DNA from: an uncultured Bacteroidia bacterium
GTDB taxonomy: Bacteria > Bacteroidota > Bacteroidia > Bacteroidales > UBA932
DNA: 64,000 bases
Reading direction: 5' to 3'
NCBI GenBank assembly: GCA_902782225.1
Contig: CACZMF010000018.1
Span: 1-64,000, forward strand
The notes beneath the pieces were generated by a model. That model saw only the letters and a program-made list of their open reading frames with translations. It did no database searches and was not told where the DNA came from. This document shows positions 1 through 64,000 of this stretch, piece after piece (the stretch's first letter is position 1; each line of letters opens with the position of its first letter). The position numbers and the translations under genes are program-made.

Positions 1-93
1 CCGCCAGGTATTGCTACCCGCGCTGCCCCTCGACTTGCATGTGTTAAGCCTGCCGCTAGCGTTCATCCTGAGCCAGGATCAAACTCTTCTTTG
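1..93 (-). rRNA. rrs: 16S ribosomal RNA, 5' end only
   Basis: The minus strand carries the universal 16S 5' region: the reverse complement of 68-87 is the classic 27F primer site, AGAGTTTGATCCTGGCTCAG. It continues into a Bacteroidota-type stretch ending at the window edge. The rest of the gene lies beyond position 1. The mature 5' end is placed at about 93 by analogy with other Bacteroidales and could be off by a few bases. A promoter and a leader of about 140 nt lie upstream at 94-269. Confidence 0.97.
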
Positions 94-238
94 TATATTT
101 TTTAAATCTTAGCTTGACCCTTGACACTTAATTCTCTTTCTAAAAAAAGGAATCAACGCTCTCGTTTGTTCTTGGTACTTGCTTGTACTTATCTTTTCAA
201 TATTATCAATGAACTGGCCGCTTTTCAGAAGCGGGATG

Positions 239-269
239 CAAAGGTAGTAAGTTTTCTGATAACCGCAAA
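239..269 (-). promoter_or_regulatory. rRNA operon promoter
   Basis: On the minus strand, TTTG (269-266), a 19-nt spacer and TACCTTTG (246-239) match the Bacteroidota -33/-7 consensus exactly. Transcription should start near 233 and give a leader of about 140 nt before the 16S 5' end. A perfect 6-bp inverted repeat (CCGCTT/AAGCGG, 218-234) sits right at the predicted start of the transcript and would form a hairpin at the 5' end of the pre-rRNA. Confidence 0.88.
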
Positions 270-305
270 TTTTTTTTTAATTTTTTTCAAAAAATTCTTT
301 TTACC

Positions 306-313
306 TATCTTTG
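306..313 (+). promoter_or_regulatory. -7 element, near-leaderless promoter
   Basis: TATCTTTG fits TAnnTTTG and is followed by 7 nt and then the ATG of the barrel gene at 321. The expected start of transcription is at or within a few bases of the start codon. No clear TTTG -33 box is visible in the A/T-rich stretch upstream. Confidence 0.7.
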
Positions 314-320
314 TACCGCG

Positions 321-1040
321 ATGAAAAAGTTCATAATCACAGCCTCGGCCCTGCTCCTGTCGCTTGCGGCGCTTGCAGGATCACCGCTTAAGGTCAGCGG
401 CACCGCCAACATCCAGAGCGCCTATCTCTGGAGGGGAGAAAAAGTCTGCGAAGTCAACTTCAACCCCATCCTGGAGGCCTCCGTGGGCGGATTCACGGCC
501 CAGGCCTTCGCCTACCTGCCCTTCGACGGAAGCTACAAGGAAATCGACCTGGACTTCTTCTACACCCTGGGCCCATGGTCCCTGCATCTTGCCGACTACT
601 TCATCCGCTTTGCCAACTCCCCCATAAAGGAAAACTATTTCGATTTCCGGAAGCCCAGCACCAATCATATTATGGAAGCCATACTCTGCTACACGCCCTC
701 TTCCATGCCGGTCGAAGCAAAGTGGTTCACATTCTTCTACGGAGACTGGCTCCCGGAGCCCGACGGCAGCCGCGGCAAGCCCACCTTCTCCTCATACCTC
801 GAACTTTCGGCCCACCACGATTTCGGGCAATGGGGCCGGGGCGCGTTCGTGCTGGGCTCCTGCATCTTCAAGGGCCCCTACACCGCCTACACAAAGGATT
901 TCGCAGTCATCCACTGCGAGCTCAGATACACGAAGACGCTCGAAGCCGGGCCCGTGAAGTTCCCGCTGAGCGTCTCCTATCTTGTGAACCCCTACGCGCG
1001 TACCACATTTATGAACGCGTCCGTGGGCGTCAGTTTCTAG
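321..1040 (+). CDS. small outer-membrane beta-barrel-like exported protein
   Basis: This 239-residue protein has a clear Sec signal peptide (MKKFIITASALLLSLAALAG). The mature part is rich in alternating aromatic and polar residues typical of beta strands, and it ends in ...NASVGVSF with a terminal Phe, as outer-membrane barrels do. Segments such as SAYLWRGEKV and YLELSAHHDF resemble the small 'TorF'/MipA-like barrel proteins of Bacteroidales, but I do not recognise a characterised family. The start is fixed by the promoter just upstream. The 3' end overlaps the convergent flippase gene by 11 bp. Function unknown. Confidence 0.8.
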   Translation: MKKFIITASALLLSLAALAGSPLKVSGTANIQSAYLWRGEKVCEVNFNPILEASVGGFTAQAFAYLPFDGSYKEIDLDFFYTLGPWSLHLADYFIRFANSPIKENYFDFRKPSTNHIMEAILCYTPSSMPVEAKWFTFFYGDWLPEPDGSRGKPTFSSYLELSAHHDFGQWGRGAFVLGSCIFKGPYTAYTKDFAVIHCELRYTKTLEAGPVKFPLSVSYLVNPYARTTFMNASVGVSF

Positions 1041-2499
1041 CCCGCCGTATCTCTTTCCACGCAAGTGCCGCATAGCCGGCAAGAAGGACCGTGCCGCCCG
1101 CCATCTGCACCCACGGCGTCAGCGAGCCGCCCATCCAGCCGGGCAGCGAGAGCAGCACGAAAATGACCGCCGCCAGCAGCACGAAGCGCAGGATCACGCG
1201 ACCCTCATAGGGCACGGCAAATCTATTGCGCCCGATCAGCCAGCTGAGAATCATTGCGGTGCCGTATCCGGCAAATCCGCCCCAGGCGCACGCCCAGTAG
1301 CCGATGCGCGGCACAAAGATCACGTTCACGGCAATCATCACCGCCGCCCCGATTGCACTGATCACGGCGCCCCACCATGTCTGGTCCGTGAGCTTGTACC
1401 AGAACGACAGGTTGAAAAACACCCCCATGAACACTTCCGCCGCCATCACGATGGGCACCACGCCCAGGCCTTCCCAGTAGGCAGGCTGGATGAAATGCCG
1501 GAGCAGCGGCATATACACCATCACGGCCAGGAACGCCAGCAGGGCGAAAATCACGAAATACTTCATCCCGTCGGCGAGCGTCTCAGGGCTGTCCTTGCTG
1601 CGGCTGCCACTGAACACAATAGGTTCGTAGGCATAACGGAACGCCTGCGTGAGCAGGGCCACGATCATCGCAATCTTCACGCAGGCCCCGTAGATACCGA
1701 GCTGCACCCGCCCCTCGTCGCCGGGCATCAGATACGGGAACAATATCTTGTCCGCCACCTGGTTGAGTATGCCCACGAGACTGAGGAGCAGCAGCGGCCA
1801 GGTGTAGGACAGCATCCGCCGCGCCAGCGCCCAGTCGAACCTGACGCCGAGCCCGCGCAGCTCCGGAATGAAGCCGAGCGTGACCAGGGCCGTGCAGGCC
1901 AGGTTGGCGAAGAAGATGAAGCCCACGCCGCCGTTGTAGTGCTGATAGGCGGCCTCCAGCCCCGGATGCGAGCCGAAAAGCAGCGGCAGCACCAGGAAGA
2001 TGCCGAGGTTGAGCAGGATATTGGGAATGATGAACGCAAACTTGAGCGCCATGAACTTCAGCGGGCGCCGGTCCAGCCTCAGTTTGGAGAACATGATGGC
2101 CTGGAATGCGTCCAGTCCCACGATGACGGCCATGCACCCGATATACTCCGGATGGTCGGCATACCCCATGGCTCCGGCAACTGGCCTGACCAGCGCAAGC
2201 ACCACCACCACGAACAGCAGCGCCACCGCTCCGACCATCTTGAGCGAGGTGCCGTACACCCGGCGGGGATCCTCTCCGTCCTTGTTGGAGAAACGGAACA
2301 TGGTGGTCTCCATGCCGAAGGTGAGCAGAGCCATCAGCAGTGCCGTGTAGGCGTAGAGGTTGGTCACGATGCCGTAACCGCCGCTGGAAGCCGCTATCCT
2401 ATAGGTATACACCGGCACCAGCAGGTAGTTCAGGAACCGCCCGACTATGCTGCTGAGGCCGTAGATGGCCGTATCCTTTGCCAGGGACTTGATGTTCAT
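1030..2499 (-). CDS. polysaccharide/lipopolysaccharide flippase (PST/Wzx-like, MOP superfamily)
   Basis: This 489-residue polytopic inner-membrane protein has about 12-14 hydrophobic segments from end to end. The N-terminal MNIKSLAKDTAIYGLSSIVGR followed by LNYLLVPVYTY is the conserved start of the Bacteroidales oligosaccharide flippase family, and the charged loop with FRFSNKDGED is also typical. Such proteins are thought to flip undecaprenyl-linked glycans across the inner membrane; the substrate cannot be read from the sequence. It starts 6 nt after the DUF4988 lipoprotein gene and is probably the last gene of the GH20 operon. Its stop lies inside the convergent barrel gene. Confidence 0.9.
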   Translation of the reverse strand: MNIKSLAKDTAIYGLSSIVGRFLNYLLVPVYTYRIAASSGGYGIVTNLYAYTALLMALLTFGMETTMFRFSNKDGEDPRRVYGTSLKMVGAVALLFVVVVLALVRPVAGAMGYADHPEYIGCMAVIVGLDAFQAIMFSKLRLDRRPLKFMALKFAFIIPNILLNLGIFLVLPLLFGSHPGLEAAYQHYNGGVGFIFFANLACTALVTLGFIPELRGLGVRFDWALARRMLSYTWPLLLLSLVGILNQVADKILFPYLMPGDEGRVQLGIYGACVKIAMIVALLTQAFRYAYEPIVFSGSRSKDSPETLADGMKYFVIFALLAFLAVMVYMPLLRHFIQPAYWEGLGVVPIVMAAEVFMGVFFNLSFWYKLTDQTWWGAVISAIGAAVMIAVNVIFVPRIGYWACAWGGFAGYGTAMILSWLIGRNRFAVPYEGRVILRFVLLAAVIFVLLSLPGWMGGSLTPWVQMAGGTVLLAGYAALAWKEIRRARN

Positions 2500-2505
2500 T
2501 TCCCG

Positions 2506-5436
2506 TTAATTATTTATACCGGAAATGTAGATCGTGTAGTCAGTCTCGAGCGTGGACTGCCAGGGGTTGGGGAGCTCCACGTGGACGGGAATGCGGATGG
2601 TGCCGCTGAAAGTGATCTCGGACGTGTAGTCAATTGACAGATAAGGCATTGAACCATCGACAGGGTCGGGGAAGAAATCCAGGCCGTTGGTGCTGTACAC
2701 AATGGATACAAGGCGCCTCAAGTCTACAGGGAGCACAGCTTTGATGGCATCGATGTCATACACAAGGTCGCCGAGCTGGTAGGCTTCCTTGGACCTGATG
2801 CCTGACACGTAGCCATTCCCGCCGGACTGGGATGTGGCCCCCTCGGGGTTGTCCACGTCGCCGATGACCCACTCTCCGTCCTTGATCACAAAATAAGAAA
2901 CGCCCTGAGGCCTCTGGTCCTGAAGTTCGAGATTCTGCCCGAGCGGAACGCGGTAAACTTTGTGTTCATCCAGGACCACCCTGAAGTCGCCGCCTTCCAG
3001 ATTGTCGAACGGGACCCAGGGCACGACGGCGAACGAGCTGTAGTCCAGCATTTCCGAAGGGTACTTGACGGACGCCTTGGGTGCGGTGAAGCGGGTGGGG
3101 AGTTCCACCGTGCAGCTGCCGCTGTGCTTGAGCAGCCTTGCGGTTATCGGGATGAAAGGCATTTCATTAGTCCTGTACAGGAAAGTGGTGTTGCCCGTCC
3201 AGAGGTCCATGTAGTACTGAAGGCCACCCGTCTGGCAGACCTGCGGCAGACTCCTGGAGTTCAGGCTGGCGTCGGCGTAATCGAATACCACTTCAATACC
3301 CTCTTTCTGGAGGGCGGCCTCATCCATAATATTGTCTTCGGCATCCACGACGTTGAATGAGAGTTCCGCAAAATTCAGGGGTGCCGGGTTGTAGTCGGCA
3401 AGTGCAAAGCGGTTGCTTATGCGGTTGTCGCCGGCAGGAGTAGTCCCAGCGGCACTGGGGAGAGTTGTATAATACGCAGGATAGCACCGTGTCCACCACA
3501 CCACGCTGCCGTCGTTGGTGTCGAAGTCCAGCTTCTGCATGGTCTGGCCTTCCTGCCGGGAATTGAAGGTGTAGTACTTCAGGTGCAAGAAGTTATATGA
3601 GGCGTCGGGGCCGGGCACATCGGGGCCGGGACCTGGACCCGGGGTGCCGGAGGGGTCGGTGATTTCAACCGTCCCGCTGACGGTCTGGTCACCGAACGGA
3701 GTGCGTATGACGTATTTACCGGTGACAGTGCCACCCACGGCCGCCTTGCGCTCCGCTTCGCTCTTGCCGGGGTTCATCTCCACCTCGGCATAGACCTGCC
3801 CGGTGCCGACGACAAGGTCTTCAAGGGCGGGGCTGGAATAGGTGAAACTGTCCCACTCCACGCTTGTGCCATAGACCACGTACCCCATATTGTAGGCTTC
3901 CTGTGCAGATACCGTCTTGCCGTCAATCACGAATGCCGGGGTGAGGCCGTCGAGTATGACACGGTAGCCGGGCTCGGAGGAACCTCCGTTGCCGCGCAGC
4001 ACATTGTAGGGTAGATACTGGTGTTCACCTCTTGCGTCGACTCTCTCAGGGTAGCCGTAAGCCCCCGGGACATAAGCTCCGGGGAGCAGTTCGATCGGAT
4101 CCATCACGTTGGGATAGAGGGTTGTGTATGGACTGGCGAGTTCATTTTCATAATCGATAAAACCAGGCGCACCGTCCTCGCCGACAAACACCTCGCAATC
4201 CTGGAACTGATACAGCCGCAGCTGGACTGCAAAGGCGCTTCGGCCCTGCCAGGCCTGCAGGTCGGGGAGCGTCCACACGGGAATAGAATACGTACGTTCC
4301 GGATACAGAGGATCCTCGGCACGGAAAATGCCTGAAGAATCCAAATAATCTGAAGGGTTCCATCCTCGTATGTAATAGCCTTCGTGGTCTGTAAGGCCGA
4401 CGTCATACCTGGGCTTCAGGCCGCTTGCTATGAAGCTTTCGGACGCAACGTTGACGGGAAGCACCTTGAAGGTGACTTCTCCGGTGCTGTCGTCGGCCGA
4501 AGTGATTTCGAGTATCTTCATCCAATACTTAAGTCCGTCTGTGCCGCCGCCGGCCCGGGTGTTGACCTCGCGCACGTCGAACCAGGCCAGCAAACCGCCC
4601 CTGAAGCCAAGTTCTTTCAGCAGGGCCCGGATGTCCAGACCAGTTTCATACTTACCATTAAATATTTCTACGAAATCATAAGTCGCCTTGATCCCCTGCG
4701 CAATCTTGCTTGCATACTGCGCGGGAAGAATCTGGTAGGTGATCTCGGTGGGCTGGTCGAAAAGGACTGCATCCGTGCCGTGATAGACAATGGCGGAATT
4801 CACGGTGATCTTTCCGTCGTCGTAGTCGGGCACATACTGTATGCTCTGCACTTTCTTGAGGATGTCCATGACATCCGACTTGGGCAGTTTCAGCACAGTG
4901 CCGTCGGCTAGGGTCAGGATAACATAAAGGTCCGAATCCTCGACGCTTTTGAACAGTGAGTCGCCGGTGGCCTGGCCAAGTCCGGTCCAGCTGCCGCCGC
5001 CATCCACTGAAATGTACCAGTTGTCGCCCTCTATCTTCAGCTCGGGGGCGGTGCCGGTGACGGGCAGCATCTTGCCATTCCGGTCCAGCAGCCACTCGCC
5101 GTCCACAGTCCAGTAGTAAACGTCCTGATGCTTGTCCGCTCCGATGACGGGAGTCCTGCCATCCTTGATGGTGGCCGTAGTGTTGTCGGAGAACACGATC
5201 ACATAGCCGTCTTCAGCCTTGGTCACGGAAGTGACATATACTTTGTTCTCAAGCGCCCTGACTGCGGTCTGCAGGGCACTGATGTTGCCGTTGGCAGTCC
5301 GCATCTGCTCCTCAAGGGAGGAAACCCTCTCCTTAAGGTCAGCTATGTCGCTTTTCAGTGCGGAGTCGTTGTAGCATGAAGAAATGGCGGCGAGAATGAT
5401 CACGCACACCGTGAACAGGTGGATAAGTCTTTTCAT
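2506..5436 (-). CDS. large surface lipoprotein with DUF4988 (PL29 N-terminal-like) domain
   Basis: This protein of 976 residues begins with a lipoprotein signal (LAAISSCYND, lipidated Cys at about 21). A heptad coiled coil follows (residues about 25-65), then the DUF4988 unit with VTSVTKAEDGYVIVFSDN and YYWTVDGEWLLD, often annotated as the PL29 lyase N-terminal domain. The middle part looks beta-rich. A Gly/Pro linker (GPGPGPDVPGPD, around 610) separates it from a second large region of unknown fold. The DUF4988 module is found on many Bacteroidota surface proteins and does not itself prove lyase activity. The gene lies 12 nt after a GH20 gene and 6 nt before the flippase, so it is probably co-transcribed with both. 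Confidence 0.8.
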   Translation of the reverse strand: MKRLIHLFTVCVIILAAISSCYNDSALKSDIADLKERVSSLEEQMRTANGNISALQTAVRALENKVYVTSVTKAEDGYVIVFSDNTTATIKDGRTPVIGADKHQDVYYWTVDGEWLLDRNGKMLPVTGTAPELKIEGDNWYISVDGGGSWTGLGQATGDSLFKSVEDSDLYVILTLADGTVLKLPKSDVMDILKKVQSIQYVPDYDDGKITVNSAIVYHGTDAVLFDQPTEITYQILPAQYASKIAQGIKATYDFVEIFNGKYETGLDIRALLKELGFRGGLLAWFDVREVNTRAGGGTDGLKYWMKILEITSADDSTGEVTFKVLPVNVASESFIASGLKPRYDVGLTDHEGYYIRGWNPSDYLDSSGIFRAEDPLYPERTYSIPVWTLPDLQAWQGRSAFAVQLRLYQFQDCEVFVGEDGAPGFIDYENELASPYTTLYPNVMDPIELLPGAYVPGAYGYPERVDARGEHQYLPYNVLRGNGGSSEPGYRVILDGLTPAFVIDGKTVSAQEAYNMGYVVYGTSVEWDSFTYSSPALEDLVVGTGQVYAEVEMNPGKSEAERKAAVGGTVTGKYVIRTPFGDQTVSGTVEITDPSGTPGPGPGPDVPGPDASYNFLHLKYYTFNSRQEGQTMQKLDFDTNDGSVVWWTRCYPAYYTTLPSAAGTTPAGDNRISNRFALADYNPAPLNFAELSFNVVDAEDNIMDEAALQKEGIEVVFDYADASLNSRSLPQVCQTGGLQYYMDLWTGNTTFLYRTNEMPFIPITARLLKHSGSCTVELPTRFTAPKASVKYPSEMLDYSSFAVVPWVPFDNLEGGDFRVVLDEHKVYRVPLGQNLELQDQRPQGVSYFVIKDGEWVIGDVDNPEGATSQSGGNGYVSGIRSKEAYQLGDLVYDIDAIKAVLPVDLRRLVSIVYSTNGLDFFPDPVDGSMPYLSIDYTSEITFSGTIRIPVHVELPNPWQSTLETDYTIYISGINN

Positions 5437-5448
5437 TGCCGTAGGTAT

Positions 5449-7107
5449 TTATTGGTCCAGTTTACGATAATTAATTCCAAGTTCGTCAAGCATCGGGAGG
5501 GCGTGGGCGGAAAGGTCGGATTTGAAGCGCCTGAAATCCTTGCGCTCCGGGGCGCACCACTGCAGTTCGGAAAGGGCCAGCACGCGGGGGAAGAGCATAT
5601 ACTCCAGATGCTCCGGGGTGGCGATATATTCCGTCCAGAGGTTGCACTGCACGCCGAGAATGTGGCCCCGCGCCTCTTCCGGAATCTCCGCAAGAGGCTC
5701 ATAGCCATAGAGTTTCTCCAGGGTCACCGCCGCCTTGCCCACGGTCTCGGGCGTCGCCCAGTTGTGGGAGATGCTGAAAGGCTCGTGCTCCAGATCGGTG
5801 GACTGGATGTAGTCGAGATAGCAGTAGGTAGTGGGGGCCATGATCACGTCGTAGCCCTGGGAAGAGGCCTTGATGCCGCCCTTGGTGCCGCGCCAGCTCA
5901 TGACGGTGGCCCCTTCAGCGAGCTCGCCTTCGAGTATCTCGTCCCAGCCGATGATCTTCTTGCCCTTGCCGGCAAGGAACTTCTGCATGCGGGCGGTCAC
6001 GTAGTTCTGCAGGCGCGCTTCGGCGGACACGCCGTCGGAATCCTTGAGCCCGAGCTCGCGTATCTTCGCCTGGCACAGCGGGTCTGTCTTCCATTCGTCG
6101 CGCGGGCACTCGTCGCCGCCGATGTGGATGTACTCCCCGGGGAAGAGGTCGGCCACCTCGCCGAGCACGTCTTCCAGGAAGCGCATCGTCTTCTCGCTGC
6201 CCACGTTGAGCACCTGCCTGGACACGCCCCAGACGGTCCAGACCTCATAGGGCTGGGGCTTGCTCCCCTTGCAGCCCAGCTCGGGATAGGAGGCAAGGGC
6301 GGCCTGCATATGCCCCGGAAGATCGATTTCCGGCACAATGGTGATGCCGCGCTCATCCGCATAGGCAATGATGTCGCGGATCTGGTCCTTGGTGTAGAAG
6401 CCGCCGTAGCGTATGCCGTCGTTGCTGTCCCAGTCGTTGCGTATCATGGTGCCGTTGCGCCAGGCGCCGACTTCGGTAAGGCGCGGATACTTGTCGATCT
6501 GTATGCGCCAACCCTGGTCTTCGGAGAGGTGCCAGTGGAAGCGGTTGAGCTTGTAGACGGCCATCGCGTCCAGCACCTTCTTGACCTCATCCACGCTGAA
6601 AAAGTGCCTGCAGCAGTCCAGCATCAGGCCGCGGTAGCCAAAGCGCGGAGCGTCGGAAATGTCGCAGCACGGCAGGCGCCATCCGGCAGCAGGGTCCGCC
6701 TCCGTGCCGTAAACAGCCACCGGCAGCATCTGCCTGAGGGTCTGGATGGCATACAGGAAGCCGCTGAAGCCGCTTGCGCGCACCTCGGCTGCGCTCCGCC
6801 TTATGCTGATGGAATAAGCTTCCGGGGCAATGGAATCATCCTGGACGAAACGCATTCCCCTGCCGTCTTCCGAGACTTCGCAGGCCTTGCCGCAAGCAAG
6901 CGACAGCTCATCCGCAAAGCGCTGCACCGCACCGGCGCTGCGCGCGTCCATAGCCGGGTCGCAATTCAGGCTTATACCCTGCACGTCAAAGGTCCCTCGG
7001 GCCATCTGCACGCTCAGCGGCGCCGGGACAATGTGCAGGGCCGGAGCCTCCGGAGCGCATCCGCCGAGCATTGCGAGAGCGGCGAGAGCTAAAAGCGTTT
7101 TCTTCAT
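5449..7107 (-). CDS. GH20 beta-N-acetylhexosaminidase, lipoprotein
   Basis: This 552-residue protein has a lipobox (LAMLGGC, Cys17), a GH20b N-terminal domain (about 25-150) and a GH20 catalytic barrel (about 155-500). Diagnostic motifs are HWHLSEDQGWRIQIDKYP and HIGGDECP; Asp332-Glu333 form the catalytic pair of the substrate-assisted mechanism. It should cleave terminal beta-GlcNAc/GalNAc from glycans, probably host mucin or N-glycans, at the cell surface or in the periplasm. It lies 6 nt downstream of a close paralogue (7114-8793), a tandem duplication. Confidence 0.95.
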   Translation of the reverse strand: MKKTLLALAALAMLGGCAPEAPALHIVPAPLSVQMARGTFDVQGISLNCDPAMDARSAGAVQRFADELSLACGKACEVSEDGRGMRFVQDDSIAPEAYSISIRRSAAEVRASGFSGFLYAIQTLRQMLPVAVYGTEADPAAGWRLPCCDISDAPRFGYRGLMLDCCRHFFSVDEVKKVLDAMAVYKLNRFHWHLSEDQGWRIQIDKYPRLTEVGAWRNGTMIRNDWDSNDGIRYGGFYTKDQIRDIIAYADERGITIVPEIDLPGHMQAALASYPELGCKGSKPQPYEVWTVWGVSRQVLNVGSEKTMRFLEDVLGEVADLFPGEYIHIGGDECPRDEWKTDPLCQAKIRELGLKDSDGVSAEARLQNYVTARMQKFLAGKGKKIIGWDEILEGELAEGATVMSWRGTKGGIKASSQGYDVIMAPTTYCYLDYIQSTDLEHEPFSISHNWATPETVGKAAVTLEKLYGYEPLAEIPEEARGHILGVQCNLWTEYIATPEHLEYMLFPRVLALSELQWCAPERKDFRRFKSDLSAHALPMLDELGINYRKLDQ

Positions 7108-7113
7108 GGGAAA

Positions 7114-8793
7114 CTATTTCTTGAGTTCGTCCGGTGTGCGGTAGTTGTAGCCGAGGAGGCTCAGGATGGGGAGTTCCTTCTTCTCCAGGCAGCGGATGAA
7201 ACGGTCGTAGTCCTTGTTTTCGGGCTGGCACCACTGCACCTCGGAAAGGGCCATCAGACGCGGCAGGAGCATGTATTCCAGATACTCGTTGGTGCCGATG
7301 AATTCGGTCCACAGATTGCCCTGCACGCCGAGGATATGGTGCTGGTCGCTCTCGGGAATGCCCGTGTAGGGTTCGTAGCCGTAGAGCTTGGGCATGGGGA
7401 CGGCCCTGTCGGGAGTCTTGGTGATGCAGTAGGGCTCGGACGCAAGGTCGGTGGACTGGCAGTGGTCCAGATAGCAGTAGATATTGGGCGACATGATCAC
7501 GTCGTAGCCCATGGATGCGGCCTTGATGCCGCCCTTGGTGCCGCGCCAGCTCATGACGGTGGCCCCTTCGGTGAGCTCCCCTTCGAGGATTTCGTCCCAT
7601 CCGATGATCTTCTTGCCCTTGGTGGCGAGGAACTTCTGCATGCGGGCGGTCACGTAGTTCTGCAGGCGCGCCTCGGCGGAGGCCTTCTCGTCGCTGACCA
7701 GGCCCAGCTCCTTGATCTTTGCCTGGCAGTCGGGGTCGGTCTTCCACTCGTCTTTGGGGCATTCGTCGCCGCCGATGTTGAAATACTCGCCCGGGAAGAG
7801 GTCGGCTACCTCGTCGCAAACGTCTTCCAGGAAGCGCATCGTGCTTTCCTTGCCCACGTTCAGCACCTGCTTGGAAACTCCCCAGTAGGTGCGCACCTTG
7901 TAGGGCTGGGGCTGGCTTCCGGCGCAGCCCAGCTCAGGATACGATGCAAGGGCGGCGACCATGTGGCCGGGCATGTCGACCTCGGGAATGATGGTGATGC
8001 CGAGGGCCTGGGCGTAGGCCACGATGTCACGGATCTGGGCCTTGGTGTAGTAGCCGCCGTGGCGTGTGCCGTCGCTGCTGCTGAGGTCGCGCTTTATGAT
8101 GGTGTAGTCGCGGTAGGCACCTATCTCAGTGAGTTTCGGATACTTGTCTATCTCGATGCGCCAGCCCTGGTCTTCGGTCAGATGCCAGTGGAAGCGGTTG
8201 ATCTTGAACATGGACATGACGTCCAGCACCTTCTTCACCTCGTCGACGCTGAAGAAATGGCGGCAGCAGTCCAGAAGGATGCCGCGATACGCGAAACGGG
8301 GCGCGTCCTCGATCTCGCAGCAAGGCAGGAACCAGCGGGATTTCAGGTCCGGGGCATTTCCGTAGACCGACACCGGAAGCATCTGCTTGAGGGTCTGGAC
8401 GGCATAGAAGAAGCCGTTGTAGTCAGAGGCGCGCACCACGGCCGCCTTCTTGCCTATGCTGATCTTGTAGCCTTCGGAGGCCACGGAAGCGTCCTTGATG
8501 AAGCAGAGACCCTTGGTGTTGCCGCTCTCCACGGCCTTGACAAGGCCTATGGGGCTGGCCACGTCCGACATCCTGCCGCTGACAAGGGAAAGCTTGTCGG
8601 CGAACTGGCGCACAAGCTTGAGGGTGGCTGCATCGAAGGTGGGATCGCAGTTGATGCTCACACCTTTGACCTTGAAAGAGCCCTTGGCCATCTCGATTTT
8701 CCGGGGCGCAGGGACTATTTCAGGCACCGAAGGCTTGGCTGCCCAGCCCAGGACGGGAGCCAGAATGGCAAGGAAAAAGAGAAAACGTTTCAT
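7114..8793 (-). CDS. GH20 beta-N-acetylhexosaminidase, secreted
   Basis: This protein of 559 residues has the same architecture as the next gene and aligns with it along its full length, including HWHLTEDQGWRIEIDKYP and NIGGDECPKDEW with catalytic Asp343-Glu344. Unlike its paralogue it has a plain signal peptide (ending near GWAAKP) and no lipobox, so the pair probably act in different places: this one soluble in the periplasm or vesicles, the other lipid-anchored. It is first in an operon with the second GH20, the DUF4988 lipoprotein and the flippase. A good promoter lies at 8824-8854. Confidence 0.95.
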   Translation of the reverse strand: MKRFLFFLAILAPVLGWAAKPSVPEIVPAPRKIEMAKGSFKVKGVSINCDPTFDAATLKLVRQFADKLSLVSGRMSDVASPIGLVKAVESGNTKGLCFIKDASVASEGYKISIGKKAAVVRASDYNGFFYAVQTLKQMLPVSVYGNAPDLKSRWFLPCCEIEDAPRFAYRGILLDCCRHFFSVDEVKKVLDVMSMFKINRFHWHLTEDQGWRIEIDKYPKLTEIGAYRDYTIIKRDLSSSDGTRHGGYYTKAQIRDIVAYAQALGITIIPEVDMPGHMVAALASYPELGCAGSQPQPYKVRTYWGVSKQVLNVGKESTMRFLEDVCDEVADLFPGEYFNIGGDECPKDEWKTDPDCQAKIKELGLVSDEKASAEARLQNYVTARMQKFLATKGKKIIGWDEILEGELTEGATVMSWRGTKGGIKAASMGYDVIMSPNIYCYLDHCQSTDLASEPYCITKTPDRAVPMPKLYGYEPYTGIPESDQHHILGVQGNLWTEFIGTNEYLEYMLLPRLMALSEVQWCQPENKDYDRFIRCLEKKELPILSLLGYNYRTPDELKK

Positions 8794-8816
8794 ATATTTG
8801 CAGGGTTTTGATTCAT
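8790..8816 (-). other. possible 8-codon leader ORF overlapping the GH20 start
   Basis: The first ATG after the promoter (8816-8814) lies 7 nt past the -7 box. It opens an 8-codon frame (MNQNPANI) whose TGA (8792-8790) overlaps the GH20 ATG (8793-8791) as ATGA. It could be a translation-coupling leader peptide, or chance. There is no comparative evidence in hand. Confidence 0.3.
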
Positions 8817-8823
8817 AACCCTA

Positions 8824-8854
8824 CAAATATAATTAATCTTTTGCTGACGTCAAA
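8824..8854 (-). promoter_or_regulatory. promoter of the GH20 operon
   Basis: On the minus strand, TTTG (8854-8851), 19 nt and TATATTTG (8831-8824) match the Bacteroidota consensus exactly. It lies between the sdhC-like stop codon and the GH20 start, and the predicted leader is about 24 nt. Confidence 0.88.
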
Positions 8855-8863
8855 ACCGGGTCC

Positions 8864-9595
8864 TTACGCAGGAATCAGGCCGTGCGCCTGAAGGAAAGCG
8901 TTGAGCGCGGTGGCCACGAACATGAAGCAGATGAGGGCGGCGACGATGACACCGATGACCTTCACCCTCTTGAACCATGTCTTGCCGTTCCAGCCCACGG
9001 TCTGGAACATGCTCCAGAAGCCGTGCGTCAGATGCAGGAACACGACGCAGAACCAGACCAGGTAGATACAGAGGCTCCACCATGCTCCGAACGTCACGTT
9101 CAGAAGCAGGTAGGGATTGTTTTCGAAATTGCCTATGCCGAACATCTCGGGAAGCTGCATTTTGGCCCAGAAGTGGGACAGGTGGTAGAACAGGAATCCG
9201 AGCACCAGCAGACCGAGCACCAGCATGTTACGTGCGGACCAGGAGTCCGTGGCGGCCTTGCTGGCCACCTCATAGCGTTTCACTCCCCCGCGGGCCCTGA
9301 CATTCTGGACGGAAAGCCAGATGCCGTAGCCGATATGCACCAGGAAACCGAGCGCAAGCACGGGCACCATGATGGAAATCACGGGAGTGGACATGAAATC
9401 GCAGCCGAGTTTGAAGAGGCCGTCACCCTTGGTGAAAAGGTCGGCATCCGCGGCAGCTACGCCATATTTGCCGGTGAAAGAATCAATTACAGAGAAGAAG
9501 TTGATGGTGGCGTGGAGAAGGAGGAAGACAACTAAAAACGCACCGCTCACCGCCTGGATGAACTTCTTGCCGATGGATGAATTGAAAATAAACAT
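8864..9595 (-). CDS. frdC: succinate dehydrogenase/fumarate reductase cytochrome b558 subunit
   Basis: This is a 243-residue inner-membrane protein with five transmembrane helices and His residues in hydrophobic contexts (LLLHATINFF, GFLVHIGYGIW, FYHLSHFW, FLHLTHGFW) typical of the di-haem b558 subunit of Bacteroidota quinol:fumarate reductase. It would anchor FrdA/FrdB and pass electrons between menaquinone and fumarate or succinate. An upstream ATG at 9640 would add 15 residues, but the promoter -7 box (9618-9625) lies inside that extension, so I start at MFIFNSSIGKKF. The expected frdA and frdB do not follow; the next gene is a GH20. Confidence 0.92.
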   Translation of the reverse strand: MFIFNSSIGKKFIQAVSGAFLVVFLLLHATINFFSVIDSFTGKYGVAAADADLFTKGDGLFKLGCDFMSTPVISIMVPVLALGFLVHIGYGIWLSVQNVRARGGVKRYEVASKAATDSWSARNMLVLGLLVLGFLFYHLSHFWAKMQLPEMFGIGNFENNPYLLLNVTFGAWWSLCIYLVWFCVVFLHLTHGFWSMFQTVGWNGKTWFKRVKVIGVIVAALICFMFVATALNAFLQAHGLIPA

Positions 9596-9617
9596 AGGTT
9601 TCTTTAAAAATCGTCTG

Positions 9618-9648
9618 CAAATATAACCCGAATCTTGCAAGAATCCAA
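9618..9648 (-). promoter_or_regulatory. promoter of the cytochrome b subunit gene
   Basis: TATATTTG (9625-9618, minus strand) is preceded by 19 nt and a partial -33 box, TTGG (9648-9645). Transcription should start near 9612, giving a leader of about 17 nt. The -33 box lies at the 3' end boundary of the preceding MG2-like gene. Confidence 0.75.
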
Positions 9649-11178
9649 TTATCTCACAAAGGTTTTTCGGAAATACACGGCCCTGCCGCCCTCGGCCATA
9701 CCTTCGGCGGAAACGGTATAGCGCACGCCCGGCTGCAGGTTTTCAAGCGGCACGGACAGCGAGCCCCCGGAGGGCAGGTCCAGCAGCGGATGCCAGTACA
9801 GGGTCTCGGACCCGCGGTGCTCCTGCGGCAGCGAGCAGCCGTCGAAAGAATAGATGCGCACGTTGTCGTCGAACTGCAGCCCGGGCATGTTGCCCTTGAA
9901 CGTGACAAGGTTCACCACTCCGTCGAAAAGCTTGTCTCCCAGGCAGTAGCGGTACTGATAGGCATCGATGCTGCGCACTATCGCAGGGTCGTAGTTCATG
10001 ATCAGCCGCTGGTCCGGCACGGGCACCCCGTCCACCATCACCACGGCCTCGCCCCACCTCGGTGTATCGTCCGCCACGCTGGTCTTCATGAGCACGTATA
10101 TCCGGGGCACGCCGCCGCGCCGCCGCATCTTCACGAAAGGAGTGATCTCCACGAACACCTCCTCCATGGTCGGGAAACGGGTGTAGTCGTCCAGCACGTA
10201 GGACACGCACTCGTGCGTGAGGAAGAAATGATCCCGCCGCATCGGGATCGACACGGCAAGCGTGTCGGACGAGAGGCCGGCTAGCATCGCGGAGCCCCGG
10301 CGCACCAGATCTCCGGCCTGGGTGCGGCATACACGAAGCTTGGGAAGCCCCGCCACCTGCGGCCCTGCGAAGGGGTTCTGAAGTTCAAGATGGCACTGTG
10401 CCCCCTCCGGAAGCCCCTGCAGCTGGCACACCATGTCGCAGCTGCCGAAAACATTCTCGGTCTCGAAGCGGAAATCCCCGTCTTCGGAGAGCCCGGCCAC
10501 GTAGCAGTCGGTCTGCGAACCGGGCACGGAAAGCAGTGCGGTCACGCTTTCATCGAGCTCCCCGGAGCCGACGGGCCGGGCGTGCAGGGTCTCACCCCAG
10601 GCCGCGGGACTGGGAGCACCCGGCACGAAACCGGCAATGGAAGAGCGCGAGGCAGGTTCCAGCGAATCGTCCCTGTACACGGACAAGCTCAGCGACACCG
10701 CCTCGCCGGAGAGATTATCCACCTTGATGCCGTCTGGGGCCGCTTCCGCGGAAAGTCCGTAGCCCGCCTGGGCTGATACAGCGCCCCGCTCCACAGAGTC
10801 CACGACCTCAACGCCGTCCGCCACCCTGTCGGTCGAAAGAGTGTTATAGACCGACACTAAAGGGCCTTCGGCAGCAGCGTCGCCCGCTTTTTGCGGGTCC
10901 GTGTAGGCCACGAGGCGGTAGTTGCCGGTGGGTATGGTCAGGGGAAGCCGCAACGACCCGCCGCCGCGCCCGCCCCGGATATCTATTCTCGTGCGGGCGG
11001 CCACTCCGTCCGTAGAAATCAGCTCCAGATAAGCCACGGCCGGCCCTTCGGCGCAGAACACCGAGCACCAGATCCTGTCGCCGGCCACATAGCTTCCCTT
11101 GTCGGTGGACACATAGGCCTGCGCCCCCGCATGCAGGGCGGAAAGGGCCAGCAACAGTATGAGCGTCAATCGTTTCAT
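9649..11178 (-). CDS. MG2-like (alpha-2-macroglobulin-type) exported protein
   Basis: This 509-residue protein has a signal peptide (ending HAGAQA). An N-terminal MG2-type macroglobulin domain (about 22-115) shows the motif YVSTDKGSYVAGDRIWCSVF and the typical LRLPLTIPTGNYRLVAYTD. The rest is beta-rich and unassigned, with an Arg-rich MRRRGG segment around residue 350. Proteins of this kind often accompany TonB receptor/DUF4249 pairs in Bacteroidota, as here. No thioester motif is present, so it is not a protease-trapping macroglobulin. Its ATG overlaps the ancestral stop of the DUF4249 frame as ATGA, a sign of translational coupling. Confidence 0.7.
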   Translation of the reverse strand: MKRLTLILLLALSALHAGAQAYVSTDKGSYVAGDRIWCSVFCAEGPAVAYLELISTDGVAARTRIDIRGGRGGGSLRLPLTIPTGNYRLVAYTDPQKAGDAAAEGPLVSVYNTLSTDRVADGVEVVDSVERGAVSAQAGYGLSAEAAPDGIKVDNLSGEAVSLSLSVYRDDSLEPASRSSIAGFVPGAPSPAAWGETLHARPVGSGELDESVTALLSVPGSQTDCYVAGLSEDGDFRFETENVFGSCDMVCQLQGLPEGAQCHLELQNPFAGPQVAGLPKLRVCRTQAGDLVRRGSAMLAGLSSDTLAVSIPMRRDHFFLTHECVSYVLDDYTRFPTMEEVFVEITPFVKMRRRGGVPRIYVLMKTSVADDTPRWGEAVVMVDGVPVPDQRLIMNYDPAIVRSIDAYQYRYCLGDKLFDGVVNLVTFKGNMPGLQFDDNVRIYSFDGCSLPQEHRGSETLYWHPLLDLPSGGSLSVPLENLQPGVRYTVSAEGMAEGGRAVYFRKTFVR

Positions 11179-11243
11179 GGCTTATAGTCTTTTCTCCACC
11201 ACTCCGGCTCCGTGGTGGTGCCGCCGAGCTGAGTGCAGTCCGT
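11175..11243 (-). pseudogene. orphaned 3' tail of the DUF4249 gene
   Basis: These 22 sense codons and a stop are in frame with, and directly after, the premature TGA. They encode TDCTQLGGTTTEPEWWRKDY followed by Lys-Pro. The Cys-Asp-Cys-like/GGTTT/Trp pattern is what ends intact family members. The terminal TGA (11177-11175) overlaps the next ATG (11178-11176), matching the tight spacing seen throughout the operon. Confidence 0.75.
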
Positions 11244-12353
11244 TCAGCGCTTGGGGCCCCATTCCACGCCGGTCAGCGAAGGCTCCTCGCCCCGCACCGG
11301 TGCGCTTCCCATCCTGAACTCCTGATCGAAATCGTAGTTGCCGTCTTCATCCGGAGCCGGGAAAAACAGCAGCACATCGGGATCGTAGGGCCTGGTGTAG
11401 AAGGTGTTGGGCACATAGATGCGTTTTGACACGCGGCAGGCCACGTCCACGTAGCCAAGGGCCGTCTGCGTCCCGTCCGAGGTGCAGACCACGTTGCCGC
11501 GCATCTCGCTGGGAGTGGGCGAAAACAGCGAGCCGGTTTCATTGGACAGGGCATTCATATGCCGGTGCCAGGCAAGCGCTTCTGAAGAAAGGCCCTGCAC
11601 GGTGAGCAGGATAGAGTACAGGGTGGAAATGCGTATGTCGGTGGACTGCATCGTCATGAAGCACACATCCGACAAACGGTTGTCCGACTGCCCCTCGGCG
11701 CTGCCCAGGAAGGGCTCGATGGAGTTTCTGGTGGTCCAGCAGGTGTAGTTGATTTCCGACGGATCGGGCTCCCTGTAGATCTTCGACGGGTTCTGCCTGT
11801 CGGCTTCCGGAAGGCCAGGGACGAACATGAATGCAGGGATGTAGTCCGCGTGGTACTCCCAGGTCTCAGTGTAGTCCCAGCGGAAGTTCCAGAGCGAGTC
11901 GGCGCCGTCCAGGCTGAGGAAGAGCCCCACGCCGTCGTCGGTGCCGGCGTAGCGGAGGTCCGTGATCACCGGGGTCTGTTTCACTCCCGTCCATGGGGTT
12001 TCGTATTCCCGGCCGTCGTCCAGCTCGATGCGGAGCCGGTATTTTCCGGATGCCGGAGCCTTGGACGTGTCGAACACATAGGCCCCGCGGTACTGATAAA
12101 CGCCTTTCCAGCTGCTTCCGGAGTCGTTTTCAATGGTCAGTTTGCCGGTAGGATACTCCTTTCGCATCTCACTGGGGAAGGCGGAAAGGGGATAGACGTA
12201 ACCCAGCGTGATCCGTGTGGGTTCGCCGATAAGGATGTCGCCAGAGACCACTATGTTGTCGAACGACTCGCTCTCGATGTCCGCCCGGAAGGGGTAGATG
12301 CATCCGGACAGAAGCAGCAGCGCGGCAGACAATATGAATGCGGTCTTTCTCAT
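11244..12353 (-). CDS. DUF4249 lipoprotein, C-terminus cut by an in-frame stop
   Basis: This 369-residue lipoprotein (LLLLSGCIYPF, Cys18) begins with an Ig-like segment (DNIVVSGDILIGEPTRI) diagnostic of DUF4249, a family that pairs with TonB receptors in Bacteroidota. The start lies 1 nt after the receptor stop codon. The frame ends at TGA 11246-11244, but the same frame continues for 22 more sense codons to a TGA at 11177-11175. That tail contains DCTQLGGTTTEPEWW, the normal DUF4249 C-terminal signature. The protein therefore lacks its usual tail unless the stop is read through or is a sequencing error. Confidence 0.82.
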   Translation of the reverse strand: MRKTAFILSAALLLLSGCIYPFRADIESESFDNIVVSGDILIGEPTRITLGYVYPLSAFPSEMRKEYPTGKLTIENDSGSSWKGVYQYRGAYVFDTSKAPASGKYRLRIELDDGREYETPWTGVKQTPVITDLRYAGTDDGVGLFLSLDGADSLWNFRWDYTETWEYHADYIPAFMFVPGLPEADRQNPSKIYREPDPSEINYTCWTTRNSIEPFLGSAEGQSDNRLSDVCFMTMQSTDIRISTLYSILLTVQGLSSEALAWHRHMNALSNETGSLFSPTPSEMRGNVVCTSDGTQTALGYVDVACRVSKRIYVPNTFYTRPYDPDVLLFFPAPDEDGNYDFDQEFRMGSAPVRGEEPSLTGVEWGPKR

Positions 12354-12354
12354 C

Positions 12355-15300
12355 TCAGAACTTCAGGTTTAGACTCAGGTAGGGCACCTGGGTGGCGAAC
12401 ACGGACAACATGTAACCCTTCACGCCTATGCCTCCTGCGGTGTTGTAGAACACGGAGTAGGCGTTGCGGCGGCCCGTCACGTTGTAGCAGCCTATGGTGG
12501 CGGACATGTGCGTGAAGGCCTTCAGGTAGTGCCCGGGCTCGATATTGAACGCCAGGTCGAGGCGGAAGTAGTCGGGAATGCGGTAGGCGTTGCGCCCGGA
12601 ATACATCAGGCGGAGCGCATTGCCGTAGAAGTACTGCCCCACAGGCACCGTGACCGGCCGCCCGGTGGAGTAGTCGAGGTTGAAGGAAATGGAGTAGCGG
12701 TGGGTGAACTTGTAGTTGCCCACCAGCTTGATGTCGTGCGGCTTGTCGTAGGGAGCGTTGTACCAGTTGCCGCCGTTGATGGTGTCGGGCCCCCGGTCGC
12801 CCATTTCCTGCAGGAAGGCGCGGGACCAGGTGTAGGACACCCACCCCGTCAGGCGGCCGGAGAGCTTGCGCAGCATCAGCTCCACGCCGTATGACTTGCC
12901 CCTGGTGCGCACCAGGTCGTCGGCGAGGCGCTCGTTCATCGAGAGCACGGCTCCTGACTTGTAGTCCAGATAGTTGTCCATTCGTTTGTAGTAGCCCTCC
13001 AGCGAGATGTCCAGCTCGTTTCCGAACACGGTCCAGTAGATGCCGGACGCGGCCTGCCAGCCCTTCTGGGGCAGGATGTCGGCCCCGGATAGGCGCCAGG
13101 TGTCCATCGGCGAAATGGCGGAAGTGTTGGAAATCAGGTGGATATACTGGTTCATGGTGTTCACGCCGGCCTTCACGGAGAGGTTGGCCAGGGGGGACCA
13201 TTTGCCGCTGACCCGAAGTTCCGGGCCGCCGTAGAATTTCGCGGGGGCGAAGGCGAGGAAGGACGAGAGGCGCAGTCCGTAGTCCAGCGAGAACTGGCTG
13301 TCCTGCGGCTGCCACTGGTCGCCGGCATAGACAGCGGGCTCAAGCGCCATCTCCGGGGCGAGCGAGCGCGGCACGACGAGGGCGTCTTTTATGGGAGAGA
13401 GCTTGCCCGGATTGAGGGCGTAGAACACCGCGTCGCCGCCCCAGCTGAGGGTGTGGCTGCCCAGGCGCTGCCGCACCCCGGCCCGCAGGAAGCCCTGGCG
13501 TATGTCGGTGGAGAGCGACCAGGCGCCGGTCACGTCGGTGTCGTAGCCCCTGTCGAGCACATTGGAGTACTGGTCATAACCGGTGCTGACTTCCAGGGAG
13601 CCGTCACCGCCGAGCTTGTGGCGCCACTTCAGGGCCACGTCGAGATTGGAGTAGCGGAAGGTGGTGTCGCCCCTGAACGAAAACTTGTCGCGGGACCAGT
13701 AGCCGGTGAGTTTCAATGAGTTGCGCTCGTCGAAGCGGTGGGTGACGCCGAGATTGACGTCGCTGAACGAGGCTTTGCCGCCGGCATAGCCGCTGCCCTG
13801 CGGAAGCATGCGCAGCAGCCAGTCGGAGTAGGTGGTGCGGCCGCCGAGCACGAAGGTGGTCTTGTCCTTGACTATCGGCCCCTCGATGGAGGCGTGGCTG
13901 GTCAGTATCCCCAGGCCCAGGGAGCCGTGGATGCGGTCGGGGCTGCCGTCGCGGGTGGTGATGTCGAGCACGGAGGAGATGCGGCCGCCGTAGCGCACCG
14001 GGATGGAGCTCTTGTAGAGTTCGACCTCGTCGAGCACGTCGTTGTTGAAGGCGGAGAAGATGCCGAATAGGTGGCTGGGGTTATAGATCGTGCCGCCGTT
14101 GAGCAGGATGAGGTTCTGGTCGGAGGAGCCGCCGCGCACGTTGAAGCCGCCCGACGCCTCGCCCACCGACTTCACGCCGGGCAGGGTCAGCACCGCCTTC
14201 AAGACGTCGCCCTCGCCGAACGCAGAGGGTATGTGGCTGACTATGTTGGAGTTGATGGTCTCCAGACCCATTCCGGCCCTGCGGTGCTCCGCCATGGAAT
14301 TGGCTGTCACGTAGGCGCTCTTCAAGGCCGTGACCTTCTCGCGCATCACGATGTCGAGCCCGCCTTCGCCGCGCACGATGACGTGGATGTCCATGTCTTC
14401 CTTGGTGGTCTCCCTGAAGCTCAGAAGGTTCTCGCCCAGGGGGAGCTTGAGGGAATAACGGCCGTCGGGGTCGGTGAAGCAGTAGATGCGGCCGCTGCGG
14501 TCGGACACGAGCACGCTGGGGAGAGTCTCACCGGTAGCCACGTCGCGGACGGTGCCGGACACGGTCACAGGGCCTCCGGAGCCCGCCGTGCGGCCGATTT
14601 CATAGGTCTTGTTGCGGTAGTTCGCGATGAGGTTTTCCTGCTCTATGGCTTCGAGCACAGCCCTTCGGCTCGCGGAGATTTCGCCGGTGGAGAACCAGTC
14701 GGCGGGAAGTTCAGCCCTGGCTCCGGGCACTTTGAGGACTGGGGCCTGAATGCCCGTGCGCGGGGCCAGCGGGGCCTCGGCGCCGGAGAAGGGGTCCGCA
14801 ACCGGCTGCAGGCGGGAAATCCTGCGCCGGCCTGGGTGGATCTTCTTGAATGTGCCGCGGCGGATGGCGTAGTAGCGGTCGCTGAGGTAGAAGTATGCGA
14901 TGATTTTCTCCCTGTAGTTGGGATCGTCATAGCCTATGCCGTGCTCGCCGTTGTGGTTGCCGGGCTCGCGGGCGAACATCTTGACCCGCTGGTAGTAAAC
15001 GGTCTCGCGCTGGTCCTGCAGCACCTGGAAGTAGCCCTCCGGAGCCTCCGGGATGCCGCAGGCGCGGAGGTTGACGTAGCGAATGCCGCCGATTTCGAAC
15101 CACGGGGCGAGTTCGCGGGGCACGACGACCGGGGCGGCGAACCGGCTTTCCCGGGCCAGGAGCTCACCGGTGTGGGCGTTGACATTGAGCATCGCCCCTT
15201 CGAGGACGTCGCCGTTGAAAAAGACCGTTCCGGGCTGGAAATCAGGGCTGTACCAGTAGTAGTGGCCGTTGAATGGAAAGTTGTAATCGGCCATAACCCG

Positions 15301-15375
15301 CCCCCTGTAGAGCGGACTCTGGGCGGAGCACACGACCCCCGCAAGCATCAGCAGGCCAATGATTAACCTTCTCAT
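12355..15375 (-). CDS. TonB-dependent outer-membrane receptor with extra N-terminal domain
   Basis: The protein has 1006 residues: a signal peptide (1-18), an unusual region of about 240 residues, a carboxypeptidase-like regulatory domain (about 270-345, TVSGTVRDVATGETLPSV), a plug (about 365-475, FNVRGGSSDQNLILLNGGTI) and a 22-strand-type barrel (480-1006, ending in LNLKF). It should import a ligand using TonB energy together with the DUF4249 lipoprotein 1 nt downstream. The extra N-terminal part (LYRGRVMADYNFPFNG, VLEGAMLNVNAHTGELLAR) resembles small stand-alone exported proteins of Bacteroidota and appears fused here. The ligand is unknown. Confidence 0.88.
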   Translation of the reverse strand: MRRLIIGLLMLAGVVCSAQSPLYRGRVMADYNFPFNGHYYWYSPDFQPGTVFFNGDVLEGAMLNVNAHTGELLARESRFAAPVVVPRELAPWFEIGGIRYVNLRACGIPEAPEGYFQVLQDQRETVYYQRVKMFAREPGNHNGEHGIGYDDPNYREKIIAYFYLSDRYYAIRRGTFKKIHPGRRRISRLQPVADPFSGAEAPLAPRTGIQAPVLKVPGARAELPADWFSTGEISASRRAVLEAIEQENLIANYRNKTYEIGRTAGSGGPVTVSGTVRDVATGETLPSVLVSDRSGRIYCFTDPDGRYSLKLPLGENLLSFRETTKEDMDIHVIVRGEGGLDIVMREKVTALKSAYVTANSMAEHRRAGMGLETINSNIVSHIPSAFGEGDVLKAVLTLPGVKSVGEASGGFNVRGGSSDQNLILLNGGTIYNPSHLFGIFSAFNNDVLDEVELYKSSIPVRYGGRISSVLDITTRDGSPDRIHGSLGLGILTSHASIEGPIVKDKTTFVLGGRTTYSDWLLRMLPQGSGYAGGKASFSDVNLGVTHRFDERNSLKLTGYWSRDKFSFRGDTTFRYSNLDVALKWRHKLGGDGSLEVSTGYDQYSNVLDRGYDTDVTGAWSLSTDIRQGFLRAGVRQRLGSHTLSWGGDAVFYALNPGKLSPIKDALVVPRSLAPEMALEPAVYAGDQWQPQDSQFSLDYGLRLSSFLAFAPAKFYGGPELRVSGKWSPLANLSVKAGVNTMNQYIHLISNTSAISPMDTWRLSGADILPQKGWQAASGIYWTVFGNELDISLEGYYKRMDNYLDYKSGAVLSMNERLADDLVRTRGKSYGVELMLRKLSGRLTGWVSYTWSRAFLQEMGDRGPDTINGGNWYNAPYDKPHDIKLVGNYKFTHRYSISFNLDYSTGRPVTVPVGQYFYGNALRLMYSGRNAYRIPDYFRLDLAFNIEPGHYLKAFTHMSATIGCYNVTGRRNAYSVFYNTAGGIGVKGYMLSVFATQVPYLSLNLKF

Positions 15376-15383
15376 ATACCGTA

Positions 15384-15391
15384 CAAATATA
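15384..15391 (-). promoter_or_regulatory. -7 element of the TonB receptor operon
   Basis: TATATTTG lies 8 nt before the receptor ATG on the minus strand, so the mRNA should be leaderless or nearly so. No TTTG -33 is present at the right distance. It shares the intergenic region with the divergent pyrH promoter. Confidence 0.65.
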
Positions 15392-15411
15392 ATACTTTAT
15401 ATGATGCCGTG

Positions 15412-15443
15412 TTTGCATTTTTGATATTTTTCCGATATTTTTG
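15412..15443 (+). promoter_or_regulatory. pyrH-frr promoter
   Basis: TTTG (15412-15415), a 20-nt spacer and TATTTTTG (15436-15443) form a full Bacteroidota promoter. The leader before the pyrH ATG at 15470 should be about 20 nt. Confidence 0.82.
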
Positions 15444-15469
15444 TTTCTTGCATTGAATTCAAACCACAG

Positions 15470-16174
15470 ATGTATAAAAGAGTCTTACTGAAACTTAGCG
15501 GCGAAAGCCTGGGAGGCCCCGAAGGTAAGGGCCTCGACCCTGAAAGCCTCAACAAATTCGCAGCCGAAATCGTAGAGGCCGTACGCGCCGGCCACCAGGT
15601 GGCCATAGTCAACGGCGGCGGCAACATCTTCCGCGGCCTGCAGGGCGTGGGCAAAGGATTCGACCGGGTGACCGGCGACCGCATGGGCATGCTTGCCACC
15701 ATCATCAACTCCCTCGCCCTCGCCGGCGCCATCAGGAGCCAGGGAATCGACGCCGAGGTGTTCACGGCCACTCCCACCGAGCCCTACGCCCGCTACTACA
15801 CCCGCGACAACGCCATACGCGTGCTCGAAGAGGGCGGCGTGGCGCTCATAGCGGGCGGCACCGGCAACCCCTTCTTCACCACCGACTCCGGCGCAGCCCT
15901 CAGGGCCCTCGAGCTCGGAGCCGACGCCCTGCTGAAGGGCACCAGGGTGGACGGGGTCTACACGGCCGACCCGGAGAAGGATCCCACCGCCGTGCGCTAT
16001 GAGGAACTCACCTTCTCCAAAGCCCTCGCCGACCATCTGAAGGTCATGGACCAGACGGCATACTCCCTCTGCGAGCAGGGCCCCGTGCCCATCGTGGTGT
16101 TCGACGTCACGCGCCCCGGCAATCTGGCACGCCTGTTGAAAGGAGAGCCCATCGGCACTATAGTACACGCATAA
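15470..16174 (+). CDS. pyrH: UMP kinase
   Basis: This 234-residue cytoplasmic enzyme of the amino-acid kinase family converts UMP and ATP to UDP and ADP in pyrimidine synthesis. The start MYKRVLLKLSGESLGG and the motifs IVNGGGNIFRG, DRMGMLATIINSLAL, GGTGNPFFTTDS and KGTRVDGVYTADP are diagnostic of bacterial PyrH. Length is normal. It lies 13 nt upstream of frr, the usual pairing in bacteria, and is transcribed from the promoter at 15412-15443. Confidence 0.98.
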   Translation: MYKRVLLKLSGESLGGPEGKGLDPESLNKFAAEIVEAVRAGHQVAIVNGGGNIFRGLQGVGKGFDRVTGDRMGMLATIINSLALAGAIRSQGIDAEVFTATPTEPYARYYTRDNAIRVLEEGGVALIAGGTGNPFFTTDSGAALRALELGADALLKGTRVDGVYTADPEKDPTAVRYEELTFSKALADHLKVMDQTAYSLCEQGPVPIVVFDVTRPGNLARLLKGEPIGTIVHA

Positions 16175-16187
16175 AAATTCACGCAAT

Positions 16188-16757
16188 ATGTTGACAGAAA
16201 GAGCAAAAGACATCATTAACGGCGCCGAAGGCAAAATGCAGGACGCCATCACCTTCCTTGAGGAAGACCTCAAGACCTACCGTGTGGGCAAGGCCAACCC
16301 GAACATCTTCAACGGGCTTATGGTCGACTACTACGGCTCGGCCACTCCCGTCCACCAGGTGGCCTCCATTTCCGCCCCGGACGCCAAGACCCTGGCTATC
16401 CAGCCCTGGGAGAAGAATATGATTCCGAAGATCGAGAAGGCCATCATGGACGCCAACCTCGGCTTCACTCCCCAGAACAACGGAGAGATCATCCGCTGCG
16501 TCGTGCCCGCCCTGACCGAGGAGCGCCGCAAGGAGCTGATCAAGAAGGCGAAAGCCTCCGGCGAGCAGACCAAGGTGGTGGTGCGCAACGCCCGCCGCGA
16601 CGCCATCGACATCCTGAAGAAGGCCCAGAAGAACGAGGGTCTTTCGGAAGACACCGAAAAGGAAGCCGAAGAGGAAGTCCAGAAGTTGACCGACAAGAAG
16701 GTCAAGCTCGTGGACGAAATCGTCGCCGCGAAAGAAAAGGAAATAATGACGGTGTAG
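16188..16757 (+). CDS. frr: ribosome recycling factor
   Basis: This 189-residue tRNA-mimic protein acts with EF-G to split post-termination ribosomes. The conserved blocks are present: LKTYRVGKANPNIF with the family Arg-x-Gly-Lys-Ala pattern, KTLAIQPWEKNMIPKIEKAI, and the helical VVVRNARRDAIDILKK. Length is standard. It is the second gene of the pyrH operon. Downstream lies a repeat-bearing intergenic region rather than an obvious T-rich terminator. Confidence 0.98.
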   Translation: MLTERAKDIINGAEGKMQDAITFLEEDLKTYRVGKANPNIFNGLMVDYYGSATPVHQVASISAPDAKTLAIQPWEKNMIPKIEKAIMDANLGFTPQNNGEIIRCVVPALTEERRKELIKKAKASGEQTKVVVRNARRDAIDILKKAQKNEGLSEDTEKEAEEEVQKLTDKKVKLVDEIVAAKEKEIMTV

Positions 16758-16760
16758 CAT

Positions 16761-16790
16761 CCTGTCATTCTGAGCATAGCGAAGAATCTT
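16761..16790 (+). repeat. REP-like dispersed repeat
   Basis: The stretch reading CCTGTCATTCTGAGC, a few variable bases and GCGAAGAATCTT matches a short intergenic repeat I recognise from many bacterial genomes. It sits directly after frr. Copy number elsewhere in this genome cannot be seen here. Confidence 0.5.
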
Positions 16791-16800
16791 AACGGCCACG

Positions 16801-16893
16801 GTTCGGCCACGAAAACGGCTGAAATCGTGGCCGAGATGTTCAGAATTGGTGGTTCGGCCACGAAAATGGGCGAAATCGTGGCCAAGCCACCAA
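16801..16893. repeat. two tandem imperfect hairpins
   Basis: Two units each contain GGCCACGA, a short spacer rich in A, and TCGTGGCC (16805-16832 and 16856-16883). The second unit is extended by an outer pair TTGGTGG/CCACCAA (16846-16852 and 16887-16893). There is no T-tract, so neither is a normal intrinsic terminator. The pair lies between frr and the convergent TonB-C gene, at the edge of the AT-rich island. Confidence 0.75.
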
Positions 16894-16912
16894 CCGATGG
16901 TCGTAATACGGA

Positions 16913-17341
16913 CTACCTAAGCATGAATATGATAACGAAACCTTTGATTCTGGACGTGCACTTTTCTCCGTGTAGTTCCGATGGCTTCCACTTTGGAGAA
17001 CTCCGCAACACTTTCTTGCACATACTGTCGACTGATGCGCACAATCCTCTTGTAACGACCACATTGGAAATGCTCCCATCCGGAAGGACATCAAAATCAA
17101 CAAATAACCTTCCGATAGCATCAGGCTGGTCCTCAGGGTAATAAAGATGATCATCTACCCACTGGTGGAATAACGTAAGCGTGGTATCGTTAAGGAACGA
17201 TGGTTTGGAAGCATTCTCCAGAGTCTCAATTCGGCATGGCCCCGGCCCTGAACTAGTATTCTGGCCATACGCAAAATTGTTCTCCAGCAATATAACGAGC
17301 AGAATACAACAGAAAGTTATGACCAGGCGACGAGAAGACAT
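16913..17341 (-). CDS. exported protein with TonB C-terminal domain
   Basis: This 142-residue protein starts at MSSRRLVITFCC. An N-terminal hydrophobic signal (about 6-24) is followed by a TonB_C domain (about 55-140) with FHQWVDDHLYYP, GRLFVDFDVLPDGSISNV and SPKWKPSELHG. A normal TonB has a membrane anchor and a Pro-rich spacer, and this protein has no such spacer. It resembles the many short TonB-C proteins of Bacteroidota and may bind receptors or simply be a surface or periplasmic module. The longer open frame upstream (to 17566) overlaps the neighbouring gene and terminator and is rejected. Last gene of the island. Confidence 0.7.
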   Translation of the reverse strand: MSSRRLVITFCCILLVILLENNFAYGQNTSSGPGPCRIETLENASKPSFLNDTTLTLFHQWVDDHLYYPEDQPDAIGRLFVDFDVLPDGSISNVVVTRGLCASVDSMCKKVLRSSPKWKPSELHGEKCTSRIKGFVIIFMLR

Positions 17342-17449
17342 ATCAATGACGCTATTCCCACTAACACATGCAATAATAACGCCACCACATGTGCTTAACG
17401 TGTAACATCTCCAACACCGGCAAGCTACCGCCACTGCGGAGACAGACTC

Positions 17450-17480
17450 AAAAAGAGGCCGACCCTTTTTAGTCGACCTC
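17450..17480 (-). terminator. intrinsic terminator
   Basis: On the minus strand, GAGGTCGAC (17480-17472), an 8-nt loop and GTCGGCCTC (17463-17455) form a 9-bp stem with one G-U pair, followed by TTTTT (17454-17450). It ends the transcript of the small DUF4177-like gene and separates it from the TonB-C gene. Confidence 0.8.
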
Positions 17481-17498
17481 TCGCGTTTATTCCCCCTC

Positions 17499-17903
17499 TT
17501 ACAACTCGGCCATCGCCTTGTCAATAATGTCTGTAATCCGGTTGGAGCCGCGCACGGCTGCATCAAGTTTGAGAAGGTAATATGTAACCCGGATGTTCTT
17601 TACTTCCCGCTGATAAACCGAGACAAGATCCCATCCATAGCTGCCAAGATAATTCAGCGCGCCGATCACATTGTCGAAGTGAATAATATCATCGTTCTGA
17701 TTCGCCAGCTTAAATGTCTGGGTGATGGGGTTGGGGGTGTTGACGCCCCAGTTGATCGACACGGCTTTTGTTGTCATCCATGATGTTTCAAAAACCTCGA
17801 GGTAATACACTTTTTGGCTTCCCAGCTCTGTCTTGGAGGCTGTCTGTGCATTCGCGGAAGCGGCTATGAAAAGCACAGAGATGATTGTAATGATTCTTTT
17901 CAT
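17499..17903 (-). CDS. small exported protein, DUF4177-like fold
   Basis: This 134-residue protein has a signal peptide (MKRIITIISVLFIAASANAQ). The mature part has the pattern of DUF4177-type proteins: YYLEVFE strand, then FDNVIGALNYLGSYGWDLVSVYQ-type helix and strand, then YYLLKL. The assignment is by motif resemblance only. It lies 21 nt after the Fib_succ_major lipoprotein gene and before a strong terminator, so the two form a transcription unit from the promoter at 19038-19067. Function unknown. Confidence 0.65.
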   Translation of the reverse strand: MKRIITIISVLFIAASANAQTASKTELGSQKVYYLEVFETSWMTTKAVSINWGVNTPNPITQTFKLANQNDDIIHFDNVIGALNYLGSYGWDLVSVYQREVKNIRVTYYLLKLDAAVRGSNRITDIIDKAMAEL

Positions 17904-17924
17904 TGTGTATGTTGTATTAATTGA

Positions 17925-19013
17925 TTATTTTTTCAACACGGGGCGGACGGGAAGGCCATAACACCTGGACCCATACGTAATTGAGGCCCCGAAATAGTCA
18001 ACCTTGAAACTATTCGCGTATTCGGATGTCCAAGACATGTCCGTGCAAAGGGTGTTTGTCCAATAATACCCAGTACTGCCTTGGTCGTTCCATCCCGTCC
18101 CTTCCTGATACCCGGCATAAGGGAAGAATACTCTTTTCCTGGGATTGGTTTGTTCTTTCTTGCTGGAGAATAGCATTCCATACACGCCATTGATCTGGGT
18201 TCTCTCATAAGTACATTTGGCTATCAGTTCGTTAAAATCAGCAACTGACGGCGTCTGCCATTGACCATCAAGAAGCATAGCAGCTATATCATCAACATAG
18301 TCCAGCTCATTTTTACCATCCACGAAGCCGTTATTGCCGGTGTCTTTTACCAAACAATACTTCAATAGTTTATTATACGCGCCGGCGCTCCACATATACG
18401 AGCTCCAGTCAAAGCGGCTTTTCTCCGTAGGCTTTTTGGTGTCTCCCCAGGCATAGTAATCTCCATATTCTTCCGGATACGCGGCCCCGATATTTGCCGA
18501 GGCCCAGAGGTTGCCGCTTTCAAGGTCCAGGTCAACAGGACCTTCGGGAAGTGTGAAGAACTTCACAAGCGACGATTCAACAGAATCTTTGGTTCCATAT
18601 TCGGCTTCAGCACTGCAGTAGTATACCGCGCCGTCGTCCAGCCCTGGTAAAACAGCTGAAAAAGGTATCTTTATATCATACGTAATGTCAGGTATATCCA
18701 ACCGACATACAGTACTCTCCTCCAGATAAGTTTTATCTTTTCCATATCTGACGTAAACATTGATATTACGGTCAAAAGATTGCGGAAGCCCTTCTACATT
18801 CCCTTTCAGCAACATCACTCCGGACACCTTCGCATCATTATAATGTACAGTAATATTTTCGGCCATACTCACTGATATGGATATTCCTTCCGGCAGCCCC
18901 ACTTCCTGGACTTTGTCAATCTCAAATAATCCCGAAAAACACTCACAGGCGCAGAACATAGTGGAACATGCAACAACAAGCGCCCAACAGACAAACAGTT
19001 TTCTTGTATTCAT
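17925..19013 (-). CDS. lipoprotein with C-terminal Fib_succ_major domain
   Basis: This 362-residue protein has a lipoprotein signal (TMFCACECF; Cys at about 22-25). An N-terminal Ig/FN3-like region (about 35-155) is followed by a Fibrobacter succinogenes major paralogous domain (about 160-362). Typical features are LWASANIGAAYPEEYGDYYAWG, DGQWQTPSVADFNELI, FFPYAGY, GYYWTN and the end GLPVRPV. Such domains are common on Bacteroidota surface proteins; their ligand is unknown. It has its own copy of the island-specific promoter element and shares its domain type with the giant protein at 21387-25319. Confidence 0.82.
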   Translation of the reverse strand: MNTRKLFVCWALVVACSTMFCACECFSGLFEIDKVQEVGLPEGISISVSMAENITVHYNDAKVSGVMLLKGNVEGLPQSFDRNINVYVRYGKDKTYLEESTVCRLDIPDITYDIKIPFSAVLPGLDDGAVYYCSAEAEYGTKDSVESSLVKFFTLPEGPVDLDLESGNLWASANIGAAYPEEYGDYYAWGDTKKPTEKSRFDWSSYMWSAGAYNKLLKYCLVKDTGNNGFVDGKNELDYVDDIAAMLLDGQWQTPSVADFNELIAKCTYERTQINGVYGMLFSSKKEQTNPRKRVFFPYAGYQEGTGWNDQGSTGYYWTNTLCTDMSWTSEYANSFKVDYFGASITYGSRCYGLPVRPVLKK

Positions 19014-19037
19014 AATATCGATTTTGGTTGTTTCTGA

Positions 19038-19067
19038 CTATAAGAGCAGAAAACAATCAAAATCTAA
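19038..19067 (-). promoter_or_regulatory. island-specific bipartite promoter element, copy 1
   Basis: On the minus strand, TTAGATTTTGA (19067-19057), exactly 10 nt and CTCTTATAG (19046-19038). It ends 24 nt before the ATG of the Fib_succ_major lipoprotein. The same two boxes at the same spacing occur at 27602-27631 and 28576-28605. It does not fit the TTTG/TAnnTTTG housekeeping pattern. Confidence 0.75.
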
Positions 19068-19081
19068 CAGTATGAAAAGAA

Positions 19082-20344
19082 TCAGAATAATTTAAGTTGA
19101 GCAGACCTTGAAGAGTTTCCGTAGCCAAATGTCACGCCGAGAGAAACAACGAAAGAAAGACCGTTGGCAAATGACATCGTTGCAGGTGTGAAATCAACAA
19201 GGTTTCCAAACACGCTGCCTCCAAGCATCGACTTTGCGCCGGCCTTGACATTAACGTTGGCATACGGCAAGGCTGATGAAACTTCCGCACCAAAGAAGCA
19301 GTCAAAGCCGGAAACGCATCCGCTCAGGCCCTTGAAAATCCTGTTCCAGGGAATATAATAAGTCCCCGAAAGGAGAAGGTCAGCGTCAAGTATCCGCGAG
19401 ATGCCTCCCCCAACCCTGAAATCAAAACCCGTCAAAGCGGACAACGCCTGAAGCGTCACTTGCCCATTGATATCATAAAACGCCGCCTGAACAGCATTAA
19501 TTGATAATCCAGGGAGCACATTGACCTTGCCAAGGAACACGGTCGCCGTCTGAGCATACCTGTAATCTTTAAGAATACCACCGTTTTGAGTGCCCGTTGT
19601 GTTGAATGCCGCTGGTGTAGCAAACGGCAGAAACCAGTCTCCTCCAGCAATAACGAATCTTGACTCAAAGAACCCTGGTGCTGGCGACTCATTGACGGCC
19701 GACTCATCCACATCATCAATCGGGACGGCATACACCCGCTTCTCGGCCATCCGCCCGACAGGTGATGGCACTAAATATTTAATTGCGCTTAAACTTTTCA
19801 ACTGCGGTTTGACGACAGCATCTGTGCCTTGTTTCGCGGACACTTTCACGGGACCCCGTTTCTGGGTTATGACCACAAACTGGCTGTCAAGTCCTTTGAC
19901 CGACAGCTCCAGCACCCCGCGGCGGATTTTGTCGGTTGTATTGTCGTGCGCCGTGACAATCAACACATTATGTTGCCTTGCAACTTCGCACCACGAGGGC
20001 AAAGAAAGGACTTGCCAAGTCTCTTCTGTCGTAATGGTTAAAGTTTCCGAAGCCGAGGCAGCAGGAAATGATATTTCTTTCTTAGATAATTTGAAAACCC
20101 GCGAAGATGTTTTATCCACCTTGGCCCTGCACTGTTTAATCAGTTTGTTCGCCTGATCTATTTGCTGACGCGTGGCGCCAGGGACCTTTTTAGCCGCCTC
20201 CAGCATTTTTATAGCTTTGTCGTATTCCCTGGACTCATAGAAGCTCATCGCCTCTTGATAACGTATCTCAAAGCTCTTCTGGGCGAACGCCAGGAAGCAC
20301 GCCATAAAAAGGGCAAGGAGGGTTGTGGCCAATCGCTTTATCAT
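19082..20344 (-). CDS. exported TPR-BACON protein with barrel-like C-terminus
   Basis: This protein of 420 residues has a signal peptide (ending AFAQ), a TPR-like helical pair (about 28-75, RYQEAMSFYESREYDKAIKM), and a BACON-type domain (about 82-165) with KKEISFPAASASETLTITTEETW and VVITQKRG. The C-terminal half (about 210-420) is Gly- and aromatic-rich with alternating strands and ends in LKLF, suggesting insertion in the outer membrane. The start overlaps the TIR gene stop by 4 nt (ATGA), so the two are translationally coupled. This links an outer-membrane partner to the TIR protein. Confidence 0.75.
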   Translation of the reverse strand: MIKRLATTLLALFMACFLAFAQKSFEIRYQEAMSFYESREYDKAIKMLEAAKKVPGATRQQIDQANKLIKQCRAKVDKTSSRVFKLSKKEISFPAASASETLTITTEETWQVLSLPSWCEVARQHNVLIVTAHDNTTDKIRRGVLELSVKGLDSQFVVITQKRGPVKVSAKQGTDAVVKPQLKSLSAIKYLVPSPVGRMAEKRVYAVPIDDVDESAVNESPAPGFFESRFVIAGGDWFLPFATPAAFNTTGTQNGGILKDYRYAQTATVFLGKVNVLPGLSINAVQAAFYDINGQVTLQALSALTGFDFRVGGGISRILDADLLLSGTYYIPWNRIFKGLSGCVSGFDCFFGAEVSSALPYANVNVKAGAKSMLGGSVFGNLVDFTPATMSFANGLSFVVSLGVTFGYGNSSRSAQLKLF

Positions 20345-21285
20345 AGCTTAATTGCGATTTTAATCCCCTCCATTTCCGGATCAGGTTTAATCAAAAGGGC
20401 ATGTTCTATACACTCAAGGGCATTCTCGGCTTCCGTCTCAAGACCAGTTAACCTATACAGTTCATAGGACTCGCGCGAGAAAGCAACCCAAGAATTGAAA
20501 ATGGAATCAAGTTTGGCTTGAACTTCTCTTCGACGTGATGGCACATCAGCATTGAAGAAAGATTCATCAGGAGTTCCTTTGTACAGCAAGGCCAAGCTGT
20601 CAGCCGAAGACAATATTTGTCGCGCCTCTATTAGATTTTGGATTTGCTGATCCGTGGTCTCAAGTGTAGACGCTTGATTCTTGAGCATCATCGCAGAAGC
20701 CAACAAAGAATCAGACGCCGCTATACAACTGTTAAATGCCGCTATATCTGCATCATGGGAAACAGCCGGGGTCCAGAAATAGCGAAGAGCAAAAACTGCC
20801 GCGCAACATAAAACAAGAGCCAACACACAAATCTGCAGCCACGGTTTCTTGCGCCCACCAATATAATCGACAACAGTATCTCGCGGTCGGCTCAGTGCAT
20901 TGAAAATTGCATCAACAAGAGAGGACTCGATTGGGTTGCCCTTCATTTCCAGCCAGTTAGTCGTACTTAAAAGAAATTCAAGCTCTGACGGCATCGGACT
21001 ATTGTCAAGCAAGTATGGCAAAATCATACCGCTCTCTTTATGCTTAAAAGCATAGAAAACTTCCGCCGTCGTGAATTTGGACTTGTATGAACTTGCGCTG
21101 GCAAGAAAAAGGAACACTGATGATTCATCGATTGCTTTCGAGACGACTTCCGTAAAGCTCACACCGGCACTAATACCTTTCCTGTCAATGAAATAGGACA
21201 GGCCAACGTCCGCAAGCGCTTTACACACTCGTTCTGCAATCTTGCTATCCAACCTCGAATAGCTTATGAATACATCATAATGCAT
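20341..21285 (-). CDS. membrane-anchored TIR domain protein
   Basis: This protein of 314 residues starts at MHYDVFISYS. The TIR domain (1-135) shows the box-1 YDVFISYSRLD, the loop IDRKGISAGVSF, the SVFLFLASASSYKSKF strand, and Glu75 in TTAEVFYAF at the place of the NADase catalytic Glu. A single transmembrane helix (about 149-170) is followed by a helical region (171-314), probably on the other side of the inner membrane. A longer frame from 21348 is possible, but the -7 box at 21303-21310 lies within it. TIR proteins act as NAD-consuming effectors or as scaffolds; here a signal from outside may control the cytosolic TIR. It overlaps the BACON gene by 4 nt. Confidence 0.88.
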   Translation of the reverse strand: MHYDVFISYSRLDSKIAERVCKALADVGLSYFIDRKGISAGVSFTEVVSKAIDESSVFLFLASASSYKSKFTTAEVFYAFKHKESGMILPYLLDNSPMPSELEFLLSTTNWLEMKGNPIESSLVDAIFNALSRPRDTVVDYIGGRKKPWLQICVLALVLCCAAVFALRYFWTPAVSHDADIAAFNSCIAASDSLLASAMMLKNQASTLETTDQQIQNLIEARQILSSADSLALLYKGTPDESFFNADVPSRRREVQAKLDSIFNSWVAFSRESYELYRLTGLETEAENALECIEHALLIKPDPEMEGIKIAIKL

Positions 21286-21302
21286 GAGACTTATATGTCT
21301 TG

Positions 21303-21333
21303 CAAAGATACTCATCTTTTGCGAGGATAACAA
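21303..21333 (-). promoter_or_regulatory. promoter of the TIR-BACON pair
   Basis: TATCTTTG (21310-21303) lies 20 nt downstream of TTG (21333-21331) on the minus strand; the -7 box is followed by 17 nt and the TIR ATG. This is the housekeeping type, unlike the three island-specific elements. Confidence 0.68.
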
Positions 21334-21386
21334 TCCGGCGCAAATCAAAGGAAATAATAACGCTTAACCGAATTAAAGACAATCAA

Positions 21387-24300
21387 TTAATCATGTACAG
21401 CGCGTATCGAAATACCTCCAAAATTGATTTTATTCGTTTTATAGATATTCCCTTTCCCATCATCGTCAAAACCCATTAATAAAGAAAAGTGATCAGAAAA
21501 ATCGATGCACGAACAATCAAGCATATAATACCCATGAATATCAACATCCTGAATGAATCTATATGATCCAAAACAATACCCAGCAGCAGGAAGAAAAATG
21601 TAATTATCCTCATATCCTGTTTTGGAGCTTGTTATGAGTACTCCATTTACACCATTTTTATTTACCCATCTCCACTCACATTCATTAATGAGTTCTAAAA
21701 AATCTCTCTCCGAGGGCAAACGCCAACCGTCACCCCATTTTACTCGCGCTGCGTCATCTTCCAAATCAACTACCACTTTATTATCAACTATACCCTTATT
21801 CGCGTTCTTATTGTATTTTGTGAACAAACCTGTATTAACATCGTACCAAACACATGTACCTAGCATATAGTATTCTTTCGGCTCTACCTCTCCAAATGAA
21901 TAATAATAACCATATTCAGTTGGTTTGCGAGCACCAAGATTGAATGCCGCCCATTTCACAGAGAGACCAAGATCGACAATAGCCTCAGGTCCAGGAACAG
22001 GTGGCGGAAGAACTATTACCCGACACTCCGCCCTTTTATTTCCGTCTAAAGTCTCTACCGTAATAATTGCATTACCTTCTTTCAGTGCAAGAACACATCC
22101 ATTTTCATCAACTCTTGCTATTGTATAATCACTTGATGACCACTGGAGTGTTTTATCTTCAGCGGTATTAGGAATAATTGATACTGTTAATGTTTCTGTT
22201 GTTAGTGGATATATTTTTAATTCTGACTTACTAATTGAAATTGACTGAACAAAACTATTTACCGACAACGTCCTTGGCCCACAAACAGCTCGAATTGGAA
22301 GCCCACGACTTCTATCAATGGTGTTTTCGGACTTGGACCCCTCCGAAAAAACCATATAATAATCATTGTAAGGATAATCACCCCCTATTGTGGAAGATAA
22401 ATAAGCGCCTTGATAATCAAAATTGTATAATGATTCGTTTTGATAATACCCAGCCGCCGGCAAAAAAATACTTGAACCGGATGTAGTACTAGTAACAAAA
22501 CAGCCACTATGCCCATTAACTTGGCCCCATGACCAGCGGCAATTATTCTGCAACTCCTCTTGCTCTTCTTTTGTTGGTATACGCCATTCACCACCCAGTA
22601 GAAGATGTGCCGCATCATCGTCACTATCCAACAGATATTTGCAGTCAACAGAACCAAAACCTTTTTTGTTATTATATTTTAATAGATTATCTTTCGTGCC
22701 CCAAAGATAATTAGACCACTTATAGTTATTTTTTGTTTCAAGCTCTCCGAACGCATAATAATTCCCAGATTCTTCTTTCGAATTCGCTCCAAGATTCATA
22801 TTGGCCCACTTGGTTCCGGATGGCAAGCCAAGATCCACGGCTTCCAAACCAGTGACTGTCTGAGCCTCCGTCACTGCAACCTGGCACAAGGCCGAATAGT
22901 TGCCATCGTGGGTGGTTACAGTTATGGTGGCATTTCCCTCAGATTTAGCAACAACAACTCCTGTCGCACTAACTGTAGCCACCGATGAATCTGAACTACT
23001 CCACGTTACAGTCTTATCGTCGGCATCTTTAGGGAGCACTTCGCACGTAAGTTGCTCCGAATCGCCAACATACATATTCAAGTTCTCCGGTGATATTGAA
23101 ACAGAAGCGACTGGAACAACCTTCTTCTTGACGAGAACCGAACAATCGGCCCTCTTGCCACCATCACGTGTCTTAACGGTTATCGTCGCGCTGCCTTCCT
23201 CTTTGGCTTCAACGACACCATTGTGGTCCACAGCGGCAATTGCCGGATAGCTACTCTCCCATGATACCGATTTATCGAATGCTATTTCCGGCTCGACAAT
23301 GGCTGTCAGCGCATGTGTCTCACCAACCATCAGCGTTAATGAATTCGGGCTAATCTTAACATCTGTAACAGAAATACTTACCGATACGGAACATTCATCT
23401 TTATAGTTTCCGTCCACAGTTGTGACGGTGATGGTCGCAGTACCATTCCCCACTGCTTCAACCAGTCCGGAATCATTCACGCTGGCGACTTTCTCATCGG
23501 AAGTAGACCAGACAACATCCTTTTTACTCGCATTATCCGGAGAGACAGATGCCGTAAGTTGAACTGAATCATCAACTTTATGCATCTCTACTTCTTTGGG
23601 CGTTACCGAAACAGACGAAACGGGGATAATCTTCTTTTTAACGGTAACTACACAATCAGCTCGTTTACCCCCATCATCGGTTATAACAGAAATCGTCGCA
23701 GGAGATCCGTCGGCAGAAAGAGCGAGCAAAACACCTTTATCGCTGACAGAAACCACAGACTCATCACTGGTCCGCCAGGAGACCAAATGGTTATCTGCAT
23801 CAGCCGGCTCAATTGTGTAGGCCAGAGTGCGGCTTTCGCCTTCCTCCATCGTAATACTTGTTGCCTCAAGACTTATCCCGGTTACGTGAATGGTTTCTTT
23901 CTTGATTGTAACGTGACTTTTCGCCTGGAATTCACCACCATCGTGGTCTTTTACAGTGACAAGAATATCAGTATCTCCTACTCCAACTGCTTTTATTTCG
24001 CAAGTCCTGCCATCTGCCCCTTCAACAGCAGCTAAAGCACTATTATCGCTGGACCATTTGATTTCAGAAACTGACGCTGTCGAAGGATTAATCGTTACTG
24101 TTATTGATTGTTTCCTGCCAACAATCATTGATAGTTCTTCCCGGTCTATCGAAACGCTTTGAATCGGTGTGGTAACTAAAACGCTGCACTGATCTTCCTT
24201 GCCTCCATCTTTGGTCGTGACCGTGATTGTCGCTTCTCCATTGCCAAGCGCTTTCACTTCGCCTGTTTTACTCACAGTGGCAACATTATCCGGATGGCTT

Positions 24301-25319
24301 GCCCAGGTGACATCCTTGTTTGTAGCATTATCCGGCAAAACAATTGCTTTAAGATTATATGTCTCGCTAACATGAAGCTTTAATTCCTTAGGATCAACAG
24401 TTACGGATTCAACCCCAATAGGAGTAACACTCACATAACAAGTGCCGAATACTCCGCTGCCATCAACAGTTCGTGCCGTTATAGCCACAGGTCCACTACC
24501 AATCGAGACAGCAACAACCTCACCTCCCTCATCAACATCCACGACACCAGCATCAGCCGATTCCCACGTCACCGTAGGATCCGACGCATTTTCCGGTTCA
24601 ACAATTGGAGTTAGTTTCATTCTGCTTCCAACAGGAAGCTCATAATTCGGACGCTCGAAACGTATTTGCGTTACCAGTATAATCTTTTTATTGACAATAA
24701 CATGACATGATGCAGTATGATTGCCGTCAACTGTGGTGGCTGTAATGTCTGCCTCCCCGGCCAAAAGCGCCTGCACTTCGCCGTTCTGGTTGACAGAAGC
24801 GACGGCATCATCGGAACTAGACCATACTACAGACTTGTTTGTGGCGGATTCCGGCTCTACGGACGCCGTTAGCCTTACGGCCGGATCACCCTCCGTCATA
24901 ACAAGGCTTTCCTGATCAAGAGACACTCCAGTGACGGGAGAAACCTCTGTTGTAAAAGACTTTACGTTGCCGTAATATGTTTTCCCCCCGACGGTCAGGA
25001 AAGATTTATAATTGTATGTGGTCCCGGAAGACAAACCGACAACAACGACGGTCATTGTGCAAGTTACATCAATGTGCATTGCCTTAGCAACGATGCCGCT
25101 TTCTATGTCGAAAACTGGCTCCGTCGACAATACCATACCGGTTGATACATCACCCATCGATGGCCCAAAGCGGGATACTCCGCTCAGGACCACCGAATTA
25201 ATAGTTATTTCAGAAGCTGTACCTGTTTCCGTTTCTGCTATTATTTCTGTCAACGGATTCTCGCAAGCGCAAAGCAGAGCCAGAAGCAGAAGACAATAGC
25301 GTCTAATTGTTTTCATCAT
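21387..25319 (-). CDS. giant lipoprotein: nine Big_2 Ig-like repeats and two Fib_succ_major domains
   Basis: This protein of 1310 residues has a lipobox (LLALLCACEN), a short FN3-like unit (about 35-120) and eight consecutive Big_2 domains (about 125-840). Each repeats a pattern such as LTASVEPESATNKSVVWSSSD, ending ITVTTxDG. Then come a Fib_succ_major domain (about 850-1000), a ninth Big_2 (about 1005-1095), and a second Fib_succ_major domain to the C-terminus (WAAFNLGARKP, GISIRAVHD). This is the layout of a long surface adhesin or receptor stalk with binding heads. The start is 2 nt after the C39/RyR gene; ATGs at 25319 and 25316 are equally placed. The gene is markedly AT-rich. Confidence 0.88.
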   Translation of the reverse strand: MMKTIRRYCLLLLALLCACENPLTEIIAETETGTASEITINSVVLSGVSRFGPSMGDVSTGMVLSTEPVFDIESGIVAKAMHIDVTCTMTVVVVGLSSGTTYNYKSFLTVGGKTYYGNVKSFTTEVSPVTGVSLDQESLVMTEGDPAVRLTASVEPESATNKSVVWSSSDDAVASVNQNGEVQALLAGEADITATTVDGNHTASCHVIVNKKIILVTQIRFERPNYELPVGSRMKLTPIVEPENASDPTVTWESADAGVVDVDEGGEVVAVSIGSGPVAITARTVDGSGVFGTCYVSVTPIGVESVTVDPKELKLHVSETYNLKAIVLPDNATNKDVTWASHPDNVATVSKTGEVKALGNGEATITVTTKDGGKEDQCSVLVTTPIQSVSIDREELSMIVGRKQSITVTINPSTASVSEIKWSSDNSALAAVEGADGRTCEIKAVGVGDTDILVTVKDHDGGEFQAKSHVTIKKETIHVTGISLEATSITMEEGESRTLAYTIEPADADNHLVSWRTSDESVVSVSDKGVLLALSADGSPATISVITDDGGKRADCVVTVKKKIIPVSSVSVTPKEVEMHKVDDSVQLTASVSPDNASKKDVVWSTSDEKVASVNDSGLVEAVGNGTATITVTTVDGNYKDECSVSVSISVTDVKISPNSLTLMVGETHALTAIVEPEIAFDKSVSWESSYPAIAAVDHNGVVEAKEEGSATITVKTRDGGKRADCSVLVKKKVVPVASVSISPENLNMYVGDSEQLTCEVLPKDADDKTVTWSSSDSSVATVSATGVVVAKSEGNATITVTTHDGNYSALCQVAVTEAQTVTGLEAVDLGLPSGTKWANMNLGANSKEESGNYYAFGELETKNNYKWSNYLWGTKDNLLKYNNKKGFGSVDCKYLLDSDDDAAHLLLGGEWRIPTKEEQEELQNNCRWSWGQVNGHSGCFVTSTTSGSSIFLPAAGYYQNESLYNFDYQGAYLSSTIGGDYPYNDYYMVFSEGSKSENTIDRSRGLPIRAVCGPRTLSVNSFVQSISISKSELKIYPLTTETLTVSIIPNTAEDKTLQWSSSDYTIARVDENGCVLALKEGNAIITVETLDGNKRAECRVIVLPPPVPGPEAIVDLGLSVKWAAFNLGARKPTEYGYYYSFGEVEPKEYYMLGTCVWYDVNTGLFTKYNKNANKGIVDNKVVVDLEDDAARVKWGDGWRLPSERDFLELINECEWRWVNKNGVNGVLITSSKTGYEDNYIFLPAAGYCFGSYRFIQDVDIHGYYMLDCSCIDFSDHFSLLMGFDDDGKGNIYKTNKINFGGISIRAVHD

Positions 25320-25321
25320 GT

Positions 25322-26341
25322 TTATGGTTCTTGCAATCTTTTTCCGCAATTTGGACAATATTTCATAGTGCTGGATACATACTCACCACAATGGGGGCAA
25401 TACAAGGTATACCGGCGAGTAATGTTGAAACCAAGTTTCCGGACAAGGCGGATGGTGTTGAGGGCCATGTCGCGATCGTAATACTTTTCTCCCTCAGAGA
25501 GTTCTCCGTAAGGAACCATGTCGGGATGCAGCATCTTTTTGTCGTCACGTTCAGGTCCGTATCGCCAACCTTCGGACCTACGCTTGCTTGCCCAGATCTC
25601 ATGAGCGTTCTCCGCGATTGCCTCCGTCAGATCCGTCAAATCCTCATCCAGTTCCACTTCACTCACATCTATCGGATGGGGTATGTATTCAAGGGAATCC
25701 GCTGAAGCGCAGACCATATAGAAGCCAGAATACCGCCAGGCCTTTGTGAATTCTTCAGAAAGATAGTTTCCGAATCCGTCTATGGCCGGATCATAAATAC
25801 GGACGACTCCGTCTGTTACCGACAGCACCACCACAGCATGGAATACTCCGTTGGATTCCTTATCCCAAAGCTGGCCGTAATCAACAACGGTTATGACCTT
25901 GACGTTTTGTACCAACTTATCTGTCAGCTCTTCTAACGAGCTATGATATTGCCTCGTGACGGTCATCCCATATTTCTCGAGCAAGCGTCCGACATTATGG
26001 AGCGGGGTTCCTGACTCCTTCAGCCAGCGGTTGTCAAGGGCTTCAGACAGAAACTCATTCTCTTCCAATACCTTTTCGGAATAGTTGTTCAAGATAAAGC
26101 GCTCGCACATGACGTCACAGAGGTTGCCCTCCGAAACGGACGCCATACTGGCCATGGGAATCACGCCGCTGTCTTCATCCAGGGCCCCGGCCTGCTTCAT
26201 GGACTCAAGGATTCCAACGACATTGCGAAGATCTTCATCCTCCTTCAACGCCATAGACACCAGGGCCATCTCTTCAAGAGTCGCCTTTCCCGATACATAC
26301 CGGTCAATAACATCCTGTGATATAATATGTTTCGACTTCAT
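25322..26341 (-). CDS. C39-like cysteine peptidase / RyR / zinc-ribbon protein
   Basis: The protein has 339 residues and no signal peptide. The N-terminus (1-50, VIDRYVSGKATLEEMALVSM) looks like an anti-sigma N-terminal helix pair. Residues about 68-212 resemble a papain-like C39 domain with a possible triad Cys75 (or Cys79), His168 (GVFHAVVVL) and Asp184 (RIYDPA). Residues 240-305 match the RyR repeat (IWASKRRSEGWRYGP, HPDMVPYGELSEGEKYYDR). The C-terminus is a zinc ribbon with Cys315, 318, 329 and 332. It follows the sigma factor by 4 nt. It may be the anti-sigma regulator or a sensor-protease; the function is inferred, not known. Confidence 0.75.
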   Translation of the reverse strand: MKSKHIISQDVIDRYVSGKATLEEMALVSMALKEDEDLRNVVGILESMKQAGALDEDSGVIPMASMASVSEGNLCDVMCERFILNNYSEKVLEENEFLSEALDNRWLKESGTPLHNVGRLLEKYGMTVTRQYHSSLEELTDKLVQNVKVITVVDYGQLWDKESNGVFHAVVVLSVTDGVVRIYDPAIDGFGNYLSEEFTKAWRYSGFYMVCASADSLEYIPHPIDVSEVELDEDLTDLTEAIAENAHEIWASKRRSEGWRYGPERDDKKMLHPDMVPYGELSEGEKYYDRDMALNTIRLVRKLGFNITRRYTLYCPHCGEYVSSTMKYCPNCGKRLQEP

Positions 26342-26345
26342 ATGC

Positions 26346-27008
26346 TTATGACATTATCATTTTTTTTGCTGTTTCTTTAAATTGCTTCTTTGCCAACGAT
26401 ACCTTGACATAAAGATTATCTATCGGTATGTCCAGCTGACGCGCAAGGGCCTGCATCTTTTCCGATTTCTCCCGGCCCTTGTATTGGCCAACCTCCAGGG
26501 TGACCTCATCCAAAATCTTAGCGTATGTCCGGTTCGGCATTGCCTTTATCACATCAGCCACAAAATCTCGTGCTTCCACTGATGATTCATCCGCCTCGAA
26601 ATCGCAGTTTGCCACCAGTAATGAATCAAGTGACGGATTATCAAGGCCTTTGTCGTGGTTGATCTTTTCGTGGAGGAAGAAATAGTATGCCGTGGTGATT
26701 ATCCAGCCCATAAGAGCCTTTGGCTCGGATATCGTAGCCAGTTTGTCTCCGGAAATCAAGTAGTAATAAAAATCGGACACAAGTTCTTCATAGCTGAAAT
26801 GATCCGATCCATACAAAGAGTGCAGAACCTTAAGGAGACCTGGACGGCATGTGACGCAAACTGGTTTTCTCATCCTGGCAGCCATCATCGGATCTGTCTT
26901 CCGTACTTCTTCAATATGCTGCAACGTAGGGCCGTCCCAGAAGAAAAAGCATCTGGTGACCCTATCGTCGCGTTCGCGAAGCCGTTGGATAATCTCCTCG
27001 AAGGTCAT
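26346..27008 (-). CDS. sigma-70 family (ECF-like) sigma factor
   Basis: This protein of 220 residues has region 2-like helices at about 80-135 (YEELVSDFYYYLIS, MGWIITTAYYFFLHEK) and a region 4 helix-turn-helix at about 160-215 (MPNRTYAKILDEVTL, QALARQLDIPIDNLYVKVSLAKKQF). It would direct RNA polymerase to a private promoter set. The gene is followed within 4 nt by the C39/RyR protein, the usual place for an anti-sigma factor. Three nearby promoters share a distinctive bipartite element that is the best candidate for its target. The N-terminal 70 residues are unassigned. Confidence 0.78.
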   Translation of the reverse strand: MTFEEIIQRLRERDDRVTRCFFFWDGPTLQHIEEVRKTDPMMAARMRKPVCVTCRPGLLKVLHSLYGSDHFSYEELVSDFYYYLISGDKLATISEPKALMGWIITTAYYFFLHEKINHDKGLDNPSLDSLLVANCDFEADESSVEARDFVADVIKAMPNRTYAKILDEVTLEVGQYKGREKSEKMQALARQLDIPIDNLYVKVSLAKKQFKETAKKMIMS

Positions 27009-27012
27009 ATCG

Positions 27013-27020
27013 CAAATTTA
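27013..27020 (-). promoter_or_regulatory. -7 element of the sigma factor gene
   Basis: TAAATTTG lies only 4 nt before the sigma factor ATG on the minus strand. The transcript would be leaderless, or start just inside the gene. No -33 TTTG at the right distance is seen. Confidence 0.55.
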
Positions 27021-27051
27021 ACAATTCTTCCTGAATAATACCTGAATATCC

Positions 27052-27573
27052 TTAGAACCTCATTGCAAGTCCGGCGCCGGCATAGGATCCAATAGGAGAA
27101 TAGCCAACAAATACGCCTGCTCCAAGTTTTTCAGTAAAGAAATACGACACGCCTGCGGATCCAGCAGCCCGAACTGATACCGACTGTGATAAAACCTGTG
27201 ATACTGTCAGCCAATATGCTCCAATGGATAGTTTTGCATAAAGATCCAGTTTGTTAACAGCCGTGCAGTGAAGAGCGGCCATTGGCCCGACAAAGAAGTG
27301 TCCATATGAAGTAAACGTAAAATCAAGCTGCCCGCCAACACCCAGAGAATAGTTTTCAATAAAGTCGGCCACTTTGTAATCTGCATTGATGCGAACTGGC
27401 ACACCTAATCCTAACCCAACTCCTGCAAATGCATTGAGTTTATATGTCGTGTTGGGCTGTTTTGTAATCTGCTGGCTATCGGACGACCCGCCGTTAACGA
27501 CCTGGGCAGAAAGAGTGACAGGAACAATCAAAAGGGCAACTATTGCAGCAATAATAATGGAATTGTGTTTCAT
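27052..27573 (-). CDS. small outer-membrane beta-barrel protein
   Basis: This 173-residue protein has a signal peptide (MKHNSIIIAAIVALLIVPVTLSAQ). The mature part is Gly- and aromatic-rich with repeated amphipathic strands (NAFAGVGLGLGVPVRINADY, LYAKLSIGAYWL, AGLAMRF) and ends in Phe, as expected of an eight-strand-type barrel. It has its own copy of the island promoter element at 27602-27631. Specific role unknown; it could be the outer-membrane partner of the island's sensor system. Confidence 0.72.
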   Translation of the reverse strand: MKHNSIIIAAIVALLIVPVTLSAQVVNGGSSDSQQITKQPNTTYKLNAFAGVGLGLGVPVRINADYKVADFIENYSLGVGGQLDFTFTSYGHFFVGPMAALHCTAVNKLDLYAKLSIGAYWLTVSQVLSQSVSVRAAGSAGVSYFFTEKLGAGVFVGYSPIGSYAGAGLAMRF

Positions 27574-27601
27574 GGTATGTGTGTTTTATTTCGTTATCTG
27601 C

Positions 27602-27631
27602 CTATAAGAGTTATTTCTTTTCATTTTCTAA
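27602..27631 (-). promoter_or_regulatory. island-specific bipartite promoter element, copy 2
   Basis: On the minus strand, TTAGAAAATGA (27631-27621), 10 nt and CTCTTATAG (27610-27602), ending 28 nt before the ATG of the barrel gene. The upstream box lies inside the last codons of the preceding gene, which suggests selection to keep it. Confidence 0.72.
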
Positions 27632-28549
27632 CAGAAGAACCCACCCTTTATCGCAATAGTATTTCAAAGCAACTTCCATCAATGAACGACTTCCATTATC
27701 GATTCCATGATAGATTCGCCCAGGATCAGTAACTTTTTCCTTTTGGAGAATGACTTCAGCCGTGGCTACAGGACCTGTCAATCCATCAATTACTACAATA
27801 TTTCTTGCTTTTACTGCTTTTACAGAATACGCCTTCAAATAATGAGGCTCACTGGTAAAAACAAGTTCTGAATAATCAGCAACCCGAAGAGAATCACTAT
27901 ATACAGTTTTCTCCTTCGATGTTTCCTTCTTCTGGCTTTCAGAATTCTTCTGTGCGTTATCGGTCATTTGTTCCTGCCTGCGTCTTGACGGACTAATAAA
28001 CGGATTCTCTATCTCCGGCCATGTCTCGTCAATTCTTTGTTTGTTCCATTCATACTTTGATTCCTTTATTACAGGCTGAACCATGTCCTTATCCTCTCGT
28101 TTCACCGGAGTTGGTAATTCATCCACCTCCAGCTTTTTCCCCTTAGATGTCAAAAAAACCGATACTACATAATGGTCGCAGAACTGATAATCATCTTCTT
28201 TAACCCATTTATATTCAGTGTCGTTGTAATAGCCCAACCAGCCTGACTTCCTGACGGTGTGTGACTTCTTCACGCTTCTGCTCGTTTTCTCCCACCAAGC
28301 ATAGCGATCTACAGAATAATCAATTAGTCCAGCTGCAGACATTGAACGCAGACATTTTCTTGCTTCAACGTCATTACATTCATATGTCCCGGTACGAATC
28401 TCGACAAAGGCCTGATTCGTAGCCAGGTCTGACAGATTTGTATTAACCTGATTAACAATTAAAGCACTGGAAACCGTTTTGGTCGAGTGGCCACAGCCAA
28501 TCACCAAAAACTCAGAGATAGCGATTGTGATAATAATTATTCGTTTCAT
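27611..28549 (-). CDS. lipoprotein of unknown family
   Basis: The protein has 312 residues, with a lipobox LVIGC (Cys19). An N-terminal alpha/beta region (about 35-145) contains the aromatic segment YAWWEKTSRSV and SGWLGYYNDTEYKWV. A charged, low-complexity middle (about 185-215, SRRRQEQMTDNAQKNSES and following Lys/Glu) is followed by a second small domain ending in KYYCDKGWVLLLENEKK. I do not recognise the family. It is the first island gene on the minus strand and has a copy of the bipartite promoter element. Confidence 0.7.
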   Translation of the reverse strand: MKRIIIITIAISEFLVIGCGHSTKTVSSALIVNQVNTNLSDLATNQAFVEIRTGTYECNDVEARKCLRSMSAAGLIDYSVDRYAWWEKTSRSVKKSHTVRKSGWLGYYNDTEYKWVKEDDYQFCDHYVVSVFLTSKGKKLEVDELPTPVKREDKDMVQPVIKESKYEWNKQRIDETWPEIENPFISPSRRRQEQMTDNAQKNSESQKKETSKEKTVYSDSLRVADYSELVFTSEPHYLKAYSVKAVKARNIVVIDGLTGPVATAEVILQKEKVTDPGRIYHGIDNGSRSLMEVALKYYCDKGWVLLLENEKK

Positions 28550-28575
28550 TTTGCACTAGATTTTATTTCTTTTTC

Positions 28576-28605
28576 CTATAAGAGAAAAACAGCGTCAAAA
28601 TCTAA
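28576..28605 (-). promoter_or_regulatory. island-specific bipartite promoter element, copy 3
   Basis: On the minus strand, TTAGATTTTGA (28605-28595), 10 nt and CTCTTATAG (28584-28576), ending 26 nt before the ATG of the lipoprotein gene. The upstream box is identical to copy 1, while the 10-nt spacers differ, so this is not simply a recent duplication. Confidence 0.75.
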
Positions 28606-28715
28606 TGCATTAAAATGTCGTATTTGCTATGAATTATTAATCAACCATATTCACGTGCAAAACAGGCCCTACCATCAATTGGCGGACCTGATGCAACAGG
28701 AGTAATGCCGATAGT

Positions 28716-32894
<4,179 letters not shown>

Positions 32895-32905
<11 letters not shown>

Positions 32906-33926
32906 ACACGTTGGTGGTCTCGAGCGGGACTCCGGCCCACTGGGTGGCTATGTAGTCGAGGGTGGCGCGGATCTCGTCGGGGTCGGTGGAGGTGACGAGC
33001 TTCATCCGGGTGGACTTGAATTCGGGCAGGCCCTTGAAGTAGCAGCTGAGGTGCCGGCGCATCTCGAAGATGCCGCGGCGCTCGCCTTTGTGGCTCAGGG
33101 ACAGCTCGAAATGGCGTTTGGCGAGCCGGACCCTTTCCTCCACGGAGAGAGGCGGCAGGGCCTCGCCGGTGTCGAGGTAGTGGCGGATTTCGCGGAAGAT
33201 CCAGGGGTGGCCGAAGGAGGCGCGGCCTATCATGATGGCGTCCACGCCGTAGCGGTCGAAGGCCTCCCGGGCCCTGGGACCGGAGGTGATGTCGCCGTTG
33301 CCGATCACGGGGATATGCATACGGGGATTGCTTTTCACTTCGCCGATGAGGGTCCAGTCGGCTTCGCCCTTGTACATCTGCTGGCGGGTGCGGCCGTGGA
33401 TGGTAATGGCCTGAATGCCAACGTCCTGCAGGCGTTCGGCAAGCTCCACGATGATCTTCGAATTCTCGTCCCAGCCGAGGCGGGTCTTCACGGTCACGGG
33501 CTTATGCACGGCCTCCACGACGGCCTTGGTGATTGCCACCATCTTGTCCGGCTCGCGCATCATGCCGCTTCCGGCGCCGCGCCCGGCGATCTTTGAGACC
33601 GGGCAGCCGAAGTTGATGTCGATGATGTCGGCTCCGTGGCCTCCGGCAATCTCTGCGGCGCGGTCTGCCATCCTGGCGGCCTCGACCATCGATTCGGGGA
33701 TGTGGCCGTAGATCTGGATGCCCACGGGGGCCTCTTCGGGGAGGGTGCGCATCTTGGCAATCGCCCTGTCGGCGTCCCGGATCAGGCCGTCCGAAGGCAC
33801 AAACTCGGTGTAGACCATAGCCGCCCCCTGCTCCTTGCAGAGCACCCGGAACGAGACGTCCGTAACGTCCTCCATAGGCGCAAGAAACAGCGGTTTATCA
33901 CCAAATTCCAAATCTCCGATCCGCAT
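32895..33926 (-). CDS. dusB: tRNA-dihydrouridine synthase
   Basis: This 343-residue FMN enzyme reduces uridines in the tRNA D-loop. It shows FLAPMEDVTDVSFR, the Cys-containing INFGCPVSKIAGRGAGSGMM with the catalytic Cys, VTVKTRLGWD, ITIHGRTRQQMYKGEADW and GNGDI. Start at MRIGDLEFGDKP, chosen because a -7 box at 33933-33940 leaves no room for the longer frame to 33998. Assignment to DusB rather than another Dus is by overall similarity. First gene of the dus-lpxK-GH2 operon and divergent from tRNA-Ser. Confidence 0.95.
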
Positions 33927-33932
33927 AGTGTA

Positions 33933-33940
33933 CAAATTTA
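33933..33940 (-). promoter_or_regulatory. -7 element of dus-lpxK-GH2
   Basis: TAAATTTG lies 6 nt before the dus ATG on the minus strand, predicting a leaderless transcript. A -33 TTTG is not evident. Confidence 0.65.
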
Positions 33941-33965
33941 AATATTTTTTACGAACTTTGCACCC

Positions 33966-34055
33966 GGAGAGATGGCCGAGTGGTCTATGGCGGCGCACTC
34001 GAAATGCGCTAAGCGGGCAAAACCTGCTTCGGGGGTTCGAATCCCTTTCTCTCCG
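33966..34055 (+). tRNA. tRNA-Ser (anticodon CGA)
   Basis: This 90-nt gene has acceptor arms GGAGAGA and TCTCTCC, discriminator G, D-arm region GCCGAGTGG, anticodon stem GCGCA/TGCGC around the loop CTCGAAA (anticodon CGA, reading UCG), a long class-II variable arm (AAGCGGG/CCTGCTT) and T-arm GGGGGTTCGAATCCCTT. CCA is not encoded. A dedicated CGA tRNA fits a GC-rich genome. Its 3' end is repeated at 45315-45336. Confidence 0.96.
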
Positions 34056-34063
34056 CCGAAATT

Positions 34064-34105
34064 AAGCCTTAAGTGTTTTGATTATCAATCACTTAGGGCT
34101 TTTTC
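34064..34105 (+). terminator. intrinsic terminator after tRNA-Ser
   Basis: AAGCCTTAAGTG (34064-34075) pairs with CACTTAGGGCTT (34090-34101) across a 14-nt loop, with one mismatch, and runs into TTTTTC. It ends the tRNA transcript. Confidence 0.82.
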
Positions 34106-34186
34106 TTCCCCCAAAAAAAGCACCAAAAATGCACCGAACCATCATTCTAACCTCCTGTAGGGCACATTCATAGACCAAGTTATTAC

Positions 34187-34216
34187 AAAAAAAGAGACCG
34201 GCTGCGTCTTTTTTTT
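34187..34216. terminator. possible weak A/T-flanked hairpin terminator
   Basis: A run of seven A, AGAC (34195-34198), a 7-nt loop, GTCT (34206-34209) and eight T form an extended A/T stem with a short GC core, which could end transcription in either direction. The stretch between tRNA-Ser and the GLUG lipoprotein (34106-34294) otherwise holds a short direct repeat, GCACC at 34119-34123 and 34130-34134, and no gene. Confidence 0.4.
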
Positions 34217-34294
34217 ACCCGGCACTAGGGAAAGCTTCAAAAACCGGGGTCTATATTACGACTAAATGCATACTATAACCAATTCTATAAAAAT

Positions 34295-36694
34295 ATGAGA
34301 AAGCATCTTATCCTGAACGCACTGTGCATTCTGGCCGTCCTGGCCGCTTGCACCAAGCCCGAACCGACACCCACACCCCCCGAGCCTCAGCCTGAGGAAG
34401 TTACATCGCTCGAAAAGCCAGTCGTCACGGCCACTGCATCCGGCAACACCATCTCGGTGTCCTGGGCGGAAGTCAAGGACGCCAAATCTTACAAGACCGA
34501 GTATCACAAAGCCGGGGAGGCAGACTTCAAGGCTGCCGGCAGCGGCGCTGAGCGCAGCTGCACAATTGGCTCACTCGAGTATTCAACCGAATATGTGGTA
34601 CGGGTTCAGGCAATAGCCGGCAAGGTTACCTCCGAATGGTCCGACGAGGTATCCGTAACCACCGGAGAACTGTCCATAAGCTACCCTCTCACAATCAACG
34701 ACGCTACGCTGCTTCTGGTATGGCTTAACGAGTATGCCCCCCAGTGCACCGAGGCCGACATGGTCAAGCTCGGCTCCGACATTGATCTGTCGGGCAAAGA
34801 GCTGGTTCCGGCAGCATCTTTTGCCGGCACGTTCGACGGAGGCGGCAAGAGCATACGCAACTGGAGCGCAACCACTCCTCTGTTTACCGAAGTGTCCGGA
34901 ACCGTCAAGAATCTGATCATCGACTCCAGCTGCTCGCTTAACTGCGCCGACCAGGGAGACATAGCCCTGATAGCAGGACACTTGCTGCCCGGCGGACAGA
35001 TCAGCGGCTGCACGAACAAAGCGCCCATCAACCGCGTCGATTCATTTGCAGACACAGCACGTCTGGGAGCCATCGTAGGTTTCCTTGAGGGCAACATAAG
35101 CAACTGCACCAACGAAGGCGCCATAACGCTCAAAAACGTCGCCACTGCCAATGAGCAGGTTATCGGAGGCGTTGCAGGATATATGGCAGGCGAAGCTGCG
35201 CCCGGACAGGACCGCATAGTCAAGTGCCACAACAAGGCCCCCATTTCCCTTACATACGATGAGACTCCCGGCAAGACATTCCTCGGCGGAGTTCTCGGAG
35301 CCAGCAAGGTAACGGCATTCGCAAACGACGCCCCGGCCAACATGGGCAAAATGAAAGAATGCACCAATGAAGGAGCCGTCTTCTTCTCGATCGGAGCCTG
35401 CGCCACCGGAACCTACGGCAACGTGGGCGGTGTGGCCGGCTACTTTGAGGGAGATATGGAGGGATGCATCAACTCCGGCGACGTGAGCTACATCGTGCCT
35501 CTCACCAATCCGGAAGAGGCCTGCACACGTCCTTCAGTCGGCGGTGTCACCGGCTATGTAGCATTCAACCTGATTGACTGCTCCAACTCCGGAGCCGTAA
35601 CGCTCAAAGGCTCATTCGCCAATGCCGGAGGCCTGCAGAGAGGCGCCGGCGCCGATGTGGGAGTACTCTGCGGAGGCGTTGCAGGCGGAGCTTCAGCCAA
35701 GGACTACACCGAGGAGACCATGGTCTCCGGCTGCCGCAATACAGGCAAGATCGATGTTGATATCATCCAGCCGGCAGGCAACTCCACCGGAGCCGACCTT
35801 GGCGGAATCGCTGGTTTCTGCAACATGCCCGTCAAGGATTGCACGAACATCGACGGCGACATGCCTTCTGTGATTTTTTTCAAATCGACCGCACGCTGGA
35901 CCCGCGCCGGAGGCATAGTAGGCTACCAGAACGCAGGCAATGTGACCGGATGCAGCAACGGCAAAGAAATAGTGCTCGATGCCAACTGCACCGTGCAGAA
36001 CGTCAACTGCTCTCAGCAGCTCATGCTTGGCGGTGTCATCGGACATCACCACACACATCTTTACACTATAGGCAACTGTATCAACAACGGCAACCTTACT
36101 TATAAAAACGGCTGGCACAACCAGAAGGGAGCCACTTATTTAGGCGGCATCCTCGGTGGGCGCAACGGCAATTCCGGACATACTATGGACGGATGTAAGA
36201 ACTTTGGCAAAATCACCAGCCAGTCAACATCTTACATGATGATCGGCGGCCTTTGCGGAGACTTGTTCGGAGAACTTAAGAACAGCTCCAACGAGGGAGA
36301 GATCATGGTCACTAACGCCAAAGCCGACGGTGTGTATATCAGCGAGATAGGCGGATTGCTCGGTTATTCGGTCTGCAACCTCGAGGGCAACACCAGCAAG
36401 GGTCCCATCACCGTGAATTCTTCCGATGCCGTGCGTATCGGCGGATTCTGCGGAGCTACCCAATATGCCAAAGTATGGAGCGGCGACACCCTGAGTGCCG
36501 TCATCAGCTCCGACGGCGCCTGCATCGCCGGTGCTTTCCTTGGAGCGATACGCAAGAATTCCATTACCCTTGGAACTCCCGACAAGCCTGAGAAAGTAAC
36601 CGCCGACGCCCGTGTACTCGGTGCCAAGGTCAACGCGGAAAACCTCATCGGCGCACCTGGAGACCTTGTGGTGGCGAATGTGAACATCGATTAA
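34295..36694 (+). CDS. surface lipoprotein with FN3 domain and GLUG-type beta-helix repeats
   Basis: This protein of 799 residues has a lipobox (LAVLAACTKPE), a Pro-rich linker, an FN3 domain (about 42-125, VSWAEVKDAKSYKTEYHKAG) and then about ten GLUG-like units (about 150-790). Each pairs a Cys-Thr-Asn segment with a Gly-Gly-x-x-Gly turn, such as ISGCTNKAPI and GGVAGYMAG, which indicates a right-handed beta-helix. Probably a glycan-binding or adhesin protein on the cell surface. Its TAA overlaps the ATG of the ECF sigma gene (TAATG), which couples its translation to the regulator, an unusual position for such a protein. Confidence 0.82.
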   Translation: MRKHLILNALCILAVLAACTKPEPTPTPPEPQPEEVTSLEKPVVTATASGNTISVSWAEVKDAKSYKTEYHKAGEADFKAAGSGAERSCTIGSLEYSTEYVVRVQAIAGKVTSEWSDEVSVTTGELSISYPLTINDATLLLVWLNEYAPQCTEADMVKLGSDIDLSGKELVPAASFAGTFDGGGKSIRNWSATTPLFTEVSGTVKNLIIDSSCSLNCADQGDIALIAGHLLPGGQISGCTNKAPINRVDSFADTARLGAIVGFLEGNISNCTNEGAITLKNVATANEQVIGGVAGYMAGEAAPGQDRIVKCHNKAPISLTYDETPGKTFLGGVLGASKVTAFANDAPANMGKMKECTNEGAVFFSIGACATGTYGNVGGVAGYFEGDMEGCINSGDVSYIVPLTNPEEACTRPSVGGVTGYVAFNLIDCSNSGAVTLKGSFANAGGLQRGAGADVGVLCGGVAGGASAKDYTEETMVSGCRNTGKIDVDIIQPAGNSTGADLGGIAGFCNMPVKDCTNIDGDMPSVIFFKSTARWTRAGGIVGYQNAGNVTGCSNGKEIVLDANCTVQNVNCSQQLMLGGVIGHHHTHLYTIGNCINNGNLTYKNGWHNQKGATYLGGILGGRNGNSGHTMDGCKNFGKITSQSTSYMMIGGLCGDLFGELKNSSNEGEIMVTNAKADGVYISEIGGLLGYSVCNLEGNTSKGPITVNSSDAVRIGGFCGATQYAKVWSGDTLSAVISSDGACIAGAFLGAIRKNSITLGTPDKPEKVTADARVLGAKVNAENLIGAPGDLVVANVNID

Positions 36695-37239
36695 TGAACG
36701 GGACTCAAGAATCGGAGTACATCCAACGTCTGTCGGGCGGGTCATACGAAGTGTTCGATTACTTCTACCTTAAGTATGCCCCGCTCGTCGAGACGTTCGC
36801 ACGGGCACTCCTAAAAGATAAATCCATTGCGGAGGATATCTGTCAGGATGTGTTCCTGCGCCTCTGGCTCAGACGGCGCTCGCTGAGGGGCGTGCGTGCG
36901 TTCAAGCCATTCCTGTTCACCATCGTCAAGCATGCTGTCTATGATTACTATTCACGCGGAAAACCCATCCCGCTGGAGCAAGGCTTGACCTCTGAAGAAC
37001 TCCCGGAACTGTTCGGCGGAGACCTGGCCAGGGAGGAGGACTTGCGCGACGTCATTTCCCTTGCAAGCCTTACCATAGCGGCAATGCCTGAACAACGCAG
37101 AAAAATATTCCTGATGAGCCGCCGTATGGGCCTGACACAGCAGGAAATAGCAACCCGGGAGGGAATCTCTCCCAAGACAGTTGAGTATCACATAGGAAGG
37201 GCCCTGGAGCAACTCAAGGCACTAAGCGCCCTGCTTTAA
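36694..37239 (+). CDS. ECF sigma factor of the SusCD locus
   Basis: This protein of 181 residues has region 2 (about 18-90: FDYFYLKYAPLVETFARALL, EDICQDVFLRLW) and region 4 (about 125-178: MPEQRRKIFLMSRR, GLTQQEIATREGISPKTVEYHI). It belongs to the Bacteroidota ECF group paired with FecR-type anti-sigma factors, which switch on SusC/SusD genes when ligand passes through the receptor. Starts inside the stop codon of the preceding gene and lies 13 nt before FecR. Confidence 0.95.
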   Translation: MNGTQESEYIQRLSGGSYEVFDYFYLKYAPLVETFARALLKDKSIAEDICQDVFLRLWLRRRSLRGVRAFKPFLFTIVKHAVYDYYSRGKPIPLEQGLTSEELPELFGGDLAREEDLRDVISLASLTIAAMPEQRRKIFLMSRRMGLTQQEIATREGISPKTVEYHIGRALEQLKALSALL

Positions 37240-37252
37240 CCACACAATCAAT

Positions 37253-38242
37253 ATGGGCAAGAAAAAGAACATCATAAACCGATTTATGTCAGGCAGTTTC
37301 CCCGACGAGGTAAAGCTGGCCTTCGGGAGCTGGCTTACCGACCCCGAAGACCAGCAGGAAAAGGAAGATGCCCTCTACAGTGAATGGGAAGCCCTGTCTG
37401 CCAGAGATATAAGCGACTCCACCCTGGAGCGGCGGCGCAAGCTCAACCTTATACACCGCCACATGGAAGGAGAAAAGCAAAAAACACTCAGGAGCCGCTT
37501 TATGTATTTTGTGGCCGTGGCCGCAGCGGCAGCCCTGATCGCGGGATTTTTCGGCCTGGGCCGGGGAATCCGCTCCCACAGCAACACGCCTTCAGCTACC
37601 TCGGAAGTATGCATGGTGACATCCAGCAATTCAAAGGGCGAATTCCAGCTCCCGGACGGCACATCGGTATGGCTCAACATAGGCAGCTCCCTGTCGTACA
37701 ACAGCAATTTTGAAAAAGCATCCGTGAGGGAAGTCAAGCTCGACGGCGAAGCATACTTTGATGTTGCAAAAGACGGACGCTCCTTTGTGGTAAATGCCGG
37801 TGACCTGCAGGTCAGCGTACTGGGCACCCGCTTCGCCGTAAGGCACACTCCCCTGTACGAGCGCGACCAGGTCACCCTCGTGTCGGGTTCCGTGCGCGTG
37901 AAAGGAGAAGGCATCCAGGCGGTAACTCTTTCTCCCGGCGAGCAATTGAGTTATGACCGCCTGCTGGGCGACAGCACCGTCCGCACGGTTGATACAGGCG
38001 ACTATGTAAGCTGGATACGCTCGCAGATTTCGCTTGAGGACTGCACCTTGGGCAAAGTCATCGAAAATCTTGAGCACCGCTACAGAGTAAAGGTCAGCAC
38101 GTTGGGAGACATCGACCTGGACCAGCACATCACACTTAAAATCAACGACGAGAGCAAAGAAAAAATATTTACCGTCCTCTCCTTTCTCGCCGATTGCGAA
38201 CTCCGCATAATCGACGAAGGCAATATAGTCCTGATACGATAA
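37253..38242 (+). CDS. FecR-type anti-sigma factor
   Basis: This 329-residue inner-membrane protein has a cytoplasmic N-terminal domain (1-80) that should hold the sigma factor, a transmembrane helix (about 83-103), a FecR domain (about 125-215, LPDGTSVWLNIGSSLSYNSNF, LDGEAYFDVAKDGRSF) and a C-terminal DUF4974/STN-like domain (about 255-329). It receives the signal from the STN domain of the SusC protein just downstream and releases the ECF sigma factor. Confidence 0.95.
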   Translation: MGKKKNIINRFMSGSFPDEVKLAFGSWLTDPEDQQEKEDALYSEWEALSARDISDSTLERRRKLNLIHRHMEGEKQKTLRSRFMYFVAVAAAAALIAGFFGLGRGIRSHSNTPSATSEVCMVTSSNSKGEFQLPDGTSVWLNIGSSLSYNSNFEKASVREVKLDGEAYFDVAKDGRSFVVNAGDLQVSVLGTRFAVRHTPLYERDQVTLVSGSVRVKGEGIQAVTLSPGEQLSYDRLLGDSTVRTVDTGDYVSWIRSQISLEDCTLGKVIENLEHRYRVKVSTLGDIDLDQHITLKINDESKEKIFTVLSFLADCELRIIDEGNIVLIR

Positions 38243-38259
38243 TTCACAAAACTTCTCTT

Positions 38260-41200
38260 ATGAATAAACTAGCAAAAACATTGCTTCTGCTGTTTCTGTT
38301 GGCCTCTCCGGTCGTCTCCTGGTCGCAGGAAAGAAAGGTCAGCGGCAGCTGGCAGAATGTGCCGTTACGCACCGTCCTGAACGATCTGGAAAAACAGAGC
38401 GGATTCACTTTTGCCTACCGTACCGCCGAGATTGACTTGGAAAAGCGGGTGAGCGACGAAGCCAAAGGCGAAGATATTCTCCAGCTGCTCGGCAGGATAC
38501 TCGCTCCCCAGCAAATGTCGGCAAATATCGAAGGAACCCAGATCATGCTGCTCCGGAAACGGGGCGAGGATCCCAAGAAGACTGCTCCTTCAACTCCCAA
38601 GCGCACCTTTTCCGGAACCGTGGTAGCAACCACCGACCGCAGCCCTCTTGCTGGGGTAACGGTGTATGTTAAAGGCACTTCCACCGGCACGCTCACCGAC
38701 ACTGAAGGCCGTTATTCGCTAACGGTAGGTGCCGATGTCAAGGAAATAACGTTCTCAATGCTGGGATACCTCGACAAAAACATAAAGACCACCGAGAACG
38801 ACAACTACTTCCGCATGGTCTTTCTGGACGAATCGTCAACTGCATTGAGCGAAGCGGTAGTGGTCGCCTTCGGAACCACCCAGAAAAGGGAGTCGATAGT
38901 GACCTCGGTGGAGAGCATCAACCCCGAGCAGCTCAAGTCGCTCCACTCTCCCACCCTGTCACAGTCTTTTGCGGGCAACCTGGCCGGCGTTATTTCCACC
39001 CAGTCATCCGGCGAACCCGGCTCGGACGGTGCCAATTTCTGGATCCGCGGTATTTCCACCTTCGGCCCCAACAGCAAGCCTTTGTATATCCTCGACGGAA
39101 TAGAGGTCGGCGTAGGGGTGCTTGACGGTATCTCTCCGGAATCAATCGAGTCGTTTGCCGTGCTTAAAGACGCTGCGGCGACGGCTCTCTACGGCTCCCG
39201 CGGCGCAAACGGCGTCATGGTCATTACCACCAAGAGCGGACGTACGTCAGACAAGATGTCCATCAACGTCCACTTCAATTCGACGGTAAACACCTTCACC
39301 AAGGTATCCGAAATCGCCGACGGGATAACTTATATGGAGAACTACAACGAGGCTCTCCGCACCCGCGGCGGCAACGATTATTATCTGCCGGCCAAAATCG
39401 AGGCTGCCAAGCAGGGAATCAACAATTATGAGTACCCGCTTGTCAACTGGTACGATATGATTTTCCGCAAGTACTCTACCGCCCAGAGCGCCGACGTGAA
39501 CATACGTGGCGGCGGAAACCGCGTAAACTACTTCCTGAGCGCTATGTTCGCCAACCAGAACGGTATGCTGCGAAACTCCCCGGAAGTATCGTTCGACACC
39601 GGCCTTAACGCACGCAAGTTCTCGTTCCAGAGCAATGTGACCGCCAAACTGACCAACAGCACTACGGCGTCCATAAAGATGACCTCCATATTGTTCTACA
39701 AGAACATGCCGTATTACAGCACGCAGCATTATTTTGCCGCGGCTCTATATGCCAATCCCGTAAACGTATCGCCCACATACCCCTCTGAGTGGCTGGGCAA
39801 CGATGCCGACTATGTAGTGTTCGGCGGTACCGACGAGTGGGACGGAACCACATCGTGGACCAACCCCTACATGGACCTTTCGGAAGGCTACCGCAAGCAG
39901 TTTACAGAGAACACCACGACTTCGGTCCGCCTGGACCAGAACCTCGACATGATAACCCCGGGACTCAAACTGTGGGGACAGGCGTCGTTCTATTCCTACA
40001 CTGCCGCTACCCTTACTTTCCGCAAGGCGCCTTGGCTCTACCGTCTTCAGGGGATAGATACCGACCCCGTCAGCGGCGAAAAGACCTACTACCTCTCACA
40101 GCTGGGCAGCGAAGGGTCGAAATACATAGGCTCCGATACTTCATCGAGCGGCTATCGCGAACTTAACCTGCAGACCAACCTCGAATACGCCCGCAGTTTC
40201 GGCCCACATTCCATAAACGCCGTGGTCCTGTACCACCAGAAGGAACACGTTGACAATCAGGCCTCCAGTTACAACGCCCGCCTGCCCAAGCGCGAGCAGG
40301 GATTCGCCGGACGTCTGTCATACACGCTTCTGGACCGGTACGTACTCGAAGCCAACTTCGGATACAACGGCAGCGAAAACTTCATGAGAGGGCACCGCTG
40401 GGGCTTCTTCCCCTCCATGGCGGCCGGCTGGATCATCTCCAACGAGCCGTTCTGGGACAATCTCCGCAGCACCGTTGACCTGTTGAAGATACGCTATTCC
40501 TACGGCCTTTCCGGTAACGACTACCTGTCGGTACGCTTCCCCTACATCTCTTCGGTCGCAATGAATGTCAACAGCGGTTTTATCCAGGGATCCTGCGCCG
40601 ACGGCTTCTATTCCGAAAAGGGTAACGTCGTGAACCTGTGGGGTAACGAAGACGCCACCTGGGAAGTGAGCCGCAAGCACGATATCGGCATCGAATTCGG
40701 CTTTATGCAACATCTCAAATTCATCCTCGACATTTTTGACGAAAACCGTACGGGCATATTCATGGCCCGCCAGGTACTCCCCGCCACAACCGGTCTTTCA
40801 GGCGTGTCGCCACGGGGTAATCTTGGCGCAGTGCGCAACAGAGGTGTTGACTTCAGCCTCGAGTACAAGCGCATTTTCAATCCGGACTTTTCCATCAGCG
40901 CGCGCGGCACATTCACCTACGCCCACAACGAAATAACCGACTACGACGAGCCGGAGATCCAGCCTTATCCTTATCAGTCAAAGATAGGCCAGCCGGTATA
41001 TGCTCCTTACGGACTCATCGCGGAAGGCCTGTTCAAAGACCAGGAAGACATAGACAACTCGCCTACCCAGACTTTCAGCACCAACTATAAGCCCGGCGAC
41101 ATCAAGTACAAGAATATGAACGACGACGATGTTATAGACGAGAACGACGCTACCTACCTCGGGCTGCCCACCGTGCCGGAAATCAACTACGGATTCGGCG

Positions 41201-41637
41201 CCACCATGAAATACAAGTCGTTCGACTTCTCGTTCTTCTTCTCCGGGCGCGACAGGGTATCCATCCTTATGTCCGACGCGGTACATCCGTTCGTCAACAA
41301 AACGCACCGCGGCTTGAATATGTTCAAATGGGTGGCCGACGACCACTGGAGCGAGAGCAATCCGAACCCCGACGCCAAATACCCCCGCCTTGACTGGGAA
41401 TACAACCCCAACAACATCCCTGCGTCGAGTTTCTGGCTCCGGGACGGTAAATTCCTGCGATTGAAAAACGTGGAGCTTGGATGGACCTGGAAGGAAACCC
41501 TCAGGGTGTACTGCACGGGCACCAACCTGTTTGTCCTGTCTCCGTTCAAACTCTGGGATCCGGAACTGGCAAACGGCGCCGGAGTATCTTATCCTCTTAC
41601 CAAGAGCGTTCAACTCGGTCTGCAACTTTTTTTCTAA
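38260..41637 (+). CDS. SusC/RagA-family TonB-linked receptor with STN domain
   Basis: This 1125-residue outer-membrane transporter has a signal peptide (ending SWSQ), an STN signalling domain (about 30-95), a carboxypeptidase-like domain (about 113-190, TVVATTDRSPLAGVTVYVKG), a plug (about 205-330 with WIRGISTFGPNSKPLYILDG and GSRGANGVMVITTKSG) and a barrel to the terminal Phe-Phe. The STN domain means it also signals to FecR. Start MNKLAKTLLLLF at 38260, 17 nt after the fecR stop; the longer frame reaches back into fecR and is rejected. The substrate is unknown. Confidence 0.95.
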   Translation: MNKLAKTLLLLFLLASPVVSWSQERKVSGSWQNVPLRTVLNDLEKQSGFTFAYRTAEIDLEKRVSDEAKGEDILQLLGRILAPQQMSANIEGTQIMLLRKRGEDPKKTAPSTPKRTFSGTVVATTDRSPLAGVTVYVKGTSTGTLTDTEGRYSLTVGADVKEITFSMLGYLDKNIKTTENDNYFRMVFLDESSTALSEAVVVAFGTTQKRESIVTSVESINPEQLKSLHSPTLSQSFAGNLAGVISTQSSGEPGSDGANFWIRGISTFGPNSKPLYILDGIEVGVGVLDGISPESIESFAVLKDAAATALYGSRGANGVMVITTKSGRTSDKMSINVHFNSTVNTFTKVSEIADGITYMENYNEALRTRGGNDYYLPAKIEAAKQGINNYEYPLVNWYDMIFRKYSTAQSADVNIRGGGNRVNYFLSAMFANQNGMLRNSPEVSFDTGLNARKFSFQSNVTAKLTNSTTASIKMTSILFYKNMPYYSTQHYFAAALYANPVNVSPTYPSEWLGNDADYVVFGGTDEWDGTTSWTNPYMDLSEGYRKQFTENTTTSVRLDQNLDMITPGLKLWGQASFYSYTAATLTFRKAPWLYRLQGIDTDPVSGEKTYYLSQLGSEGSKYIGSDTSSSGYRELNLQTNLEYARSFGPHSINAVVLYHQKEHVDNQASSYNARLPKREQGFAGRLSYTLLDRYVLEANFGYNGSENFMRGHRWGFFPSMAAGWIISNEPFWDNLRSTVDLLKIRYSYGLSGNDYLSVRFPYISSVAMNVNSGFIQGSCADGFYSEKGNVVNLWGNEDATWEVSRKHDIGIEFGFMQHLKFILDIFDENRTGIFMARQVLPATTGLSGVSPRGNLGAVRNRGVDFSLEYKRIFNPDFSISARGTFTYAHNEITDYDEPEIQPYPYQSKIGQPVYAPYGLIAEGLFKDQEDIDNSPTQTFSTNYKPGDIKYKNMNDDDVIDENDATYLGLPTVPEINYGFGATMKYKSFDFSFFFSGRDRVSILMSDAVHPFVNKTHRGLNMFKWVADDHWSESNPNPDAKYPRLDWEYNPNNIPASSFWLRDGKFLRLKNVELGWTWKETLRVYCTGTNLFVLSPFKLWDPELANGAGVSYPLTKSVQLGLQLFF

Positions 41638-41652
41638 ATTTGGACTCTGATC

Positions 41653-43581
41653 ATGAAAAAGACTTTATTGATCCTCGCTATACTCCCGTTCCTTGCGGCC
41701 TGCAACTTTTTGGATGTTGTGCCTGAAGATACCGCAAGCGTGTCGGATCTGTACTCCTCTCCTATGCAGGCGGAGCGCACGCTGAACTCGGTTTACGGCT
41801 TCTTCCCTCACCACATAGGCTATCATACCTATCCCGATTTCTTCCAGAGCGGCGAAGTGGTTACGTTCTACAGCAACCCTATCCGCTGGGCCGCTTGGAA
41901 GGCCATGCTGCACGGCTACGAGAGTTCCAACAGCACATACTTCGGCATGTGGTCGGGCGACACCGCAACCCAGCCCGGAGCCATGAAATATGACCTCTAC
42001 AAAGGCATACGCAACGCCTGGACTTTCATCAACAACGTAGAATCCGTGCCCGGCCTGAGTCCCGAGAAGGCCAAGGTCTATACGGGCGAGGCTTATTTCC
42101 TCATCGGCCTGCTGCACTGGGTGCTTATGCAGCATTACGGACCCGTGGTGGTGGTTGACCATGAGATTTCGATGAACGAGCAGGTATCGAACATTCTCGT
42201 GCAGCGCTCTTCATGGGACGATTGCGCCGAATTCGTATGCCGTATGTTCGACGAAGCGGCCACAAGGCTTCCCGCGCACCGCGACGACAAAGAGGCCGGG
42301 CGTGCCACTTCCGTTGCCGCCAAGGCCATCAAGGCCAGCGTGCTGGTCTATACCGCCAGTCCCCTGGTGAACGGCAATACGGACTTTGCCGACTTCCTCA
42401 ATTTCGACAAGACTCCGCTGATCTCGCAAACCTACGACAAAAACAAGTGGAAAACGGCCCTGGACGCACTCCAGGATGCAATAGACCTGGCAGAAAGAGA
42501 GGGCTACCATCTGTATGTCGACCCGGCGGCCAGCGCCCTTCCCGAAAAAGAACGGGGACGCAACAACTACTATAAGCTGTTCATCCAGCCCATGACCGAC
42601 AGCGGCAATAAGTGCGAGTACCTCTGGTCTTCCGCCTATGACGACCGCACCAACACTCCGAAGGGCTATTTCAACTACATCATCCAGAGGCTCGGAACAC
42701 CCCGTGCATGGGATGGAGCCAAGGGCACCGACCTCGACAACTTCAGGCCCATGAGCGTTCCGACCATGCAGGCGGTTTGCACCTTCCTTACCGAAGACGG
42801 ACTTCCCCTGTGGGCCGATCCAAAGACGAAGGATGAATTTGCCGCCAACAATCTCCTGACCATAGCGCCGGGCGATTCCACAGCTCGCCTGCACCGCGGA
42901 CGGGAGCCCCGCTTCTATGCGTCGGTGGTGTTCGACCGCGGAAACATCATCTACAACGGAAAAGAGAAGAACACCATCTACACACGCGCAGGAGAGTATC
43001 ACGGCTACTGCGGCAGCCGCACCTTGTATCATTCCTGCACTGGTTACTATTTCCAGAAGTTCGTGTCAATCAGCACCCAGTTCGACCAGACCAACCGCAC
43101 GTTCAAACCGGTTTCCTACAGGGTTCCGTTCCTACGTCTGGCTGAGTTGTACCTCGATTATGCCGAGGCCAGCTTCGAGCTCAACGGAAGCTTGGATGCC
43201 AAGAGTATAGCATACATCGACAAAGTGCGCTCCCGCTGCGGACTGCCCGGATTCTCCGAGTCGTGGTCCAAAGCCGGCGGCATTCCCTCCGGCGACCAGC
43301 TCCGGGAGGCTATACGTGCCGAGATTGCTGCAGAAGTATGCCTTGAAGGCCGCAACTACGACAACTTCCGCCGCTGGAAGATTGTGCACAAGTTCCTTGA
43401 GAATACGCCTATGGAGCTGAATGTCTATGCCGATGATTCTTCGGCCGAGTCGTTCTACAAGCTGGTACCTCTTGAGGAGATTGCCCCGCGCTCTTTCAGC
43501 TACCCCAAGAACTATTGGTACGCGATTCCCATCACGGAAATGAAGATTAACTACAAACTTGTGCAAAATCCAGGATATTAA
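41653..43581 (+). CDS. SusD/RagB-family nutrient-binding lipoprotein
   Basis: This 642-residue surface lipoprotein (LPFLAACNFLD, Cys17) caps the SusC channel. The N-terminal SusD region starts VVPEDTASVSDLYSSPMQAE, the TPR-like helices follow, and the C-terminal RagB part has VPFLRLAELYLDYAEASFELNG, IDKVRSRCGLPGF and AAEVCLEGRNYDNFRRWK. It lies 15 nt after susC. Slightly longer than most family members. Confidence 0.95.
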   Translation: MKKTLLILAILPFLAACNFLDVVPEDTASVSDLYSSPMQAERTLNSVYGFFPHHIGYHTYPDFFQSGEVVTFYSNPIRWAAWKAMLHGYESSNSTYFGMWSGDTATQPGAMKYDLYKGIRNAWTFINNVESVPGLSPEKAKVYTGEAYFLIGLLHWVLMQHYGPVVVVDHEISMNEQVSNILVQRSSWDDCAEFVCRMFDEAATRLPAHRDDKEAGRATSVAAKAIKASVLVYTASPLVNGNTDFADFLNFDKTPLISQTYDKNKWKTALDALQDAIDLAEREGYHLYVDPAASALPEKERGRNNYYKLFIQPMTDSGNKCEYLWSSAYDDRTNTPKGYFNYIIQRLGTPRAWDGAKGTDLDNFRPMSVPTMQAVCTFLTEDGLPLWADPKTKDEFAANNLLTIAPGDSTARLHRGREPRFYASVVFDRGNIIYNGKEKNTIYTRAGEYHGYCGSRTLYHSCTGYYFQKFVSISTQFDQTNRTFKPVSYRVPFLRLAELYLDYAEASFELNGSLDAKSIAYIDKVRSRCGLPGFSESWSKAGGIPSGDQLREAIRAEIAAEVCLEGRNYDNFRRWKIVHKFLENTPMELNVYADDSSAESFYKLVPLEEIAPRSFSYPKNYWYAIPITEMKINYKLVQNPGY

Positions 43582-43582
43582 T

Positions 43583-45154
43583 ATGAAAAAGTTTCTTGTC
43601 TTAACTTTTATTACCCTTTGCTGCTCCTGCTCTTCAGGATATAAGACCCTCAACCGGCAAGCCGCCAAGGAGTATCTTGAGCCGTTCCGTACCGATGTTA
43701 GCTGGAACAACTTTGCAAAGAAGTTTATCTATGCTCCGGCATTCCATTTTGATGAAGTACAAGGTGCTGAATCTTATGTCTTTACGCTGACTCCCGACGG
43801 CGGCGAGGCCCTGAGTTTCAAGGCTTCCAAGCCCACGGCTCCGCTCTCGCCGGTGTGGGACAAACTGCCAGTGGGAAAGCAAGTTGATCTTACCGTGGAC
43901 GCCCTGGCGGCGGACGGAAAGGTGATAGCACGGGCCGGCGAACGCAGTTTCCTTAAGGACTTCCCTTTCGAGGGCCCCTACCCCGGACCGGCCTGCGACT
44001 ACCGCGAGGCGGCGCTCAAGGGAGCACTGTACGTCCACACCATGCCGGAGATCCAGCACTGGAGCACCTCTACGGTGCCGGACATGAACTATCCGCACAA
44101 TACCTATCCCTGCAAGATAATAAGCGCTACTATACGCAACGAGTGCCTGATTGCAACCATGCTGCCCGACCGGCGCGAGAACGCCCTGGCGGTGGCACGC
44201 GGCGCGGCGCAGTTCCTTATCGACCAGAGCCGGCCCGAAGGAGACCCGCTGGCGTACTTCCCTCCGACCTACTATCTTGACAAGGAGGCATCAAAACGCG
44301 ACTGGAACAAGGGCAAGACCATGACCCTTGAGGCGGCCAGCGCAGGACAGGCTTTCCTTGACCTGTACGATGTTACGGGCGAGAAGCAGTGGCTCGACCG
44401 TGCCGTGGCCATAGGCAGGACCTATATCAAACTCCAGCACGAGGATGGTTCGCTCCCCATCAAGGTGGATTTTGTAACCGGAGAGCCGGTGAACTCGGTG
44501 TGCGCTATGCTGCACCCCCTGCTGCGCTACTACAAGCGTCTTGAGGGATACGGCTTCGGAGAGTTCCTGCCCTACCGCATCAAGGGCGAGGAGTGGATGA
44601 ATTCCACGGCCGTGAAGGTATTCGATATGACCGGTCAGTTTGAAGATGTGAACGTCAAGGGTCTGGAGCCTTACCAGAACCTCACCAACTGCACTGCGGC
44701 TCCTTACGCTTCGTACCTGCTCACCAAGGCAGCGCCCACAAAAGAAGATATCCGCAACTCGGAAGACCTGATCCGCCTGAGCGAAGACCAGTTTACGCAT
44801 TGGGCCTATCCCGAGCGCACAGCCGACGGATTCTTCCTGCGTTATACTCCTTGCGTGCACGAGCAGTATCACTACGAGATGCCCGTCGACAACAGCGCCT
44901 GCAATGTGGCAAATGCCTGGCTGGATTACTATCGGGTGACCGGAGACTTGCTCGCCCTTGCCAAGGCCAAGGCTATGATAGACAATATCACCCGCATGCA
45001 GAACGCGGTGAACGGCAAGATTCCCACCACCTTTGAGTGGCGTGACGCCCGCAAAGACCGCAACCGCACGTTCTGGGTCAACTGCTCGCTGAGTTCCATC
45101 CAGATGCTGCTCCGCGCCGACAGCTTGAAGGACGACTTCAACAAACTTCCTTAA
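43583..45154 (+). CDS. lipoprotein with predicted (alpha/alpha) barrel, possible glycan-active enzyme
   Basis: This 523-residue protein (lipobox LCCSCSS, start MKKFLVLTF at 43583, 1 nt after the SusD stop) has a small N-terminal FN3/Ig-like domain (about 35-120). A long helical part (about 130-515) follows, with hairpin repeats such as AASAGQAFLDLYDVTGEKQWLDRA and NVANAWLDYYRVTGDLLALAKAKA, typical of an (alpha/alpha)6 toroid as in GH88, GH105, GH127 and some epimerases and lyases. Acidic and aromatic residues (DMNYPHNTYP, EQYHYEMPVDN) could line an active site. I cannot name a CAZyme family. It is the only enzyme-like gene of this locus. Confidence 0.7.
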   Translation: MKKFLVLTFITLCCSCSSGYKTLNRQAAKEYLEPFRTDVSWNNFAKKFIYAPAFHFDEVQGAESYVFTLTPDGGEALSFKASKPTAPLSPVWDKLPVGKQVDLTVDALAADGKVIARAGERSFLKDFPFEGPYPGPACDYREAALKGALYVHTMPEIQHWSTSTVPDMNYPHNTYPCKIISATIRNECLIATMLPDRRENALAVARGAAQFLIDQSRPEGDPLAYFPPTYYLDKEASKRDWNKGKTMTLEAASAGQAFLDLYDVTGEKQWLDRAVAIGRTYIKLQHEDGSLPIKVDFVTGEPVNSVCAMLHPLLRYYKRLEGYGFGEFLPYRIKGEEWMNSTAVKVFDMTGQFEDVNVKGLEPYQNLTNCTAAPYASYLLTKAAPTKEDIRNSEDLIRLSEDQFTHWAYPERTADGFFLRYTPCVHEQYHYEMPVDNSACNVANAWLDYYRVTGDLLALAKAKAMIDNITRMQNAVNGKIPTTFEWRDARKDRNRTFWVNCSLSSIQMLLRADSLKDDFNKLP

Positions 45155-45193
45155 TCGCTTCGGGGTTCCTTCCTGCGGAGGACCGTCTGCGCC

Positions 45194-45292
45194 CACGCAG
45201 CCGAGACCCATCTGAACCAGGTCGCAGTTGACGGCAGTCAATCCAAGCGACCTGTTTTCTTTGTGCAGCAGGGGCAGCAACTCGCGGCTGTG
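45194..45292 (-). pseudogene. 33-codon remnant of a GH2 beta-galactosidase C-terminus
   Basis: Read on the minus strand, this encodes [18 protein letters not shown] and continues TAVNCDLVQMGLGCV. It differs from the end of the intact GH2 gene (28716-31820) at only two of 33 residues (I to L, L to V). Both flanks are unrelated to GH2. It is a decayed fragment of a second copy. The rest of 45155-45570 holds a tRNA-Ser 3' repeat, a terminator and an inverted repeat, and no intact gene. Confidence 0.88.
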
Positions 45293-45314
45293 GAGAATTC
45301 GGCAGGAGATGTCA

Positions 45315-45336
45315 GTTCAAGGCCCTTTCTCTCCGC
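45315..45336 (+). other. duplicated tRNA-Ser 3' end, candidate attachment site
   Basis: This 22-nt stretch matches the T-arm/acceptor end of tRNA-Ser (34035-34056) at 19 of 22 positions, with the last 14 identical (CCCTTTCTCTCCGC) and the same orientation. The changed bases fall in the T-loop. A terminator follows 3 nt later, as after a real tRNA. No 5' half is present. Confidence 0.75.
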
Positions 45337-45339
45337 TTC

Positions 45340-45362
45340 AAGCCAGCTTTCGCTGGCTTTTC
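45340..45362 (+). terminator. intrinsic terminator
   Basis: AAGCCAGC (45340-45347), loop TTTC, GCTGGCTT (45352-45359), then TTT. It is a perfect 8-bp stem. An outer CTTCAA/TTGAAG pair (45336-45341 and 45366-45371) brackets it. It would stop transcription from the SusCD locus, or may be the ancestral tRNA-Ser terminator. Confidence 0.85.
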
Positions 45363-45440
45363 GCGTTGAAGGGCCCCTTAGCCGGAGGGGGGGCGGAACG
45401 GAGGTGGCGATTAATTACCTATTCTTCAATATCTTACGCA

Positions 45441-45472
45441 TTTTGCCTGCGTCTTATTTCGTGCAGGCAAAA
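45441..45472. repeat. perfect 10-bp inverted repeat
   Basis: TTTTGCCTGC (45441-45450) and GCAGGCAAAA (45463-45472) around a 12-nt spacer. T's lead and A's trail on both strands, so it is not a standard terminator. A TACTTTTG -7-like box overlaps the right arm on the minus strand (45468-45475). Confidence 0.6.
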
Positions 45473-45570
45473 GTAGTATCCGATTGATACACAGGAGGAT
45501 AGCGGCCAAGAGGGTTTCCAGGCCGGCAGGGGGGAGTCGAGGGGAACGGCAGGGCCGGCGGCGAGGGAGG

Positions 45571-46527
45571 TCACCGGGAGGGGCGGTGGCCGGCGCGGTA
45601 GAGCTGCCAGCTGTTGAAGAGGTTCTGCCAGATGGCGTAGAGGCCGCCGGCGACCGAGGTGACCGGGGTCAAGTAGTTGTAGCCCAGCCAGATAAGGAAG
45701 CCGGTGTTCTTCTGCCCGAGGGCCTGGCCCGCGGTCAGGCTCTCGCTGCGGCCCTTGCCGATATAGCGCCCCGCAAGGAACTGAAGCGCGCAGCAGCCGG
45801 CCGACACCAGCACGATGCACGCCACCGCCCCGGCGGACAAGTGGCTGAGAGCCAGCGCCTGGGTGGCCAGCAGCATAGCCAGCGTCAGCCCAACGCCCCA
45901 GATATAAAAGGCATAACGGCTCAGCCGCATCAACACCCGCTGCAGGCGGTGCGTCGTGTAGCGGATCAGCCACGCCAGCAGCCCCGGCAGCACCAGCACC
46001 GGGAACACCTTCAGCGCAATCCTCCCCACATACGCCCAGAACCCAAGGTCGGCGGAAGGCCGCACCAGCGGAATGACCGTCGGAATCAGGAAGGTCGCAG
46101 CAAGGTTCGACAGGGTCAGGTAGGTCACCGTCCCGGCCAGCGTGCCGCCAAGCTTCTCCGTGATCACCCCGGCGGCCGAAGCCGTGGGGCAGATAAGGCA
46201 CAACATGGCGCACTCCAGCAAGATACGTATCTCCCCATCCGGGCTGAACGCCACCACCGCAGCAAGCGCGAGGAACGAAAGCACCTGGAACAGCAGTGCC
46301 CACAGGTGCCAGCGCCTGAACCGCAGGTCGTGCGGCGAAATCTTCACGAACTGGAAAAACAGCAGCAGGGCAATCACCAGCCGCTGCCCCTCGGACGCCG
46401 CCACATGAAGCTGGTGCCCGATCGGATGCAGCGCCGGAAGCGCACGATACAAAAAATACAGGCTGACACCCAGGACTATAGCCCCGGGCAACATCCAATC
46501 CTGCACCACACGCGCCGCCTTTCCCAT
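45571..46527 (-). CDS. bile acid:sodium symporter family (BASS) membrane protein
   Basis: The protein has 318 residues and about ten transmembrane segments. It has features of the SBF/BASS family such as LCLICPTASAAGVITEKLGG, the PTxxA-like crossing region, and GQALGQKNTGFLIWLG in the second half. The transported solute is likely a small organic anion with sodium and cannot be named. The start is 2 nt after the acyltransferase stop; it is the last gene of the galE run. Confidence 0.82.
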   Translation of the reverse strand: MGKAARVVQDWMLPGAIVLGVSLYFLYRALPALHPIGHQLHVAASEGQRLVIALLLFFQFVKISPHDLRFRRWHLWALLFQVLSFLALAAVVAFSPDGEIRILLECAMLCLICPTASAAGVITEKLGGTLAGTVTYLTLSNLAATFLIPTVIPLVRPSADLGFWAYVGRIALKVFPVLVLPGLLAWLIRYTTHRLQRVLMRLSRYAFYIWGVGLTLAMLLATQALALSHLSAGAVACIVLVSAGCCALQFLAGRYIGKGRSESLTAGQALGQKNTGFLIWLGYNYLTPVTSVAGGLYAIWQNLFNSWQLYRAGHRPSR

Positions 46528-46529
46528 CT

Positions 46530-47810
46530 CTACGCCAGCCCCGGCTTACAAGGCTTCCCTATGCTCCGGCGGTAGGCAAAATACAGCTCCTCCGTGGCCA
46601 GGGCCATCTTCGTCACGGAGCACTTCGGCGTCTTCGGATAGGTGTACCAGGTGTCCGTGAGTGTGTTCAGGTCCACGCAGTCGCCCCACTTGCCAAGGTA
46701 GTTGTACTCGATGTGGCAGGAATACATCGAAGGCACCGGAATCTTCATCTCATATTCCCGCCCCAGCAGCGAGCGCACCTTCACGCAGAAGCCGTCGGCA
46801 TTGTGGCGCATCGTGCCCTTGCCCAGGGCGATGAAGCGCTTCGCGTTGGGCAGCGAACGCACTTCCACGGGCAGTTCACCGCTGTCGTACTTGCCGGCCT
46901 CGACCTCCGCACGCACCTGCGCCCTCTCCCACTCATACCAGTCGGGCACGTGGGAGAACTCCGTCGCGGCGCCCCCGTCGGCGCTCAGGGAGCCGTCGGG
47001 CGCCATAGTCCAGGTCTTGCCGCAGTGCTTGCAGATCAGCTGGTTGCCCTTGCTGTCCATCTCGTATTCGGTGCCGCAGTGGGGGCACTGGTAGAGCACC
47101 CTGTCGAGCCCCTCGGCCCGCTTGTCGTACTTCATCTCCAGGCCGCGCTCCTTCAGCCAGGCGAAATCGTCGTACTGGAAAGCCTCCACGAGCCGGGCGT
47201 TGATCTCGTCCGGGGAAAGGCGCTCCAGGTCCTCCGGCGTAAACAACAGCTTGAAATCCGCCTCCGTGGGCTTTATCCCGCGCGGATGCAGGTTCCAGAA
47301 CGGGGAATTCACGTGGTGGCCGTGGCAGATGAAAGTGGCCACCGGCACCTTCAGCAGCTTGCACAGCTTGCCCAGCGATTCGGGGAGCACGGCGGTGGTG
47401 CCGCAGAGGGAGTAGCGCGCCTCGGGGTAGATCACGGCCACGTCGCCGTTCTCCACCACCTTGAGAAGATGGCGCACAAGGGTGATGTCGCTGGTGAACT
47501 TGCGCTTGCAGATGCAGCCCACGCTGCGAAGGAGCCACTCCCGGCCGATGAAGCCGTCGATAGCCACCACATAGTTGGCGCGGCGCGGGTAGATCGCCTT
47601 CGTCAGCACCTTGAAGTCCAGGAAGGCATTGTGGTTGCTGAGCAGCAGGAACGGGGGCTTGAGGGTCTTGGTGACCTCATCGTAATGAATCTGGGCCTTG
47701 TGGGCCATAACCTCCGGAGCGCTAAGGAGATAGGTCAGCGGCCTCAGGTACCAAAGGGTACGTACGGGCTCCCTGGCCATGTCGAAGCGGGGTTCTTCTT
47801 GTTCTTTCAT
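46530..47810 (-). CDS. PlsC-type acyltransferase with C-terminal zinc ribbon
   Basis: This protein of 426 residues has an acyltransferase domain (about 50-200) with the NHx4D motif in LLSNHNAFLDFK and the second motif VIYPEARYS. The C-terminal half holds a rubredoxin-like zinc ribbon (CPHC ... CKHCGKTW, about 245-270) and an unassigned tail. It probably transfers an acyl chain to a lipid or glycan at the inner face of the inner membrane. Located 16 nt after the DUF4886 gene. Confidence 0.88.
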   Translation of the reverse strand: MKEQEEPRFDMAREPVRTLWYLRPLTYLLSAPEVMAHKAQIHYDEVTKTLKPPFLLLSNHNAFLDFKVLTKAIYPRRANYVVAIDGFIGREWLLRSVGCICKRKFTSDITLVRHLLKVVENGDVAVIYPEARYSLCGTTAVLPESLGKLCKLLKVPVATFICHGHHVNSPFWNLHPRGIKPTEADFKLLFTPEDLERLSPDEINARLVEAFQYDDFAWLKERGLEMKYDKRAEGLDRVLYQCPHCGTEYEMDSKGNQLICKHCGKTWTMAPDGSLSADGGAATEFSHVPDWYEWERAQVRAEVEAGKYDSGELPVEVRSLPNAKRFIALGKGTMRHNADGFCVKVRSLLGREYEMKIPVPSMYSCHIEYNYLGKWGDCVDLNTLTDTWYTYPKTPKCSVTKMALATEELYFAYRRSIGKPCKPGLA

Positions 47811-47826
47811 AGGTGGGGGGATAGTT

Positions 47827-49038
47827 TCAGTTGCCGAGCACAGTGCGTTCTGCTATGGCCCGCAGCCGGGCGGCATCCGCCTCGGGCAGGCCCCATGTGG
47901 GCACATAACCCTTGAAATGCCGGCCGCTGATGGTCAGATAGGTCACGCAGGCCTTGAGGTAACTGCCTGCGAGACTCTGGTGCTTGTCGTCCTTGTCCAG
48001 GAGCTTGAATTCGCTGCGGGCGGCGGCAAACGCCTGACCCACAAGACTTTTGAGTGTGCCGGCCGAAGCGGCGAGCTTATCCGTGCCCTCGTCCAGCAGG
48101 CGGTCGAACTCTTCGAGCGAGGCAAAACCGCCGTTGGAGGCCCCGGGATAGCCCCAGGTGTTCTCCACGTAGACCTTCGCCTTCGGGGAGGCCCTGCGTA
48201 TGATGAAGCACAGCTCCCCGAAAGCATCCTTCACGTCCTTCATGCCCTCGGGGTCGGCGGCGAATCTGGCCGGCTCCTGGCTCTGGCCCTGGATGAAGGC
48301 ATAGTCGAAGCGGCGGCTCGTGCAGGTGCCCACGGTCAGCGGCAGGCCGCAGTGCTGGCGGTAGGTCTGCCCGCCCTTGAGCGAGGCGGCGATGTTGAGC
48401 CGCCATCCCTGCGAGAACGCAATCTCCTCAAGGATAAAGGGTTCGCCGTGGTAGTAGGTGAAGGAATTGCCCACGAGCAGCACGTTCTTGGTGTGCGCCG
48501 CGCAGCGGCGGCCCAGCGGCTGCAGGTAGGCCCCAACGTAGCTCTTTTTCTTGAGCCCGGTGCGGTTGTCGGGATCGGCGGCGTCAAGCGTGCTGTGGTC
48601 TACGGCATAGCTGCTGCACACGCGGCAACGCACCTTCAGGGTGTCGCGCACCTCTTTCCGGAATCGGTAGGTAGTCAGATACACCGAAGGGTGGCGCCGG
48701 GCCGAACTGTCGGTGCGGAAGGAATACTCGGCAAGGCCGTCGCTGTAGATGAAATCCGGGTCGGACACCCACTGCCCGCCGTCGAAAAACTCCACCAGAT
48801 AGTGCAGCGGAGCCTTGTCGCCGGTGTTTTCGATGGTCACTCCGAACTCCACCCAGGACCCCCTGGGAAGGGTGCCGACAGGACGGGAGAACACGAAAGC
48901 GTCGCCCTCCACCATTCCGCGCCTCTCGGAATCATCGGTTTTCTTCAGTATCCACAGGCCGTCCTCGCGGGAGCCCTGTCCGAAAGCCGCCGGCAGGCCT
49001 GCCGCCAGCAGCGCCAGGATGAGTATCAGGCGTTTCAT
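47827..49038 (-). CDS. exported SGNH-like (DUF4886) protein
   Basis: This 403-residue protein has a signal peptide (ending AAFGQ) and an N-terminal beta region (about 25-170). The C-terminal SGNH-hydrolase-like domain starts NVLLVGNSFTYYHGEPF (block I with Gly-Asn-Ser) and contains FDYAFIQGQSQEP and VYVENTWGYPG. DUF4886 proteins are assumed to be esterases or deacetylases on carbohydrates. The catalytic Ser is in GNSF; a C-terminal DxxH-type block is not obvious. It overlaps the pepT stop by 4 nt. Confidence 0.78.
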   Translation of the reverse strand: MKRLILILALLAAGLPAAFGQGSREDGLWILKKTDDSERRGMVEGDAFVFSRPVGTLPRGSWVEFGVTIENTGDKAPLHYLVEFFDGGQWVSDPDFIYSDGLAEYSFRTDSSARRHPSVYLTTYRFRKEVRDTLKVRCRVCSSYAVDHSTLDAADPDNRTGLKKKSYVGAYLQPLGRRCAAHTKNVLLVGNSFTYYHGEPFILEEIAFSQGWRLNIAASLKGGQTYRQHCGLPLTVGTCTSRRFDYAFIQGQSQEPARFAADPEGMKDVKDAFGELCFIIRRASPKAKVYVENTWGYPGASNGGFASLEEFDRLLDEGTDKLAASAGTLKSLVGQAFAAARSEFKLLDKDDKHQSLAGSYLKACVTYLTISGRHFKGYVPTWGLPEADAARLRAIAERTVLGN

Positions 49039-50252
49039 TCAGCGTAGAGTTTCACGATGTTCAGTATGACTGCGGAGGCCTTTTCCATAGACTCTACCGG
49101 AATCCACTCGAATTTGCCGTGGAAATTCAGGCCGCCGGCGAAGATGTTCGGGCAAGGGAGGCCCTTGAAAGACAGGTTGGCCCCGTCGGTGCCGCCGCGT
49201 ATTGGCTGGATGCGGGGCTTGACCCCGGCCATCTCCATTGCCTTGACGGCCTTCTCGACCACGTGGTAGTGGGGTTCCACCATCTCGCGCATATTGTAGT
49301 ACTGGTCTTTGACCACGGGATTGGCGGTGCCGGCGCCGTACTTGGAGTTGATGAAATCGCAGCACTCCTGGATCCGGGCCTTCTTGCTTTCGAAAAGCTT
49401 GCGGTCGTGGTCGCGGATAATCCAGGTGAGGGTGCTCTCCTCAACGGTGCCCTTGAAGCCCACGATATGGAAGAAACCCTCGTAGTCCTGGGTGTATTCG
49501 GGACGCTGCCCCACGGGGAGCAGGGATATGAGTTCCTGGCCTATCAGTATGGCATTCAGCATCTTGCCCTTGGCGTAACCGGGGTGGACATTGCGTCCCT
49601 GGATGCGGACCACGGCGGATGCGGCGTTGAAGTTCTCGAATTCCAGCTCGCCGACTTCCCCGCCGTCCATGGTGTAGGCGTAGTCGGCCCCGAAGCGCGC
49701 CACGTCGAATTTCACGACGCCGCGGCCTATCTCCTCGTCGGGGGTGAAACCGATCTTGATTTCGCCGTGCTTGAATTCGGGATGCGACACTATATACTGC
49801 ACCGCGTCCATGATTTCGGCCACGCCGGCCTTGTCGTCGGCGCCAAGCAGGGTGGTGCCGTCGGTGGTGATGAGGGTCTCGCCCTTATGGCCGAGCAGTT
49901 CCGGGAAATCGGCCGGGTCGAGCTTCAGCCCGGGCACGCCCTTCAGCTCTATGGCCGAGCCGTCATAGTCTTTGATTATCTGGGGCTTGACATCCTTGCC
50001 GCTGGCATCGGGAGCCGTGTCCACGTGGGCGATGAAACCGATTTTCGGCACCTGCCGGCCGATGTTGGAAGGAATGCTGGCCATCACGTAGCCGTACTCG
50101 TCGAGGGTGGCCTCGACGCCCATTTCCGCCAGTTCGTCGCGAAGCATCTGCAGGAGCACGAGCTCCTTTGCTTCCGAGGGCTGGGAAGGGGAATCTTCAT
50201 TGGACTGGGTGTCCACTGCGACATAGCGCAGGAAACGATCTAATATATTCAT
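49035..50252 (-). CDS. pepT: peptidase T (tripeptide aminopeptidase)
   Basis: This 405-residue cytoplasmic zinc peptidase of family M20 removes N-terminal residues from tripeptides. MNILDRFLRYVAVDTQSNE, GFIAHVDTAPD (metal His and Asp), LLGADDKAGVAEIMDA, FTPDEEIGRG and PIRGGTDGANLSFKGLPCPN are diagnostic. It overlaps the OPT transporter gene by 4 nt (ATGA), so oligopeptide import and hydrolysis are encoded together. Confidence 0.97.
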   Translation of the reverse strand: MNILDRFLRYVAVDTQSNEDSPSQPSEAKELVLLQMLRDELAEMGVEATLDEYGYVMASIPSNIGRQVPKIGFIAHVDTAPDASGKDVKPQIIKDYDGSAIELKGVPGLKLDPADFPELLGHKGETLITTDGTTLLGADDKAGVAEIMDAVQYIVSHPEFKHGEIKIGFTPDEEIGRGVVKFDVARFGADYAYTMDGGEVGELEFENFNAASAVVRIQGRNVHPGYAKGKMLNAILIGQELISLLPVGQRPEYTQDYEGFFHIVGFKGTVEESTLTWIIRDHDRKLFESKKARIQECCDFINSKYGAGTANPVVKDQYYNMREMVEPHYHVVEKAVKAMEMAGVKPRIQPIRGGTDGANLSFKGLPCPNIFAGGLNFHGKFEWIPVESMEKASAVILNIVKLYAE

Positions 50253-52240
50253 TTCGACTTCTTTAAAGATGCATAAACCATATATCCGATGATGGCGAGG
50301 AAAGGCACCACGGCAATCATTTCAGCGGGCGAAGCACCGGCGGCGCCCACCGCATTCCACTGCGAGAGGAACCAGTCCACACCGGCAAATTTCAGGATTG
50401 CAGACACGACACCCATCAGGGCGCCGCCCGCTATGAAGCCGCTGGCAATCAGCGTACCCTTCTCCAGGCGCTGGCGGTTCAGCTCCGCATCCTTGCTGCG
50501 GGAGCCCACGAACCATGCGACCGCGCCGCCCACGAGCAGCGGGAGGTTGAGGTCGATGGGGATGAACATACCCAGGCAGAACGCGAGCGCAGGCACCTTG
50601 AACAGGGTCAGCAGGACGGCGATCACGGCTCCGATGCCGTAGAGCAGCCAGGGAGCGTTGCCCCCGTTCATCATGGGCTGGATCACGGCCGCCATGGCAT
50701 TTGCCTGCGGGGCCACAAGGGCGCCGTCGCCGGTGAAACCGTAGGTCTTGTTCAGCACCAGCATCACTCCGCCCACGGTGGCGGCGGCCACGGCCACGCC
50801 GACGAACTTCCAGGTCTCCTGCTTGCGCGGGGTCGTACCCACCCAGTAGCCGATCTTGAAGTCGGTGATGAGGCCGCCGGCCGTGCTGAGCGCGGTGCAG
50901 ACCACGCCGCCGATCACCATTGCGGCCACCATTCCGGCGTTGCCCTTAAGGCCCACGGCCACAAGCACCAACGCAGTGATAATCAGGGTCATAATGGTCA
51001 TTCCGCTGACCGGGTTCGTGCCCACGATGGCGATGGCGTTCGCGGCCACCGTCGTGAACAGGAAGGCGATCAGGGCCACAATCAGCAGGGCTATCACGGC
51101 CTGCCAGATGTTGCCCACCACGCCGCCGAAACCGAAGAATGCGAAGATGGCGAGAAGGGCGATGATGATGCCGAACACCACGGTGCGCATCGGAAGGTCT
51201 TCCTGCGTGCGCTCTGCCTCTGCCGCCGCCTCACCCGGCTTGCGCCTGAACTCACCGACGGCGAGCCCCACGGCACTCTTGATCACGCCGGCGCTCTTGA
51301 TGATGCCTATGATGCCGGCGGTCGCAATGCCGCCGATGCCTATATGGCGGGCGTACTCCTTGAAAATCTGCTCAGGAGCCATCTGGCCCACGGTGGTCGC
51401 AATGCCGGTGCCCATAAAATCGAGCACCTGCCCGCCCCAGATGAGGTTCATAAGGGGAATGACCACGAACCACACGAGGAAGGAGCCGCAGCAGATAATG
51501 AAGGCATACTTGAGGCCGATGATGTAGCCCAGGCCCAGCACGGCGGCGCCGGTGTTGAGCTTCACCACGAGCTTGGCCTTGTCGGCCACGACCTGTCCCC
51601 AGTGCATAACGGTGGTGCTCAGGGTCTCGGCCCAGGCGCCGAAGGTGGCCACCACGAAGTCGTAGAGACCGCCTATCAGGCCGGCCACCACAAGGGCCCT
51701 GGCGCTGCTGCCTCCGCCCTCGCCGCTCACGAGCACCTGGGTGGTCGCCGTGGCTTCGGGGAAGGGATATTTGCCGTGCATCTCCTGCACGAAATACTTG
51801 CGGAAAGGAATCAGGAACAGGATTCCGATGGCCCCGCCCAGCAGGGAGCTGAGGAACATCTGCCAGAAATTCACGTCCAGACCGAGGATATAGATGGCCG
51901 GCAGGGTGAATATGGCACCGGCCACGACCACGCCCGAACAGGCTCCTATGCTCTGGATAATGACGTTCTGCGCAAGTCCGTCTTTCTTGCCCAGGATTCC
52001 GGTCACGCCCACGGCTATGATGGCGATGGGGATGGCCGCCTCGAACACCTGCCCGACCTTAAGGCCGAGATAGGCGGCCGCCGCCGAGAACAGGATGGTC
52101 ATCAACAGACCCATCGTCACGGAGTATGGCGTCACCTCCGCCGGGCTGCTCTTCGGGCTCAGCAGGGGCTGGTACTTCTCCCCCGGCTTCAATTCCCGGT
52201 GCGCGTTCTCGGGCAGCTTTACGTTTTTGCTCTCTTTCAT
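50249..52240 (-). CDS. OPT family oligopeptide transporter
   Basis: This 663-residue inner-membrane protein with about 15 transmembrane segments shows OPT motifs: YLGLKVGQVFEAAIPIAI, HGKYPFPEATATTQVL, and LTLFKVPALAFCLGMFIPI near the end. It should import small peptides or metal chelates by proton coupling. Start MKESKNVKLPENAHRELKPG at 52240; the preceding OstA-like frame runs 182 nt into this gene. The upstream frame to 52312 is not supported. Confidence 0.93.
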   Translation of the reverse strand: MKESKNVKLPENAHRELKPGEKYQPLLSPKSSPAEVTPYSVTMGLLMTILFSAAAAYLGLKVGQVFEAAIPIAIIAVGVTGILGKKDGLAQNVIIQSIGACSGVVVAGAIFTLPAIYILGLDVNFWQMFLSSLLGGAIGILFLIPFRKYFVQEMHGKYPFPEATATTQVLVSGEGGGSSARALVVAGLIGGLYDFVVATFGAWAETLSTTVMHWGQVVADKAKLVVKLNTGAAVLGLGYIIGLKYAFIICCGSFLVWFVVIPLMNLIWGGQVLDFMGTGIATTVGQMAPEQIFKEYARHIGIGGIATAGIIGIIKSAGVIKSAVGLAVGEFRRKPGEAAAEAERTQEDLPMRTVVFGIIIALLAIFAFFGFGGVVGNIWQAVIALLIVALIAFLFTTVAANAIAIVGTNPVSGMTIMTLIITALVLVAVGLKGNAGMVAAMVIGGVVCTALSTAGGLITDFKIGYWVGTTPRKQETWKFVGVAVAAATVGGVMLVLNKTYGFTGDGALVAPQANAMAAVIQPMMNGGNAPWLLYGIGAVIAVLLTLFKVPALAFCLGMFIPIDLNLPLLVGGAVAWFVGSRSKDAELNRQRLEKGTLIASGFIAGGALMGVVSAILKFAGVDWFLSQWNAVGAAGASPAEMIAVVPFLAIIGYMVYASLKKSK

Positions 52241-54944
52241 ACTGTTTCCTGTATTTTTCGATATATTTCTGCAGTTTGACCGAGTCCTTGCGCTCCTGCT
52301 TCTGTATGGCAAGGAGCTGGCGCAGTTTCTTGGCGCGCTCGCGCTCCAGGAGCTTCTGCTGCTTGGCCGCGGCTTTCAGCGAATCCCGCTTGTCCAGCTC
52401 TGCCCAGCGCTTCTCGCGCTCCGCTATGCGGGCGTCGCGGGCGGCCTGCCTGAGCTTGCGCTGCTGCTCCAGTTCCTCCTGGCGCTTCTGCTTCGGATCC
52501 AGCGTCGCCACGGCCAGCGGATCTTCGTCCGGGGTGGCCTTGGCGGTGGTATCGCGGGGCGAGTCCACGGTGGCAAGGCTGTCCTTCGCCACCACTTCCC
52601 GGGCAAGGGAATCAAGCACTGCAAGGCTGTCGGCGGCAGGTTTCAGGGTGTCGGCAAGGGATAGGGTATCCTTGAAGGCCGTGCTGTCCTTTAGCAGCTT
52701 GTCTTTCGGATCGGGCCTGGGAATCTTCGCGAGGGAATCGCGCACTGCTATCTCCCTGCGGATACGCGGCATATAGCCCGGGAAATAGATCTCAGTGTAG
52801 GCGAATTTGGCCCGGGGCTTGGAGAGATATTCATGCCTCATGGTCCTGCGGGCCCGTATCGTGGTGATGTCGTCCGGGCTCTTGGGACGCTCGTCGGGAC
52901 GCCAGTCGAAGCCCTTCATCCGTTTGTCGGCTTCCGGCAACTGGACAACCGGATAGGCATTGTTCTTAGGCTGCTCGAAGTAGAACACCTGGTCGATGTT
53001 GTTGTCTTTGAGGAGGCCGGAGAGCATCTTGGATTCCACTTTGTTGACCGTGGCAAGCACACCGCCCTCTTCGATGAAGAACAGCGCGGAGGCGCCGCCA
53101 AGGGCATCGAAACGGCTGAGCGAGTTGTCGAGGCTGTCGAAATAGGCCATGATTTCGGCGCCCTTGATCTGGTCGTAGCAGATGGTGTCCTGCTGGGTGA
53201 TCACGAAAGCGTTGGACTGCAGGCTGGCCTTGCGGGGGCCACCCTGGCCCACGAGCACGAAGAGGCTGTCGGATGTGTACTGGCGGTTGCCTTCGTTCCA
53301 CACGACAGGATCCATGTAGAATCGGGCGACGGAATCCAGGTCGCAGTAAGCCATTGAATCACAGCGCACCTGGATGTCGTTGCGGAATATCCGCACGTTC
53401 CTGACGCCATAGACGAAACCGATTTTCGTGGTGTCTTTCGGAGGCTCGGCCTTCAGCGTATCGGCAGCGGCCGTGGTGTCTGCGGGAGCTGCGGGCACGG
53501 CCGTGGTGTCTGCCGGGGCTGCGTCCATATCCATATCTTCGCCGGCTTCCGGCGCATCGGTCCCGACCAGGCGGTCGATGGCGGCGACGGCGCTGTCCAG
53601 CGGGGCTGTCAGCTGCTGCTTGAGGGAGTCGGGGCCGGCAGGGAATACGGCAGCGGTGTCTGCCACTGCGGTGGTATCTTTTGGTTCCGGCACAGGCACG
53701 GGTTCCGCCGCGGGTTCCGGCGCGGGAGCCTCAACGGCGGCACCGGTATCTGCCGGAGCGTCCTGCACGCCCGGGGCTCCGCCCTTGGGCTCCTTTCCCT
53801 TGCCTTTGCCCTGGGGGGCCGTGTCGCCAATGGTTTTGGAGGCCTCTTCGGCAGCTTTTGCGGCCGCCTCAGCGGCCTTGCGGCGGAACTCGGTCACGGC
53901 ATCGGTCAGGATGTCCGCCAGGCGGGTTTCGCACGCCTTCACGGTGCCTTCGGGTATGTCGCAGCGACGTATCGACCTGTAGATCAGCGTGTCGGCGCCC
54001 ATGTAGATGGTGTCGGTACGCTCCTTGCCGGTCGTCTCCATAATCACGGCGGCACGCCTTCGGAGCATCACCTGCGAGAGGGTATCTTCGTAGAATATGC
54101 GGTCGGCCACTGCCGTGACCTTGCGCGAAGTATCCTGCACCTGCGCATTGCCGGCAAGCAATATGTTTCCGGTGGGCTGGTAGTAGTAGAGCGAATCGGA
54201 CCACATCTCCTGCTCCTGGGTAAGGCCGTGGACGTCGCGGCGGAAAAAGAATGTGCCCAGCCCCCTGTTGTACCAGCCTTCATCGGCGGAGAGCATGTTC
54301 CCGCCTTTCCAGAAGTCTATCTGGCCGGGGAACACCGCTCGCTCCTCATCGGAGTGGTAGAACAGTCTTTCGGTCTTCACGAACACCGAATCGGAGAACA
54401 TGTTCACGTTGTCCTGGAACGTAAACACCTTATCCTTAGAGCGGTAGGAGCCGGAAAGGCTTTCGATGACCTGACCCTTCTCGTCCCGCATGGAGGCGCC
54501 GTTGCGGAAGAAGGCCACGCTGTCGCGGGTGTTGTAGTCGAGGTAGCGGGTGCGCAGGGTGTTGCGCTTCTTGTTCTGGAGCTGGACAAGGGTGCCGGTG
54601 AACTGCGCCAGGTCGTCGTCGATGTAGTAATCAAGCTTGTCGGAGGTGAGCACGGTCTCGTCCTGTATCACCTTCACGTGGCCCTGGGCGTGGATGACCT
54701 TGGTCTCAACGTTCCAGAGGGCCGTGTCACTGATAAGGTAGGTGCCGTTGTGGAGGAAGGTGGAGGCCACGGCCTTGCGGTGCTGCTGGCCGTGGAGCAT
54801 CAACTGCTGGATCGACTCCGCCTTCATGAGACGCACCAGGCTGTCCGACTTCTCCTTGCGGGGATGGGCGGACAGGGGCGTCGCGGCAAAAACCACTGCC
54901 AGGGCGAGCGCAACGATCAGTCTTTGACGAACTTTGACTTCCAT
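52059..54944 (-). CDS. OstA/LptA-like domain protein (outer-membrane LPS assembly related)
   Basis: This protein of about 961 residues starts at MEVKVRQRLIVALALAV (a start 7 codons earlier is possible), with a signal peptide ending PLSA. OstA-type beta-jellyroll repeats (about 70-330) include LISDTALWNVETKVIHAQGHVKV and KVTAVADRIFYEDT. A low-complexity Ala/Pro/Thr/Asp region (about 370-500), a second OstA-like part (510-720) and a long charged coiled C-terminus complete it. It probably handles LPS between the membranes. It overlaps both neighbours: 28 nt with the SurA-like gene and 182 nt with the OPT gene, where the tail is of low quality. Confidence 0.8.
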   Translation of the reverse strand: MEVKVRQRLIVALALAVVFAATPLSAHPRKEKSDSLVRLMKAESIQQLMLHGQQHRKAVASTFLHNGTYLISDTALWNVETKVIHAQGHVKVIQDETVLTSDKLDYYIDDDLAQFTGTLVQLQNKKRNTLRTRYLDYNTRDSVAFFRNGASMRDEKGQVIESLSGSYRSKDKVFTFQDNVNMFSDSVFVKTERLFYHSDEERAVFPGQIDFWKGGNMLSADEGWYNRGLGTFFFRRDVHGLTQEQEMWSDSLYYYQPTGNILLAGNAQVQDTSRKVTAVADRIFYEDTLSQVMLRRRAAVIMETTGKERTDTIYMGADTLIYRSIRRCDIPEGTVKACETRLADILTDAVTEFRRKAAEAAAKAAEEASKTIGDTAPQGKGKGKEPKGGAPGVQDAPADTGAAVEAPAPEPAAEPVPVPEPKDTTAVADTAAVFPAGPDSLKQQLTAPLDSAVAAIDRLVGTDAPEAGEDMDMDAAPADTTAVPAAPADTTAAADTLKAEPPKDTTKIGFVYGVRNVRIFRNDIQVRCDSMAYCDLDSVARFYMDPVVWNEGNRQYTSDSLFVLVGQGGPRKASLQSNAFVITQQDTICYDQIKGAEIMAYFDSLDNSLSRFDALGGASALFFIEEGGVLATVNKVESKMLSGLLKDNNIDQVFYFEQPKNNAYPVVQLPEADKRMKGFDWRPDERPKSPDDITTIRARRTMRHEYLSKPRAKFAYTEIYFPGYMPRIRREIAVRDSLAKIPRPDPKDKLLKDSTAFKDTLSLADTLKPAADSLAVLDSLAREVVAKDSLATVDSPRDTTAKATPDEDPLAVATLDPKQKRQEELEQQRKLRQAARDARIAEREKRWAELDKRDSLKAAAKQQKLLERERAKKLRQLLAIQKQERKDSVKLQKYIEKYRKQYEREQKRKAARERAPGIEAGGEVPAPAEPEEQPGGGDAILRDDGSVDDHPVLGGGRLSRP

Positions 54945-56293
54945 CCGGGCAATTCGAATTCGCAATCCTGGAAGAGAGGATCAATCTTGATGTAGGTGAC
55001 TTGTATCTTTTCGCTGATGAAGTCGTCGATGGCCTTTATCTGCTTGGCCTGGCGGACGTCGTTCTGCAGTTCAGTGTAGTCGTGCTCGAAACTGGCCGTG
55101 TGCGACGGGACTATGCTGTCGAGACGCAGGATCTTATAGACCAGATTGCCGTTGCGGCCTTCGTTGTCGAGGGATTCCACGGGCTCGGAGATCTGGCCGG
55201 GCTGGAGGTCCTTGACGGCCGAATAGTCCTGGGGCTTCAACTGGTCGATTTCAAAATAGGCCGAGCCGGTGCCGGGATCGGCCATCTGGCCGCCGTTGGT
55301 GCGGGTCGCGAAATCCTGCGAATAGAAACGGGCCGCGACCTCGAAGGTGATGAGGGAGTCGGTGATGGCGGTCCTGAGGGAATCTAGCTTGTGGAAGGCC
55401 TTCTCGCGGTCGTCGGCTGTGTAGCGGGGCTTGAGGAGTATGTGCCTTGCGTTGAACATATCTCCCTTCTTTTCAATCACTTCGATGATGTGGAATCCGT
55501 CCGGGGTCTCGACTATCTGGGATATGGCACCGGGCTTGAGGGCCATCGCCGCGTCGGAGAACGCAGGCCAGAAGATGGACTTGGAGGCCATTCCGAGTTC
55601 GCCTCCCTTGCGGGCGCTGCCCGGATCTTCGGAATAGAGGCGGGCGAGGGTCGCGAACTTCTCGCCGTTGAGGATACGCTCACGGATGGAAAGCAGCCTT
55701 TCCTTCACGGCAAGAGCCGCCGCCTCGCGATCGGGGTAGATGCATATCTGGCTGATCTTGTATTTGATAGGCACCACGGGGAGACGATCCACGGCGGTGG
55801 TGTCCAGATACTGCTTCACGTCGTAGGGCGTCACCTCCGGAATCTTGCGGGCGATTTCCTGCTGCTCCTGCTGGGTGAGGGTGTTGTCTTCGATCTGCTT
55901 GCGCCACTCCTGGCGGAGCTTGTAGACGGGCTTGTGGAAGTATTCCTCCACGCCTTCGTCGCCGCCGAGGGCCGTGCGCACCTGGTCCATCTGCTGGGTC
56001 AGCTGGGCCTCGACCATTTCCTGGTTGACGGTCAGGGAGTCGAGCCGGGACTGCATGAGGAAGAGTTTGCTCTTCATCATGTTCTCGAGGAGCTCGCAGC
56101 GGATGTTGCGGTCGGACGCATAGCCGCGGGCGTTCATCATCTGGACTTCCTGCTCTATTTCGGAGAGGGTGATGAGTTCGCCGCCGACCACGGCCACGGA
56201 CTTGTCCACGATGCCGCGGTATTTCTGCGCGGACGCCGGCATGCAGAGGGCCAGCAGCGCCGCGGCAAGGATTATTGTAGTTTTAATTTTCAT
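54917..56293 (-). CDS. surA: SurA-like periplasmic peptidyl-prolyl isomerase
   Basis: This 458-residue protein has a signal peptide (MKIKTTIILAAALLALCMPASA), a SurA-type N-terminal helical chaperone region (about 25-180, IVDKSVAVVGGELITLSEIE) and two parvulin PpiC domains (about 185-285 and 290-400; ARKGGELGMASKSIFWPAF, MFNARHILLKPR). It should help fold outer-membrane barrels. The start is set at the signal peptide; the longer frame back to 56449 runs into galE. Its neighbour is the OstA-like LPS gene, a sensible envelope-biogenesis pair. Confidence 0.92.
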   Translation of the reverse strand: MKIKTTIILAAALLALCMPASAQKYRGIVDKSVAVVGGELITLSEIEQEVQMMNARGYASDRNIRCELLENMMKSKLFLMQSRLDSLTVNQEMVEAQLTQQMDQVRTALGGDEGVEEYFHKPVYKLRQEWRKQIEDNTLTQQEQQEIARKIPEVTPYDVKQYLDTTAVDRLPVVPIKYKISQICIYPDREAAALAVKERLLSIRERILNGEKFATLARLYSEDPGSARKGGELGMASKSIFWPAFSDAAMALKPGAISQIVETPDGFHIIEVIEKKGDMFNARHILLKPRYTADDREKAFHKLDSLRTAITDSLITFEVAARFYSQDFATRTNGGQMADPGTGSAYFEIDQLKPQDYSAVKDLQPGQISEPVESLDNEGRNGNLVYKILRLDSIVPSHTASFEHDYTELQNDVRQAKQIKAIDDFISEKIQVTYIKIDPLFQDCEFELPGWKSKFVKD

Positions 56294-56327
56294 ACGGATG
56301 CCACAAGTTGCAAAGCTTGTTCCACAA

Positions 56328-57347
56328 TTATGCCCTGCCGGCAAGATGCTTCTCCCATGCCCATGCTGAAGCGAGGGTCTCTTCGATGGTGCGGGTGGCC
56401 TTCCAGCCGAGTTTCTCGTTGGCGAGGGTGGGGTCGGCCCAGATGGCAACCACGTCGCCGGGCCTGCGGGGGGCTATGCGGTAGTTGAGTTTCAGATTGT
56501 TGACCTTTTCGAAGGAAGTCACCAGCTCGAGCACGGACAGGGGGCGGCCGGTGCCGATGTTGAAGATTTCGTAGGGTTTGTCCATACGCTCCTCAATCAT
56601 ACGGGTCACGGCGCAGACGTGGGCACGGGCGAGGTCCACGATGTCGATATAGTCGCGCAGGCAGGTGCCGTCGGGGGTGGGATAGTCGTTGCCGAAGATG
56701 CTCAGGCACTCGCGCTTGCCGATGGCGGTCTGGGTGATGAAGGGCACGAGGTTGTTGGGCACGCCGCGCGGCAGCTCGCCGATGAGGGCGGACGGGTGGG
56801 CGCCGATGGGGTTGAAATAGCGCAGGGCTATGCCGTGCATGCCATAGGCCTTGACGCAGTCGCGCAGGAAGTCCTCGCACATCTGCTTGGTGTTGCCGTA
56901 GGGCGACGTGGCTTCCTGGCGGGGGGATTCTTCAGTGACCGGGGTCTTTTCCGGCTCGCCATACACGGTGGCGGAGGAGGAGAAGAGCACGTGGGTGCCG
57001 TGCTTGCGGGCGGCCTCCAGCACGTTGAGGAACGAATCCAGGTTGTTCTTGTAATACATCAGAGGCTCGTCCACGGACTCGCCTACGGCTTTGTAGGCGG
57101 CGAAGTGGATCACGGCGTCGATGGTGTAGCGGCTGAACAGCGCCTCAACGGCGGCAGAGTCGCAGAAATCTATCTTTTCAAAGGGGAGCTGCCTGCCGAG
57201 TATGGCGCAGACGCCCTTGTAGTTGGTTTCGTCGCAATTGGACATGTTGTCGGCGATGACCACGTCGTAGCCGGCCTGGGTGAGCTCCACGGTCACGTGG
57301 CTCCCGATGAATCCGGCTCCGCCGGACACGAGTACTGTTTTCTTCAT
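56328..57347 (-). CDS. galE: UDP-glucose 4-epimerase
   Basis: This 339-residue cytoplasmic SDR enzyme interconverts UDP-glucose and UDP-galactose. NAD site GGAGFIGSH (9-17), substrate-site VIHFAAYKAVGESV, SSSATVYG (Ser123-125) and catalytic Tyr150-x3-Lys154 in SPYGNTK are all present. Length is normal. It heads the long minus-strand run to 45571 and has a full promoter 6 nt before its ATG. Confidence 0.97.
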   Translation of the reverse strand: MKKTVLVSGGAGFIGSHVTVELTQAGYDVVIADNMSNCDETNYKGVCAILGRQLPFEKIDFCDSAAVEALFSRYTIDAVIHFAAYKAVGESVDEPLMYYKNNLDSFLNVLEAARKHGTHVLFSSSATVYGEPEKTPVTEESPRQEATSPYGNTKQMCEDFLRDCVKAYGMHGIALRYFNPIGAHPSALIGELPRGVPNNLVPFITQTAIGKRECLSIFGNDYPTPDGTCLRDYIDIVDLARAHVCAVTRMIEERMDKPYEIFNIGTGRPLSVLELVTSFEKVNNLKLNYRIAPRRPGDVVAIWADPTLANEKLGWKATRTIEETLASAWAWEKHLAGRA

Positions 57348-57353
57348 AACCTA

Positions 57354-57385
57354 CAAAAATAGGCATTTTTGGATGAAGATACAAA
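57354..57385 (-). promoter_or_regulatory. galE promoter, near-leaderless
   Basis: On the minus strand, TTTG (57385-57382), 20 nt and TATTTTTG (57361-57354), then 6 nt and the galE ATG. It overlaps the divergent trmB promoter across 57368-57385. Confidence 0.82.
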
Positions 57386-57399
57386 AATCATTATTTTTG
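57368..57399 (+). promoter_or_regulatory. trmB promoter, near-leaderless
   Basis: TTTG (57368-57371), 20 nt and TATTTTTG (57392-57399), then 6 nt and the trmB ATG at 57406. The two -33 regions of trmB and galE occupy the same DNA. Confidence 0.82.
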
Positions 57400-57405
57400 T
57401 GGCAT

Positions 57406-58209
57406 ATGGGACACGACAAACTACGGAAATTCGCTGAGAACGAGACTTTCGCCTGCCTGCTGCAGCCCTCGGCCGAGGAGTTGCTGCGCGACGGCTATTT
57501 CGCACTTCGCGACCACCCCGTCAAGGGACATTGGAGCGAGCGCTTCGAGAATCCGGAAGCCCCTCTGGTGCTGGAACTTGGCTGCGGCAAGGGGGAATAC
57601 ACCATCGACCTTGCGCAGCGCGAGCCGGGCAGCAACTACGTGGGCGTGGACATCAAGGGAGCGCGCCTCTGGAAGGGGGCCAAGTACGCCACCCAGCACG
57701 CACTGGGCAATGTCGGCTTTCTCCGCACCCGCATAGAATTCATCAGCGCGTTCTTCGCCCCGGGCGAGGTGTCGGAAATATGGCTGACCTTCTCCGACCC
57801 GCAGGTAAAGAGCGAGAATTCCCGGCTCACTTCGCCCGTGTTCCTGGAGCGCTACAGCCGCTTCCTCGCCCCCGGCGGCAAAATCCACCTCAAGACCGAC
57901 TCGCAGTTCCTCTACCAGTACACGCTCGCCGTGTGCCGGGCGAACGGGCTGCCGGTGCCGGCCTGCTCGGAGAACCTCTACGCTGAGCCTGAGCGATTTG
58001 CGCCGTGCCTTACGGAGGTGCAGACCTTCTACGAAAAGATGTTCCGCGAGCAGGGCTACCCCATACGCTACCTGTGCTTCCAGCCGGGCCCGGGGTCCTT
58101 TGTCAGCCCCTCGGACTTCGATCCGGATTACTGGAGGAGCATCGAGGGCAACCGCACCCTCTTCGGCCGCGACACCGCCGAAACCCGCCGGCAGAAAATG
58201 AAAAAATAG
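57406..58209 (+). CDS. trmB: tRNA (guanine-N7-)-methyltransferase
   Basis: This 267-residue SAM-dependent enzyme makes m7G46 in tRNA. VLELGCGKGEYTIDLAQREP is the SAM site, followed by YVGVDIKGARLWKGAK, IWLTFSDPQVKSENSRLTSP and IHLKTDSQFLYQYT. The start MGHDKLRKFAENETF is fixed by the promoter 6 nt upstream; the frame reaching back to 57280 overlaps galE. It lies 12 nt before the CocE-type hydrolase gene. Confidence 0.96.
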   Translation: MGHDKLRKFAENETFACLLQPSAEELLRDGYFALRDHPVKGHWSERFENPEAPLVLELGCGKGEYTIDLAQREPGSNYVGVDIKGARLWKGAKYATQHALGNVGFLRTRIEFISAFFAPGEVSEIWLTFSDPQVKSENSRLTSPVFLERYSRFLAPGGKIHLKTDSQFLYQYTLAVCRANGLPVPACSENLYAEPERFAPCLTEVQTFYEKMFREQGYPIRYLCFQPGPGSFVSPSDFDPDYWRSIEGNRTLFGRDTAETRRQKMKK

Positions 58210-58221
58210 CATCCCTTCGTT

Positions 58222-60054
58222 ATGAAAAAGTCATTGTTATTCATTGCTTTTGCCCTGCTCCTGTGCTGCGGGGGAGGACTGTGCCGGGCGTCTGTGGCCG
58301 GACCGACGGACGAGTGGCTGAAGGAGAATTACACCAAACGGGAAGTGTCGATCCCGATGCGGGACGGCGTGCGGCTCCACACTTCCGTGTATGAGCCGGC
58401 AGATTCCCTGCCGCACCCGGTCATAATGCTCCGGACCCCCTACGGAGTCAGGCCTTATGGGGCGGAGTTCGCCGGGAGCCTGAAGAGCTGGATGAGGATG
58501 TTTGCGCTGAACCACTATATCATTGTGTTCCAAAGCGTTCGGGGCACCTACCTGAGCGAAGGGACATACGAAAACATACGGCCGCTCAAGGCCTTCGGCT
58601 CGGAATGGAGGCAGGCGGACGAAGCCACGGACACCTACGACACTGTGGAATGGCTGCTCAGGCACACGAGGACGAACGGAGCCATGGGCGTGAAGGGCGT
58701 GTCGTACCCGGGATTCTACGCCACGCTAGCCGGCCTCAGCGGGCACCCGGCCATCAAGGCGGTCTCGCCCCAGGCGCCGGTGACCGACTGGTGGCGGGGA
58801 GACGATTTCCACCACAACGGGGTGTGGATGCTGGACGCCTGTTCGTTTGCCAGCAGTTTCTTCCGCGTCCGCAAGGAGCCCTCGGAGAAGGGACCGAAAG
58901 CCCTGGTGCAGATCGACCGCGACATCTACAGCTACTATATGCAATTCCCTGATTTCCAGTCGCTGGCGGCAAACTTCGGGGAACGCCTCCCCTTCTGGGA
59001 AGAGATGCTGCAGCATCCCGACTACGATTCCTGGTGGGCCGAACGGAACGTGGCCCTGAGGCTTCGCAACGTGCGTCCGGCCGTGATGGTGGTGGGCGGC
59101 AACTATGATGCGGAAGACTGCTACGGCGCCATAGAGACGTATGCCGCACTGCGCCGCCAGTCGCCCTCGACCGAGGCGTATTTCGTGTATGGCCCGTGGC
59201 CGCACGGGGGATGGCAGGATTCCGGATACACCGGTCTTGGCGACTCATATTTCGGTGTGGGCTCGACGGACTATTTCATGGAAGAGATTGAGTATCCGTT
59301 CTTTGCGTATTACCTGGAAGGCAAGGGGTCAAGGCCGGCCCCTGTGCACATCCTCCCTTCCCGGGCCCTGGACGGCAGCACGGCCTACGACGCCAACCAG
59401 GACTGGAAGGAGTATTCGGAATGGCCGCTGGAGCAGCGCCGCGAAATTCCGTTCTACCTGACCGGCAAGGCCCTTTCCAGGAAGCGCCCCTGCGGATCCC
59501 CCAAGGCCAGGCAATATGTCTCCGACCCCTCGGATCCGGTGCCCTATATGGAGAAGATGAACAACCGCCGCAATGCCAGCTATATGGCTGCAGACCAGCG
59601 GTTTGCAGGCGGACGGAAAGATGTCCTGGTCTATAGGGGCGCCCCCCTGAAGGAGGACCTTCTCTCCGAGGGTCCCGTGCCGGTGCACCTTATGGTGTCG
59701 CTTTCCACCACGGATGCCGATTTCATCGTGAAGATTATCGACGAGCGGCCGGATGGCTACCGCATGCTGGTGCGGGGCGATTCTTTCCGCGCCCGCTACC
59801 GCCACAGCCTGTCCGCCCCCGAGCCGGTCACGCCCGGCGAGCGCACGGCCATCGACTTCACCCTCAACGACATAGCCCACATTTTCCAGAAGGGCCACCG
59901 CATAGTCGTGCAGATCCAGTCTTCCTGGTTCCCCCTGATGGCCACCTCGCCTCAGTTCTTCCAGGAGAATCCCTACACGGTCCCCGCCGCGGACTACCGC
60001 CCCTGCGAAATCAAGGTCTGGAACGACTCCCGGGTGGTGATTCCGGCGATTTAG
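58222..60054 (+). CDS. CocE/NonD-family alpha/beta hydrolase, exported
   Basis: This protein of 610 residues has a signal peptide (MKKSLLFIAFALLLCCGG then Gly-Leu-Cys-Arg-Ala). The X-Pro dipeptidyl-peptidase S15 domain (about 40-370) has nucleophile Ser161 in VKGVSYPGFYATL, and a C-terminal jelly-roll (PepX_C, about 400-605) follows. The family acts as dipeptidyl-peptidases, acylases or esterases, and the substrate cannot be told. Located 12 nt after trmB and probably co-transcribed. Confidence 0.9.
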   Translation: MKKSLLFIAFALLLCCGGGLCRASVAGPTDEWLKENYTKREVSIPMRDGVRLHTSVYEPADSLPHPVIMLRTPYGVRPYGAEFAGSLKSWMRMFALNHYIIVFQSVRGTYLSEGTYENIRPLKAFGSEWRQADEATDTYDTVEWLLRHTRTNGAMGVKGVSYPGFYATLAGLSGHPAIKAVSPQAPVTDWWRGDDFHHNGVWMLDACSFASSFFRVRKEPSEKGPKALVQIDRDIYSYYMQFPDFQSLAANFGERLPFWEEMLQHPDYDSWWAERNVALRLRNVRPAVMVVGGNYDAEDCYGAIETYAALRRQSPSTEAYFVYGPWPHGGWQDSGYTGLGDSYFGVGSTDYFMEEIEYPFFAYYLEGKGSRPAPVHILPSRALDGSTAYDANQDWKEYSEWPLEQRREIPFYLTGKALSRKRPCGSPKARQYVSDPSDPVPYMEKMNNRRNASYMAADQRFAGGRKDVLVYRGAPLKEDLLSEGPVPVHLMVSLSTTDADFIVKIIDERPDGYRMLVRGDSFRARYRHSLSAPEPVTPGERTAIDFTLNDIAHIFQKGHRIVVQIQSSWFPLMATSPQFFQENPYTVPAADYRPCEIKVWNDSRVVIPAI

Positions 60055-60087
60055 GGCGGAAACCATAGGATTTGCGATAAAAAGTAA

Positions 60088-60095
60088 TAAATTTG
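60088..60095 (+). promoter_or_regulatory. -7 element before the small ORF
   Basis: TAAATTTG lies 36 nt before the small ORF ATG; a TTTG at 60071-60074 is too close (13 nt) for a normal -33, so the upstream box is uncertain. Confidence 0.5.
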
Positions 60096-60131
60096 TGCTT
60101 TGCGGGTTATTATCGACAACTACATAAACAT

Positions 60132-60254
60132 ATGGAAATAAAGTATATCAAACCGTGTATCGAGGTTGAGGAAATGCTTCCCTGCCTTTTGATTTGCGAC
60201 AGCCTGAAAGACGGCGAGCTGATCGACGTCATTGATGAACCCATGTTTACTTAA
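60132..60254 (+). CDS. 40-residue small protein, KYIKP-type leader peptide family
   Basis: This 40-codon frame starts MEIKYIKPCIEVEEM and ends DEPMFT, with Cys at positions 9, 18 and 22 and an acidic second half. The beginning KYIKPxIEVxE matches a kind of tiny protein I recognise upstream of lipoprotein genes in Prevotella and Bacteroides; most are unannotated and of unknown role. It sits 13 nt before the fimbrillin/BACON lipoprotein, with the ribosome binding site for that gene in between. A small secreted factor, a RiPP-like precursor or a regulatory leader are all possible. Confidence 0.7.
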   Translation: MEIKYIKPCIEVEEMLPCLLICDSLKDGELIDVIDEPMFT

Positions 60255-60267
60255 AGGAGGAAAGGTT
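60255..60267 (+). promoter_or_regulatory. strong Shine-Dalgarno site
   Basis: AGGAGGAAAGGTT, with GGAGG 7 nt before the ATG of the lipoprotein gene. Strong SD sites are uncommon in Bacteroidota, where most genes lack one. It selects the start at 60268 over the ATG at 60232, which overlaps the small ORF. Confidence 0.8.
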
Positions 60268-62223
60268 ATGAAAAAACAAGTACTTACAGCCCTTGCGCTG
60301 ATGTCGCTGGCGGCCGCCTCCTGCAAGGTGGACGTAGAAACCGCTCCAGCACCCGTATTCGGTGAGGAGTTTGTCATTTCAGCCGACTGCGGCAGTCCGG
60401 ACACCCGCATGGAGCGCGACGGCGCCGGCAAGATGTACTGGAGCCCGGGAGACGAAATAGGAGTGTTCGTTATCCAGGAGGATGGTACTCAGGTCGACAG
60501 AAACGAGCGGTTCACCGCAATGCTCGATGCCCCCGCCTGCACGACCAAGTTCAGTGCGGTGGTTCCCAGTGGCTGGGAGCCGGCAGAGTATTATGCCCAC
60601 CTGACAGAAGTCTGGAGCGATGCGACGCTGGAACATATCGCCATTTTTCCGTATGTTGCGGGCAGGGGCGGCGGTTTCTCGTCAACATTCCAGCCGCCGA
60701 GCTCATATATTAACAAGTTCACTTTCAGCGTGAACTTCACCGATGTCCAGCAGGGTATACCGGGCACCTTCGATCCTTCCTTATGGGTAGCCATGGCCTG
60801 GTCAAAGAACGACCACTTCTCCTTCTCGTATCCATTCGGCGGCATCAAGTTCTCGGTGGTCAGCGAGAATGTTTCAAAGGTCACCATCACCTGCGGCGAA
60901 AAATACAAGAATGACTTCTTTGCAAGTTCAAAGATGGATATCTGTATATATCCCGACGGTACATCCCAGCCCTCGTCTTATAGTGGCACTTTCTATAAGA
61001 CCCTGGAAATGATTCCGCAGGGCGGCACTTTCACGCCTGGTGAAACTTATTATTTTGTGGTTCCTGCCACCAATTTGATGGGAGGCATCTCCTTCGGTTT
61101 CGAAAAGACCGACGGTTCCGTTGCCAAACGTTCCGTGGTTCCTTCCGGCAGCCAGAGCATCTGGATCAAACCGGGACGTTTCAAGACCCTGATGGAGGCC
61201 GACAGCGGCTGCGAATGGAAGATGCCTGCTCCTGATGTGACTCCGACCAGCATCGATCTTCCGAAGTACGGAGGCGAAGCTAAATTCGACGTGAAATGCG
61301 GCAAGGAATATACTGTCACATGCGACCAGGACTGGCTGGTTAATATGGGCGGAGCCGGCGATCCGGTTGCCGACAAGTGCACCCACACCTTCGTGGTCAA
61401 GCGCAATTACGGTGCCGCCAGGACCGCAACCATCAACGTCACCAGCGAGGGTGGAACGGTTCCCGTTACGGTCACTCAGGCCGCCGGCGAGCCGCTTGCG
61501 GACTATCCGTCCATCGTGCGGCACCACCTGGTTCTCGCCAACATGTCCACCGACTGCAATTCCGGAGCGTGGCCGGCCGAACTTGCCGAGAACAAGGCGG
61601 AGTACGGCGACCTGTTCGAATATGTATGCCTCTTCTATGACTCAACCAATGGGTGGAACGAGTGCCATACAGAACACACGCAATACAAGAATAAAAACCC
61701 CGACTATTATTATTACTTCGATGGCAGACGCCAGGTGAAGAGCCGGATGAAGACTATGGTTCCTGTGTTTGCAGCCGAATCGGATGACGTTTATCCGACG
61801 CTGACTTCCATAGGCCTGTCTTCCAGCGTCGAAGGCAAGACCCTTTCCGTGGACCTGTCCGTCTATGCCTATATTGCCCAGCCTTACCGGATTGCGGTAT
61901 ATGTTACGGAGAATGCCAGGAATGTAACGGGCATTAATGTCTGGGAGAATACCTACAAGAACGTCGCCCATTATATGATAAACGAAGACAGTGGCAACAT
62001 TGCCGGAAAGATGTACCAGCTGTCGAAGGGCATGAACGAAATCCACCTGTCGCGGGAGCTTCCTGTCGAGGTGAACGGTACCAGTTACTCCATCCTGGCT
62101 TACATCCAGGCCCCGTATGATGAGCAACCCGTTATCCGCGACGGGGACTTCTACGGCTACTATTACGTGGACAACTGCCGCCTCGTGCCCGTCGGCACCA
62201 CGGTCGGCACGGAAGTGAAATAG
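60268..62223 (+). CDS. fimbrillin-like/BACON lipoprotein
   Basis: This 651-residue lipoprotein (LMSLAAASCKVD, Cys19) has an N-terminal fimbrillin-family region (about 35-320) starting with the signature MYWSPGDEIGVFVIQEDG. A BACON domain (about 325-415: TPTSIDLPKYGGEAKFDVKC, DQDWLVNM, TVPVTVTQAAG) follows, then a C-terminal beta region of unknown family. It is probably displayed on the cell surface as a pilus-like or mucin-binding component. It is preceded by the small ORF and the SD site, and is convergent with the repeat lipoprotein 6 nt away. Confidence 0.82.
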   Translation: MKKQVLTALALMSLAAASCKVDVETAPAPVFGEEFVISADCGSPDTRMERDGAGKMYWSPGDEIGVFVIQEDGTQVDRNERFTAMLDAPACTTKFSAVVPSGWEPAEYYAHLTEVWSDATLEHIAIFPYVAGRGGGFSSTFQPPSSYINKFTFSVNFTDVQQGIPGTFDPSLWVAMAWSKNDHFSFSYPFGGIKFSVVSENVSKVTITCGEKYKNDFFASSKMDICIYPDGTSQPSSYSGTFYKTLEMIPQGGTFTPGETYYFVVPATNLMGGISFGFEKTDGSVAKRSVVPSGSQSIWIKPGRFKTLMEADSGCEWKMPAPDVTPTSIDLPKYGGEAKFDVKCGKEYTVTCDQDWLVNMGGAGDPVADKCTHTFVVKRNYGAARTATINVTSEGGTVPVTVTQAAGEPLADYPSIVRHHLVLANMSTDCNSGAWPAELAENKAEYGDLFEYVCLFYDSTNGWNECHTEHTQYKNKNPDYYYYFDGRRQVKSRMKTMVPVFAAESDDVYPTLTSIGLSSSVEGKTLSVDLSVYAYIAQPYRIAVYVTENARNVTGINVWENTYKNVAHYMINEDSGNIAGKMYQLSKGMNEIHLSRELPVEVNGTSYSILAYIQAPYDEQPVIRDGDFYGYYYVDNCRLVPVGTTVGTEVK

Positions 62224-62229
62224 CAACTG

Positions 62230-63339
62230 TCAGATCCCGGCGAGTACCTGCTGGATGGCGGCCATAACCGCACTGTAGTCGGGAAGCCCCTGAATGGCCG
62301 TGAGGATGTTCGACAGGGCTGTGGCCAGATCTGTGTTAACCTTGCCCGAAAGGGTGCCGAATGCCGCCGACACATCGTCAATGGCCTTCGAAAGCCCGCC
62401 TTCCACATCGCCAAGCTGCTGCTTAAGGGCGCCAAGCGCCGTCTGCACCAGGCTAATGGCCGACGCGTCATCGGCAAAACCGCTGTTCAGGACCGTCAGG
62501 ATGGCCCCAAATTTGGTCTCCAGACCTGTTGTCTGACTCTTTACGGCCGTCTCGATGGACGCCAGTTTTTCGTCCAGCGTGCCGTCAAGTGCGGAAATCG
62601 CCTGCTGGATAAGGCCCATTTCTTGTTCCAGGCGGTTTCCGGCCGTAGAGATGTCTCCCAAAGACGCCTCTATCAACGCCAGTTTCGTCTCCAGGCCAGT
62701 GGTACGGCTTTCGACTGCCGACCGGACGGCATCCAGTTTCTCGTCCAGTGTGCCTCCAAGCGAGGACAGGGCCACGGAAATCAGGGCCTGCGCCGCACCA
62801 CTGTCGGCAAAACCATTTTCGAGCGCCGCGTCGATCAGGCCCAACTTGGTGTCCAGACTCGATGTCCCTGCCGCCACGGCGTTTTCGATGGCCGACAACT
62901 TCTCGTCAAGCGTGCCGCCAAGCGAAGCAATTGCCTGCCTCAACAACGCCTGACGCTCCAGGTCGCCGGCAAAACCGCTTTGGACGGCTGCGTCGATCAA
63001 GCCCAGTTTCGTTTCAAGACTGGTCGACCCTGCCTGTATGGCCGCCTCTATTGCAGCCCGTTTCTCATCAATCGTGCCTCCCAAAGCTTCGAGGGCCTGG
63101 CGAATCAGGTCAATCGCCGACTGGCCGTCGGCAAGCCCCTGGCGTATCAAGGACTCGATGCGCGCCATCTGTTCCGAGAGCGACCGGCCCGACTGTTCGA
63201 TCGTCGAAACGACTTCGCTGTAATCCGTATCCAGCGCTATGCGAAGATCTTCCTGCCCGTTCTCGCAGCCACATGGGACCAGCAGGGCCATGCCGGTAAG
63301 CAAAAGGGCGGAAATACTTGTCTTTTTCATGTCTTTCAT
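62230..63339 (-). CDS. lipoprotein with four 54-residue helical repeats
   Basis: The protein has 369 residues, with a lipoprotein signal (LLVPCGCEN) and a helical body. Four repeats (about 87-305) follow the pattern GGTLDEKLxAIExAV, SLETKLGLIDAAL and NGFAD, with periods 54, 54, 57 and 54 residues. The last 60 residues are helical without the repeat. Probably an extended coiled-coil spacer on the surface, not an enzyme. ATGs at 63339 and 63330 are both possible starts. It is followed by a convergent gene and preceded by the truncated gene at the right edge. Confidence 0.75.
   Translation of the reverse strand: MKDMKKTSISALLLTGMALLVPCGCENGQEDLRIALDTDYSEVVSTIEQSGRSLSEQMARIESLIRQGLADGQSAIDLIRQALEALGGTIDEKRAAIEAAIQAGSTSLETKLGLIDAAVQSGFAGDLERQALLRQAIASLGGTLDEKLSAIENAVAAGTSSLDTKLGLIDAALENGFADSGAAQALISVALSSLGGTLDEKLDAVRSAVESRTTGLETKLALIEASLGDISTAGNRLEQEMGLIQQAISALDGTLDEKLASIETAVKSQTTGLETKFGAILTVLNSGFADDASAISLVQTALGALKQQLGDVEGGLSKAIDDVSAAFGTLSGKVNTDLATALSNILTAIQGLPDYSAVMAAIQQVLAGI
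62425..63081 (-). repeat. four tandem in-gene repeats of 162-171 bp
   Basis: DNA for the helical repeats of the preceding lipoprotein; units start at the Gly-Gly-Thr-x-Asp-Glu-Lys motif. Copies keep the motif but differ elsewhere, so the array is not a recent clone. Confidence 0.8.
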
Positions 63340-63346
63340 GGGAATG

Positions 63347-64000
63347 CTAATTCACGATCGTTACTATCAGACTATACGAGAAGGATAGCGCCAGTATCTT
63401 GAACTGAGGGTCGGTCTCCGTGGGGAAGGTCCACAGGTCGTAATGGGCCGTCAAGCCGAATTTTGCTCCGGGCACAGGATCTGCATGGAACCTCACTGCC
63501 AATTTCAGCGTTTCCGGCAGCAGCTGGGCCGACATCTTAAAATAAGGGCCCTCAAGGTCTCTATATTGTTCCTGCAGAATAAAACGGCCCTCCAGCCAGG
63601 ATCTCTCCAGACCAAGTTTAGAGAGCAAGCTTCTGATATCGACTACCGCGGTATTGTCGCCCTGGATATCGTTAACCCCGACAATGGCACTTTCAGGGAA
63701 AAAGACGGAATTGTACCATCCGATCTTGAAATTATGGATAGTATCCCTCACATTCCAACGATCCTTGAGGACCAGTTTGCCCAGCAGAGACTCATGCTTG
63801 ACACAGGAGGAATCCTTGAAATTATGCCAGAGACGCCAGCCGCCGCGGTCAGCCGGATCTTTGGCCGGCCAGTACTGGGTATAGGTGACACCAGCAGTAT
63901 CGGGTATGAAAACAATCATCCTTTTTGCCTTGTCCAATTGAATGAAAACCGGTGCTATGGAGTCGTTCATCGGGAGAAAATCCACCGATTCGATGAAATC
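63347..64000 (-). CDS. C-terminal part of a beta-rich surface protein (truncated at window edge)
   Basis: The frame stays open to position 64000, so the start is beyond the window; 217 codons are visible. It contains AVVDIRSLLSKLGLERSWLEG and ends LSFSYSLIVTIVN. The segment resembles GLDIRALLKELGFRGGLLAW in the DUF4988 lipoprotein at 2506-5436, so it may be a member of that kind of protein, but the similarity is short. It ends 7 nt before the repeat lipoprotein, probably in one operon. Confidence 0.6.
   Translation of the reverse strand, partial: DFIESVDFLPMNDSIAPVFIQLDKAKRMIVFIPDTAGVTYTQYWPAKDPADRGGWRLWHNFKDSSCVKHESLLGKLVLKDRWNVRDTIHNFKIGWYNSVFFPESAIVGVNDIQGDNTAVVDIRSLLSKLGLERSWLEGRFILQEQYRDLEGPYFKMSAQLLPETLKLAVRFHADPVPGAKFGLTAHYDLWTFPTETDPQFKILALSFSYSLIVTIVN

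Follow-up and report, generated by a model that had tools for sequence, protein, structure and literature searches.

The window analysed here is a stretch of 64,000 nucleotides from the contig of an uncultured Bacteroidia bacterium of the Bacteroidales, of a gut or rumen type. It contains an island in which a two-box motif occurs three times in front of envelope-type genes and which also encodes a divergent sigma factor. We infer that the motif sites very probably act as promoters of the ECF type and that the sigma factor encoded within the island (26346–27008, minus strand) reads them. The fuller account—in which these promoters drive the envelope-type genes of the island and the adjacent partner protein probably holds the sigma factor—is one that we consider highly likely.

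Three copies of a two-box element

A sequence-only reading of this DNA had proposed a private bipartite promoter. All three copies are indeed found on the minus strand at the coordinates it had assigned, with the claimed gap of 10 nt, and the distances of 24–28 nt to a start codon were measured as 24, 28, and 26 nt before the ATGs at 19013, 27573, and 28549. The first copy (19038–19069, TGTTAGATTT-N13-CTCTTATAG) stands 24 nt upstream of a lipoprotein-like gene (17925–19013), labeled "Fib_succ" in the earlier reading, for which no Pfam match was found here. The second (27602–27633, TGTTAGAAAA-N13-CTCTTATAG) precedes by 28 nt the gene of a small protein of 173 residues with a signal peptide (27052–27573), which is barrel-like by inspection and belongs to no Pfam family. 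This copy overlaps the 3′ end of an upstream lipoprotein-like gene, its positions 27602–27631 covering the stop codon together with the six codons in front of it—an overlap that may be the reason for its AAAA. The third (28576–28607, CATTAGATTT-N13-CTCTTATAG) lies 26 nt before the ATG of that same lipoprotein-like gene (27611–28549, 312 residues, no Pfam family). All of these genes lie on the minus strand, and the second copy could drive the run of barrel, sigma, and partner genes.

The exact pattern occurs three times in the window against an expectation of 0.01, a number that none of 100 shuffles reached, and allowing up to three mismatches adds no further copy there. The whole assembly (2.58 Mb in 34 contigs, 92% complete) bears no extra copies at up to two mismatches, which agrees with the earlier impression that none lie outside the island; at three mismatches, it yields two matches versus six for a reversed control pattern. 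Frequent copies at unrelated genes—which the sequence-only reading had named as one observation that would speak against it—were thus not encountered in the host genome. "Private" describes the motif correctly inside this genome but not across species, as related genomes carry it. The element itself is real, but its limits had been drawn wrongly: the core is TGTTAGATTT-N13-CTCTTATAG, and the TGA that had been counted as a conserved sub-box is present in all three window sites but at the same position in none of the seven complete sites of the nearest relatives, two of which show it shifted one base further on.

A housekeeping-type box in the island helps to set these sites apart. TAnnTTTG, which we take to be the housekeeping −7 consensus, occurs within 120 nt upstream of the sigma and TIR genes but not upstream of the three motif-bearing genes. 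For the sigma gene, the box is TAAATTTG (27013–27020, minus strand), 4 nt before the ATG; for the TIR gene, it is TATCTTTG (21303–21310).

The sigma factor and its partner protein

The sigma factor of the window is very divergent. It has no Pfam or NCBIfam match, and a sequence search of PDB chains gave nothing useful; its identity hence rests on its relatives and on its fold model. Five relatives (L024, L025, L026, L029, and L030) match the sigma70-ECF profile TIGR02937, with L030 alone passing the cut-off and not adjoining a partner gene. The protein of 220 residues shows the two helical parts expected for sigma2 and sigma4 without sigma3, connected by a link of low confidence (pLDDT below 50 at residues 123–140). 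A Foldseek search with this model placed 1or7 and 5wuq on top, σE–RseA being the best PDB match; the best E-value was 0.0095 and no match reached 0.001, yet the top fold matches are nonetheless ECF sigma factors.

Immediately downstream lies the partner gene (25322–26341, minus strand), whose product combines three N-terminal helices in the model with a Peptidase_C39 domain, a RyR domain, and a C-terminal zinc ribbon. We analyzed 80 loci out of 171 relatives found, and in all 80 an ORF of at least 110 residues ends beside the start of the partner gene. This arrangement is consistent with the partner being the anti-sigma factor of this sigma. The window partner matches the Peptidase_C39 profile at 23.9 bits (cut-off 22). 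Across 81 partners, C75 and H168 are invariant and D184 is Asp in 68, Asn in nine, and Glu in four; we assign these residues as a predicted catalytic Cys-His-Asp triad. The RyR/R12 profile (PF02026) is matched with an E-value of 4e-30; H247 and W250 are found in 81/81 partners, D289 in 80/81, and H272 in 45/81. This part of the protein shares 54 to 57% identity with a putative ryanodine receptor of B. thetaiotaomicron (3nrt and related entries), which unlike the partner is a standalone RyR domain.

Three further genes follow on the same strand. The first of them (21387–25319), whose ATG is separated by 2 nt from the end of the partner gene, encodes a protein with Big_2 repeats that also matches Lcl_C weakly. 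The TIR-domain protein (20341–21285, start codon uncertain) bears a likely membrane helix and weak matches to ThsB and SAVED-TIR profiles, and a BACON-domain protein (19082–20344) has a C-terminal part that is barrel-like by inspection.

The motif in relatives of the sigma factor

Co-occurrence of the motif with homologs of the sigma factor, which the sequence-only reading had put forward as a check, is found in related genomes. At up to three mismatches, the core motif has one, two, and five sites in the three genomes with the nearest sigma relatives (controls 0, 2, and 2), where it precedes envelope-type genes. Taken together with the window, ten sites lie 17–52 nt before an ATG, and an eleventh is cut by a contig end. 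A de novo pair search in the window clade recovered TTAGA-16-CTCTTA with seven different spacers and nothing in the shuffle. The Rik, Prev, and RyB sets gave pairs of GATAG or ATAGA with TCTATA or CTCTTT—in the Rik set outranked by an unrelated pair, GAGGA-16-GATAAT, with seven spacers—and in the Muri, P3, Cac, and Ali sets no pair of this form came out on top.

The near form TGATAGA-N17-YTCTWTA has 106 sites in 50 of 76 other genomes that carry the sigma family, versus 11 for the reversed control; the strict form is absent from the remaining 26, among them Prevotella communis E15-14 (L086) and Barnesiella sp. An22 (L055), the former bearing a closely similar site in front of a small RyR gene. 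These genomes comprise two batches of 38, of which the first was partly picked after hits had been seen and the second took all that remained; the strict form is present in 31/38 and, more poorly, in 19/38. Of 105 distinct sites, 64 are located 17–75 nt upstream of a start codon and outside longer ORFs; in the comparison with 4000 positions drawn at random from the 80 partner loci, 67 of the 105 count as promoter-placed versus 324 of the random positions. Twenty-two of the 105 lie inside an ORF, and the nine of these within the sigma gene itself were left out of the promoter-placed count. Among the first genes behind the 67 promoter-placed sites, the kind most often recognized in the relatives encodes a standalone RyR protein, with 20 cases.

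The two forms largely follow the sigma clades. The exact window form was found in none of the 76 genomes on the TGATAGA side (control 12) and the strict TGATAGA form in none of the four window-type genomes. Intermediates with GTTAGA and a gap of 17–18 nt in L042, L046, L076, and L086 indicate that this split is not absolute, and L035, the next relative beyond the window clade, has no promoter-placed site of either form. In a family sample, the strict form was present in only three of seven genomes with a full-length partner; one of these, the single site of G109, may not belong to the sigma factor because near-identical sites occur in G120, G141, and G191, which lack the full partner. Some loci look different: L041 and L049, whose sigma factors are divergent too, repeat a leader, AGAAGTTGCGCTCGACACG, before several ATGs, which could not be matched to the two-box form. 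In L043, GTAAGA..CTCTT occurs five times, and a single one of these sites precedes an ORF of 60 residues or longer.

With a pair of conserved boxes that keep a constant distance from each other and lie a short way upstream of start codons, the sites have the layout of ECF-type promoters. The proposal of a sigma-read promoter is supported, its private scope and its TGA sub-box are not: Bacteroidales at large have this type of promoter, of which the motif is a local version.

Could something else account for the boxes? That they arose by chance or by recent duplication of a short segment deserves almost no credence: TTAGATTTTGA is common to two of the three copies, but the unrelated spacers and the same core before similar kinds of genes in other species rule out a duplication or a mobile repeat—bearing out the earlier statement that the boxes are conserved and not merely duplicated—and chance has to contend with the expectation of 0.01 copies given above. 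A repressor or activator, such as a two-domain regulator or the zinc ribbon of the window partner, might instead bind the boxes while a different sigma factor transcribes the genes. We regard this as improbable, since the element is asymmetric, has −35/−10 geometry, precedes start codons by a distance that suits a promoter, is found at three genes in which TAnnTTTG is missing, and has strict forms that split with the sigma clades; for the ribbon in particular, the sampled columns are a gap in 45–46 of 81 partners. Bacteroides genomes carry many ECF sigma factors (PMC12596196), so that one of these rather than the neighbor might read the sites. This appears more unlikely still, because the exact window form was found only with window-clade sigmas, being absent or at control level elsewhere, and because the TGATAGA form does not exceed its reversed control where the full-length partner is missing from family genomes (24 sites, spread over 22 of 292 genomes; control 51 in all 299).

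Known systems and a possible trigger

Reading by the island's own sigma factor would resemble the ECF sigma/anti-sigma pairs of E. coli (σE/RseA) and B. subtilis (SigW/RsiW) in the two-part helical sigma factor, the adjoining gene of a putative inhibitor whose N-terminus is modeled as three helices, and a two-box promoter with −35/−10 spacing. It differs from them in the C39 and RyR domains of the inhibitor candidate and in the motif, which is TG(A/T)TAGA..CTC(T)TATAG here rather than one of the GGAAC..CGTC type. RNA polymerase with this sigma factor would recognize TGTTAGATTT as the −35-like and CTCTTATAG as the −10-like element of the three boxes, switching on the two lipoprotein-like genes and the barrel-like gene. 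Because the sigma and partner genes follow the latter, positive feedback is possible.

How the sigma factor might be released is suggested by the partner, which probably holds it. Prokaryotic RyR domains were reportedly discussed in a 2015 paper on nucleotide-centered conflict systems, and among the literature matches listed, no title or abstract connects ECF sigma factors with RyR domains. The phage RyDEP proteins (RyR/R12, PF02026) cleave or sequester cADPR signals made by TIR proteins (PMC13232231). The partners share with them the domain family, the H-x2-W (81/81), and the later Asp (80/81); unlike in the phage proteins, the RyR domain here is part of one polypeptide with C39 and a putative anti-sigma region, and no more than 45/81 partners have His at the residue that we provisionally equate with H100. 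Thoeris is similar in that the island contains a TIR gene, with weak ThsB profile matches, and that 55 of 80 related loci have one at a distance of up to about 10 kb. However, PADLOC found no ThsA match among seven island proteins, hence no ThsA beside a TIR ThsB, and the output here would be transcription.

By analogy, the RyR domain of the likely off-switch protein suggests that NAD-derived immune messengers may turn genes on. The domain might bind a nucleotide signal, plausibly the product of the island's TIR protein, and thereby free the sigma factor, perhaps through the C39 protease domain, while the standalone RyR proteins behind the promoters of relatives might destroy or soak up the signal. 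Hypothetical in this are the nature of the signal, the involvement of the protease, and the role in the biology of the cell, and the specific version—a soluble anti-sigma factor whose RyR domain binds a TIR-made cADPR isomer, C39 releasing the sigma factor, and standalone RyR proteins acting as the off-switch—is one that we put forward only tentatively. With phage RyR domains cleaving or binding TIR-made cADPR (PMC13232231), nucleotide-triggered sigma release becomes testable as a putative mechanism.

An uncharacterized but widespread sigma family of the Bacteroidales hereby gains a recognizable promoter, from which its candidate target genes can be read off. The RyR domain, described in cADPR-disarming phage proteins and in animal calcium channels, is placed beside a transcription switch, making control of bacterial gene expression by TIR signals directly testable. 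If the cADPR version holds true, Bacteroidales would use the chemistry of TIR immune signaling for a dedicated transcription programme.

An ECF-like sigma factor and its partner

The sigma gene (26346–27008, minus strand) matches no profile of Pfam or NCBIfam. Its counterparts in the related loci L024, L025, L026, L029 and L030 match TIGR02937 (sigma70-ECF), whose curated cut-off is exceeded by L030 only—a sigma that does not adjoin a partner gene. For the AlphaFold2 model of the window sigma (pLDDT 84.6, alignment of 33 rows), the three top-ranked PDB matches are sigmaE–RseA, SigW–RsiW and AlgU–MucA (E 0.0095–0.037, with no match at E ≤ 0.001), and the C-terminal part of the model superposes on region 4 of sigmaE (TMt 0.66). 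On the basis of these relatives and this model, the protein is taken as an ECF sigma factor.

The adjoining partner (25322–26341, minus strand) matches profiles of RyR (E 4e-30), Peptidase_C39 (4e-5) and zinc ribbons. Its model (pLDDT 84.9) shows three N-terminal helices followed by folds like C39 and RyR; the best PDB matches are RyR entries of B. thetaiotaomicron with 54–57% identity, and C39 domains, e.g., that of PCAT1, rank lower. When genome contigs were searched with five partners, 171 relatives were found, of which 80 were fetched and used. In all 80, the partner start adjoins the end of an ORF of at least 110 aa; these sigmas form one family by eye and tree, those of L041, L043 and L049 being very divergent. 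The 81-sigma tree groups the window sigma with those of L032, L033 and L034 in one clade on a long branch (support 100/98). Residues C75, H168, H247, W250 and R265 occur in every one of the 81 partners and D289 in 80; position 184 (Asp in the window) holds Asp in 68 of them, Asn in 9 and Glu in 4, and H272 is His in 45. A preprint reports that phage RyR proteins cleave or sequester 2′/3′cADPR, with H75, W78, H100 and D117 as ligand residues (PMC13232231). The partner has an identical H-x2-W spacing, and its D289 and H272 may correspond to D117 and H100, respectively.

The island genes lie on the minus strand, with starts at 28549 (lipoprotein-like), 27573 (barrel-like), 27008 (sigma), 26341 (partner), 25319 (Big_2 protein), about 21285 (TIR protein), 20344 (BACON protein) and 19013 (lipoprotein-like). 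The sigma gene ends 4 nt before the partner start, and the partner gene 2 nt before that of Big_2. Another sigma–partner pair of the same genus (L024:9934–16897, genome G245) has a different gene set downstream, including a radical-SAM-activase-like and a coiled-coil protein; hence, the neighbourhood of these pairs varies. A TIR profile was built from six TIRs (window, L032, L033, L034, L025 and L026, the last two coinciding with L048 and L039). By this profile, a TIR ORF lies no farther than about 10 kb away in 55 of 80 loci, as a raw count, and 25 bear none within that distance, some of them on short contigs. Across 40 genomes, PF13676 matches number 1–14 per genome at E ≤ 1e-5; the island holds the sole match in the window-type relatives G299, G300 and G301, and one of two in the own genome.

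The probable promoter motif and its family-wide form

The three two-box sites described in the sequence-only reading (19038–19067, 27602–27631 and 28576–28605, minus strand) were recovered at these positions, with none further in the window up to 3 mismatches and 0.01 expected. By eye, that reading had seen no copies outside the island; the whole assembly (92% complete) adds none at ≤2 mismatches, and at 3 mismatches it adds two matches vs six for the reversed-pattern control. A scan at ≤2 mismatches of 299 same-family genomes (own included) gives a 1-mismatch match in a single other genome; the remaining matches have 2 mismatches, and matches are not commoner than those of the reversed control. 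When up to 3 mismatches are allowed, the core TGTTAGATTT-N13-CTCTTATAG occurs three times in the own genome and 1, 2 and 5 times in the genomes of L032, L033 and L034 (controls 0, 0, 2 and 2). Ten of these 11 sites sit 17–52 nt before an ORF-opening ATG, and the eleventh meets a contig end; the first genes behind them encode, by inspection, lipoproteins, small barrel-like proteins, a secreted protein and membrane proteins. The TGA that the earlier reading included in the first box is not conserved, occurring at its position in 3/3 window sites and 0/7 others.

Gapped word pairs were counted de novo and scored by distinct spacers against shuffled sequence; for the window clade, this gave TTAGA-16-CTCTTA with 7 distinct spacers (shuffle none). 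Pairs of GATAG or ATAGA with TCTATA or CTCTTT reached 5 spacers in each of Rik and Prev and 4 in RyB, sets of related loci whose shuffles gave 3 spacers at most, or none; in Rik, the unrelated pair GAGGA-16-GATAAT (7 spacers) outranked them, and in none of the sets Muri, P3, Cac and Ali did a pair of this type rank first. Aligned on TATAG, the window form and the TGATAGA form are equal in length, and L042, L046, L076 and L086 carry intermediates. A looser pattern, run over the 81 loci, matched 71 times (31 on reversed sequence); the gap is 17 nt in 54 of the 71. Whole genomes were next scanned for the strict form TGATAGA-N17-YTCTWTA. The first batch of 42 gave 66 matches in 31 of 38 non-window-type genomes (control 8) and none in the 4 window-type genomes. 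Since this batch was partly selected after looser-pattern matches in the loci had been seen, all remaining partner genomes formed a second one, in which 19 of 38 genomes held 40 matches (control 3). The two batches sum to 106 sites, spread over 50 of 76 genomes, vs 11 for the control. None of these 76 contains the exact window form TTAGA-N16-CTCTTATAG (control 12).

A full-length partner match is present in 7 of the 299 same-family genomes. Three of the seven carry the strict form (8 sites), the 292 others hold 24 sites in 22 genomes, and the reversed control totals 51 across the 299. The single site of G109, a full-partner genome, is near-identical in three relatives without a full partner.

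Placement of the strict sites

The fetched sequence holds 105 distinct strict sites: 67 promoter-placed (ATG within 120 nt, ORF of ≥60 aa or running off the stretch, site outside a longer ORF), 22 inside an ORF and 16 neither. Random positions drawn from the 80 partner loci pass nearly the same placement test in 324 of 4000 cases. Of the placed sites, 64 lie 17–75 nt from the ATG, one at 6, and two at 103 and 108. Their first gene encodes a standalone RyR protein at 20 sites, a TIR protein at 1 and a vWA-like protein with SGSM at 2. Viewed from the genes, 13 of 30 non-partner RyR ORFs in the loci have a strict site no more than 130 nt upstream, and near variants precede several of the others; standalone small RyR genes lacking the strict site often show such a two-box variant (L080:14151, L106:4113, L073:13682, L086:12881, others). 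The seven strict sites of the L084 genome (G326) are spread over seven contigs, which shows that the regulon can be dispersed; sites of this genome (L143–L148) lie near an FHA-like/kinase-like gene pair and a zinc-ribbon membrane protein, among others. In the Prevotellaceae genomes of L041 and L049, whose sigmas are likewise divergent, near-identical copies of a leader, AGAAGTTGCGCTCGACACG, stand before several secreted-protein-like genes, ending 17–18 nt from the ATG (L041:12637, 17239, 18557; L049:12635, 15479, 16012, 17423).

Nine of the 22 in-ORF sites lie within the sigma gene itself, where the sigma protein sequence produces the pattern. The genes concerned are those of L046, L056, L063, L068, L073, L080, L101, L102 and L106, with similar residues MI(D/E)..S..xLY. 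This is probably a coding coincidence; an internal promoter is the less probable reading.

A putative nucleotide sensor

TAnnTTTG boxes, of the housekeeping promoter type, precede the TIR gene (21303–21310) and the sigma gene (27013–27020), the latter only 4 nt from the ATG, and its mRNA is possibly nearly leaderless. The three motif-bearing window genes have no TAnnTTTG within 120 nt. The sigma and TIR genes may be made constantly, and this arrangement fits an ever-present sensor with a switched output. Most likely, the sigma factor would be held inactive by its partner until a signal releases it, the freed sigma then starting transcription at TGTTAGATTT-N13-CTCTTATAG. The presence of RyR and TIR suggests a cADPR-like nucleotide as a hypothetical signal, and the conserved C39 residues suggest that release might be proteolytic. 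Among the matches listed—with little subscription literature covered—no title or abstract was found on the sigma–partner pair or its promoter. An ECF sigma factor with its own promoter is a known arrangement; unusual here is the putative sensor.
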